In this document: positions 1 to 37,165 of the stretch, piece by piece
Layout: every line of letters begins with the position of its first letter
Position numbering within the stretch: the stretch's first letter is position 1
Assembly: GCA_026707185.1 (NCBI GenBank)
Contig: JAPOXI010000049.1
Coordinates: forward strand, 1 to 37,165
Source: Chloroflexota bacterium
GTDB taxonomy: Bacteria; Chloroflexota; UBA11872
Reading direction: 5' to 3'
Length of the DNA stretch: 37,165 nt
The notes under the pieces: model-generated
What the model was told of the DNA's origin: nothing
What the model saw: the letters and a program-made list of their open reading frames with translations, nothing else
Databases searched by the model: none
Program-made: the position numbers and the translations under genes

Positions 1-2
1 TC

Positions 3-1112
3 GAATCCATGGCCCGCCAGCTCCAGTCCCTCTACGGCTCCCTCGAGCAGCGCGTCGCCGACCGCACCCGCGAGCTTGAAATCGTCGTCCGCGTCGCCCG
101 CTCTATCACCCAGACCCTCGACGCCCGCGAAATCCTCCGGGTCAGCGCCGCCGAGCTGCCTCGCCACCCCCGCATCCAGGCCGCCTGGGTCCGCCTTTCG
201 CCCACCCAGGCCGAGCAATTCGGCCTCGCCGCCACGCCCCCACCCGGCTGGGCCGACGCCGCCCCAACGGACCGCCTCGAATCCACCGGCGGCCTCCACA
301 GCCGCCCCGCGCCCGCCGGTGACTGGGTCCATTCCCTGCCGCTAACCGTGGCCGACGAACAGGGCGCCCTCCTCGTCCGCACCGCCGCCCACGACGGCGA
401 CGAACTCTCCAACTTCCTTCTCACCGTCGCCGCCCAGATCGGCATCGCTCTCGAAAACGCCCTGCTCTACCGCCAGGGCCAGGCCCGCGCCGCCCTTGAT
501 GAACGCATGCGCCTCGCCCGCGACATCCACGACACCGTCGCTCAGAGCCTTACCGGCGTCATCGTCCACCTCGAAGCCCTGGAGCACGTCGCCGGGGATG
601 CCACCGCCGCGTCCGACCACCGCGCCCGCGCGCTCGACCTGGCCCGCGTCGGCCTCCGCGAAGCCCGCCTCTCCGTCCAGGGCCTCCGCGCCTCAGCCCT
701 CGATGGTCAGGACCTCAGCGACGCCCTCGCCGCCGTCGTCGACCGCGCCGACGCCTCCGGGCAGGCCGCCGCGCGCTTCAGCCTCCAGGGCGACGCCGCC
801 GGGGTCCCCCCCCCCATCGCCAACGAGCTGCTGCGCATCGGTGAAGAGGCTCTCGCCAACGCCCTCCGCCACGCCTCGCCCCACCACGTGCTCACCAGCC
901 TCCAGGTCACCCCCAACGCCGTTCGGTTGGTTGTCGAAGACGACGGCGCCGGCATCGACCCCGCCGACACCAACGATTCTGGCTACGGCCTGCTCGGCAT
1001 GCGCGAGCGCGCCGCGCGCCTGGGCGGCACACTCAGCATCGAAAGCCAACCCGGCGAAGGCACCCGCGTGCAGGCCCACATCCCGCTTCAACCGGACTCC
1101 GACGACCGATGA
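3..1112 (+). CDS. NarL-type sensor histidine kinase, 5' end outside window
   Basis: C-terminal part of a two-component sensor kinase that should autophosphorylate on histidine and pass the phosphate to the regulator encoded next. The frame is open to the left edge. The first ATG (position 9) lies inside a post-HAMP-like coiled coil (LEQRVADRTRELE), so the true start and probably the membrane part are upstream. Numbered from that ATG: a degenerate GAF-like region at about 25-155, a HisKA_3 dimerisation helix with phospho-acceptor H174 in RDIHDTVAQS, the N box EEALANALRHA (279-289), the G1 box EDDGAGID (310-317) and the G2 box GYGLLGMRERAARLGG (325-340). The stop overlaps the next start by 4 nt (ATGA), implying translational coupling. 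A run of ten C at 806-815 does not break the frame. The input signal is unknown. Confidence 0.9.
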   Translation, partial: ESMARQLQSLYGSLEQRVADRTRELEIVVRVARSITQTLDAREILRVSAAELPRHPRIQAAWVRLSPTQAEQFGLAATPPPGWADAAPTDRLESTGGLHSRPAPAGDWVHSLPLTVADEQGALLVRTAAHDGDELSNFLLTVAAQIGIALENALLYRQGQARAALDERMRLARDIHDTVAQSLTGVIVHLEALEHVAGDATAASDHRARALDLARVGLREARLSVQGLRASALDGQDLSDALAAVVDRADASGQAAARFSLQGDAAGVPPPIANELLRIGEEALANALRHASPHHVLTSLQVTPNAVRLVVEDDGAGIDPADTNDSGYGLLGMRERAARLGGTLSIESQPGEGTRVQAHIPLQPDSDDR

Positions 1113-1759
1113 TCCGCGTCCTCATCGCCGACGACCATCCGATCGTCCGCGAAGGCTTCGGTGCCATCGTCAACGCGGAAGCCGACATCCAGGTCGTCGC
1201 CCAGGCCTCCAACGGCGTCGAAGCGCTCGAGCGGGCCGCCCAGACCAACCCCGATGTCGCCCTCATGGACCTCCGCATGCCCCAAATGGGCGGCGCCGAA
1301 GCCATCCGCCGCCTCCGCCAGGCCAATCCCGATCTGCGCGCCATCGTCCTCACCACCTACGACGACGACGACGCCATCTACGAAGCCATCCGCGCCGGCG
1401 CCCGCGGCTACCTCCTCAAGGACGTCCGTCCGAAGGACCTCGTCCGCGCCATCCGCCGCGTCCACGCCGGCGGCTCGCTGCTGCAACCAGTGGTCGTCGA
1501 ACGTCTCCTCGACCGCCTCGGACCCGAGGACGCCGACGACACGCCCCCTGTCGAAGCTCTCACCCCCCGCGAGCTCGAAGTCCTTCAGATCATGGCCCGC
1601 GGCGCCCGCAACCGCGACATTGCCGAGGAACTGGTGATCTCCGAACGCACCGTCAAAATCCACGTCGCCAACGTCATCGCCAAGCTCGGCGTCACCAACC
1701 GCACCGCCGCCGTCGTCCGAGCCATCGACCTCAACCTGGTCACCCACCGCGAAACCTAG
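1109..1759 (+). CDS. NarL/FixJ-family response regulator (REC-LuxR HTH)
   Basis: DNA-binding response regulator, 216 aa, the usual length for the NarL family. The receiver domain spans about 2-120, with acidic pocket D8/D9, phospho-acceptor D54 in LMDLRMP, switch T82 and conserved K104 in GYLLKD. The LuxR-type helix-turn-helix spans about 148-210 and has the typical LTPRELEVLQIMARGARNRD entry and ERTVKIHVANVIAKL recognition region. It overlaps the kinase by 4 nt, so the two form a cognate pair. Phosphorylation should promote dimerisation and promoter binding. Target genes cannot be deduced here, because the genes downstream face the opposite way. Confidence 0.95.
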   Translation: MIRVLIADDHPIVREGFGAIVNAEADIQVVAQASNGVEALERAAQTNPDVALMDLRMPQMGGAEAIRRLRQANPDLRAIVLTTYDDDDAIYEAIRAGARGYLLKDVRPKDLVRAIRRVHAGGSLLQPVVVERLLDRLGPEDADDTPPVEALTPRELEVLQIMARGARNRDIAEELVISERTVKIHVANVIAKLGVTNRTAAVVRAIDLNLVTHRET

Positions 1760-1820
1760 TCCAACCGATGTCGCCGAGGATCCTCAGATGACTGACCTGA
1801 CTCTAATGTGAGGCGTACTG

Positions 1821-2648
1821 CTACCGGCCGTCTCCAGCCCCGGGCCTGAACTCGTTCAGGGACAGTCGCCGCCCCTGCCCGTGCCTCCGCAGGTCCACAA
1901 TCTCCGCCGCGATCGCTATCGCGATCTCCGCCGGCGTCCGCGCCCCGATGTCCAGCCCGATCGGCGCATAGACCTTTTCGAACTGCTCCGGCCCATACCC
2001 CTCCGCCAGCAGCGTTCCGTAGACAATGTGCACCCGCCGCCGGCTCCCGATCATCCCGATATACGGCGCGGGCGACCCCAGCAGCCGCCGCAGCGCCAGC
2101 TCGTCGAATCGATGCGCCCGCGTCACCAGCACCACATGCGTGCGCTCGTCGACCTCGAACTCGTCCAGGAATTCCTCGAACGGCCGCGCGTGAACCTCGT
2201 CCGCCGTCGGAAACCGCTCGCGGTTGGCGAAGTCCGTGCGTTCGTCCACCACGATCGTCTCGAACTCCAACACCGAGGCCAGTTGCGCCAGCGGCACCGC
2301 GATGTGCCCCGCCCCCACGATCAGAAGCCGCGGCGTCGCCATGATCGGGTCCAGCAGGAACCGCGCGTACACCCGCGCTCGACGCGACACCGGCTGGCCC
2401 TCCGCGTCCAAGTTCACCGCCCGCGGATGCCCCGAGGCCAGCGTCTCCCCTGCCAACCGCGCCAGTGCCTCGTCGATCCCCGGCGTCGCCACGGCGTGCG
2501 AAAGCCCGTGACCTGACTCGTAAATCGCCCGAATACCAATCGCGCCAGCCTCGATACCTCGCGCACCCACCAGGTGCACGAACACGATGGCCGCCCGCCG
2601 CGCCAGCGCCTCCTGGGCCGCCGCCACCGCGGCGGCGCGGTCGATCAC
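1821..2648 (-). CDS. XdhC-type protein, C-terminal (Rossmann) half
   Basis: 275-aa protein matching the C-terminal part of XdhC/CoxI proteins, which in known systems help insert sulfurated molybdenum cofactor into xanthine-dehydrogenase-type hydroxylases. Visible features are the nucleotide-binding loop GAGHIA (112-117) after RLLIV, a VTRAHRFDELALRRLL segment, MIGSRRR, and the typical ending APIGLDIGARTPAEIAIAIA. I chose GTG at 2648 because it overlaps the stop of the upstream XdhC N-terminal gene as GTGA. A longer frame opens at 2708, but its extra 20 residues are low-complexity and would run far into the upstream gene. No molybdenum hydroxylase is in the window, so the client is unknown. 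Confidence 0.85.
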   Translation of the reverse strand: MIDRAAAVAAAQEALARRAAIVFVHLVGARGIEAGAIGIRAIYESGHGLSHAVATPGIDEALARLAGETLASGHPRAVNLDAEGQPVSRRARVYARFLLDPIMATPRLLIVGAGHIAVPLAQLASVLEFETIVVDERTDFANRERFPTADEVHARPFEEFLDEFEVDERTHVVLVTRAHRFDELALRRLLGSPAPYIGMIGSRRRVHIVYGTLLAEGYGPEQFEKVYAPIGLDIGARTPAEIAIAIAAEIVDLRRHGQGRRLSLNEFRPGAGDGR

Positions 2649-2974
2649 GGGCTGATCAGGGGAGCGTCGCTCCAGGACTCCAGCAGCACTTCCAGCGTGC
2701 CGCCGCACACGTCGCCCTCGCCCTTGATGTCGTCGATCAGGTCGATCTCCAGCGCCCGCGACCGCCCGTCCGCCAGCACCCGGATCGCTTCCGCCCGCAC
2801 GTCCGCCTCCACGCAGCCGCCCCCCACCGTCCCCCAGGTGGACCCGTCCCTGAAGAACAGCATGCGCGCGCCGATATCCTGCGGAGTCGACCCACGGCTC
2901 GACACCACCACCGCCGAGGCCACCCGCTCACCCTCGCCGGTCCGCGCGGCTATCTGCCGGAAATACTCCTCCAT
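2645..2974 (-). CDS. XdhC/CoxI N-terminal domain protein
   Basis: 109-aa protein consisting of just the XdhC_CoxI domain. Motifs are GSTPQDIGARM (28-38) and GTVGGGCVEADV (48-59), then a CGG motif near the end (GDVCGGTLEVLLE). In most bacteria this domain is fused to the Rossmann half; here the two are separate genes joined by a 4-nt GTGA overlap, so they are probably made in equal amounts and act as a complex. ATG at 2974 heads the domain naturally. A divergent methyltransferase starts at 3054, leaving about 80 bp for promoters of both directions. Confidence 0.85.
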   Translation of the reverse strand: MEEYFRQIAARTGEGERVASAVVVSSRGSTPQDIGARMLFFRDGSTWGTVGGGCVEADVRAEAIRVLADGRSRALEIDLIDDIKGEGDVCGGTLEVLLESWSDAPLISP

Positions 2975-3053
2975 CTCGCCGCGATTCTATCGCCGCATCA
3001 CCGGCAAGCAGGAAGGCGAGTATCGTCGGCGTCTTCCTACATCCCGCACACCA

Positions 3054-3815
3054 ATGAACGACCAGGCTGTCGACGACTCGTACGCCCGCGAATCGTGGGA
3101 GGACCCTGACCACGTCTGTGAATACGTCGACGCCGTAACCGCCGTTGGACTCTGGGAGTCCGAGCGGCTGTTGATCGACCGATACCTGCCGCCCGACGGG
3201 GCGATCCTCGACATCGGCTGCGGCGCCGGACGCACCACGTTCGGCATGTACGAGATCGGCTACCGCCGCGTGACCGGCTACGACCTGTCAGCCAGCATGA
3301 TCGCTGCCGCCCGGCGCACTGCCACGGAACGCGACCAGCCCATCCAATTCGACGTCGGCGATGCCGCTGCCATGCCCTACGACGACGCAAGCTTTGACGG
3401 CGCCCTGTTCTCCGCCCAGGGATTCATGTGCATCCCCGGCCGCGCCCGCCGGCTGCAAGCGCTGCGCGAGATCCGTCGCGTGCTGCGACCCGGCGCTCAC
3501 TTCATCTTCACCACCCACGACCGCGCGTCACCCCGTTTCCTGGAGTTCTGGCGCGAGGAAAGGGCTCGCTGGGATCGCGGCGAGCAGGACGCCCGCCTTC
3601 TCGAGTTCGGCGACCGGATAATCCCCGATTCCGGCGTCCTGACCTACATCCACATCCCGGCGCGAACCGAAGTCGCCAGGCTCATAGCCAACGCCGGCTT
3701 CATCCTCGTCGAGGACAGGCTGCGTTCCGAGCTGGCCGAGGAGTCCGAGGCAATCCGCAAGTTCAGCGCCGAATGCCGCATGTGGGTCGTGAGGCGGCCC
3801 CCGGAACGCGCCTGA
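3054..3815 (+). CDS. Class I SAM-dependent methyltransferase
   Basis: 253-aa soluble enzyme with a Methyltransf_11/25-type Rossmann fold. Motif I is ILDIGCGAGRTT (51-62), followed by the acidic post-I strand VTGYDLSASMI, a motif II-like DVGDAAAMPYDDASFDGALF, and the later conserved LREIRRVLRPGAHFIFTTHD. I start at ATG 3054 (MNDQAVDD). The frame is open further upstream to 2574, but that stretch is antisense to the xdhC genes and shows no domain. Substrate unknown. The C-terminal 70 residues carry an acidic/Arg-rich lid (EFWREERARWDRGEQ) typical of small-molecule methyltransferases. Confidence 0.88.
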   Translation: MNDQAVDDSYARESWEDPDHVCEYVDAVTAVGLWESERLLIDRYLPPDGAILDIGCGAGRTTFGMYEIGYRRVTGYDLSASMIAAARRTATERDQPIQFDVGDAAAMPYDDASFDGALFSAQGFMCIPGRARRLQALREIRRVLRPGAHFIFTTHDRASPRFLEFWREERARWDRGEQDARLLEFGDRIIPDSGVLTYIHIPARTEVARLIANAGFILVEDRLRSELAEESEAIRKFSAECRMWVVRRPPERA

Positions 3816-3866
3816 GTCAGACCGTTCGCCAGGCGAGCCACGGTGTCGCCGCTAGGCGCCGGGCCC

Positions 3867-4490
3867 CTAGAAGAACTGCCGAATGAAGTCCGCGCCCTGC
3901 ACCCCAACCGCCGCGAAGCCAATGTTCTTGATCAGCCTGCCCGCCCACGAGGCCACGAAGAATTTCCACCACCCCAGCCGCGCAGCGCCCGCTATCGTCC
4001 CCGCCAGGTCGAAGAACGGGTTCGGCAGGGCCGCAATGGCAAAGATCACCAGCAGCCCCCATCGCTTGATCCAGGCTTCCACCCGCTGGTAGGACTTCCG
4101 TCGCTGGATCCACTTCGAACCGGTCACGCCCAGCAGGTACGACACCATTTCGCCCGCCACCTGGCCCGTGGTCCCCACCAGCACCGGCCCCCACACGTTG
4201 TCGAACGCCACGGCGAACACCGCGATGGACGCCCACCCGAACCCGGGCAGCATGAACAACGCGCCCGACTGCACCGACACCAGGAACAGCGCCAGGTATG
4301 CCGGTCCGGCGTTCTGCCGAATCTCTTCCGCGTACGGGATTGCCGCCAGGCTGACGCCGGTCACCACGACCAGCGACGCCACCTGCAACCAGAAGACGCG
4401 CTTGTCTACGACCGCGGGTCCCCGCCCGCCGGTTTCGGCGGGCGGGAGGCTATCGGCCGGGGCGCTTGACGGGTCGGTTTCGATCTGCAT
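3867..4490 (-). CDS. VTT/DedA-family (SNARE-associated) membrane protein
   Basis: 207-aa integral membrane protein with a VTT domain. After a hydrophilic 30-residue N-terminus, hydrophobic segments lie near 31-53, 63-95, 100-124, 143-175 and 180-200. The family core is seen as GTTGQVAGEMVSYLLG (106-121) and the re-entrant loop NPFFDLAGTIAGAARLGWWKF (157-177). DedA/VTT proteins are linked to lipid scrambling and undecaprenyl-phosphate recycling, but this subgroup is uncharacterised, so I assign no substrate. Its start is only 44 bp from the divergent mutM start, so promoters must overlap. It converges on the methyltransferase gene downstream. Confidence 0.85.
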   Translation of the reverse strand: MQIETDPSSAPADSLPPAETGGRGPAVVDKRVFWLQVASLVVVTGVSLAAIPYAEEIRQNAGPAYLALFLVSVQSGALFMLPGFGWASIAVFAVAFDNVWGPVLVGTTGQVAGEMVSYLLGVTGSKWIQRRKSYQRVEAWIKRWGLLVIFAIAALPNPFFDLAGTIAGAARLGWWKFFVASWAGRLIKNIGFAAVGVQGADFIRQFF

Positions 4491-4534
4491 GCTGTGAGGC
4501 GCGACGCACGCGCCAATTCCCTAGTCTCGCGGTT

Positions 4535-5362
4535 ATGCCTGAGTTGCCGGAAGTTGAAACGATCCGCCGCGAGCTGGTCTCCTACATCGTAGGACGAAAC
4601 GTCCGGCGTGCGACAGTCCTGGACCCCAAACTCACCCTCGACCTGCCGCTCCAGGAGTTCGAATTCCGACTCATCGGCCAGCGCGTCGAGGGTGTCGACC
4701 GCCGCGGCAAGTACCTCCTGCTGCGCTTCACCGACCGGATCCTCGTCTTGCACCTCATGATGAGCGGCCGCGTCCACCTCCGCCCCGCCGACGCAATTCA
4801 GCCGCACACTCGCCTGGTCCTGGCCTTCGACCGCGGCCCCGGCCTCCACTTCGTCGACGTTCGCCGCTTCGGCCGCGCCTGGGCGTTGGACGAAGCCGAC
4901 CTGCCCACCGTCATTGGAAACCTCGGACCCGAACCCCTGGGCGACGACTTCGAGTGGCGCACCCTCCGCGAGGCTTTCCGCGACCGCACCGTGGCCGTCA
5001 AGTCCGCCCTGCTTGACCAGCGCACCGTCGCCGGCGTCGGCAACATCTATGCCGACGAGGCTCTCTTCAGCGCCCGCATCCACCCCGAGGCTCCCGTCGA
5101 CAGGGTTTCCATCCCCAAACTCAAGGCCCTCGCCGCGGGCATCGTCAACGCGCTCGAGTCAGGCATCGCCAACCACGGAACCTCGTTCAGCACCTTCGAA
5201 ACCAGCCGCGGCACCCCCGGTGGCCACCAGGACCATCTCCAGGTCTTCCGCCGCACCGGCCTACCCTGCCCCCGCTGCGCCCGCCCCATCCGCCGCATCG
5301 TCGTCGGCCAGCGCAGCACCCACTACTGCTCGTTCTGCCAGCGCCGACCCCGCGGCGCATAG
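4535..5362 (+). CDS. mutM: Formamidopyrimidine-DNA glycosylase (Fpg/MutM)
   Basis: 275-aa bifunctional DNA glycosylase/AP lyase of base excision repair, removing 8-oxoguanine and formamidopyrimidines. The start at 4535 is fixed by the family N-terminus MPELPEVET: after Met removal P2 is the catalytic nucleophile and E3 the general acid. K59 in RRGKYLLL is the conserved beta-hairpin lysine. The helix-two-turn-helix segment is DQRTVAGVGNIYADEALF, and the C-terminal zinc finger has CPRC and CSFC cysteine pairs. Length and all catalytic residues are normal. The frame is open 69 nt upstream, but a longer protein would bury P2. It converges on the DUF3500 gene 9 bp downstream. Confidence 0.97.
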   Translation: MPELPEVETIRRELVSYIVGRNVRRATVLDPKLTLDLPLQEFEFRLIGQRVEGVDRRGKYLLLRFTDRILVLHLMMSGRVHLRPADAIQPHTRLVLAFDRGPGLHFVDVRRFGRAWALDEADLPTVIGNLGPEPLGDDFEWRTLREAFRDRTVAVKSALLDQRTVAGVGNIYADEALFSARIHPEAPVDRVSIPKLKALAAGIVNALESGIANHGTSFSTFETSRGTPGGHQDHLQVFRRTGLPCPRCARPIRRIVVGQRSTHYCSFCQRRPRGA

Positions 5363-5371
5363 GCGTTTCAG

Positions 5372-6448
5372 TTAGGTCGCTGCAACCGCGGCCCGACCGT
5401 AATCGTTACTTGGATCCCGATAAACGGAGTGGTAGTGGGCTCCCCCGCCGCCCAGTCGCCCCTCGGTCGAAAACTCAATGATCAGCGAGGGTCCCTGCAT
5501 CCGGAAATAGATCGGCCCGCCGTCCGCCTCGCCATGCCAGGCAAAGTGCAGGTCGTCCAGTTCGTCCCGAATCTCATCCATCCGGGCCTGCGCGCTCGCC
5601 GCATCCAGCACACCCACCCACAGCCCAATGGCGTCCAGCAGCACCTGCTGCTGGTCCGGGCTCCAGTCCCCGGCGGCGGCGCCTTGAATCTCGGGAACTA
5701 TGCCGTCGCGTCCCGCCCCCGTCTGCACGCCGTTCGGCCGGCTCGCTAGCGTGGCCGTCGCACGGGCGTCCGCATCCAGCGCGTCGATCACCGCGCGTCC
5801 GGCGCTCGCGAACGAATCAAGCGGCGCCACCGTCGCATTGCCATGCACAAACGTCGCCGGCTCTATCCCCAGGAAGGTCGGCGACAGGTAACTCCGACCG
5901 TCCGCCACCGTCACGTTCACCGCCAGGTGATGTCCCCCGAACTGCCAGCCCCACGGCATCAGATCCGACGGCTCGCCAAAAAACGCCAGCCAGTAGTTCT
6001 CGGCGCTGAACCGCGAGCGGTCCCCGCCGCGCGACTCCGCCAGGGCGTCCTCCGCCCGCACGATCCCCGTCACCACCTCGTATCCCGCCGGGCTCATGGC
6101 CACCGCCAGGAAGTGGTGCAACGCGTCCGTCTGCTCCAGGTCCAGGTCGCCAATCCGCACTCCGTTCCGCTCAAATCGCACCGAACCCGGCGGCAGATTG
6201 GACCAGTTCGACCGACGCGAATCTCCCAACTCCAGCACCGCCGTCACCCGCTGTTCGCTGCTCAGCGACTCGAGAAACGCCGTGGCTGCGCTGACTGCCG
6301 GCGAACCGGGCGCAACGGTCGCCACCGCCTCCGGCGTCGAGTCAGGCACGGTACCTAGGGAGTGGCCAGGTGCCGTCTCGCTACCGCACCCGACCAGCAC
6401 CACGGCCGCCACCACCACGGCCACCGCAACCAACCTTCTGTGACCCAT
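5372..6448 (-). CDS. DUF3500-family lipoprotein
   Basis: 358-aa predicted lipoprotein. A 20-residue signal peptide ends in the lipobox LVG-C21, followed by a Ser/Thr/Pro linker. The body matches DUF3500: an early FLESLSSEQR segment, central WLAFFGEPS and WGWQFGGHHLAVN motifs, and the C-terminal signature of HFAWHG, YFRMQGPSLIIEF and HYHSVYRDPSNDYG. The function of DUF3500 is unknown. The paired His and Asp/Tyr residues suggest a metal-binding or hydrolytic fold, but that is inference. Anchored outside the cytoplasmic membrane. The next minus-strand gene upstream (NFACT) ends 3 bp away, so this could be the last gene of the rpmH run. Confidence 0.85.
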   Translation of the reverse strand: MGHRRLVAVAVVVAAVVLVGCGSETAPGHSLGTVPDSTPEAVATVAPGSPAVSAATAFLESLSSEQRVTAVLELGDSRRSNWSNLPPGSVRFERNGVRIGDLDLEQTDALHHFLAVAMSPAGYEVVTGIVRAEDALAESRGGDRSRFSAENYWLAFFGEPSDLMPWGWQFGGHHLAVNVTVADGRSYLSPTFLGIEPATFVHGNATVAPLDSFASAGRAVIDALDADARATATLASRPNGVQTGAGRDGIVPEIQGAAAGDWSPDQQQVLLDAIGLWVGVLDAASAQARMDEIRDELDDLHFAWHGEADGGPIYFRMQGPSLIIEFSTEGRLGGGGAHYHSVYRDPSNDYGRAAVAAT

Positions 6449-6451
6449 ACG

Positions 6452-8161
6452 TCAGGCTATCCGCTCCGCGCCAACCTCCCCCGGTACTCTCGGCGCAACC
6501 CGCAGCGTCCGCTCCCCCCGATACGTCACCTGACCGGGCCCCGCCCCGCGAATCGGCCGCACCCGCCGCCGCTGCGTCACATCCACTTCAACCGTCGCGT
6601 CGTCCCGCGCGGCGCTCAGATGCGCCGCAATCGACGCCGCCTGCTCGATCACCGGGTCCGGCGCTTCGCCCGCGGGACTCCGCAGCAATACGTGCGCCCC
6701 GGGCACCCCGCGCGCGTGCAGCCAGAGGTCGTCCGGTGCCGACTCATGAAACGTCAGCCGGTGATTCTCCGCCGCCGTCCGACCCGCCCGCACCTGGTAC
6801 GCCCCTAACGTCCACCCGGCCGCCGTTGGCGCCGCCCGCCGCCTGGCCTTCGATATGCCGTACCCCGCCTCCGCTAGCGTCGTCTCCAGCGCCTGCCGAA
6901 CCCCGGGCGACTCCGCCCGCGCCAGGTCGTGCGCCGCCTGCCGCAGAAACCCCAGTTCCAACTCTGTTCGCCGCATCCGAGCCGGAGTCTCCCGCGCCGC
7001 CGTCCGCCGGTCCTTGGCCTGCGTGAAGTACCGCTGCGCGTTCTCTACCACTGACCGCCGCGGATCCAGCTCGATCGTCCGGCCCTCGTGCTCAAAGTCC
7101 CGCGTCCCCGCCGGCAATCCGTGTCCGAACGCCAGCAACGCCTCTCCCGCCGCCTGCAACTCGTCGGCCGCCGCGCTGCTCTCCAGCTCGGCCTTCAGGG
7201 CCGCCAGCCGCCTGGTCGCTCGCTCCATGGCCGACGCAATCACCTGCTCCAACCGTTCCTCACGCGCGTCCCTGGCTGGTGCTGGCGTCGCAGTCGCCGC
7301 GTCAAACGCCTCCAGCGCCTCGCTCATCGACCCCATCGCCACGCACGGCTCCTCGAACTGCGTCAACGCATACGGTGCGAACGCCCGCCATCCGCCTTCA
7401 CCCGGAACCAGCGACGGCCGCCACTCCCCCCGCGCCGCATCCGCCAGGATCGTTCTCAGCCCCTGCAACACCGGCGCCCAATCGCTCACTTCGCCGGCGG
7501 ACACCCCTGCCGCATACCCGGTGCGCGCCAGCGCCTCTCGCGCCAGCGTCGGACTCACCGCCCGCACGCCCCGCACCAACACCCGCCAGGCCGCCCCGCC
7601 CTGCGCGCTGCTCCGGCGCAATTCCTCCGGGTTCACCCCTGCCAATTCAGGCAGATCCAGCGCCGCCGGCCGTTCGTACGGCGCGCCCGGCTGAATCCGC
7701 CGTCGCCCCTCCCCGCCGCGAACCCGCCGCAGGGCCTCATGAATCCGTCCGTCCTCGTCCACCAGCAGCAGATTCGTCTGCCGCCCGATGAACTCCACGA
7801 TCAGCCGCGTCCGAACCGCCTCCGCCATCTCCGGCCCCTGCAGTTCAAACATCAGGTCCAGGATCCGCTCCGCCGGCGGCTGCGCAATCTCCACCAGCCG
7901 CGCGCCCCGCACCCATTTCCGGGCCAGCAGCAGCAACGGGTTCGCCGCCTGCGTCCCCGCGCCCGGCCACTGCCGCGCAAACCGTACCCGTGGCCTGTCT
8001 GCATCCACGTCCACCAGCAGGGAGTGCCGTTCCTGCTGCCCGTAGATCTCAAGTGCCAGCGCCCCGGGCTTCGGCGACGCCACCCGCTGCACGCGCCCGC
8101 CCAGCGCCCGGACCTCGATCTCCGACCGGACCGCCGCCAGCGTCAGCGCGTCAAAATTCAA
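6452..8161 (-). CDS. rqcH: NFACT-family ribosome quality control protein (RqcH-like)
   Basis: 569-aa homolog of Rqc2/RqcH, which in bacteria binds stalled 50S-nascent chain complexes and directs alanine tailing. The NFACT-N region starts LNFDALTLAAVRSEI and contains RQTNLLLVDEDGRIHEAL. A middle helical coiled coil includes EERLEQVIASAMERATRRL. The NFACT-R domain (about 450-569) has the signature DLWLHARGVPGAHV (478-491), then AASIAAHLSAARDD and PGQVTYRGERTL. I chose TTG at 8161: it fits the family N-terminus, has GGAG about 6 nt upstream, and overlaps the pfkB-like stop by 11 nt. The frame is open up to 8377 but reads as Arg/Cys-rich nonsense there. Which RqcH steps are retained cannot be judged by eye. 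Confidence 0.88.
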   Translation of the reverse strand: MNFDALTLAAVRSEIEVRALGGRVQRVASPKPGALALEIYGQQERHSLLVDVDADRPRVRFARQWPGAGTQAANPLLLLARKWVRGARLVEIAQPPAERILDLMFELQGPEMAEAVRTRLIVEFIGRQTNLLLVDEDGRIHEALRRVRGGEGRRRIQPGAPYERPAALDLPELAGVNPEELRRSSAQGGAAWRVLVRGVRAVSPTLAREALARTGYAAGVSAGEVSDWAPVLQGLRTILADAARGEWRPSLVPGEGGWRAFAPYALTQFEEPCVAMGSMSEALEAFDAATATPAPARDAREERLEQVIASAMERATRRLAALKAELESSAAADELQAAGEALLAFGHGLPAGTRDFEHEGRTIELDPRRSVVENAQRYFTQAKDRRTAARETPARMRRTELELGFLRQAAHDLARAESPGVRQALETTLAEAGYGISKARRRAAPTAAGWTLGAYQVRAGRTAAENHRLTFHESAPDDLWLHARGVPGAHVLLRSPAGEAPDPVIEQAASIAAHLSAARDDATVEVDVTQRRRVRPIRGAGPGQVTYRGERTLRVAPRVPGEVGAERIA

Positions 8162-8999
8162 CCGCGGCTCCGGGCTCCGGCAGTACGTGGAACGGCTCCG
8201 GCATGGGCTCGCTGATCCACCGCGCCGCCGCCTCCACCGACACCCGGAGTGACTCCCGCAGGTCGCCGGTGGCCCGATAGGCGCTGAACAACACCGCCGC
8301 GAACACGTCCCCCGTCCCCGTCGGATTTCGCATCGGCCGCTCCACGACCGGGAACCGCAGCCAGCGCCCGCCCTCATGCGCCTCGATCGACCCGGCGCCG
8401 TCCGTCAACACCCCCACCCGCGATCTCGCCAGCAGCGTCTTGGCCGTCTCGACGTCACCCGCCAGGTCCTCGGTACTGAGAACGCTCACGTCGGCCGCCC
8501 CAAACGCCTGCGTCGCCGACCGCGGCAAATCCACCCGCACGTGCCCCCGTTTGTCCACCCGCCGCAGCAACCCCTGCCCCGTCAGCGCTACAAAGTCTCG
8601 CCCCGCCACCGCCTTGACTACCGCCGGCCCCGTCTCTCGCAGAATCGGCCCCAGGTGCACGATTTCAGCCTCCGGCGCCAGCCCCTCCACCTCCGCCACC
8701 CCCAGCCGCGGCGCCCGCGCATGCACCAGCTGCGTCCGACCCTCCGGCAAGTAGATGTTTGAAAACGTCGCTGACGCATCCGCCGCCCCCGCGCGCCACT
8801 CGATTTCCGGCGCCGCGGCCGCCAGCCGCCACGCATCTCCGCGCGGCAGACGCGTGGCCACCACCACCCGATACCCCAGCGCCGCGGCCGCCCGTCCGCT
8901 GTAATACGCCGTCCCGCCAAACGTCGAACCGTCCGGCGTCAGGTCCGTCGTCACGTTGCCGAGCAGCAGGTACACCGGCCGCTCGGCCTCGACGGTCAT
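8151..8999 (-). CDS. PfkB-family carbohydrate/nucleoside kinase
   Basis: 282-aa ribokinase-fold kinase. The N-terminal substrate side shows LLLGNVTTDLTPDG and FGGTAYYSGRAAAALGYRV. The C-terminal PfkB signature NPTGTGDVFAAVL (225-237) holds the anion-hole GTG and catalytic base D231. It phosphorylates a small hydroxyl compound with ATP; the substrate is not readable from sequence. Start chosen at ATG 8999, 13 bp after the jag stop; the longer frame to 9119 is antisense-like filler inside jag. Its last 11 nt overlap the TTG start of the NFACT gene, so it sits in the rpmH-yidC-jag transcription unit, an unusual place for a sugar kinase. Confidence 0.85.
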   Translation of the reverse strand: MTVEAERPVYLLLGNVTTDLTPDGSTFGGTAYYSGRAAAALGYRVVVATRLPRGDAWRLAAAAPEIEWRAGAADASATFSNIYLPEGRTQLVHARAPRLGVAEVEGLAPEAEIVHLGPILRETGPAVVKAVAGRDFVALTGQGLLRRVDKRGHVRVDLPRSATQAFGAADVSVLSTEDLAGDVETAKTLLARSRVGVLTDGAGSIEAHEGGRWLRFPVVERPMRNPTGTGDVFAAVLFSAYRATGDLRESLRVSVEAAARWISEPMPEPFHVLPEPGAAVEF

Positions 9000-9012
9000 G
9001 CGCCCCTGGCGG

Positions 9013-9897
9013 TCAGGCCCTGGGGCTGATGACGACGCGGCGCTCGTCACCCTCGCCGATGCTGTAGGTGCGCACATCCTCATCGTCCGCCAGCGCCACG
9101 TGCACCAACCGCCGCTCATTGGCCGGCATGGCTTCCAGCGTGATCGGCTCCTGCGTGGCCCGGACTTCGTCCGCCAGGGTTTCCGCCAGTTCCGCCAGTT
9201 GATCCGCCCGCCGCTGCCGGTACCCGTTCACGTCCACGATCACCCGGCACGGCCGGCCCATCCGCCGCCCCAGCATCAGGTTCACCAGGTACCCGAACGC
9301 CCGCAGCGTCTCGCCCTGCCGCCCGATCAGCCGGCCGAAGTCGTCGTCGCCCACGATGTTGTAAGCCAGCGGCTCCTCGGACACCAGGTCGAAATCCGCC
9401 ACAAAGCCCATCCGGTCCAGCAGGTTCTCCAGCAATTCCTCGGCCTCGTTCTCCAGGTCTTCACCGGACTCCATAAGTTCGCCGCGTGGACGCCGTCCGG
9501 TGGATGTGGCCGATTCGCTTACCTTCGCTACGGGTGGCTCGGCGTCGGCCGTCACGGGCGCCTCGTCGTCCGGCTTCTCCTCTTTGACGTCCTCTGCTGC
9601 AGGCTCCTCGGACGCGGCTTCAGCCACCACGTCGTCGGGCACCGCGTCATTGGGCACCGTGTCATCGGGCACCGTGTCATCGGCCTCGGCTGCTTCTACC
9701 GAGTACGGCTGGCTGCGCAGCCGCACGCGCACACGCGCGTCCTCCCGGCCCATGCCCAGCACGCCGCGCGATCCCGCACTGATGACGTCCACGTCAATCT
9801 CGTCCAGGGTCACGTTCAGCTGCAGCAGCGCGCGCTTGACGGCGTCTTCCACCGAGCTGCCGGTCACGATCACTCCGTCGCTGGATTCCTTAGCCAC
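9013..9897 (-). CDS. jag: Jag/KhpB RNA-binding protein (Jag_N-KH-R3H)
   Basis: 294-aa cytoplasmic RNA-binding protein. Domain order: Jag_N (8-60, with AGSRGVLGMGREDARVRVRL), an acidic low-complexity linker (about 61-145) containing a DDTVP-type repeat, a KH domain (about 150-223, with FGRLIGRQGETLRAFGYLV) and an R3H domain (about 224-290, with NERRLVHVALADD and YSIGEGDERRVVISP). KhpB proteins bind many small RNAs and mRNAs and influence cell division and envelope growth in Firmicutes. The gene follows yidC with an 8-nt overlap, the classic yidC-jag order. The linker is longer than in Bacillus Jag. Confidence 0.95.
   Translation of the reverse strand: MAKESSDGVIVTGSSVEDAVKRALLQLNVTLDEIDVDVISAGSRGVLGMGREDARVRVRLRSQPYSVEAAEADDTVPDDTVPNDAVPDDVVAEAASEEPAAEDVKEEKPDDEAPVTADAEPPVAKVSESATSTGRRPRGELMESGEDLENEAEELLENLLDRMGFVADFDLVSEEPLAYNIVGDDDFGRLIGRQGETLRAFGYLVNLMLGRRMGRPCRVIVDVNGYRQRRADQLAELAETLADEVRATQEPITLEAMPANERRLVHVALADDEDVRTYSIGEGDERRVVISPRA
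9631..9690. repeat. 15-bp imperfect tandem repeat inside jag
   Basis: Four consecutive 15-bp units (start points 9631, 9646, 9661, 9676), each beginning GTC and most containing GGGCACCG. The last unit has diverged. On the minus strand they encode the repeated pentapeptide DDTVP/NDAVP/DDVV in the acidic Jag linker. The unit length preserves the frame, so copy-number change would lengthen or shorten the linker harmlessly. Confidence 0.8.
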
Positions 9898-11506
9898 CGC
9901 GTCTCCTCCGTCGCCGCCGCCGGCGAGGGCGTCTCGCCGTCTCGGGCTTTGACTCGGTCTCCGTCTCCTGAGCCTCGGCCTTCGCCGCTTCCACCTTCGC
10001 GTGATGTTCCCCCATCACGTCGCGCGCGATGGGCCAGTGGGCGGGAATCAGCTTCCCCGTGCCCGTCGTGAAGTATTGCTGAACGATCGCAATAATGCTG
10101 GAAATCACCCAGTACACCACCAGGCCCGCCTGGAATGTCCAGGCAAACACCACGACGATAATCGGCATGAACTGCATCACCCGGTTCATTGTCGCCGCCT
10201 GCCCCGTCGCCGTGCTCGATGCCATCATGCGCGCTTGGATGAGCTGGAACCCCCCGGCCAGCAACGCCAGCACCGAGATATAGAACCCGCCCGACGCAAA
10301 CAGGTCAAAGTTCGCCGGCAGCCGCGTGAAGCCCGCCACCTGCGCCGCCTCCTGCCCCTGGCCGCTATTCCACCAGTCCTGTAGGTAGGCCTTCGTCGAA
10401 TCCGTGGCCGGACCCCAGTAGGCATACACGTCCCGGGCCAGGGCATAGTTTCCGTCCGCCAGGACGTCCGCCAGCGCCGGATAGGCGCGGTCGGTGCCGC
10501 GCGCCTCGATGTTCAGCATCCGGATATCGTCGGTACGCATGGGCGGAGACACGCCCAGCGACCCCGGCTCCGCCCGCAGCGCGTTGAAATAGTCGTCCAC
10601 GCTGTTGTGCTCGCGAATCGGCACTTGAATCGGATCCCCGTTCAGCACCAGGCGCTCCAGCAGCCCGGGTGCGCTCAGGTCGTCCTTCAGTCCGTGCAGC
10701 ACGATCGGACCCACCCCCGCGCCCACGTCCGCCCAGTTGACGATCCGGCCGCGCAGAATCCCTTCCACCTGGTCCATCGTTAGCCGTGTGGCGGGACGGT
10801 CGCGTTCCACCAGGAAAGCCGCTGCCTGCGCCAGCCGGGTTTGCTCCGTGCCCGCCGGCATCTGGCCCAGGTCCGCCTCCGTATCCAGGAAAATCGCCGC
10901 CGCTGTCCCGTCGTTCAGCAAGTCGATCGCCGCCCCCGCGTCCACCACGTCGGTTCGGAATTGGTAGTTGGCCGCAAACTGCGTAAAGGACACGGCCAGC
11001 GACGACTCCAAAGGCGTCGGCAATTCCGTCGTCGCGATCACCACGTCCACCGGCTCGGTCGGCGCCGCGTCGCCAATGATCTGGATCGTCGAGTCCTCCC
11101 GCGCCAGGTTGAACCACAGGAACTGCTCGTTCAGCAATCCGCGGCTGCTCAGCGTCAGGATTCCCCCGTACAGTGCCAGTAGCACCGGGAGCTGGATGAA
11201 GATCGGCAGGCACCCCGCCATCGGGTTGACGCCGCGCTCCTTGTAGAGCTTCATCGTCGCTTCCGAGATCGCCTGCCGATCCCCCTTTAAGCGGTTGCGG
11301 ATGGTCTCCAACTCCGGCTGGATCAACTGCATCTTGCGTTGCGAGGTGATCTGCTTCAGCGTCAGCGGAATCATCAGCAACCGGATCAGCACCGTGAACA
11401 GCACAATCGCAATCGCGTAGCTGCCCACCGCGTCGTGAATCAGCGTCAGCGCGTCGCTCAGCGGGTCAACGGCCCACGTCTGCCAGGTGTTGGGGATCGC
11501 TTCCAT
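9890..11506 (-). CDS. yidC: YidC/Oxa1 membrane insertase with inserted PstS-like domain
   Basis: 538-aa membrane protein insertase, about twice the size of an ordinary short YidC. The N-terminal half is canonical: first helix about 25-50 with groove arginine R42 (TVLIRLLMIPLT), the cytoplasmic hairpin (QRKMQLIQPELETIR, LYKERGVNPMAGCLP) and a second helix 97-118, then LLNEQFLWFNLA. Instead of running directly into the next helix, about 250 residues (150-396) intervene that resemble a PstS-type solute-binding domain. YidC then resumes with SVLALLAGGFQLIQARMM (411-428) and two more helices (about 445-479). The tail ends in a run of about a dozen arginines, a likely ribosome-contact tail. No N-terminal proteobacterial P1 domain. 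It follows yidD by 15 bp and overlaps jag by 8 nt. The frame is unbroken. Confidence 0.93.
   Translation of the reverse strand: MEAIPNTWQTWAVDPLSDALTLIHDAVGSYAIAIVLFTVLIRLLMIPLTLKQITSQRKMQLIQPELETIRNRLKGDRQAISEATMKLYKERGVNPMAGCLPIFIQLPVLLALYGGILTLSSRGLLNEQFLWFNLAREDSTIQIIGDAAPTEPVDVVIATTELPTPLESSLAVSFTQFAANYQFRTDVVDAGAAIDLLNDGTAAAIFLDTEADLGQMPAGTEQTRLAQAAAFLVERDRPATRLTMDQVEGILRGRIVNWADVGAGVGPIVLHGLKDDLSAPGLLERLVLNGDPIQVPIREHNSVDDYFNALRAEPGSLGVSPPMRTDDIRMLNIEARGTDRAYPALADVLADGNYALARDVYAYWGPATDSTKAYLQDWWNSGQGQEAAQVAGFTRLPANFDLFASGGFYISVLALLAGGFQLIQARMMASSTATGQAATMNRVMQFMPIIVVVFAWTFQAGLVVYWVISSIIAIVQQYFTTGTGKLIPAHWPIARDVMGEHHAKVEAAKAEAQETETESKPETARRPRRRRRRRRRGG
10319..11059 (-). other. PstS-like solute-binding domain embedded in YidC loop
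   Basis: Codes for residues about 150-396 of YidC. It matches the PstS/PBP-like-2 pattern in order: VDVVIATTELPTP then a helix and a GAAIDLLNDGTAAAIF stretch (lobe 1); LTMDQVEGILRGRIVNWADV (242-261), equivalent to the family's 'L-x-x-E-Q-V-x-x-I-F-x-G-x-I-x-N-W'; GPIVLHG; EPGSLGV (313-319), matching 'DPGAIGYV'; GNYALARDVYAYW (352-364), matching 'G-x-Y-P-L-x-R-x-L-Y'; and a final helix plus AGFTRLP. The canonical phosphate loops (SGSG and R-x-x-x-SGT) are not preserved: after GPIVLHG comes LKDDLSAPG. The ligand may therefore not be phosphate. The insert falls in the loop that faces outside the cytoplasm in YidC, the correct side for a solute-binding fold. Confidence 0.82.
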
Positions 11507-11521
11507 CGGTTCGCCGCGTCC

Positions 11522-11743
11522 CTAGGGGACGGGGTCGTAGCCTCCGGCGTGCCACGGATGACAGCGAGCTACCCGCCGCACGGCCATGCCGGTACCGCGC
11601 AGCAACCCGTAGCGCTCGATCGCCTCGTGGGCGTACTGCGAACAGGCCGGCTCGTAGCGGCACGTCGACCCGAACGCCGGCGATATCCATCGCTGGTAGC
11701 CCCGGATCAGCCACAGCGCCACGGCCGTCATCCGGTCAGCCAA
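11522..11743 (-). CDS. yidD: Membrane protein insertion efficiency factor YidD
   Basis: 73-aa YidD, an amphipathic membrane-associated protein that assists YidC-dependent insertion. The family core is complete: LIRGYQRWISP, then CRYEPACSQYAHEAIERYG with its cysteines, and HPWHAGGYDPVP at the end. ATG 11743 gives the standard length and overlaps the rnpA stop region by 16 nt. The position between rnpA and yidC is the conserved one across bacteria. Confidence 0.95.
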   Translation of the reverse strand: MADRMTAVALWLIRGYQRWISPAFGSTCRYEPACSQYAHEAIERYGLLRGTGMAVRRVARCHPWHAGGYDPVP

Positions 11744-12069
11744 GCCCGCGACTGCCGCAATCCGCGGCTCACCGCCGCCGCCAATTCCCCTGGCGCCGCG
11801 TCTACCGCCCGCGCACGCGGCAGCGCCACGATGTCCAGCGCGCCGGGCAGGTCGGCAAGTTGAGGTCGCAGCGCCTCCCGCACCCGCCGGCGCAGCCGAT
11901 TACGCCGCACCGCCGAACCGAAGCGCCTCGACACCGGCACCACCACCCGCGACGCCTCGGCTTCGCCGGGCGTGGCGAATAGCACCAGCCAGGGCGTCAC
12001 CGCCTTGGTGCCGCGCGATCGTACCCGTGCGATGTCGGCAGCCCGGCGCAGGCGATTGCGGCGGTTCAT
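11728..12069 (-). CDS. rnpA: Ribonuclease P protein component
   Basis: 113-aa protein subunit of RNase P, which with the M1-type RNA removes 5' leaders from pre-tRNAs. The family RNR motif is seen as FGSAVRRNRLRRRVREALR (50-68), and the N-terminal half gives the usual RLRRAADIARVRSRG region that binds the leader. It lies 32 bp downstream of rpmH and overlaps yidD. The RNase P RNA gene is not in the window. Confidence 0.95.
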   Translation of the reverse strand: MNRRNRLRRAADIARVRSRGTKAVTPWLVLFATPGEAEASRVVVPVSRRFGSAVRRNRLRRRVREALRPQLADLPGALDIVALPRARAVDAAPGELAAAVSRGLRQSRAWLTG

Positions 12070-12101
12070 GCGGAAAGGACCGCGACGGGCGGCGTCGCGG
12101 G

Positions 12102-12236
12102 TCAGGCGCTCAGACGCTTGCGGCCCTTCCGGCGGCGGCGCCGGAGGATCGCGCGTCCGCTGCGCGTGGCCATGCGCGCACGGAATCCGTGCCGGCGCTT
12201 ACGTCGTCGAACCTTGGGTTGGTAGGTGCGTTTCAT
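12102..12236 (-). CDS. rpmH: 50S ribosomal protein L34
   Basis: Short gene of 44 codons plus stop. The protein begins [18 protein letters not shown], continues with the L34 core [20 protein letters not shown] and ends KRLSA, which is diagnostic. It is a very basic component of the large subunit. It starts the cluster rpmH-rnpA-yidD-yidC-jag. In most bacteria dnaA lies just upstream in the opposite direction; here the divergent neighbour is an unrecognised 114-aa gene instead. A GAGGAAG sequence lies about 12 nt before the ATG, longer than the usual spacing. Confidence 0.97.
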
Positions 12237-12272
12237 AGCTGGTCGCGGCTTCCTCGGACGCCGCAGGCCTTG

Positions 12273-12278
12273 AGTGTA
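12273..12278 (-). promoter_or_regulatory. Candidate extended -10 element for rpmH
   Basis: On the minus strand TACACT is preceded by TGA, giving an extended -10 (TG-n-TACACT) about 37 nt before the rpmH ATG. No good -35 hexamer sits 16-18 nt further upstream, which is acceptable for an extended -10 promoter. It would drive the ribosomal/insertase cluster. This is a pattern match only. Confidence 0.3.
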
Positions 12279-12396
12279 TCACCGGCGAGCTCTGCGCTGC
12301 GTGTCCCGCCTTGATCCGGCGCGACGCCACTTTGGCGCCCCCGTCACCTTTCGCTCAATGTGCTAGCGTCCCACGTTCACCGCCTCGGCAGCGGAC

Positions 12397-12741
12397 ATGG
12401 CCAAATCCCCAACCCTCGTCTATCGCTGGTCGGCGGTTCCGCGTCCCAAGACGTGGCGTAAGGCCCGCCGCACGGTGTACGAGTTCCGAAGATTCGCCGC
12501 CGCAACGCTTGACTGGCCCGTTGGTCGGGTCCTGGTCGGTCGCGGCGGTGGCCACCCCTCCCTGATCGTCGAGTTCGCCTTCAAGCGCGCGGCCGAGTTC
12601 GAAGCCGCCTGGGACCGCATGTCCGCCGATCCGCACAGCGAAGCCCTTTGGTCCCGCCTCGCCCCACTTCTCCACGACTCCACGATCCGGCGTGAACTCT
12701 TCGCCGTGCAATACGCTCGCGTCGGCACGACAGATCTGTAA
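12397..12741 (+). CDS. Unrecognised 114-aa protein
   Basis: I do not recognise this family with confidence. The protein is soluble, with no signal peptide or membrane segment. It is rich in Arg and Trp, with an alternating strand/helix look (KARRTVYEFRRF, GHPSLIVEFAF, AEFEAAWDRMSADPHSEALWSRLAPLLHDS, RRELFAVQYARV). The DRMSADP-helix-final strand pattern recalls dimeric alpha/beta-barrel (NIPSNAP/Dabb-like) proteins, but this is weak. Codon use matches its neighbours, so it looks like a real gene. It ends 6 bp before the Gfo/Idh/MocA start and is probably co-transcribed with it. Confidence 0.65.
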   Translation: MAKSPTLVYRWSAVPRPKTWRKARRTVYEFRRFAAATLDWPVGRVLVGRGGGHPSLIVEFAFKRAAEFEAAWDRMSADPHSEALWSRLAPLLHDSTIRRELFAVQYARVGTTDL

Positions 12742-12747
12742 CGGTCA

Positions 12748-13803
12748 ATGACCCCGACCTCCCAAACCCTCGGCGTCGGCATCATCGGCGCCGGCGGCAT
12801 TGCCCGCGGCGCCCATCAGCCCGGCTTCGCCGCCCAGCCGGACGTCGAAATCGTGGCCGCGGCCGATCCCATGCCGGGCCGCGCCGCCCAATTCGCCCGC
12901 GACTTCGACATCCCCCACGCCTACACCGACTACCGCGACCTGCTCGCCCGCGACGACATCGATGTCGTTTCCGTCGGAACCCCACCGGTCGCCCACGCCG
13001 AGGCCACCATCGCGGCCCTTGAGGCGGGCAAGCACGTCTTCTGCGAAAAACCCATGGCCATGAACGCCAACGAAGCCCAGGCCATGGCCGATGCGGCCGA
13101 GGGGGCGGGCCGCGTCCTTGCCATCGACTTCCAGACCCGCTTCAGCCGCGACGCCCGGCGCGCCCACGAGTTGGTCGCCGGCGGTCACCTCGGCGCGCCC
13201 AACTTCGCCCGCGCCACCATGCTTCGGCAGGCCGGCGTCCCCACCTGGGGCACCTTCACCTCCAAGGCCGCCAACGGTGGCGGCGCCCTCATCGACATCG
13301 GCGTTCACGCGCTCGACCGCGCGCTCTACGTGTTGGGCCATCCCACGCCCCTCAGCGTCTGGGGCGCCATTGGCCGGCCCTTCGGCAACCGTGACGGTGT
13401 CACCAATCGCTGGGGCTCCTGGGACCCCTCCAACTACGACGTCGACGACTACGCCTTCGCCGGCATCCGGTTCGAGGGCGACCTAATCCTGCTGCTGGAG
13501 TGCTCCTGGATTCTTCGTATCGGCCAGAGCGTCGAACGCCTCGTCGTCTCCGCCGCCGACGGCGGCCTCGAAATCAGCCCCCTCCGCGTCTTTCACGATC
13601 GTGACGGCTTCCACAGCACCGAGACCTACGACACCAGCGGCGAAACCCGCAAAGAGCACGTGATTTCCGTGACCGACTTCATCAACGCCGTCCGCACCGG
13701 CGTCGAGCCCACCGTCACCGCCGCCCAGGGCGTCACGGTCACTCGCATCGTCGACGCCATCTACCGGTCCGCCGCCGAGCGAACCGAAATCCCGCTGACC
13801 TAG
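12748..13803 (+). CDS. Gfo/Idh/MocA-family NAD(P)-dependent oxidoreductase
   Basis: 351-aa oxidoreductase acting on a sugar, inositol or related polyol. The N-terminal Rossmann fold has GIIGAGGIARGAH (11-23) and the EKP motif at 100-102 (HVFCEKPMAMN), where the lysine is catalytic. The C-terminal alpha/beta domain holds GGGALIDIGVHALD (177-190) with D183 and H187, the usual substrate-binding pair. Length and motifs are standard. The substrate cannot be told from sequence; the only adjacent gene is the unrecognised 114-aa protein, 6 bp upstream. It converges with citrate synthase 14 bp downstream. Confidence 0.92.
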   Translation: MTPTSQTLGVGIIGAGGIARGAHQPGFAAQPDVEIVAAADPMPGRAAQFARDFDIPHAYTDYRDLLARDDIDVVSVGTPPVAHAEATIAALEAGKHVFCEKPMAMNANEAQAMADAAEGAGRVLAIDFQTRFSRDARRAHELVAGGHLGAPNFARATMLRQAGVPTWGTFTSKAANGGGALIDIGVHALDRALYVLGHPTPLSVWGAIGRPFGNRDGVTNRWGSWDPSNYDVDDYAFAGIRFEGDLILLLECSWILRIGQSVERLVVSAADGGLEISPLRVFHDRDGFHSTETYDTSGETRKEHVISVTDFINAVRTGVEPTVTAAQGVTVTRIVDAIYRSAAERTEIPLT

Positions 13804-13817
13804 CCGGCTGCTGCGCC

Positions 13818-14942
13818 CTAGCCGCGCTCCGCCATCGGCGTCACCGGCCGATCCATGTGCCCCACGTACTCGGCCCTGGGGCGGATGATCCGGTTGTTGC
13901 CCTGCTGCTCCAGCACGTGCGCCGTCCAGCCGCTCATCCGGCTGATCGCGAAGATCGGCGTAAACAGGTCCGGCGGAATCCCCAGCGAGGCATACACCGT
14001 CGCCGCGTAAAAGTCCACGTTCGAGTTCAGATTCTTCTCCCGCAGCATCACGGCTTCCATCACCTGCGAGGTCTCAAACCACTCGGCGTGACCGGAAGCG
14101 GGCGCCAGCTCTCGCGCGATCTCGCGCAACACGGTGGCTCGCGGATCCGCCGTGCGGTACACCGCGTGACCGAAGCCCATCACCAGCTCGCGCTTGGCCA
14201 GCTTGTCCAACACCCAGGCCTCGGCCTCTTCCGGCGAGGTCACCTGCAGCAGCATTTCCAGCACGGCCTGGTTGGCCCCGCCGTGCAGCGGCCCGCGCAA
14301 GGCGCCGATAGCGCCGGCGATCGCCGAGTGCACGTCCGTCAGCGTCGCGGCAATCACCCGGGCGGCAAACGTGCTGGCGTTGAACTCGTGGTCCGCTTGC
14401 AGCACCAGCATCACGTCGATCGTTCGCGTCGCCTCGGGCTTCGGCGCTTCGCCGAAATACGTGGCCAGAAACGACTCCGCGATCGATCCGTCGGGAGGAT
14501 CCAGCGGATCGCGTCCCTCCAGCAGCCGGCCGGCCTGCGCCACGATGTTGGGCGTCTGCGCCAGCAACCGCACCGCCTTGCGCTCCGCCGCTTCCAGCGA
14601 GTCGTCGCCCTGGTCGGGATCGAAGCTGCCCAGCATGGACACGGCCGTCCGCAGCGCCACCATCGGGGTCGAATCGCTGGGCAACGACGCCAGCATGTCC
14701 ATCACCGGCCCGGGCAGGCTGCGGGACTCGTTGAGTTGATTGGTCAGCGCGTCGAGCTGGCTACGGCTCGGCAGCTCGTCATGCCACAACAGGTAGGCGA
14801 CCTCTTCGAACGTCGTCTCCGCCCCTACCAGGTCGGCAATGTCGATGCCGCGGTACGTCAACCGGCCGACTTCGCCGTCGACTGAACTCAGCGCCGACCG
14901 GCCGGCAACGACCCCTCGCAAGCCGCTCTCTTTCGCTGCCAT
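13818..14942 (-). CDS. Citrate synthase (citrate/2-methylcitrate synthase family)
   Basis: 374-aa citrate synthase condensing an acyl-CoA (acetyl- or propionyl-CoA) with oxaloacetate. Catalytic positions are present: H185 in LQADHEFNAST, H220 in GPLHGGANQAVLEML, H259 in MGFGHAVYRTADPRA and D310 in NSNVDFYAATVY. The C-terminal RPRAEYVGH segment binds oxaloacetate/CoA. ATG at 14942 is preceded by a near-perfect Shine-Dalgarno GAGGAGGG 6 nt upstream; the frame extends to 15155 but that part is Arg-rich filler. Sequence alone does not separate GltA from PrpC. No other propionate-cycle gene is nearby, so ordinary TCA-cycle citrate synthase is more likely. Confidence 0.93.
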   Translation of the reverse strand: MAAKESGLRGVVAGRSALSSVDGEVGRLTYRGIDIADLVGAETTFEEVAYLLWHDELPSRSQLDALTNQLNESRSLPGPVMDMLASLPSDSTPMVALRTAVSMLGSFDPDQGDDSLEAAERKAVRLLAQTPNIVAQAGRLLEGRDPLDPPDGSIAESFLATYFGEAPKPEATRTIDVMLVLQADHEFNASTFAARVIAATLTDVHSAIAGAIGALRGPLHGGANQAVLEMLLQVTSPEEAEAWVLDKLAKRELVMGFGHAVYRTADPRATVLREIARELAPASGHAEWFETSQVMEAVMLREKNLNSNVDFYAATVYASLGIPPDLFTPIFAISRMSGWTAHVLEQQGNNRIIRPRAEYVGHMDRPVTPMAERG

Positions 14943-14948
14943 CAACGT

Positions 14949-14956
14949 CCCTCCTC
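14949..14956 (-). promoter_or_regulatory. Strong Shine-Dalgarno of citrate synthase
   Basis: Minus-strand GAGGAGGG, 6 nt before the ATG at 14942. It decides the start over upstream in-frame codons and predicts high translation. Confidence 0.8.
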
Positions 14957-15093
14957 GCGAATCGTCAGTACAACGCAACTGTGGCAGGCCTTCGTCGGCG
15001 GCGCCGAGCGGCCTGCGGCGCGGAGGGCGCAATGGCGCGCAACCGCGCCGGCACCCATTGTAGGCGATGAACCACGGTCCGCCGTCGGGCGGC

Positions 15094-16500
15094 CTAGAGC
15101 TCCGGTTGCGCCCCGTTCCAGCCGGTCCGGCTCTCCGCCGCCGCCGCAAACCCAAGCGTCACGCCATCCGCCAGCCGCGGTCCAATCACCTGCAGACCGT
15201 TGGGCAGGCCATCCGCCGTCAGCCCGACCGGAATGGTCACGGCCGGCTGGCCCGTCAGGTTGAACGGATACATGTGCTGAAACCAGCGTTCCACCCACGA
15301 GTCGGGCTTGTCCGTCACGCCCGTCGCCGGATCCACCGGCAGCGGCGGTTGCAGCAGCGTCGGCGTCATCACCACCGCAAAGTCGCGGTACAGGCGCTCG
15401 AACGCCGCCCAGACGTCGCGTCGCGCCGCTTCGGCCGCCAGGAACTCGGTGGCGCTCACCGACTGGCCGTGTGCCACCCGCGCGACCAGCGTAGCGTCGG
15501 AGACTCCACGCATTTCGTCCGGCTGCTTCCCGGCGTTCAGCGCCAGCGAAACATCGAATATCACCGCCCACGCCTCAATCCAATCGTCCAGGAACGGATC
15601 GACCTCGGTCACCTCGAATCCGTCGTCCGCCAGCGCCCGCACCACCGCCCGGCAGGGCGCCAACACGTCGGGATCGGCCTCCGCCCGCCCAAGCTGCGGT
15701 GCCCACGCGATGCGCCCCGACGTCGGCGGATGGCTCGCAATCTCCGCGTAGCTCACGCCTTCCGGCGGCAGCGAAGTCGGGTCCATGTGGTCCTGGTCGG
15801 CAATCACGTCCAGCAGCAATGCCGTGTCCGCCACCGAGCGCGCCATCGGTCCCAGGTGCGACATCGGTGAGAATCCGGCCCGTAGCGGCGCGTGCGGTAC
15901 CCGTCCCAACGTCGGCTTGTGCCCTACCACTCCGCAGCACGAGGCCGGAATGCGTATCGATCCGCCCCCGTCCGTGCCCAGCGCCAGCGCCACCTGTCCC
16001 GCCGCCAGCGCGGCTGCCGAGCCGCTGCTCGAACCGCCTGGCGTGTGACCGGCCGACCATGGGTTGCGCGTGGCCGGACCCAGCGGACTATGGCCAAAGG
16101 CCAGGTGGCCGAACTCCGGCATGGCCGTCATGCCCATGATCACCGCGCCCGCCGCCCGCAGCCGTGCCACCGCCGGTCCGTCGGACGCCTCGATGTTCCC
16201 TTTCAACAGCAACGATCCGGCCTCGCGCGGCAGCCCCGCCACCGCCACCTGCTCTTTCACGCCCACCGGCACACCGGCCAGCGGGCCAGGCTCTTCCCCG
16301 CGCGCGTGGGCCGCGTCCAGTTCCGCGGCTGTGGCACGGGCGCCATCCGTGTCCACGTGGCGAAAGGCGCGTATGGAACCGTCAGTGGCGGCTATACGCT
16401 CAAGCGCAGCCGCTGTAACCTCCCGAGCGCTGACCTGTCGGTCACGGACGGCGCCGGCTATCTCCCCTGCGGACGCGAAGGGAATGTCGCCGGGGTGCAC
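15094..16500 (-). CDS. Amidase-signature-family hydrolase
   Basis: 468-aa amidase with the Ser-cisSer-Lys triad: K82 in GVPVGVKEQVA, the cis-serine region GGSSSGSAAALAAG (155-168) and nucleophile S181 in GTDGGGSIRIPAS. The end has the family's QPAVTIPVGLTADGLPNGLQVIG segment. It hydrolyses a carboxamide of unknown identity. It is not an obvious GatA, as no gatB or gatC lies nearby and the C-terminal region is of the broad-specificity type. It is 23 bp downstream of the cytochrome c gene, in the same direction. Confidence 0.92.
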   Translation of the reverse strand: MHPGDIPFASAGEIAGAVRDRQVSAREVTAAALERIAATDGSIRAFRHVDTDGARATAAELDAAHARGEEPGPLAGVPVGVKEQVAVAGLPREAGSLLLKGNIEASDGPAVARLRAAGAVIMGMTAMPEFGHLAFGHSPLGPATRNPWSAGHTPGGSSSGSAAALAAGQVALALGTDGGGSIRIPASCCGVVGHKPTLGRVPHAPLRAGFSPMSHLGPMARSVADTALLLDVIADQDHMDPTSLPPEGVSYAEIASHPPTSGRIAWAPQLGRAEADPDVLAPCRAVVRALADDGFEVTEVDPFLDDWIEAWAVIFDVSLALNAGKQPDEMRGVSDATLVARVAHGQSVSATEFLAAEAARRDVWAAFERLYRDFAVVMTPTLLQPPLPVDPATGVTDKPDSWVERWFQHMYPFNLTGQPAVTIPVGLTADGLPNGLQVIGPRLADGVTLGFAAAAESRTGWNGAQPEL

Positions 16501-16523
16501 GCTCGGTCTCCTCGCTAAGCCCC

Positions 16524-17081
16524 CTACCGGTCCGGCGCGATTAGCGGGATGGCCGTAACCGTAGTGTCAGGCCGTGCGGTCGGAACAGTTCCGGGATTCA
16601 GAATCACGTCGTCCGGGTCGCTTTCGTCGTAGTAGCCAGGCAGATGCGGAACCGCCCGCACGTACCACACGAGCTCCCAAATCTCTTGCTGCGTTGTCCG
16701 CGAGCCGTATTCCGGCATGTCGCCGCGTCCCGCAGAGATCTTGTAGAAGATCTCGCCGTCAGTCTGATTCTGGACGTTGGGGTGCGAGAAATTGCGTGGC
16801 CGCGGAACCAGCAGTTGGTACTGCGGACCGTAACCGTCGGCCAGGAACCCGTGGCACTTGGCGCAGGTGAACAAATACTGCTCGCGGGACCGCGTCAGCA
16901 CGTCCGCGCTGAACTCAACCGGATTCTCAACGCCAACGAATTCCGCCGGGACTACCCACTCCTCAATTTCCTGGCGCAGGCCCAGCGATGGCAGCCAGGT
17001 AAACAGCCAGAACATTCCGCCAAGCAGCAAAACCAGAACGACAATGGTTGTGTCGGTGACCGCCGAACCGCTACGTTCCAC
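16524..17081 (-). CDS. Membrane-anchored monoheme cytochrome c
   Basis: 185-aa class I cytochrome c. One N-terminal membrane anchor (about 10-30, VVLVLLLGGMFWLFTWL) places the heme domain outside the cytoplasm. Heme attachment is C73-AK-C76-H77 and the probable axial Met is M122 in RGDMPEYGSR. Between them is GPQYQLLVPRPRNFSHP, as in cytochrome c subunits of respiratory complexes (caa3/ACIII-type chains). No oxidase genes are in the window, so the partner is unknown. A Pro/Thr-rich tail follows the heme domain. Confidence 0.92.
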   Translation of the reverse strand: MERSGSAVTDTTIVVLVLLLGGMFWLFTWLPSLGLRQEIEEWVVPAEFVGVENPVEFSADVLTRSREQYLFTCAKCHGFLADGYGPQYQLLVPRPRNFSHPNVQNQTDGEIFYKISAGRGDMPEYGSRTTQQEIWELVWYVRAVPHLPGYYDESDPDDVILNPGTVPTARPDTTVTAIPLIAPDR

Positions 17082-17136
17082 GCGTGCGCCCCTGTGCGTT
17101 CCGCACCGGGCGGAAGCGGCGTGATGTTACCACCGG

Positions 17137-18138
17137 CTAATTGGCCGCCACGGCCTGCGCGCTCGGAATGTGCCGTCCGAGCGCCTGCCGCAGGAATGCG
17201 TTGACGCGCACGGCGTACTCGCCAAGCCGCTGAGAAAACGCGCCGACGTGACCCACTTGTGCCGGCTGCCAGATCACACGCGGCTCGCCCGCCGCCTCAT
17301 AGAGCTCACGTCCGACCTCGGCTGGCACATAGCGGTCAGACTCTCCGTGAATGACGAACACGGGTCGCGGGCTGATGCGCCCAATCTCGTCAGCCGGGTT
17401 GACCTGCCCGGGGTCGACGCCGCTGAACAGCCGCGCGAAAAGTTGCACCGGGCCGGCGAATGGAAACGCCGGAACCCTCAGGAACGCCTCGAACGACTCG
17501 TCCGTGGTATCCAGCAAGCGCGCATAGGACGATTCGGAGACGACGGCCGCGATTCGTGGATCCCGGGCCGCCGCCATTATGGCCGCCGCGCCGCCCATAG
17601 AGTCGCCGATAACAGCGATCCGTCGCGGATCGACTCCCGGTAGACCAACGACCACGTCCACGGCCGCGATCAGATCTTCCACTTCGCGCGCTCCAAGCGT
17701 CACGACACCCGGATCGCTGAGGCCATGTCCGCGAAAGTCAAAGATGAACACGCTAAACCCTAAACGTCGCAGCATGTTGCCCTTGCCCAACATGTCGCGG
17801 TGGGTACTTGCGATGCCGTGCGTCACGATGACGGTGCCCTCCGAATCGATGACGGGGCCGTACCAGGCCGCTAGACTCGCCCCATCGCGAGTCGGCACGT
17901 CCAGGCGAAGCCAGCCCACGTCGTTGTCGAGCCTCGTGCTCAGGTCAGCTGCCTGCGGTGGGTGGGTGAGAAACCAGGCCGTGAGCGCGGATAGCGTCAG
18001 AAAACCGAACGTTCCGACCGCAATCAGGCCAACTCCGATCCGCAGGACCAGGCGCCATAAGCGAATGCGCCTATGCGGCAGATACATCGGCCGCCGGCCC
18101 GGCCGCCGACGGTGCATGCCCTGGTAGATCGACGCCAT
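17137..18138 (-). CDS. Membrane-anchored alpha/beta hydrolase
   Basis: 333-aa serine hydrolase with an Arg-rich N-terminus and one membrane helix (about 28-58), so the catalytic domain is probably extracytoplasmic. Oxyanion region VIVTHGIASTHRDM, a DFRGHGLSD loop, nucleophile elbow GDSMGG with S180, acid D268 in HGESDRYVP and H297 in VGHVGAF form a complete triad. It resembles the BAAT/FrsA-like 'alpha/beta hydrolase with signal anchor' group; the substrate is unknown. I chose ATG 18138, with AAGG about 10 nt upstream. An open frame extends to 19116 but is antisense to the peptidase gene and carries no domain. Confidence 0.87.
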   Translation of the reverse strand: MASIYQGMHRRRPGRRPMYLPHRRIRLWRLVLRIGVGLIAVGTFGFLTLSALTAWFLTHPPQAADLSTRLDNDVGWLRLDVPTRDGASLAAWYGPVIDSEGTVIVTHGIASTHRDMLGKGNMLRRLGFSVFIFDFRGHGLSDPGVVTLGAREVEDLIAAVDVVVGLPGVDPRRIAVIGDSMGGAAAIMAAARDPRIAAVVSESSYARLLDTTDESFEAFLRVPAFPFAGPVQLFARLFSGVDPGQVNPADEIGRISPRPVFVIHGESDRYVPAEVGRELYEAAGEPRVIWQPAQVGHVGAFSQRLGEYAVRVNAFLRQALGRHIPSAQAVAAN

Positions 18139-18237
18139 CAGCCGTTGCCTTCGTACGACGCGCTGGCCGCGCGCCGGGCAGGATGTCTCGTACACGATGT
18201 CACACTGCGAGCGACCTCGCCGTGAGGATTCTGCCGT

Positions 18238-19248
18238 ATGACTGTGCTCAAGTTCGGACCCAAGGACATCAAGACGCGCGCGCTCGGCATTGACGAAGCC
18301 CGAATGCTGGACGCCGTCATGGGTCAATCGCTGGGCGTGCGAGCGGGCGAGCGGGTGCTGGTGGTCACCGATCCACCCAGACTCTCGCTTGGTGAGCTGT
18401 TCGCGCGCGGCGCTCTCCGCGCCACCGACAGGGTTCGACTCCTGGTCATGCCGGAAGCCGACGACCATGGCAGCGAGCCGCCGACTCAGGTGGCCGCAGC
18501 CATGGCTGCGGCTGACGTGTGCTTCCTGCCCACCAGCAAGTCCCTCAGCCACACGCACGCGCGCCAGAACGCAAGCGCCGCCGGCGCACGTGTGGCCAGC
18601 ATGCCGTCCATCACCTATGAGATGGCCATGCGTACGCTGCGGGTGGATTACGGCAACATCGCACGCACTTCCGAGGCGCTGGCGGTCGTACTCACGGCCG
18701 CCGACTCCGTACGCCTCACCGCCCCCGGGGGCACCGACCTGCGCTTGGACCTGAAGGGACGTACGGGATTTGCGGACACCGGCGTCTTCACCGCGCCGGG
18801 CGCCTTTGGCAACCTGCCGGCGGGCGAAGCCTTCATCGCGCCCCTGGAGGGTCGTGCCTGGGGCACCCTGGTCTTCGACGCCGCGCTCCCGGTTGACGAT
18901 CCAGAGAACGCCGTGGCCGACGAACCTATGGTCATCAAGGTCAGTGACGGTCTGGCCCGTCAGATCACGGGCCCCGGAGCCCAGGACTTGCAGGCCATTA
19001 TCGACCGACTCGGTGACGACGCTCGCAATATCGCGGAGCTCGGCATCGGCACCAATCCCGCGACACGGATCAGTGGCAACGTCCTCGAATGCGAGAAGGT
19101 AGTCGGCACGGCCCACGTTGCCCTAGGCAACAGCCTCCACATCGGGGGAGCAACCGACGTTCCCTTTCACAGCGACGGCGTGATCAACAGACCCACAATC
19201 CTCGCTGGCGACACGCCACTCATCGAGGAGGGGCGACTCGCGGTGTGA
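18238..19248 (+). CDS. M29-like metallo-aminopeptidase
   Basis: 336-aa protein of the M29/leucyl aminopeptidase (AmpS/PepS-like) superfamily. The C-terminal metal-binding signature is clear: NIAELGIGTNP with E267, LECEKVVGTAHVALGN with E286 and H293, then PFHSDGV with H311 and D313. The N-terminal half (GVRAGERVLVVTDP, CFLPTSKSLSHTHARQNA) is the usual lid domain. Family members include dinuclear-metal aminopeptidases and related ring-cleaving dioxygenases, so the exact reaction is uncertain. It overlaps the following lipoprotein gene by 4 nt (GTGA). It is divergent from the alpha/beta hydrolase across 99 bp. Confidence 0.87.
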   Translation: MTVLKFGPKDIKTRALGIDEARMLDAVMGQSLGVRAGERVLVVTDPPRLSLGELFARGALRATDRVRLLVMPEADDHGSEPPTQVAAAMAAADVCFLPTSKSLSHTHARQNASAAGARVASMPSITYEMAMRTLRVDYGNIARTSEALAVVLTAADSVRLTAPGGTDLRLDLKGRTGFADTGVFTAPGAFGNLPAGEAFIAPLEGRAWGTLVFDAALPVDDPENAVADEPMVIKVSDGLARQITGPGAQDLQAIIDRLGDDARNIAELGIGTNPATRISGNVLECEKVVGTAHVALGNSLHIGGATDVPFHSDGVINRPTILAGDTPLIEEGRLAV

Positions 19249-20105
19249 ATGAACCGGTGGGACGGATTCGGCGTACGGTCGGCGCGGCGGCAATGGCGCT
19301 GGCTTTGACGGCCGTTTCTTGCGACTCGTCACGAGTCGTCGTGCCCGTTGCCACGCCCACGCCCACCCCTTCGCCCACCTGGACGCCTATTCCGTTCGCG
19401 ACCGCCACTCCGCAGCCCACGCCAACGCCAACCCAGGCGCCAACCGTCGAGGCCGCCGCAACCCCGGTCGCGCCGGCGCCGCCAGCGCCTGCGGCTGAGC
19501 CCGAAGCCGACCCAACGCTGCCCCCGCCCACCGCCTCGCCTGAAGAACTCGCCCGCTACAGCACCGAAGAGCTCATGGCCCGAGTGCCTGGCCCCGCCGC
19601 GCTGTCGGATCGCCTCGGCCTTCCGGTGCTGCCGGGTGCCGACGAGAACATCACCGCAGCCAACTTTGGCCTGCAAGGACAGTTCCTTGATCCGCTGCTC
19701 ATTCGTCGGCTAGACCCCTTTCTGTTCGCTCTGCTCTTCGTCGGACAGAGCGCCTCTAGCGTTGAGCAACTGCTGGCAGACGACCTGCTCGATGCGCCGG
19801 GGCCCTTCCTGGAGACCGTGGCTGGCGGTCTCGTTGAAGGCTTCCAGACTTCGGATCGTCCGGCCGATGTGGTGGCGCTGGTCGTCCAGGCGCCGCCGCC
19901 CGTGGGGGAACGCTCCGCCGCGGCCCGCACGCGCGTCGTCAGTGGAACCGATGCCTTCGAAGCCCGTCTGCTCATTACCGAACAGGACGACATTCTGGTG
20001 CTGATCCTGCAGATTGCACGCGTCGATCAAGACTCATCGGCGGAACTTCTGGACGACATCTCGCTCGCCTCGGCGGTTCTGGCCTCGGAAATCCCACGCG
20101 GCTGA
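19245..20105 (+). CDS. Pro/Thr-linker lipoprotein of unknown function
   Basis: 286-aa predicted lipoprotein. I start at GTG 19245, overlapping the peptidase stop as GTGA. This gives a good signal peptide (RIRRTVGAAAMALALTAVS) ending in lipobox cysteine C26. A linker of about 75 residues very rich in Pro, Thr and Ala follows (about 28-105), as in surface proteins that must span a cell wall. Next comes a folded alpha/beta domain (about 106-286), with LPVLPGADENITAANFG and a C-terminal ITEQDDILVLILQIARVDQ strand pair, that I do not recognise. The in-frame open region upstream lies inside the peptidase gene and is ignored. Confidence 0.8.
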   Translation: MNEPVGRIRRTVGAAAMALALTAVSCDSSRVVVPVATPTPTPSPTWTPIPFATATPQPTPTPTQAPTVEAAATPVAPAPPAPAAEPEADPTLPPPTASPEELARYSTEELMARVPGPAALSDRLGLPVLPGADENITAANFGLQGQFLDPLLIRRLDPFLFALLFVGQSASSVEQLLADDLLDAPGPFLETVAGGLVEGFQTSDRPADVVALVVQAPPPVGERSAAARTRVVSGTDAFEARLLITEQDDILVLILQIARVDQDSSAELLDDISLASAVLASEIPRG

Positions 20106-20180
20106 AGCAGCACAAGGCACGCACATGCGCGCGCGCACACCTCTTCCCGGTCGCTTGGCCCCCGGTGCGCCAGTGACCGG

Positions 20181-20966
20181 GTGTGCCGCAGGCTCCAGCC
20201 CATCGTCCACCTCATCGAGGTACCCACCCAGGTCCTCTACCGGCTCGGCGCGGGCGACCGCATCGTCGGCATAAGTTCCTATGCCGTCCGCCCCCCGAGG
20301 CGAGGCGCGATAAGCCGGTCGTGTCGACGTTCATCGGCGGCAGCGTCAAGAGAGTGGTCGCCGTCAAGCCTGATCTGGTTGTCGGCTTTTTCGACATACA
20401 GGCCGACCTCGCCCGCAAGCTCATCGCCGCCAATCTCCCCGTCCTCAGGTTCAACCAGCGCTCGGTCCAGGAAATCCTGGATGTCATCGCTGATCTGGGC
20501 GCTCTCGTGAATCAGCGCGATCGAGCCCGTGACCTATCCGGTCGCGACATCGACCGCGTTGAACGCACGCAGCGACGGGCAGCTTGCCGGCCTCACCGTT
20601 CGTGAACGAACTTCGAAGGGTGGGACGATCCGCTGATCTGCGGCATCCGCTGGGTCAGCGAGTTGATCGAGATCGCGCGCGGCGTTGACACATTTGCCGC
20701 TCGCGCCCCGGGCGCTGCGGGGCGAAAGCTCCCCGTGGCCGTAGTCGTCCAACGGGCCCCCGACGTGATGCTGGCTTCCTGTGCGGCAAGCCCTTCGACT
20801 ACCAGGCGGTCTTGGCCCGGCCAGGCATGGATTTGGTTCCACCGTTCGCGCTGGCCGTGTTCACGAGATTCCCGCCGGGATCATCCTGCAGCCGGGTCCG
20901 GCCTGCCGGACCGACGGACTTGACCGCTGGGAAGAGCTGCTCTATCCCCCGGAGCCAGCGTCCTGA
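20181..20966 (+). pseudogene. Degraded cobalamin-binding ABC substrate-binding protein (BtuF-like)
   Basis: Fragments of a helical-backbone metal-receptor protein lie in order but in shifting frames. About 20181-20300: IVHLIEVPTQVLYRLGAGDR and IVGISSY. About 20300-20605, second frame: RDKPVVSTFIGGSVKRVVAV, PDLVVGFFDIQADLA, then a stop at 20603-20605. About 20608-20780: NFEGWDDPLICGIRWVSELI, EIARGVDTF. About 20780-20850, another frame: CGKPFDYQAVLARPGMDLVP. About 20850-20966, another frame: GRVHEIPAGIILQPGPA and a normal-looking end. At least three frameshifts plus a stop, and no signal peptide or start. The EGWDDP...WVSELIEIA and CGKPFDY...ARPG blocks are typical of cobalamin-binding substrate proteins. 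No permease or ATPase gene is adjacent. Confidence 0.8.
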
Positions 20967-21481
20967 GTCGCGGCGGTCGGGGTCGGCTCGGGCGCCGGCA
21001 CGATCAGCAGCGGCGCACCCTCCGTGTGGCGAACCTCCAGCCGTCCCACTTGAATCAGCCATAGCTGATAGTCGCCAGCCGCGAAGTCGAACACATCGAA
21101 GTGCACCGGGATGGGATACGGTCCCAGCGTTCCGTTGGGTTCAGGCAGCAACACGGCCACCGGCGTCTCGCCAATCAGCACCCGAATCCAGCAAGTCTCC
21201 GGCGGAAACTCCGTACTCAGCATCTCCGGACACGGATCCCAACCGGACGACCGGTTCACCCAGACTTGCTGTAGCCCCGTGCGCGGAATCGCGGCCGTTC
21301 CGATTTCGGCGTCAATCGTCACGCGTGCTTTGGCGTCCAATTCCAGCACCAACGGCTCGTCTGCGTCCGCATCGTCCTCCGCGCACGCGGCGCACAACAG
21401 CGCGAGCGTCGCGCACGCGACCAGGGCTGCGGCGCGCAGACGCGTACGGATGGGACGTAGGTGTCGCGTGGGCATCTCCAA
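20942..21481 (-). CDS. Small lipoprotein of unknown function
   Basis: 179-aa predicted lipoprotein: Arg-rich n-region, hydrophobic core (AALVACATLALL) and lipobox CAA-C33, followed by an acidic EDDADADE stretch. The rest forms strand-rich sequence (VTIDAEIGTAAIPRTG, WIRVLIGETPVAVLLPE, HFDVFDFAAGDYQLWLIQVG) like an extracellular beta-sandwich, then a Pro/Thr/Ala tail. Family not recognised. It is divergent from the OmpR-type regulator across 49 bp, and its 3' end overlaps the pseudogene tail on the other strand by 25 bp. Confidence 0.72.
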   Translation of the reverse strand: MEMPTRHLRPIRTRLRAAALVACATLALLCAACAEDDADADEPLVLELDAKARVTIDAEIGTAAIPRTGLQQVWVNRSSGWDPCPEMLSTEFPPETCWIRVLIGETPVAVLLPEPNGTLGPYPIPVHFDVFDFAAGDYQLWLIQVGRLEVRHTEGAPLLIVPAPEPTPTAATQDAGSGG

Positions 21482-21530
21482 TGTTCAATCTACCGCGAAA
21501 TCACGCCTCTGCCGCATGTAGGCTCCCGTC

Positions 21531-22232
21531 ATGGCGCTCAACCAGCCTGCGGCAAAGCCGCGCGTGCTCGCGGTCGACGACGATCCCGAGATCCTGGACC
21601 TTCTGGATCGAGGCCTCAAGATCGAGGGATTCGACGTGCGCGTCGCGTGCGATGGCGAGTCCGCGCTTGCGGCGCTTGCTGAGCACCCCACCGATGTTGT
21701 CGTGCTGGACGTCATGATGCCTGGACTCGACGGGTTGGCCGTGATCAAGCGGATTCGCGAGGCCAGCGACATCCCGGTCTTATTTCTGAGCGCCCGCGAG
21801 CGCGTGCGCGACCGCATTGCTGGCCTAGACGCCGGCGGTGACGACTACCTGCCCAAGCCGTTTGCCTTTGGCGAGCTCGTTGCCCGGCTACGAGCATTGC
21901 TCCGACGGCCCGGGGCACCGGAAACCGACCGGCTGGTCTTTGCCGATCTTCAACTCGACGAGGCCGCCCGCCAAGTCACTCGCGCCGGCGCCGTGATTCC
22001 CCTGACGGCCACCGAATTCGATCTGCTTCGCGTCTTCATGCGCGAACCAAGGCGCGTGCTTTCCCGCGAACGTCTCCTGGACGCCGCCTGGGGCTTCGCG
22101 CCCGACACCATCTCCAACGTCGTCGATGTCTATGTTGGTTACCTGCGGCGCAAGCTCGAAGCCGATGAACGCCCGCGCCTCATCTGGACGGTTCGCGGCG
22201 CTGGCTACGTGATACGTGAGGGTGGCGCGTGA
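21531..22232 (+). CDS. OmpR/PhoB-family response regulator
   Basis: 233-aa regulator. The receiver domain (about 10-125) has D16/D17/D18, phospho-acceptor D60 in VVLDVMMPGLDG, S88 and K109 in YLPKPF. The winged-helix DNA-binding domain (about 135-230) has LTATEFDLLRVFMREPRRVLSR, the recognition-helix region NVVDVYVGYLRRKLE and the ending WTVRGAGYVIRE. It overlaps the kinase start by 4 nt (GTGA). Target genes are unknown; the divergent lipoprotein 49 bp away is a candidate by position only. Confidence 0.95.
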   Translation: MALNQPAAKPRVLAVDDDPEILDLLDRGLKIEGFDVRVACDGESALAALAEHPTDVVVLDVMMPGLDGLAVIKRIREASDIPVLFLSARERVRDRIAGLDAGGDDYLPKPFAFGELVARLRALLRRPGAPETDRLVFADLQLDEAARQVTRAGAVIPLTATEFDLLRVFMREPRRVLSRERLLDAAWGFAPDTISNVVDVYVGYLRRKLEADERPRLIWTVRGAGYVIREGGA

Positions 22233-23662
22233 GCATCCGCCTCAAGCTGCGTCTTCTCTACCTCGCCTGCATCGCGGTCACGATTACCGTATTCGGCATT
22301 GGCCTTCAGTTACTCCTCATGGCCCACGTTGATACCGAAGTCGACGAGACCCTCCGCGCCCGCGCGCGTGAAACCGTCCGCGTCGCCCAGGTCAGCGGCG
22401 GGCTTACCGGGGTCCGACCGGAAGTCGGCATGCTCATCGAACTGCCGGTGGACGAATTGCGCGAGCGCGAGGTCTACCTCCAGGTCCTCGATCCCCAGGG
22501 CCGGCCCGTGGTCGCCTCAGTCAACCTTCGCGGCCAATCGCTGCCCGTCACCGACGGCGCCATGCGCGTCATCGAATCCCACGAGGAATCCATCGAGACC
22601 ATCAATGTCGCCGGGCGCTTCCGCCTCCGCATGCTCAGTGTGCCCATCCTGCGCGGCGATGACCTCATGGGCGTCCTGCAGAGTGCCCAGTCGCTCCAAC
22701 TCGCCGACAGCACCACCACGCGTTCCCGTAACCTACTCGTTGGCGGTGCCGCGCTCGTCTTTATCGTCGCCTCGCTCAGCGCCCTCTACCTCACCCGCAC
22801 CGCCGTCAATCCCGTCGCCGCCATCACGCGCACCGCCGAGGCCATCTACCTCCAGGGCGACCTGAGTCGTCGAATCAGCGTTGGTTCTGGCAAGGACGAT
22901 CTCAGCGCATTGGGCCGCACGTTCAACCGAATGCTTGACCACATCGAGGACAGTGTGGAGGCGCAACGTCGCTTCGTGGGCGACGCCTCGCACGAACTCA
23001 AAACGCCGCTTACCGTCATCCGTGGCAATGCTGAGCTGCTTGGCCGCGACCCGGCCGGTTCCGACGCGGCCGCGGCCCAGGCCATCACCGGCGAGGCCGA
23101 CCGCATGCAGCGCATCGTCAACGACCTGCTGGCCGTCGCCGAGCTGGACGCCCCGGGCGAACTGAAATTCCAGCCCGTCAACTTGCGAACGCTTATCGTC
23201 CGCGTGCTCACTGATCTTGGCCCGGTTGCCGGCGAACGTTCAATCGCTCTTGCCGGCTCTGACACTGCCTGGGTCTTCGCCGACGCCGACAAAGTCGAGC
23301 GCGCCCTCCGCAACCTTGTGCAGAACGCCATCACCGCCACCGCAGCCGACGGCGTGATTCAGGTCAGGCTTAGCGAACGTGACCGCACCGTGTCTCTTGT
23401 CGTCAGCGACGACGGACCCGGGATTCCCGAGCAGCATATTCCGCACGTGTTCGAACGGTTTTATCGGGTCGACCCGGCCCGCTCGCGCGCCGGCAGCGGC
23501 ACTGGTCTGGGCCTCACTATCGTGCGAAGCGTTGCGGAGACTCACGGTGGCAGCGCCGAAGCCCGCCGCGCCAACCTTGGCGGCGCTGAAATCGAGATTC
23601 GGCTACCCGCTGGTCGCCCTCCCGACGCGGCTGCGTCGGACCCGAATGCGACGGCCGTCTAG
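22229..23662 (+). CDS. HAMP-containing sensor histidine kinase
   Basis: 477-aa membrane kinase, partner of the preceding regulator. It has a first membrane helix (about 9-31), an extracytoplasmic sensor region (about 32-167) and a second helix (about 168-190). A HAMP linker follows, then HisKA with H255 in GDASHELKTPLTVIRGNAEL, the N box with N366 (RNLVQNAI), G1 SDDGPGIPE (393-401), the F box FERFYRVD and G2 GSGTGLGLTIV. Start GTG 22229 overlaps the regulator stop. The layout is that of EnvZ/BaeS-type envelope sensors; the signal is unknown. Confidence 0.95.
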   Translation: MSIRLKLRLLYLACIAVTITVFGIGLQLLLMAHVDTEVDETLRARARETVRVAQVSGGLTGVRPEVGMLIELPVDELREREVYLQVLDPQGRPVVASVNLRGQSLPVTDGAMRVIESHEESIETINVAGRFRLRMLSVPILRGDDLMGVLQSAQSLQLADSTTTRSRNLLVGGAALVFIVASLSALYLTRTAVNPVAAITRTAEAIYLQGDLSRRISVGSGKDDLSALGRTFNRMLDHIEDSVEAQRRFVGDASHELKTPLTVIRGNAELLGRDPAGSDAAAAQAITGEADRMQRIVNDLLAVAELDAPGELKFQPVNLRTLIVRVLTDLGPVAGERSIALAGSDTAWVFADADKVERALRNLVQNAITATAADGVIQVRLSERDRTVSLVVSDDGPGIPEQHIPHVFERFYRVDPARSRAGSGTGLGLTIVRSVAETHGGSAEARRANLGGAEIEIRLPAGRPPDAAASDPNATAV

Positions 23663-23747
23663 CCCGCACACGCGTCTTAGAGTTCTCTCATCTTGCCCCC
23701 GTAGCCTCAAAGGCGACTGAAGAAGTGCAACTGATGCGCTTCCGACC

Positions 23748-23755
23748 AAGGAGGG
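23748..23755 (+). promoter_or_regulatory. Strong Shine-Dalgarno fixing the Crp/Fnr start
   Basis: AAGGAGGG lies 5 nt before GTG 23761. It favours this start over in-frame GTG 23725 and ATG 23734, which lack such a site. Confidence 0.75.
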
Positions 23756-23760
23756 CGGAC

Positions 23761-24423
23761 GTGTCACCACCGGCAATTCCCTTCTCGCCCCGGCTGGTCG
23801 GCCGTCTACGAGCCGAAGGCGCGCAGTCGGCTAGCTACCGAGCCAATCAGGTCGTCTTCGATCCTGTTTCGGATCCCCAGCGCGTCGGCGTCGTCTGCGA
23901 GGGCAGCGTCACCGTCTGGCGTATCAGCCCCAGCGGCCGCCAGCTCGCCACGGCGTCATTACGCGACGGCGACTGGTTTGAGAACGTCTTCGCGACTGAT
24001 GGGCGGGATCGCACGATCATTGAGGCTGACGGTCCCGTCACCATTGCTTGGTTCGACATTCCGACGTTTCGCCGCCTCACCCAGCGCCGTCCCGACGTAG
24101 TGCGCGAGTTGATCCAGCGTCAGCTGGCTCGGCTCAACACCATTCAGCGCCGCGTCTCGCAGACCGCGCTCGACACCGTGGCTGGAACGGTCGCGCTGGC
24201 AATCCTCCAAATGGCCGAACGCGAGCACGCCACGGATCTTCGCGTCACCCACGAGGAGCTCGCTCAGCGTCTCGGCACTGTCCGAGAGAGCGTCAGCCTT
24301 GCGGTCAACCAATTGCGGCGGGCTGGGGCCCTGGCACCCTCTGGCGGTCGCAAGCGCCTGATTTCCATCCTCAGCCTTCCCAAGCTGCAGCAGCTCGCGG
24401 GCGCCCGCCCCGAAGCCCACTAG
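23761..24423 (+). CDS. Crp/Fnr-family transcriptional regulator
   Basis: 220-aa regulator. The N-terminal cyclic-nucleotide-binding-like barrel (about 10-110) has QVVFDPVSDPQRVGVVCEGS and GRQLATASLRDGDWF. A long dimerisation helix follows, then a Crp-type winged helix (about 160-203) with THEELAQRLGTVRESVSLAV. The cAMP-binding RxS signature is not evident and there is no cysteine cluster for an Fe-S centre, so it may sense another ligand or respond to redox or CO/NO differently. GTG 23761 is chosen for its strong ribosome-binding site. It lies about 100 bp after the kinase gene and is followed by a strong hairpin. Confidence 0.88.
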   Translation: MSPPAIPFSPRLVGRLRAEGAQSASYRANQVVFDPVSDPQRVGVVCEGSVTVWRISPSGRQLATASLRDGDWFENVFATDGRDRTIIEADGPVTIAWFDIPTFRRLTQRRPDVVRELIQRQLARLNTIQRRVSQTALDTVAGTVALAILQMAEREHATDLRVTHEELAQRLGTVRESVSLAVNQLRRAGALAPSGGRKRLISILSLPKLQQLAGARPEAH

Positions 24424-24435
24424 GTCAGCCCCCAA

Positions 24436-24470
24436 CTCGGTGCGGAGTGGCGAGTCCGCTCCGCGCCGAG
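24436..24470 (+). terminator. 15-bp stem hairpin after the Crp/Fnr gene
   Basis: CTCGGTGCGGAGTGG (24436-24450), loop CGAGT, then CCGCTCCGCGCCGAG (24456-24470): 15 paired positions of which two are G-U, starting 13 nt after the stop. No T-run follows, so either this terminator works without a U-tract, as suggested for high-GC bacteria, or the hairpin acts in mRNA stability. Confidence 0.6.
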
Positions 24471-24592
24471 CCTCCCTTCGGTCCGCCCTCACGAGCGGAA
24501 ACCTACCCCGCCTCGATCGCTATCCCTGGCACGTACATCCACTCGCGTGCGCTAGGCTCCCCATCCGCCCCACCCAACTGCTTGGCGGCTCT

Positions 24593-25813
24593 GTGCCTAT
24601 CCCAGCATTCACCTCCTTCCTGACCGCCCTCCGCTGCGCTGAAACCGGCGCAGCGCACGACCCCGGCGTTCTCCAATCCGTCAGCCACGGCGCCGGCGCC
24701 ACCCTTCTTCCCGAATACGATCTTGACGCCGTTCGCGCCGCCGTCACCTCCGAGGACATCCGCCAGCGCCCCCACGACCTCTGGCGCTTCCGCGAACTTC
24801 TCCCGCTCGACAACCCCCTCCAAACCCCCGACCTCGGTGCAGGCGCCACGCCCCTCCTCCGCCTTCGTCGCCTCTGCGAGCACTTCGGCCTCACCAACCT
24901 CTGGCTCAAGGACGAAGGCGCCAACCCCACTGGAACCTTCAAGGCCCGTGGCGCGGCCGTCGGCGTCGCTCGCGCTTACGAACTTGGCGTCCGCGATATC
25001 GCCATCCCCACGGCTGGCAACGCCGGTAGCGCCTGGGCCGCCTACTGCGCTGCCTGGGGCATCACCCTTCGCGTCGTCATGCCCGTCAACACGCCCGATC
25101 CCATCAAAGCCGAGTGCATTGCCTACGGCGCCGACGTCACCGAAGTCCGCGGCGTCATCAGCGACGCCGGCCGCATCGCCTCTGAACGTGCCTCAGATGC
25201 CGGCTGGTTCGACGCCTCCACCATGAAGGAGCCCTACCGCGTCGAGGGCAAGAAAACGATGGGTCTCGAAATCGCCGAAGCTTTCGACTGGGATCCGCCC
25301 GACGTCGTGCTCTACCCCACCGGCGGCGGGGTTGGCCTTATCGGCGTCTGGAAGGCCATGCGCGAACTCGCTGACATGGGGTGGCTCAAGGGAACCCCAC
25401 CCCGCCTTATCGCCGTCCAGGCCTCCGGGTGCGCCCCCATCGTCGAAGCTTGGGAAGCCGGTCTTGACGACGCCGAGCGCCCGCCCGATCCCCACACCGC
25501 CGCCAACGGTCTGCTCGTGCCGCTGCCGTTCGCCCACCGCCTCATCCTCCGCATCCTCCGCGAAACCGGCGGCACCGCCATCGCCGTCGACGACGCCCAA
25601 CTCGTCCACGGCATGCGCCAGCTGGCCGACCTCGAGGGCGTCCTGGCCGCTCCAGAGGGCGCCGCCCTCGTCCCCGCGCTCGCCGCGCTGCTTCAGCGCG
25701 GCGAAATCGGCCGCGACGAGCGCATCGTTCTCCTCAACACCGGCAACGCTCTCAAGTACACCCACCTCGTGAACCGGCCCTCCCGGCCAGCCATTGATCC
25801 CTTGCCCGCATGA
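24593..25813 (+). CDS. Threonine-synthase-like PLP-dependent enzyme
   Basis: 406-aa fold-type II PLP enzyme. The Schiff-base lysine is K117 in NPTGTFKARGAAVGVA. The loop TAGNAGSAWAAY replaces the usual S/T-x-GN-x-G, and TGGGVGLIG is the phosphate-binding glycine loop; LNTGNALKY ends the core. The N-terminus (CAETG...SHGAGATLLPEYDL) aligns with the zinc-ribbon head of long threonine synthases but has lost the paired cysteines. It may be a threonine synthase paralog, a threonine/hydroxyamino-acid dehydratase or a lyase. A canonical thrC lies at 33.5 kb, so another reaction is likely. GTG 24593 is the best start. The stop overlaps the next gene as ATGA. Confidence 0.85.
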   Translation: MPIPAFTSFLTALRCAETGAAHDPGVLQSVSHGAGATLLPEYDLDAVRAAVTSEDIRQRPHDLWRFRELLPLDNPLQTPDLGAGATPLLRLRRLCEHFGLTNLWLKDEGANPTGTFKARGAAVGVARAYELGVRDIAIPTAGNAGSAWAAYCAAWGITLRVVMPVNTPDPIKAECIAYGADVTEVRGVISDAGRIASERASDAGWFDASTMKEPYRVEGKKTMGLEIAEAFDWDPPDVVLYPTGGGVGLIGVWKAMRELADMGWLKGTPPRLIAVQASGCAPIVEAWEAGLDDAERPPDPHTAANGLLVPLPFAHRLILRILRETGGTAIAVDDAQLVHGMRQLADLEGVLAAPEGAALVPALAALLQRGEIGRDERIVLLNTGNALKYTHLVNRPSRPAIDPLPA

Positions 25814-26766
25814 CCGCCGCCCGGCGCCCCACCGTCCTCGTCACCGAACCCATCCACCAGGGCGGCATCGACGCTCTCGAAGAATTCGCCGACGTCATGC
25901 GCCCAGACCGCCCCGATGAACCCTCCATCCTCGCCGTCGCCCCCACCGCCAACGCCATCATCGTCCGCGTCGCCCCTATTACCGCCAACGTCATCGACGC
26001 CGCCCCCAACCTGCGCTGCATCCAGAAACACGGCGTCGGCGTCGACAGCATCGACGTTGATCACGCCACCCGCCGCGGCATCCCCGTCTGCTTCACCCCC
26101 GAGGCCAACGCCGCCTCCGTCGCCGAATTCACCGTCGCCGCCGCCCTCGCCCTTTGCAAGCGACTACCCGACTGCGACCGCCTCGTCCGCGCCGCCGGCT
26201 GGCGCGACATCGGGCAGGAACCCGCCCGCGAAATCGACGGCCGCACCATCGGCGTTATCGGTGGCGGTCGCATCGGCCTCCGTGTCCTCCGCGCCTTCAC
26301 CCTCGGCCTCAACATGCAGGGCCTCGTCTTCGACCCCTTCGTCGCGGCCGAGGTCGTCCGCGACTACGGCGGCCAACCCGTCGACTCACTCGACGAACTG
26401 CTCCAACGCTCCGACATCGTCACCTTGCACACCCCGTTGACGCCCGAAACCCGCCACCTCATTAACGCCGAGCGGCTCGCTCAAATGCGTCCCGACGCCA
26501 TCCTCGTCAACACCTGCCGTGGTCCAGTCGTCGACGAACGAGCCCTCGCCGAGTCCCTCGCCGGTGGCACCATCGCCGCCGCCGCCATCGATGTCTTCGA
26601 GAACGAACCTCCCGTCGACAGCCCCCTGCTTCAGGCCCCCAACCTCATCCTGTCGCCCCACGTCGCCGGCATCACCAGCGAATCCAACGTCCGCACTGCC
26701 GCGCACTGCGCCGCCGAAATCCACCGCGTCCTCCACGACCATCCCCCGCACTGGCGAATCAACTAA
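25810..26766 (+). CDS. D-2-hydroxyacid dehydrogenase, phosphoglycerate-dehydrogenase-like
   Basis: 318-aa NAD-dependent dehydrogenase. Rossmann loop GVIGGGRIGLRVL (148-160), and catalytic residues R237 (VNTCRGPVVDE), E266 (DVFENEPP) and H284 (LSPHVAG). It has the short architecture without the C-terminal ACT or ASB domains of SerA-type enzymes. The reaction is interconversion of a 2-oxoacid and a D-2-hydroxyacid. It overlaps the PLP enzyme by 4 nt, so the two probably act in sequence: the PLP enzyme could release a 2-oxoacid that this enzyme reduces. That pathway idea is inference. Confidence 0.9.
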   Translation: MTAARRPTVLVTEPIHQGGIDALEEFADVMRPDRPDEPSILAVAPTANAIIVRVAPITANVIDAAPNLRCIQKHGVGVDSIDVDHATRRGIPVCFTPEANAASVAEFTVAAALALCKRLPDCDRLVRAAGWRDIGQEPAREIDGRTIGVIGGGRIGLRVLRAFTLGLNMQGLVFDPFVAAEVVRDYGGQPVDSLDELLQRSDIVTLHTPLTPETRHLINAERLAQMRPDAILVNTCRGPVVDERALAESLAGGTIAAAAIDVFENEPPVDSPLLQAPNLILSPHVAGITSESNVRTAAHCAAEIHRVLHDHPPHWRIN

Positions 26767-26900
26767 CTCCCCCGTTCGCCGTGAGCCGGCCATGGCCTAA
26801 CCGTTGACACCCCATCACAGTTGCTCACTCCCTACGTCTCTTCCCTCACTCCTCACGCCATAGCTATCCTTACTAGGCATATTCGGCCCGGAGCCCACTC

Positions 26901-27449
26901 ATGACCGGCGACGTCTTTTATCAGGAAATCAAATCCGTCGGCTCGCCGCGCGGCTCCATCGTTCCCGAGGGTGCCACCACCGAGGAAATCGACGGTCAGA
27001 ACGTCCTCCGCATTCCCGCCGACACCACCAATGTCGACACGCCCATCATCTTCCCGGGCTTCCGTATCATCGTTGAGGGCGACGAACTCCAGGTTTCCGG
27101 CGACACGATCGTCGACGCCGCTATCTACGGCGAAACCCTCGAAGCCCGAAACGCCGTCGTCTCGTCCGACAAGGAAATCGAAGTCGTCGGCCTCATGCAG
27201 GCCGTCCAAGTAAGCGGAAAGACTGTCCGTGCTGACCGCATCGAAGCCGGCCGCGTCCAGGCTGTCCTTAACGTCCGCGCCACAGGTGCCGTCGTCGCCA
27301 GATCCCTCGTCATCACCGACGGCGGAATCCGCGCCCCCCTCCTCGTCACCGAGTCCCTCGAAGGCGAAGACCTCGCCGATGCCTCCAAGTCGTGGGATGA
27401 GGGCATCGCCGCTGGCGACGTCCCTGACTGGTTACAGAGCAGCGACTGA
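26901..27449 (+). CDS. Beta-helix-like (bactofilin-resembling) protein
   Basis: 182-aa soluble protein with a short-period hydrophobic/Gly/Asp pattern: TPIIFPGFRIIVEGDELQVS, GDTIVDAAIYGETLEARNAV, EIEVVGLMQAVQVSGKTVRA, DRIEAGRVQAVLNVRATGAV, VARSLVITDGGIRAP. This is like the right-handed beta-helix of polymer-forming bactofilins. A hydrophilic acidic tail ends WLQSSD. There is no signal peptide. Family membership is a guess by pattern; an unrelated repeat protein is possible. Upstream 26767-26900 is non-coding. Its stop overlaps the putative CTG start of the methyltransferase. Confidence 0.65.
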   Translation: MTGDVFYQEIKSVGSPRGSIVPEGATTEEIDGQNVLRIPADTTNVDTPIIFPGFRIIVEGDELQVSGDTIVDAAIYGETLEARNAVVSSDKEIEVVGLMQAVQVSGKTVRADRIEAGRVQAVLNVRATGAVVARSLVITDGGIRAPLLVTESLEGEDLADASKSWDEGIAAGDVPDWLQSSD

Positions 27450-28240
27450 GCGCAGCACAACCCCCGGCGGACCAGCCTCCGCCGTATAACGCCTTCGCGG
27501 ATATCTACGACGCCTGGCAACGCCTCTACGGCCTCCAATACGCCGTCCTCGTCGCCCCCCGCGTCAACCAGCGTCTCGCCGCCCACGTCGGCCGTCCGCG
27601 TCGTCTCATCGACCTCGCCTGCGGCACCGGAATCCACTCCGTCCTCCAGGCCCATGGAGGAACACAGGTCGTCGGCATCGACCTCTCCGCCGCCATGCTC
27701 CACCAGGCCCAGATCCGCGCCGCCGGCTACCCCGTCACCTTCGTTGAAGCCGACATGCGCACCTTCGACACCTATAAGCCCGTCGACGCCGTCACCTGCC
27801 TCTACGCCAGCCTCAATCACCTGCTCGACGCGTCCGATCTCTCCCTCACCTTCACCCGCGTCGCCGCCCATCTCCGCCCGGGCGGCGTCTTCGTCTTCGA
27901 TCTCAATTCAAGCCACGCGTTCGAAACCCTCTGGCGCAACCCGGTTACTGAACACGGACCCAGCTTCACCCTCCACCGCCGCTTCGAAGCCGACGGCCCT
28001 CAAACCACCATGCACCTAACGATCGAACGCCCGGACCATCCACCCGCCCACGACACCTTGATCGCCCGCTCGTATCAGGAAGCGCAAATCCGAGCCGCCC
28101 TGACCGGCGCCAATTTCATTCTCCACGACATCGTCCACTTCAACCCCTTCCCCGCCGTTCCCGGCACAACCCTCAAACAGCTCTGGACCGCTACCCTTCG
28201 CACCGCGAGCTGTCCAGCGCATGGGTCGACAACCCCCTGA
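27446..28240 (+). CDS. Class I SAM-dependent methyltransferase, apparent CTG start
   Basis: About 264 aa. Motif I LIDLACGTGIHS (54-65), GIDLSAAMLHQA after it, and later LRPGGVFVFDLNSS. This frame has no ATG, GTG or TTG between its upstream stop (27425) and ATG 27695, yet the conserved N-terminus (YNAFADIYDAW and motif I) lies before that ATG. The CTG at 27446 overlaps the previous stop as CTGA, copying the ATGA/GTGA overlaps elsewhere in the window, so I take it as the start. A start at 27695 would delete the SAM-binding motif. Substrate unknown. Confidence 0.78.
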   Translation: MSAAQPPADQPPPYNAFADIYDAWQRLYGLQYAVLVAPRVNQRLAAHVGRPRRLIDLACGTGIHSVLQAHGGTQVVGIDLSAAMLHQAQIRAAGYPVTFVEADMRTFDTYKPVDAVTCLYASLNHLLDASDLSLTFTRVAAHLRPGGVFVFDLNSSHAFETLWRNPVTEHGPSFTLHRRFEADGPQTTMHLTIERPDHPPAHDTLIARSYQEAQIRAALTGANFILHDIVHFNPFPAVPGTTLKQLWTATLRTASCPAHGSTTP

Positions 28241-28333
28241 ACGCTGCGGGGCTGTTCACTCTCGCGAGGGCGTGGGAATCGCGAGCCGCCTACAATCCAC
28301 GCATCTTCGGTCAGGCGTCAGAGAAGGTGACCT

Positions 28334-28786
28334 GTGTCGCACGAAGCTCGTTTGGGCGAACTTGGCATCACGCTGCCTGAGGCGCCAACGCCGATGGCGG
28401 CATACGTCCCGGCATTGCGCACAGGCGACTTGCTCTGGATTGCGGGTCAGCCGCCGGGTGGTGACTGGCGGGGGCGGGTCGGCGAGGAGTACGACGTCGA
28501 GACCGGAGCACGGGCGGCGCGCGACTCCGGGCTCAACATCCTGGCGCAAGTCCGGAAGGCCGTCGGCAGCCTGGACGAGGTCGAACGTGTCATCAAGGTC
28601 GTGGGCTTTGTCAATGCGGCGCCGTCGGAGTCCGGCGTGCACCTGGTCGTCAACGGCTGCTCGGAACTGATGCAGGACGTGTTTGGCGAGGCCGGTCGGC
28701 ACACCCGCTCGGCCGTCGGCTGCAGCACGTTGCCGATGGACATTCCGTGCGAGATCGAGGCGGTCTTCCAGCTCCGGACGCCTTAG
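28334..28786 (+). CDS. RidA/YjgF/UK114-family protein
   Basis: 150-aa protein of the RidA superfamily (the longer UK114-like-1 type). Features: LRTGDLLWIAGQPP near the N-terminus, a central LNILAQVRKAVGSLDEVERVIKV, and the active-site end RSAVGCSTLPMDIPCEIEAV with R125 and E140 spaced 15 residues apart as in enamine/imine deaminases. It may hydrolyse reactive 2-aminoacrylate-type imines made by PLP enzymes. GTG 28334 has AAGGTGA a few nt upstream. Its codons end in G and C about equally, unlike the strongly C-ending genes just before it. Confidence 0.87.
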   Translation: MSHEARLGELGITLPEAPTPMAAYVPALRTGDLLWIAGQPPGGDWRGRVGEEYDVETGARAARDSGLNILAQVRKAVGSLDEVERVIKVVGFVNAAPSESGVHLVVNGCSELMQDVFGEAGRHTRSAVGCSTLPMDIPCEIEAVFQLRTP

Positions 28787-28787
28787 A

Positions 28788-28810
28788 CGACCTGGCTTCT
28801 CGCCAAGTCG
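28788..28810 (+). terminator. Possible hairpin after ridA
   Basis: CGACCTGGC (28788-28796), loop TTCTC, GCCAAGTCG (28802-28810): 9-bp stem with one mismatch, just after the stop codon, with no T-run. Weak evidence. The rest of the gap to 29006 shows no coding signal; the open frames there are low in conservation-like features. Confidence 0.3.
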
Positions 28811-29006
28811 CGCTCGATGGCCGCTCCTGCACGGGCGGACTGTCCGTGAGTTCCGGCTACCTGGCGCGGAGTCAGCGCGGGCGTGCTGGGCCGATACGCG
28901 TCCAAAGGTCGCAAGCGGGAAACCCTGCCAGCTGGTGGCCGAATTTTCAGGCGATCACGAAGGACGGCCGGCTCAACTCGGGTTCGCAGGCCCTCGCGAC
29001 GCGCGG

Positions 29007-29876
29007 CTAGATGTTCAACGGCGCCGGCGGCCTCGGTAGCGGGGCCTGCTCCGGATCCCGGTCCTCGCTGAACAGCCCGATCTCGGCCGCCGAGGCGTAG
29101 GCCGCCGCCCCAAAAGTCGAGTAGATCCTCACCACCGCGTAGCGAATCGGCACCGGCGTATCGACGTCAAACACGAGCTTCAGGTCTGGAGCGGCAGCCC
29201 GAAACCGCCCGAGGCTGACCAGCGCGTCGGGATGCGTTCGCGGATCCTCGAGCGAGGCCAGCACTTCGAATTCGCGGATGTAACTGGCCTGCGGCTCTTG
29301 CGGGTGATTCCAGATAATCACCTTGCGAACCGGCGTACGAAACCGCACCTGGTAGACCGCGGTCAACGGGAAGTCGGAACCAGCCGACCGCCAGGCGTTG
29401 AACTGCGGATCGAACAGGCCGTCCTGAAGCCTGTTGGGGCCGTGATCGCCTTCGGCCGTGGAGGTGATCGACAGCAATTCTCCGCCGTTAACCAGTTCCA
29501 GCAGATCGAACCCCTCGCCGTCGAGATTGGACCCCTGTTGCAGGCCAACCTGAATCCGGCGAACCAGTTCCGGTTCGATCCCCTCTTCCTGGGTTGTTCG
29601 GAGCGCCAGCACGGCCGGAATCACACCAGCCGCCAGCAGGAAGCCGAATATCACAAACGAGGTCAGGGTGCGGCTGGAGGTCAACGCGCGCCAGATGTTG
29701 CGCGGCGTAGGCCGGCGGCCTGCCGCGATATCCGCCGCCCGCGTTTCCCGCTCGGCCCGCACTTCGGCCTCGTGCTCGTCGTGCCAGCGCGACCGCTGGG
29801 CGTCCACCGCCGCCTGACGCCGCGCCCATGCGCCCCGGCTGGCGCCGCGCTCGACGGATCGTTGACCCGATGTCAT
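29007..29876 (-). CDS. Single-pass membrane protein with discoidin-like domain
   Basis: 289-aa protein. A charged, Arg/Glu-rich N-terminal region of about 60 residues (helical, WHDEHEAEVRAERETRAADI) precedes one membrane helix (about 71-92, TLTSFVIFGFLLAAGVIPAVLA). The rest (about 105-280) lies outside and resembles an F5/8 type C (galactose-binding-like) fold: TSTAEGDHGPNRLQDGLFDP, then VYQVRFRTPVRKVIIWNHP, SYIREFEVLAS, RYAVVRIYSTFGAAAYASAA and EIGLFSE. Such domains bind glycans or other ligands. Function unknown. It lies 49 bp downstream of glcF in the same direction. Confidence 0.75.
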   Translation of the reverse strand: MTSGQRSVERGASRGAWARRQAAVDAQRSRWHDEHEAEVRAERETRAADIAAGRRPTPRNIWRALTSSRTLTSFVIFGFLLAAGVIPAVLALRTTQEEGIEPELVRRIQVGLQQGSNLDGEGFDLLELVNGGELLSITSTAEGDHGPNRLQDGLFDPQFNAWRSAGSDFPLTAVYQVRFRTPVRKVIIWNHPQEPQASYIREFEVLASLEDPRTHPDALVSLGRFRAAAPDLKLVFDVDTPVPIRYAVVRIYSTFGAAAYASAAEIGLFSEDRDPEQAPLPRPPAPLNI

Positions 29877-29925
29877 CGCGGCTTCTCGACCGGCCTCGGT
29901 GACGGGTGAATGCGCGCAAAGCGCG

Positions 29926-31230
29926 TCATGTGGTGTACGCCTTGTCCAGGAACTCGGCCACGTGCATCACCGTCAGGTCCAATCCGCGCCTGCGAGCCCC
30001 TGACTGGATGTGCAGGAGGCAGCCCGGATTGGCGGACACGATCACCGTCGCCCCGGTGGCCTCGATCGCGTCAAGCCGCTGCTCCAAGATCGCCAGTGAG
30101 ATGTCAGTGTCGGTGACGCTATATAGCCCGGCCGCGCCGCAACAGACCGTGGGATTCTCCATCTCCACCAGCTCAATCCCCGGCACCGCGGCCAGCAAGT
30201 CGCGCGGCTGCTGCGAGACGCCCTGGGCATGCACCAGGTGGCAGGCGTCCTGATAGACGACACGCGCATTGACGGTCCCCGTCGGGGCCGTCGCGCCAAT
30301 CTCCGCCAGAAACTCCGACAGATCCCGCACGCGCTTGCTAAAGGCGTGGGCACGGGCGGCATAGCGTGGATCGTCCTCCAGTAGCTCGCCGTACTCCTTC
30401 AACATGGAGCCGCAGCCGGCCGAGTTGATCACGATGGCCTCGTAGTCGGCCGAATCAAACGCGTCGATGTTGCGCCGCGCCAGTTCCCGAGCGGTGTTGC
30501 GGTCGCCGCCGTGCACGTGCAGCGCTCCACAACAGCTCTGATGTTCGGGAATGTGGACGTCGCAGCCGTTGCGCGACAGCACCCGCAGCGAGGCACGGTG
30601 GGCTTCGGCAAACGAAACGCTCATAATGCAGCCGGTGATGAAGGCGACCGAGTGACGGCGCTCTCCGCGGGCCGGCACGAACCGTAAGTCTGACGCCTGC
30701 AGGAACCTGTCTGAAACCGGGGGCGACAACGCCTCAACCGCGGCCAGCGGCGGCGCGATCCAGCGCAGAACGCCCAGCTTTCGCACCAGCCCCTGCAACC
30801 CGCTGCGCTGATAGAGCCAGAGCCCGCGCGCGGCCAGCCGCAGCAGTTTCGGTCGGGGGAAAACCACCCGCAGCACGGTCTGCGCGATGCGACGGCGCGT
30901 CGGCAGCAGCTCGGCCTGCACCGTCTGCGCCCGGACCGACTCGATCAGGGCGCCGTACTTCACGCCGGACGGGCAGGCCGTCTCACACCCGCGGCAGTCG
31001 AGACACTGAAAGGTATGTCGAAGGAAGGCTGGGCTGTCCAACGCCATCCGCCCGTCCTGCACCGCGTCTATGAGTTGGATGCGCCCACGTGGCGAGTCCA
31101 TTTCTACGCGTAGCACGCGGTAGGTCGGGCACTCGTTCAGGCACAGCCCGCAATGCACGCAGGTCGACACGATGGACGTGTCCGGTGCGTCGTCCGTCGA
31201 GAATCCCAACCGCGCGGGTTCTACCGCCAT
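29926..31230 (-). CDS. glcF: Glycolate oxidase iron-sulfur subunit (GlcF-like)
   Basis: 434-aa electron-transfer subunit. Two 4Fe-4S clusters are bound by C24-C27-C30-C34 (CVHCGLCLNECP) and C76-C79-C82-C86 (CLDCRGCETACP). Two CCG domains follow: FITGCIMSVSF...QSCCGALHVHGGD and YQDACHLVHAQGV...PTVCCGAAGLYS. In glycolate dehydrogenase it passes electrons from the flavin subunits to the quinone pool at the membrane face. It starts 3 bp after the GlcE-like gene, so they form one unit. The catalytic GlcD subunit is not in the window. A related lactate or other 2-hydroxyacid oxidase is possible. Confidence 0.92.
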   Translation of the reverse strand: MAVEPARLGFSTDDAPDTSIVSTCVHCGLCLNECPTYRVLRVEMDSPRGRIQLIDAVQDGRMALDSPAFLRHTFQCLDCRGCETACPSGVKYGALIESVRAQTVQAELLPTRRRIAQTVLRVVFPRPKLLRLAARGLWLYQRSGLQGLVRKLGVLRWIAPPLAAVEALSPPVSDRFLQASDLRFVPARGERRHSVAFITGCIMSVSFAEAHRASLRVLSRNGCDVHIPEHQSCCGALHVHGGDRNTARELARRNIDAFDSADYEAIVINSAGCGSMLKEYGELLEDDPRYAARAHAFSKRVRDLSEFLAEIGATAPTGTVNARVVYQDACHLVHAQGVSQQPRDLLAAVPGIELVEMENPTVCCGAAGLYSVTDTDISLAILEQRLDAIEATGATVIVSANPGCLLHIQSGARRRGLDLTVMHVAEFLDKAYTT

Positions 31231-31233
31231 GCC

Positions 31234-32586
31234 TTAGGCCACCACAAAGCGTCCGCGATTGATTATCCGACCTGGATCGAAGGCCGAACGCAGCGCGTCC
31301 ATCGCCTGCACGTCGGGCGCGTCGGCGGCGACACCCCAAACTCCGGCGGTCTGTTTCACCGCCACCGGTGCGGACTCAATCACCAGCGCGCCGCCCAACC
31401 GCTCCGCCGCGGCGCGTAGACGTTGCACGAACGCCGTCAGTACGTCCGCCGCGTCCGTACCGCTGGCCCGAACGCGCAACACGCCGTTCAGCGCTCGTGC
31501 GCTGGCGAGGGTTCGGAGACCCAGGTCCCCGCCAATCTCGGCCGCGCTGCCCAGCAGCGACGGCGCCTGACTGGACAGCGCGCTCAGCCGGCAGGTCGTC
31601 TGGCTGCCCAGGTCGTTGGGCGGACGCGCCAGCGCGTCGGCATCCGACCAGAAGCGCTTCTGGGCCTGTCCGTCCAGCGTGACGGCCGCCCCGGCGGCGT
31701 GCTGGGCGACGGACTGAGTCGCCATTGCCAGCTGTGCGCCGACGCCACCCTCCGTCCCAGCCACGCGTATTGCCAGCAGCCAGGCGGCTTGACCACCGAC
31801 GTCGAGGTCCGACGTCAGCGTGCGTTGGACCAGGTCGAACCCGCTGGGCACCAACGGGCTGTCGATCACGGCCCCGATGGCCGATCCGGCCGCTGCGGGG
31901 TCGGCCAGGGGCGTCACGAGCGTGCATTCCACCGACGGACGCGGCGTGATCTTCAGATTAACGCGGGTAATAATCCCGAGTGTTCCCAACGCGCCAATGT
32001 GCGCCTTGGGAAGGTCATAGCCGGTCACATTCTTGACCACCATGCCGCCCGACCTCGTGACCAGGCCGTTAACGCCGGCGACTTCCAGGCCAATCACCAA
32101 GTCCCGCGACGTCCCCGATCCGGCGCGGCGCGGACCGGACCGGTCGGCGGCCACCATGCCGCCGATGGTGGAGGCCGGTGCGCCCGCCGGATCCAGCGCC
32201 AGCATCTGTCCGGCCTCGGCCAGCAGTGTCTGCACGTCAGCTAAACGAGCGCCGGCCGCCACCGCCAGGGTCAGGTCCTCGGGGCGGTATTCGATCACCT
32301 CGTCGAGACCGCTCAGGTCCAGGAGCAAGTCAACGCGCTCGGGGGGGGCACCGATACCCAGATGCGTCCCGCCGCCACGCGGGACCACGACGGCCCCCAG
32401 ACGCTGACAGACCGCCAGCGCCGCCGCCACGGCGTCCGGAGTGTTGATCCGCGCACACAGCGCTGGCCGGACCCCGTCGACGACGTCACGCTCAGGATCG
32501 GGGCGACCCAGGGCGTTAGGCGGCAATTCAGCCGCAAGCGCGTGCTGAAGATCAACAGGATCCGGCGCGTGATTCGGTGCCATCAT
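31234..32586 (-). CDS. glcE: FAD-binding glycolate oxidase subunit (GlcE-like)
   Basis: 450-aa flavoprotein of the FAD_binding_4 (PCMH) family. FAD contacts include VVPRGGGTHLGIG (67-79), TIGGMVAADRSGPRRAGSG (140-158) and MVVKNVTGYDL (182-192). The C-terminus FDPGRIINRGRFV is characteristic. It is about 100 residues longer than E. coli GlcE (about 350 aa). ATG 32586 is followed by a second in-frame ATG at 32583. It is divergent from panC with only 49 bp between starts, so both promoters lie there. A run of eight G near 32341 keeps the frame. Confidence 0.88.
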   Translation of the reverse strand: MMAPNHAPDPVDLQHALAAELPPNALGRPDPERDVVDGVRPALCARINTPDAVAAALAVCQRLGAVVVPRGGGTHLGIGAPPERVDLLLDLSGLDEVIEYRPEDLTLAVAAGARLADVQTLLAEAGQMLALDPAGAPASTIGGMVAADRSGPRRAGSGTSRDLVIGLEVAGVNGLVTRSGGMVVKNVTGYDLPKAHIGALGTLGIITRVNLKITPRPSVECTLVTPLADPAAAGSAIGAVIDSPLVPSGFDLVQRTLTSDLDVGGQAAWLLAIRVAGTEGGVGAQLAMATQSVAQHAAGAAVTLDGQAQKRFWSDADALARPPNDLGSQTTCRLSALSSQAPSLLGSAAEIGGDLGLRTLASARALNGVLRVRASGTDAADVLTAFVQRLRAAAERLGGALVIESAPVAVKQTAGVWGVAADAPDVQAMDALRSAFDPGRIINRGRFVVA

Positions 32587-32635
32587 GTGCAGTATCGGGG
32601 CGCGTCAGGACGCGCTCAATCGGTTGCCACGTTCA

Positions 32636-33496
32636 ATGATCGTAGCCAGAACCAGAGCAAGTCTGCGGGACGCGCGGGCACGCCTGCCCGAATCGGTAGG
32701 TGTGGTTCCCACCATGGGCGCGCTCCACGAGGGCCACCGGGCGCTGTTGCGGGCGGCCCGGCGGCGCGAGCGTTCGGTGGTGGCCACGCTCTTCGTGAAC
32801 AGAACGCAGTTCAACGATCCAGCGGACTATGCCGCGTACCCTCGGGACGAAGGGGAGGATCTGGCGGCGTTCGAGGCCTGCGGCGTGGACCTGGTGTTCA
32901 CGCCACCAGTGTCCGAGATGTATCCCAGGGGCTTCGGTACCCGGATCGATCCTGGACCCATCGGCGCCGAACTGGAAGGCGCCCGCCGCCCCGGTCACTT
33001 CGCGGGCGTCGCCACGGTCGTGGCCAAGCTCTTCAATCTCACCAGGCCGACCCGCGCCTACTTCGGGCAAAAGGACTGGCAACAGACCCGCGTCATCGCC
33101 CGCCTGGTGAAGGATCTGGATCTGCCGATCGACCCGGTAATCGTGCCCACCGTCAGGGACTCCGACGGTCTGGCGCTGAGCAGTCGCAATGTTCGGCTCA
33201 CACCCGATCAGCGACAGGCCGCCACGGCGCTTTGGCGAGGTTTGGCATCCGCGCATGAGGCGTGGGACGACGACGAGCGATCGCCAACGGCCCTCGAGGA
33301 GCTAGTGCGAACGGCAATCCGAGCGGAGCCGCTGGCGAAACTCGAATACGCCGAGGTCCGTCACGCCCTGACACTGGAACCGGTCAAATCGGCGCGCCCG
33401 CCGTTGGTAATCGCCGTAGCGGCCGAAGTCGGTGGGATTGGATTGATCGACAACGTCGTGCTCGGAGACGGACTCGTGGACAGCGGCGGGTCGTAA
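32636..33496 (+). CDS. panC: Pantothenate synthetase
   Basis: 286-aa ATP-dependent ligase joining pantoate and beta-alanine, last step of vitamin B5 synthesis on the way to coenzyme A. It has VPTMGALHEGH with the HxGH ATP motif (31-34), FGQKDWQQ (143-150) and the KMSKS-equivalent ALSSRNVRL (180-188). The segment usually FVNPxQF reads FVNRTQF (53-59), so one conserved Pro is replaced by Arg. ATG 32636 gives the standard N-terminus; the frame opens at 32585 but the extra 17 residues are atypical. panB and panD are not nearby. It converges with thrC. Confidence 0.95.
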   Translation: MIVARTRASLRDARARLPESVGVVPTMGALHEGHRALLRAARRRERSVVATLFVNRTQFNDPADYAAYPRDEGEDLAAFEACGVDLVFTPPVSEMYPRGFGTRIDPGPIGAELEGARRPGHFAGVATVVAKLFNLTRPTRAYFGQKDWQQTRVIARLVKDLDLPIDPVIVPTVRDSDGLALSSRNVRLTPDQRQAATALWRGLASAHEAWDDDERSPTALEELVRTAIRAEPLAKLEYAEVRHALTLEPVKSARPPLVIAVAAEVGGIGLIDNVVLGDGLVDSGGS

Positions 33497-33525
33497 GTCC
33501 CTCGTTTTCCGCCGACCACCAAACG

Positions 33526-34593
33526 CTAGACGGTGCTCCACCCGAGAGCCCCGGCAACCGCGCTGATGCTGGCCTCGACTTCGGCCGGCTTGGGTGCATA
33601 CCGCACCGCCGCGCCCGGGTCCTTCAGTCCGGTCCCGGTAAGCACGCACACAACCCGATCGCCCATGACCTCGCCGCCGCGAGCGCGATGCAGGAGCCCG
33701 GCCACCGACGCGGCCGAAGCCAGTTCGACAAAGATGCCTTCTTCGGCTGCCAGCAGTTGATAGGCCTCGACGATGAGCTCGTCGCTGACCGCCTCGATGG
33801 TCCCGTCCGACTCGTCGCGCGCCTGCACCGCGCGCTCCCAGTTGGCTGGATTGCCAATCCGAATGGCCGAGGCCACCGTGTCTGGGCTCTCCACGGGCTC
33901 ACCGCCCACAATTGGCGCCGCACCCGCGGCCTGGTAGCCGCGCATTACAGGTAGCTGCCTGGCTCGGCCCGCCCTTTGATATGCGCAGAACCCCATCCAG
34001 TACGCCGTGATATTGCCCGCGTTTCCGACCGGGATGTACAGCTCATCCGGTGCGTCACCGAGCGTATCCACAACTTCGAATGCGGCCGTCTGCTGCCCTT
34101 CCAGCCGGTAGGGGTTGACCGAGTTGACGAGTGCAACACCGGGACGCGCTGCCAGTTCCCGAACCACGGCGAGGCCGTCGTCGAACGACCCCTGAATCGG
34201 AATCACCCTCGCGCCGTAGATCAGCGCCTGCGCCACCTTGCCCAGCGCAACGCCGCGCGCCGGAATGATCACCCCGGTGGGCGTTCCGGACCGCGCGCCG
34301 AAGGCTGCTGCGGATGCCGCCGTGTTCCCGGTCGAAGCGCAGATAAACGAGTGGGAGCCTTCCTCGATGGCCTTGGCAGCCGCCACCGCCAGCCCCCGGT
34401 CCTTGAACGAGCCGGTGGGGTTACAGCCTTCGAGTTTCAGCCAGACCTCCGCCACGCCCAGCCGCCGCTCCAGCGACGCGGCCCGAACCATAGGCGTGTC
34501 GCCTTCGCCAATGGTCAGATTCGGCGTGGCCTCGCCTACGGGAAGAAACTCTCGATAGCGCTCGATCACCCCCGGACGCGGGGAGCCGTTCAT
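33526..34593 (-). CDS. thrC: Threonine synthase
   Basis: 355-aa PLP enzyme converting O-phosphohomoserine to threonine. The PLP lysine is K64 in NPTGSFKDRGLAVA, followed by CASTGNTAASAAAF, VGNAGNITAYWMGF and the ending VLTGTGLKDPG. The N-terminal LTIGEGDTPMVRA is typical of the short bacterial class. ATG 34593 overlaps the hom stop by 4 nt (ATGA); the long open frame beyond it is antisense-like filler inside hom. Homoserine kinase (thrB), often in this operon, is absent here. Confidence 0.95.
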   Translation of the reverse strand: MNGSPRPGVIERYREFLPVGEATPNLTIGEGDTPMVRAASLERRLGVAEVWLKLEGCNPTGSFKDRGLAVAAAKAIEEGSHSFICASTGNTAASAAAFGARSGTPTGVIIPARGVALGKVAQALIYGARVIPIQGSFDDGLAVVRELAARPGVALVNSVNPYRLEGQQTAAFEVVDTLGDAPDELYIPVGNAGNITAYWMGFCAYQRAGRARQLPVMRGYQAAGAAPIVGGEPVESPDTVASAIRIGNPANWERAVQARDESDGTIEAVSDELIVEAYQLLAAEEGIFVELASAASVAGLLHRARGGEVMGDRVVCVLTGTGLKDPGAAVRYAPKPAEVEASISAVAGALGWSTV

Positions 34594-35891
34594 TCCGCCA
34601 GGTCCTCGACTCGAATCACGCTGGCGACCGAGGCCACCACCTCCAGATCTGCGATGGCGGACAGCGCGCCCTGCACCGCCGCTTCCTGCGCCTCGTGCGT
34701 CAGGAACACCAGCTCCGCGCGACCCGCGTTTTCGTCCACTTCCTTCTGGATGACCGAAGCGATGCTGATGGCATGCTCGCCGCAGACCGCGCCAATCCGC
34801 GCCAGAACCCCCGGCTGGTCCTTGACCCAGAGCCGGAAGTAGTAGCGCGAGCGAACCGCGGACATGGGCAGCACGCACAGGTCGCCGTCCAGGGACATGG
34901 GAATGCGGTCGTGCACCGCCCGCCTGATGTTGTGTCCCAGGTCGATCAGGTCGGCCACGATGGCGCTGGAGGTCGGCTCGGGGCCCGCCCCACGGCCAAT
35001 GAAGAGGGCGCGGCCCAGCAAGTCGCCGTCCAGCAACACGGCGTTGAACACCCCATCCACCTGCGCCAGCAGCACGTCCCGCTGGATCAACGCCGGGTGC
35101 ACCCGCGCCTCGAAGCCGTTCGAGGCCCGCTTGGCGATAGCCAGCAGCTTGATGCCGTAGCCCAGCTCGGCCGCGTACCGAAAGTCCGCCGCGCTGATGC
35201 GCGTGATGCCCTCGCGATAGACATCCTCAGGGCTGACGGCGCAGTTGAACGCCAGCGAGGCCAGGATCACCAGCTTGTAAGCCGCGTCGATCCCTTCGAT
35301 GTCGTTAGTCGGATCCGGCTCGGCATACCCCAGCCGCTGCGCGTCCGCCAGAGCGGCGTCGAAGTCCACGCCGCCGGAGGCCATCTCGGTCAGGATGTAG
35401 TTGGTCGTCCCGTTGATGATGGCGTGCACCTCGCGGATCTGGTTTGCCGCCAGGTCCTGGCGGAACGGCCCGATCACCGGGATGCCGCCGCCCACGCTCG
35501 CCTCGAAATAAAGGTCGCGGCCTTGCGCCGTGGCCAGTTCCAATAACTCGATCCCGTGCGTGGCCATTACTTCCTTGTTGGCCGTGACGACATGCTTGCC
35601 GGACTGAAGCGCGCGCCGGATGTACGTGTTGGCGGGTTCGACGCCGCCCATCAGTTCCACCACGACGTCGATGGACCCGTCGTCGAGCACTTCGTCCGCG
35701 TTGACCGTCAACTTGGAGGCGTCAAGCGGAACATCGCGTTTGCGGTTGGGATCGCGGATCAACGCGCGCCGGACCTGGAACGAACGACCAATCTGGCGCT
35801 CCAGGTACCCGGCCCGTTCGGTGACCGTCCGGACAACGGCCGAACCGACCGTGCCCAGTCCCAGGAACCCTAGACCAATCTCAGCCGACAT
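34590..35891 (-). CDS. hom: Homoserine dehydrogenase
   Basis: 433-aa NAD(P)-dependent enzyme reducing aspartate semialdehyde to homoserine. Nucleotide loop GFLGLGTVGSAV (8-19), catalytic K106 in VVTANKEVM, a substrate-domain NGTTNYILTEM and DPTNDIEGIDAAYKL, and a C-terminal ACT domain (about 355-430, YYFRLWVKDQPGVLARIGAV) that probably mediates threonine feedback. ATG 35891 is preceded by GAGGG; an upstream GTG at 35909 would add six residues. It is the first gene of a hom-thrC operon with a 4-nt overlap. Upstream 35892-36023 is non-coding and should hold its promoter. Confidence 0.95.
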   Translation of the reverse strand: MSAEIGLGFLGLGTVGSAVVRTVTERAGYLERQIGRSFQVRRALIRDPNRKRDVPLDASKLTVNADEVLDDGSIDVVVELMGGVEPANTYIRRALQSGKHVVTANKEVMATHGIELLELATAQGRDLYFEASVGGGIPVIGPFRQDLAANQIREVHAIINGTTNYILTEMASGGVDFDAALADAQRLGYAEPDPTNDIEGIDAAYKLVILASLAFNCAVSPEDVYREGITRISAADFRYAAELGYGIKLLAIAKRASNGFEARVHPALIQRDVLLAQVDGVFNAVLLDGDLLGRALFIGRGAGPEPTSSAIVADLIDLGHNIRRAVHDRIPMSLDGDLCVLPMSAVRSRYYFRLWVKDQPGVLARIGAVCGEHAISIASVIQKEVDENAGRAELVFLTHEAQEAAVQGALSAIADLEVVASVASVIRVEDLAE

Positions 35892-36023
35892 TCGTCCCTC
35901 AACATCCACGGAGAGTGGCGCGTGAAGAATAACGCCGCTCCGCCAGGGCTACGCCGGCTACGAAGATTGTCGCCTCGAACATTCCTGGACCATGGCCAAC
36001 GCCACGGTCGCCTTCGCTCGCCA

Positions 36024-37163
36024 CTACGGCCTCCGCGGAGAGGTGACCGTGCGACGGTAGGCATAGCCCAGCAACACTCGCGCCACGCCTGCCACCGGCA
36101 GCGCGATGACCATGCCGGTAATCCCCCAGATTTGCAGCCCCGCAAAGATGGCGAAGAGCGCGATCAGTGGATGCACTCGCACCACCCGGCCCACCACGTT
36201 CGGAATCACGAAGTAATCCTCAAGCTGCCGCAGCACCGTGTACATCACGGCCACCACCACACCCGCAACCCACCCCGGCCAGCCAAAGTTGTTGGCCGTG
36301 ACCAGGGCCAGCCCGATTGGAGGGATGGCTGCCATGATCGGGCCGAACACCGGGATCAGCTCCAGGAATCCCGTGGCAATAGCCAGGATCACGGCAAACG
36401 GGATCCCGATGATCGACAGCCCGATGAACGTGGTCACGCTCATGATCACCACCAGGATGATCTCGCCGCGGATAAAGCCCCCAAGGACGCTGTTGATGCG
36501 GCCAATCAACTCTTCGGTTTCGGCCCGCGGACCGGGTGGAATCCGTTCCAGGAGCCCGCGGAACAGTTCGGGACCGGCCAGCAACAGGTAGCCGGCCGCA
36601 ACCACGGCCAGCACTCCGTGAATCAGCAGGTTGAAGGCGCTGCGGAACGCGCTGACCGCCTGTGAGGCATCGGTCAGCATGCTCGTCGCGCCCGCCGTCA
36701 GCCCGTCGATTACGTCCTGCACGACCAGCGGCTGCCCCATGAACTCTGACGGGAGAGCAGCTTCGAGGTCCGAAATAATCGACGGAAGCTCGGTCGTCAA
36801 GCCGTCGAGTTCGTCGACCACGCGCGGAATGATCAGGAAACCCAGCAGGGTCAGTAGTCCAATCCCCAGGGCATAGAAAATCGCCACTGCCGCTGGACGG
36901 GGGACGCGGGCCAGCCGCACCAGCCCGTTAACGGCCGGGTTGAAGACGTAAGCGAAGATTCCGGCCCACACGAACGGGCCCACGATCTCCCGTGCGCCCC
37001 ACAACACCAGCCCCGCCAGGATCGCAATGAACATCGCCACCGTGCGCCGCGTGCGTGGCGACCAGCGATAGACCGGCGGCTCGCCGGCTACGGACGCGCC
37101 GTTATCCGGCGAATCGGGCGGTCGTGGGTCTGGAGTCTGCTGGTCGGACGACGAGGCCGAGGC
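36024..37163 (-). CDS. AI-2E-family (PerM/YdiK-like) permease, 5' end outside window
   Basis: Polytopic membrane protein of the AI-2E transporter superfamily. It shows the family's early helices (WAGIFAYVFNPAVNGLVRLA), a soluble segment about 75-130 after the first start, then EIILVVIMSVTTFIGLSIIG, FLELIPVFGPIMAAIPP and the end motif LRQLEDYFVIPNVVGRVVRVHP. Members include quorum-signal exporters and Na+/H+ antiporters, so the substrate is unknown. GTG 37040 is an internal candidate start, but the frame stays open to the right edge, and the segment PPVYRWSPRTRRTVAMFIA fits the family's N-terminal W-x-x-R-x-R motif. I therefore treat it as truncated. Confidence 0.88.
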   Translation of the reverse strand, partial: ASASSSDQQTPDPRPPDSPDNGASVAGEPPVYRWSPRTRRTVAMFIAILAGLVLWGAREIVGPFVWAGIFAYVFNPAVNGLVRLARVPRPAAVAIFYALGIGLLTLLGFLIIPRVVDELDGLTTELPSIISDLEAALPSEFMGQPLVVQDVIDGLTAGATSMLTDASQAVSAFRSAFNLLIHGVLAVVAAGYLLLAGPELFRGLLERIPPGPRAETEELIGRINSVLGGFIRGEIILVVIMSVTTFIGLSIIGIPFAVILAIATGFLELIPVFGPIMAAIPPIGLALVTANNFGWPGWVAGVVVAVMYTVLRQLEDYFVIPNVVGRVVRVHPLIALFAIFAGLQIWGITGMVIALPVAGVARVLLGYAYRRTVTSPRRP

Positions 37164-37165
37164 CT

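Follow-up and report, generated by a model that had tools for sequence, protein, structure and literature searches.

A predicted PstS-type binding-protein domain inserted in the YidC insertase of a Chloroflexota lineage

What might a solute-binding domain contribute when it sits inside a membrane protein insertase? The question is raised by a 37,165-nucleotide stretch of Chloroflexota DNA (the window), in which yidC (9890–11506, minus strand) is a single open frame of 538 codons with an ATG start. To our knowledge, YidC is universal and usually essential. A first-pass annotation of the window proposed that a PstS-like domain interrupts this protein at residues 150–396, which correspond to 10319–11059 as claimed, and all seven motifs that it named are present in the frame: FLWFNLA at residues 129–135, LTMDQVEGILRGRIVNW at 242–258, LKDDLSAPG at 273–281, EPGSLGV at 313–319, GNYALARDVYAYW at 352–364, AGFTRLP at 391–397, and SVLALLAGGF at 411–420. 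The N-terminal YidC half, ending in FLWFNLA (residues 8–135; 11102–11485), is followed on the minus strand by the inserted domain (residues 146–398, boundaries chosen from alignments; 10313–11071), the C-terminal YidC half, which begins at FYIS (residues 408–490; 10037–10285), and an arginine-rich C-terminal tail (residues 525–538; 9893–9934).

A Pfam scan shows that the locus is an ordinary rnpA–yidD–yidC–jag/khpB cluster, an order that is usual in bacteria. On the minus strand, rnpA (11728–12069) and yidD (11522–11743) overlap by 16 bases at 11728–11743, and yidC and jag/khpB (9013–9897; Jag_N, KH, and R3H domains; listed GTG start) overlap by 8 bases at 9890–9897, given the listed start codons; these overlaps suggest translational coupling of the cluster. 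The neighbors conserved at fused yidC genes are rnpA, yidD, jag, a pfkB-like gene that scores below the Pfam cut-off, and NFACT. Just downstream of the NFACT gene, the window encodes a DUF3500 protein (5372–6448, minus strand; E 1.5e-75). Farther along the window are two PALP (pyridoxal-phosphate enzyme) genes, 24440–25813 on the plus strand and 33526–34878 on the minus strand, one adjoining a 2-hydroxyacid dehydrogenase gene and the other a homoserine dehydrogenase gene. A 140-amino-acid frame at 20183–20605 (plus strand) gives a partial match to Peripla_BP_2 (PF01497; E 1.7e-11, profile positions 28–117 of 235) and looks like a decayed binding-protein gene, because the rest of the domain is not found in the neighboring frames tested.

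The interrupted protein retains the features of its family. The Pfam family 60KD_IMP (PF02096) matches it in two stretches (E 2.5e-48; 164.6 bits compared with a cut-off of 35), in agreement with the earlier claim that both YidC halves are intact, and both halves score above the cut-off in all 19 genomes found to encode such a fusion. The window protein also exceeds the cut-off of NCBIfam yidC_oxa1_cterm, and its N-terminal half aligns with Bacillus halodurans YidC2 (3wo7) and Escherichia coli YidC. Conservation was assessed in an alignment of 33 fused proteins, consisting of the window protein, 23 of 27 protein hits, and 9 of 17 genome loci (P0017, P0018, P0019, and P0021 were left out as short or partial). 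R42, in the groove-arginine region IRLLMIPLT, is invariant in all 33 and aligns to the arginine of IVRGIMYPLT in E. coli YidC, which we take to be the groove residue. A conserved positive residue in the groove is described for all YidC/Oxa1/Alb3 homologues in an excerpt of the literature (PMC8920935). Ahead of the inserted domain, W131 and D138 are likewise invariant in all 33 proteins. A covariation model of E. coli YidC, as given in part of its source (PMC4124156), pairs Trp454 of loop 3-4 with Asp462 and also with Ser511 of loop 5-6; judged through the 3wo7 alignment, W131 and D138 probably match Trp454 and Asp462. By domain, groove arginine, and locus, the window protein is a member of the YidC/Oxa1/Alb3 insertases, with predicted insertase activity.

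Two alignments locate the insert: FLWFNLAREDST aligns with FLWFDLGQPDYI of B. halodurans YidC2, and from residue 401 onward the match to E. coli YidC resumes at chain position 457 of 4utq. They place the insert in h4h5, which lies between TM2 and TM3 of short YidC proteins and corresponds to loop 3-4 of E. coli YidC. The loop is termed hypervariable across the superfamily in excerpts of a comparative study (PMC8675477). FLWFNLA and YIS are separated by 273 residues in the fused protein, and the insert has the same boundaries in all 33 aligned proteins. The insertion had been described as lying exactly between FLWFNLA and SVLALLAGGF; it does lie between them, but with the chosen boundaries a linker of ∼10 residues precedes the domain and one of 12 follows it. 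The site without an insert is seen directly in an insert-free member of the same order (G021), which reads FLWFNLADIDRTFSIP...FYISILALLAG at this place. A Kyte–Doolittle scan with a 19-residue mean, in which some YidC helices were not resolved, finds nothing in the insert as hydrophobic as the main YidC helices: the insert peaks at 1.19, whereas the four main YidC peaks reach 1.75–2.54 and one shoulder 1.38. The insert-bearing loop is predicted to face outward, as the first-pass annotation held, a prediction based on homology rather than on a topology predictor. Four insert-free sister proteins (L028, L029, L030, and L042) carry a two-cysteine stretch of ∼30–40 residues just before FLWFNLA that the fused proteins lack; it may form a loop closed by a disulfide on the surface where the insert lies.

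Identification of the insert relies on profile comparisons. Pfam PBP_like_2 (PF12849) matches residues 147–375, between the two 60KD_IMP stretches (E 4.5e-11; 43.5 bits compared with a gathering score of 27), and exceeds the Pfam cut-off in the inserts of all 19 fused genomes; both Pfam families match each of the 33 aligned proteins at E 0.1 or better. A profile built from nine inserts (253 positions) matches the solved PstS structures 4q8r (6.2e-10) and 4gd5 (7.1e-10), both over positions 10–242, and 1twy (5.2e-9) over positions 9–230. Single-sequence matches are far weaker (window protein to 4gd5, 2.9e-4; L017 insert to 1twy, 1.2e-5), and the match to TIGR02136 (ptsS_2) is weak, at 21.5 bits for the whole protein and 24 bits for the insert alone, below the cut-off of 206.6. 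The alignment of the insert to a PstS protein of the same genome extends to the GxxxLP end. Together, these matches bear out the proposal of a PstS-like domain within YidC, and we infer a PstS-type binding-protein fold for the insert.

An assembly or binning chimera could produce such a gene, and 16 of the 17 genome loci are on contigs of multi-contig assemblies (MAGs). However, a search with residues 140–405 passed 27 proteins among the 7998 candidates scored, which were those sharing most words with the query, and all 27 carry both Pfam domains; these protein clusters come from several sources. The fusion is also encoded on 17 Chloroflexota genome contigs with different assembler name styles, including OY282448.1, a single contig of 3.0 Mb. 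The insert is 46–98% identical to that of the window among eight compared, and the same boundaries and the purifying selection described below are also at odds with an artifact. The fusion is thus conserved in relatives, and a chimera has a negligible probability.

The prevalence of the fusion varies sharply with taxonomic rank. In the order of the OY282448.1 genome, 24 species were searched with PF02096, of which 19 carry fused and five carry plain, insert-free YidC; one of the five plain members contains Ns (G022) and one is cut by a contig end. The nearest relatives of the window protein (L001 and L002), 97% identical to it, belong to this order. At class level, the 41 genomes searched comprise 19 fused, 21 plain, and one without any match. 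Across the phylum, 400 genomes were sampled and at most three candidates scored in each; the fused profile is matched at 1e-30 by 126 genomes, but across the insert by none other than the 19 fused ones. Lateral spread of the fused gene is therefore not seen outside the order in this sample, and the locus is syntenic. Eleven other long Chloroflexota YidC proteins (L082–L092), picked from the phylum sample by open frames of 432–544 amino acids, were inspected by eye and none has a PstS-type insert; three owe their length to a different insert, and the rest to N- or C-terminal stretches. The different insert (L084, L088, and L089 of genomes G247, G184, and G170; frames of 481–502 amino acids) is ∼170 residues long, beta-rich by eye, and found in three of the 400 phylum genomes at 1e-90.

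The fused gene encodes the only YidC found in its bearers. No second YidC is detected at 1e-3 in the 19 fused genomes, where both PF02096 matches are halves of one frame, so the idea that another copy fills the normal role finds no candidate. Because most of these genomes are drafts and 16 of 17 loci come from multi-contig assemblies, some genomes may hold a second YidC that their assemblies lack. Each of the 24 genomes from the order gives SecD/SecF matches, and SecDF is thus present with or without the insert, which provides no genetic link to a partner. The insert was also considered as a replacement for SecDF or PstS; this was rejected, as SecD/SecF matches are universal in the order and a stand-alone PstS-like gene is present in 18 of the 19 fused genomes (draft G018 shows none).

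How did the domain come to be in YidC? A tree of the YidC core with the insert removed was built from 46 rows: 15 fused proteins chosen for diversity, four of the five plain order-mates (G022, which holds Ns, was left out), 16 from the class, and 11 others. The fused rows fall on one side of a branch (97/94), and the plain order-mates adjoin the fused clade (100/99); the tree program cautions that some branches are long and may be joined falsely, including the branch between the class rows and the fused group. No loss of the insert is seen within the fused clade, as the four plain order-mates in the tree fall outside it. The genes rnpA, yidD, and jag lie beside all 17 fused genes, and plain L028, L029, and L030 share the rnpA–yidD–yidC–jag arrangement, while L042 has rnpA–yidD–yidC up to the contig end, before jag. 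The single fused clade beside plain order-mates and the common locus point to one acquisition in place; most simply, a single event would have brought the domain into a yidC already present.

The donor was not found by searches with the insert alone. In a set of 5.8 billion proteins, a profile search for stand-alone relatives yielded five hits among the 8000 scored candidates that share most words with it, and a single-sequence search yielded four from 1965 candidates; all nine are pieces of fused genes or YidC, full fusions being outside the length limit. A PstS of the same genome was rejected as a close donor, since the insert profile at E 0.01 finds only the fusion in the 19 fused genomes. 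In the five insert-free genomes, the profile gives one weak match in each of two (5e-4 and 1e-3). Profile–profile comparison of the insert with 23 PstS proteins of the order gives a probability of 72% over 214 columns.

In PstS, phosphate is held by the loops GSST, SGSGGG, ASR, and SGT. At the corresponding places in the window protein, the motifs are lost from the first ligand loop (residues 158–166, ATTELPTPL, where PstS has the GSTSVGP type; 11009–11035), the second (residues 186–194, PstS GSSAG/SGSGGG; 10925–10951), and the third (residues 270–282, LHGLKDDLSAPGL, PstS REDGSGTR or GPGxDSGT; 10661–10699), all on the minus strand. The strings GS(S)T, SG[ST]GxG, [AS]SR, SGT[RYF], and EDDNV occur in 0, 0, 1, 0, and 0 of the 33 inserts, and the single ASR/SSR string is off the aligned place, where residues 206–208 read F/V, L/V, and D/N/E/Q. 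Other positions of the site are fixed in part, at 158 (A), 160 (T), and 276 (D), and variable in part, at 161 and 191. In contrast, the same five motifs occur in 24, 23, 24, 24, and 24 of 24 stand-alone PstS-like proteins of the order, drawn from 25 loci (L096 gave none), 19 from fused genomes (two from G008) and five from plain order-mates. The phosphate-contact loops are altered, as had been noticed, and most simply their loss would predate the split of the sampled fused lineages.

These counts bear on two phosphate-based proposals. The suggestion of the first-pass annotation that phosphate is coupled to membrane protein insertion is not supported, as the loop motifs are lost and the stand-alone proteins keep them; the loss of the motifs together with the retention of a stand-alone gene in 18 of 19 fused genomes makes phosphate gating unlikely. 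A phosphate role for the insert is improbable. The same applies to the idea that the domain is a phosphate sensor or an accessory PstS working with PstCAB, with YidC merely as its membrane anchor: the PstS-type profile match would fit, but the eroded loops and the intact stand-alone proteins speak against it, and no pstCAB or other pst gene lies among the six neighbors and 28 further window frames scanned, leaving this proposal with very little credence.

The insert is nonetheless maintained. By the Nei–Gojobori method, its dN/dS is 0.067 in the clade of the window (clade A, 12 sequences, 66 pairs) and 0.126 in clade B (four sequences, six pairs), compared with 0.034 and 0.040 for the YidC core and 0.125 (57 of 66 pairs usable) and 0.433 for the C-terminal tail. 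The dN of the insert is three to four times that of the core; the comparison of all 17 loci is partly saturated at synonymous sites and was used for dN only. In the most distant four of these loci, identity to the window is 46–47% for the insert and 78–79% for the core. The insert is under purifying selection, and these values indicate a constraint weaker than that on the core. Arginine is prominent among the fixed residues: 9 of 16 are invariant, whereas over all 253 positions 61 are (hypergeometric P 0.004, from a test made once the pattern had been noticed); 0 of 12 glutamates and 4 of 24 aspartates are invariant. R235-D236-R237 and T240-R241 are also fixed in all 33 proteins; the aligned PstS 4q8r has KNNPVKD there.

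The explanation favored here, with a probability of roughly 0.5, is that a degenerate binding-protein fold, acquired once, sits outward at the YidC groove exit and works there in docking or as a chaperone. The fused protein is the orthologous and sole YidC found in a lineage that once gained a PstS-type domain in h4h5. The domain would fold outside the cytoplasm, tethered beside the groove exit, would no longer bind phosphate, and may act as a holding platform for translocated tails, for partners (SecDF or SecYEG, for example), or for both. Indirect evidence points this way: a single clade with no loss seen, sequence constraint, the fixed arginines, and the fixed R235-D236-R237-x-x-T240-R241. 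A docking domain without a ligand, one of the options raised at first pass, thus fits better than phosphate coupling.

The main rival of the docking or chaperone explanation is a tolerated passenger: the domain would have inserted by chance in a tolerant loop and been kept as an independently folding unit that is hard to lose cleanly, with no role of its own. The elevated dN of the insert counts against a docking role and is what a passenger would show. The hypervariability of h4h5, unrelated elaborations in the same YidC loop of other Chloroflexota, and the fact that most of the E. coli P1 domain can be deleted without loss of function, according to excerpts of the sources cited below, are also in its favor. 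However, no loss is seen inside the fused clade, and frame length is nearly fixed, at 540–551 amino acids in 19 of 19 fused genomes. The dN/dS of 0.07–0.13 and the invariant polar positions where 4q8r differs argue against a passenger as well, although both might in part reflect nothing more than selection against misfolding. A passenger is a tentative explanation, roughly half as probable as docking.

Ligand control is a further proposal. In one version, the insertase is gated by a solute other than phosphate in a remodeled cleft, with closure altering the YidC groove or the assembly of the complex. The profile match spans most of the binding-protein domain and the alignment with the same-genome PstS reaches the GxxxLP end; several invariant arginines could form a new anion site, and D276, which occupies the place of the aspartate in the DSGT loop, is the same in all 33 proteins. 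The ligand-loop places are, however, partly hydrophobic (273 is L/I/M and 277 is L/I/F) and partly different among fused proteins (161 is D/E/G/F/Q and 191 is E/A/G/Q/D/V), and no transporter gene adjoining fused yidC was found among the conserved neighbors; gating by a solute seems unlikely. The broader version, in which opening and closing of the domain like a clamshell, driven by a new ligand or by client translocated tails, controls the groove exit, is similarly doubtful; if true, it would give these bacteria a way to feed a signal into the one YidC found in them.

Comparison with known systems places the fusion in context. Binding-protein folds are covalently joined to membrane machines in OpuA, GlnPQ, and ionotropic glutamate receptors, as they are here, but in those cases the domains bind ligand and drive transport or gating, and the partner is an ABC transporter or a channel rather than an insertase. 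PstS and PBP_like_2 proteins (4q8r, 4gd5, and 1twy) match most of the insert, but PstS is a separate exported protein, whereas the insert is nested in a membrane protein and its phosphate loops are eroded. The short YidC proteins of monoderms (B. halodurans YidC2, 3wo7; Bacillus subtilis SpoIIIJ) have the same core, FLWF-L---D loop motif, and groove arginine region, but their TM2–TM3 loop is short, unlike the 273-residue gap of the fused protein. The YidC proteins of G170, G184, and G247 carry an extra domain in the same h4h5 loop, but theirs, with ∼170 residues, precedes the FLW motif and has no Pfam match over the cut-off.

Outward domains of YidC are described mainly for the E. coli protein, whose P1 is likewise a large soluble extracytoplasmic domain. 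P1 belongs to a different lineage and lies between TM1 and TM2, before EH1, whereas the Chloroflexota insert lies in h4h5, after FLWFNLA and before FYIS. The folds presumably differ, P1 resembling a sugar-binding beta supersandwich. A title cited by PMC7618853 refers to a substrate-binding cleft in P1; excerpts report that SecDF/SecYEG are contacted by P1, as inserting chains are believed to be (PMC7618853, PMC5766551), and that P1 is largely dispensable, with most of it deletable (PMC5766551, PMC13174344). The insert is best read as analogous to, but independent of, P1, and on the h4h5 surface it may do roughly what the unrelated P1 does in diderm YidC.

The first-pass annotation knew of no described example, and none was found in titles and abstract openings within a set of 5.39 million open papers; excerpts of a family-wide study (PMC2706819) do not contain the terms Chloroflex, periplasmic, or additional domain. 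The three named hits among the 27 are all called YidC/Oxa1 family membrane protein insertase, which indicates that the proteins are annotated but, as far as seen, have not been discussed. The PstS-type domain in h4h5 of this Chloroflexota lineage appears to be a previously undescribed addition to a core machine of the cell. The role of large outward YidC domains is unsettled, as P1, in the excerpts cited above, binds Sec partners yet is mostly deletable. With another, well-understood type of fold placed in a second outward loop of the only YidC found and kept under selection, this lineage would provide an independent second case of what such domains contribute to YidC, with insert-free sister species as natural controls. 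If the fused protein is active, the YidC core tolerates a 250-residue domain in h4h5, which may be useful for engineering.
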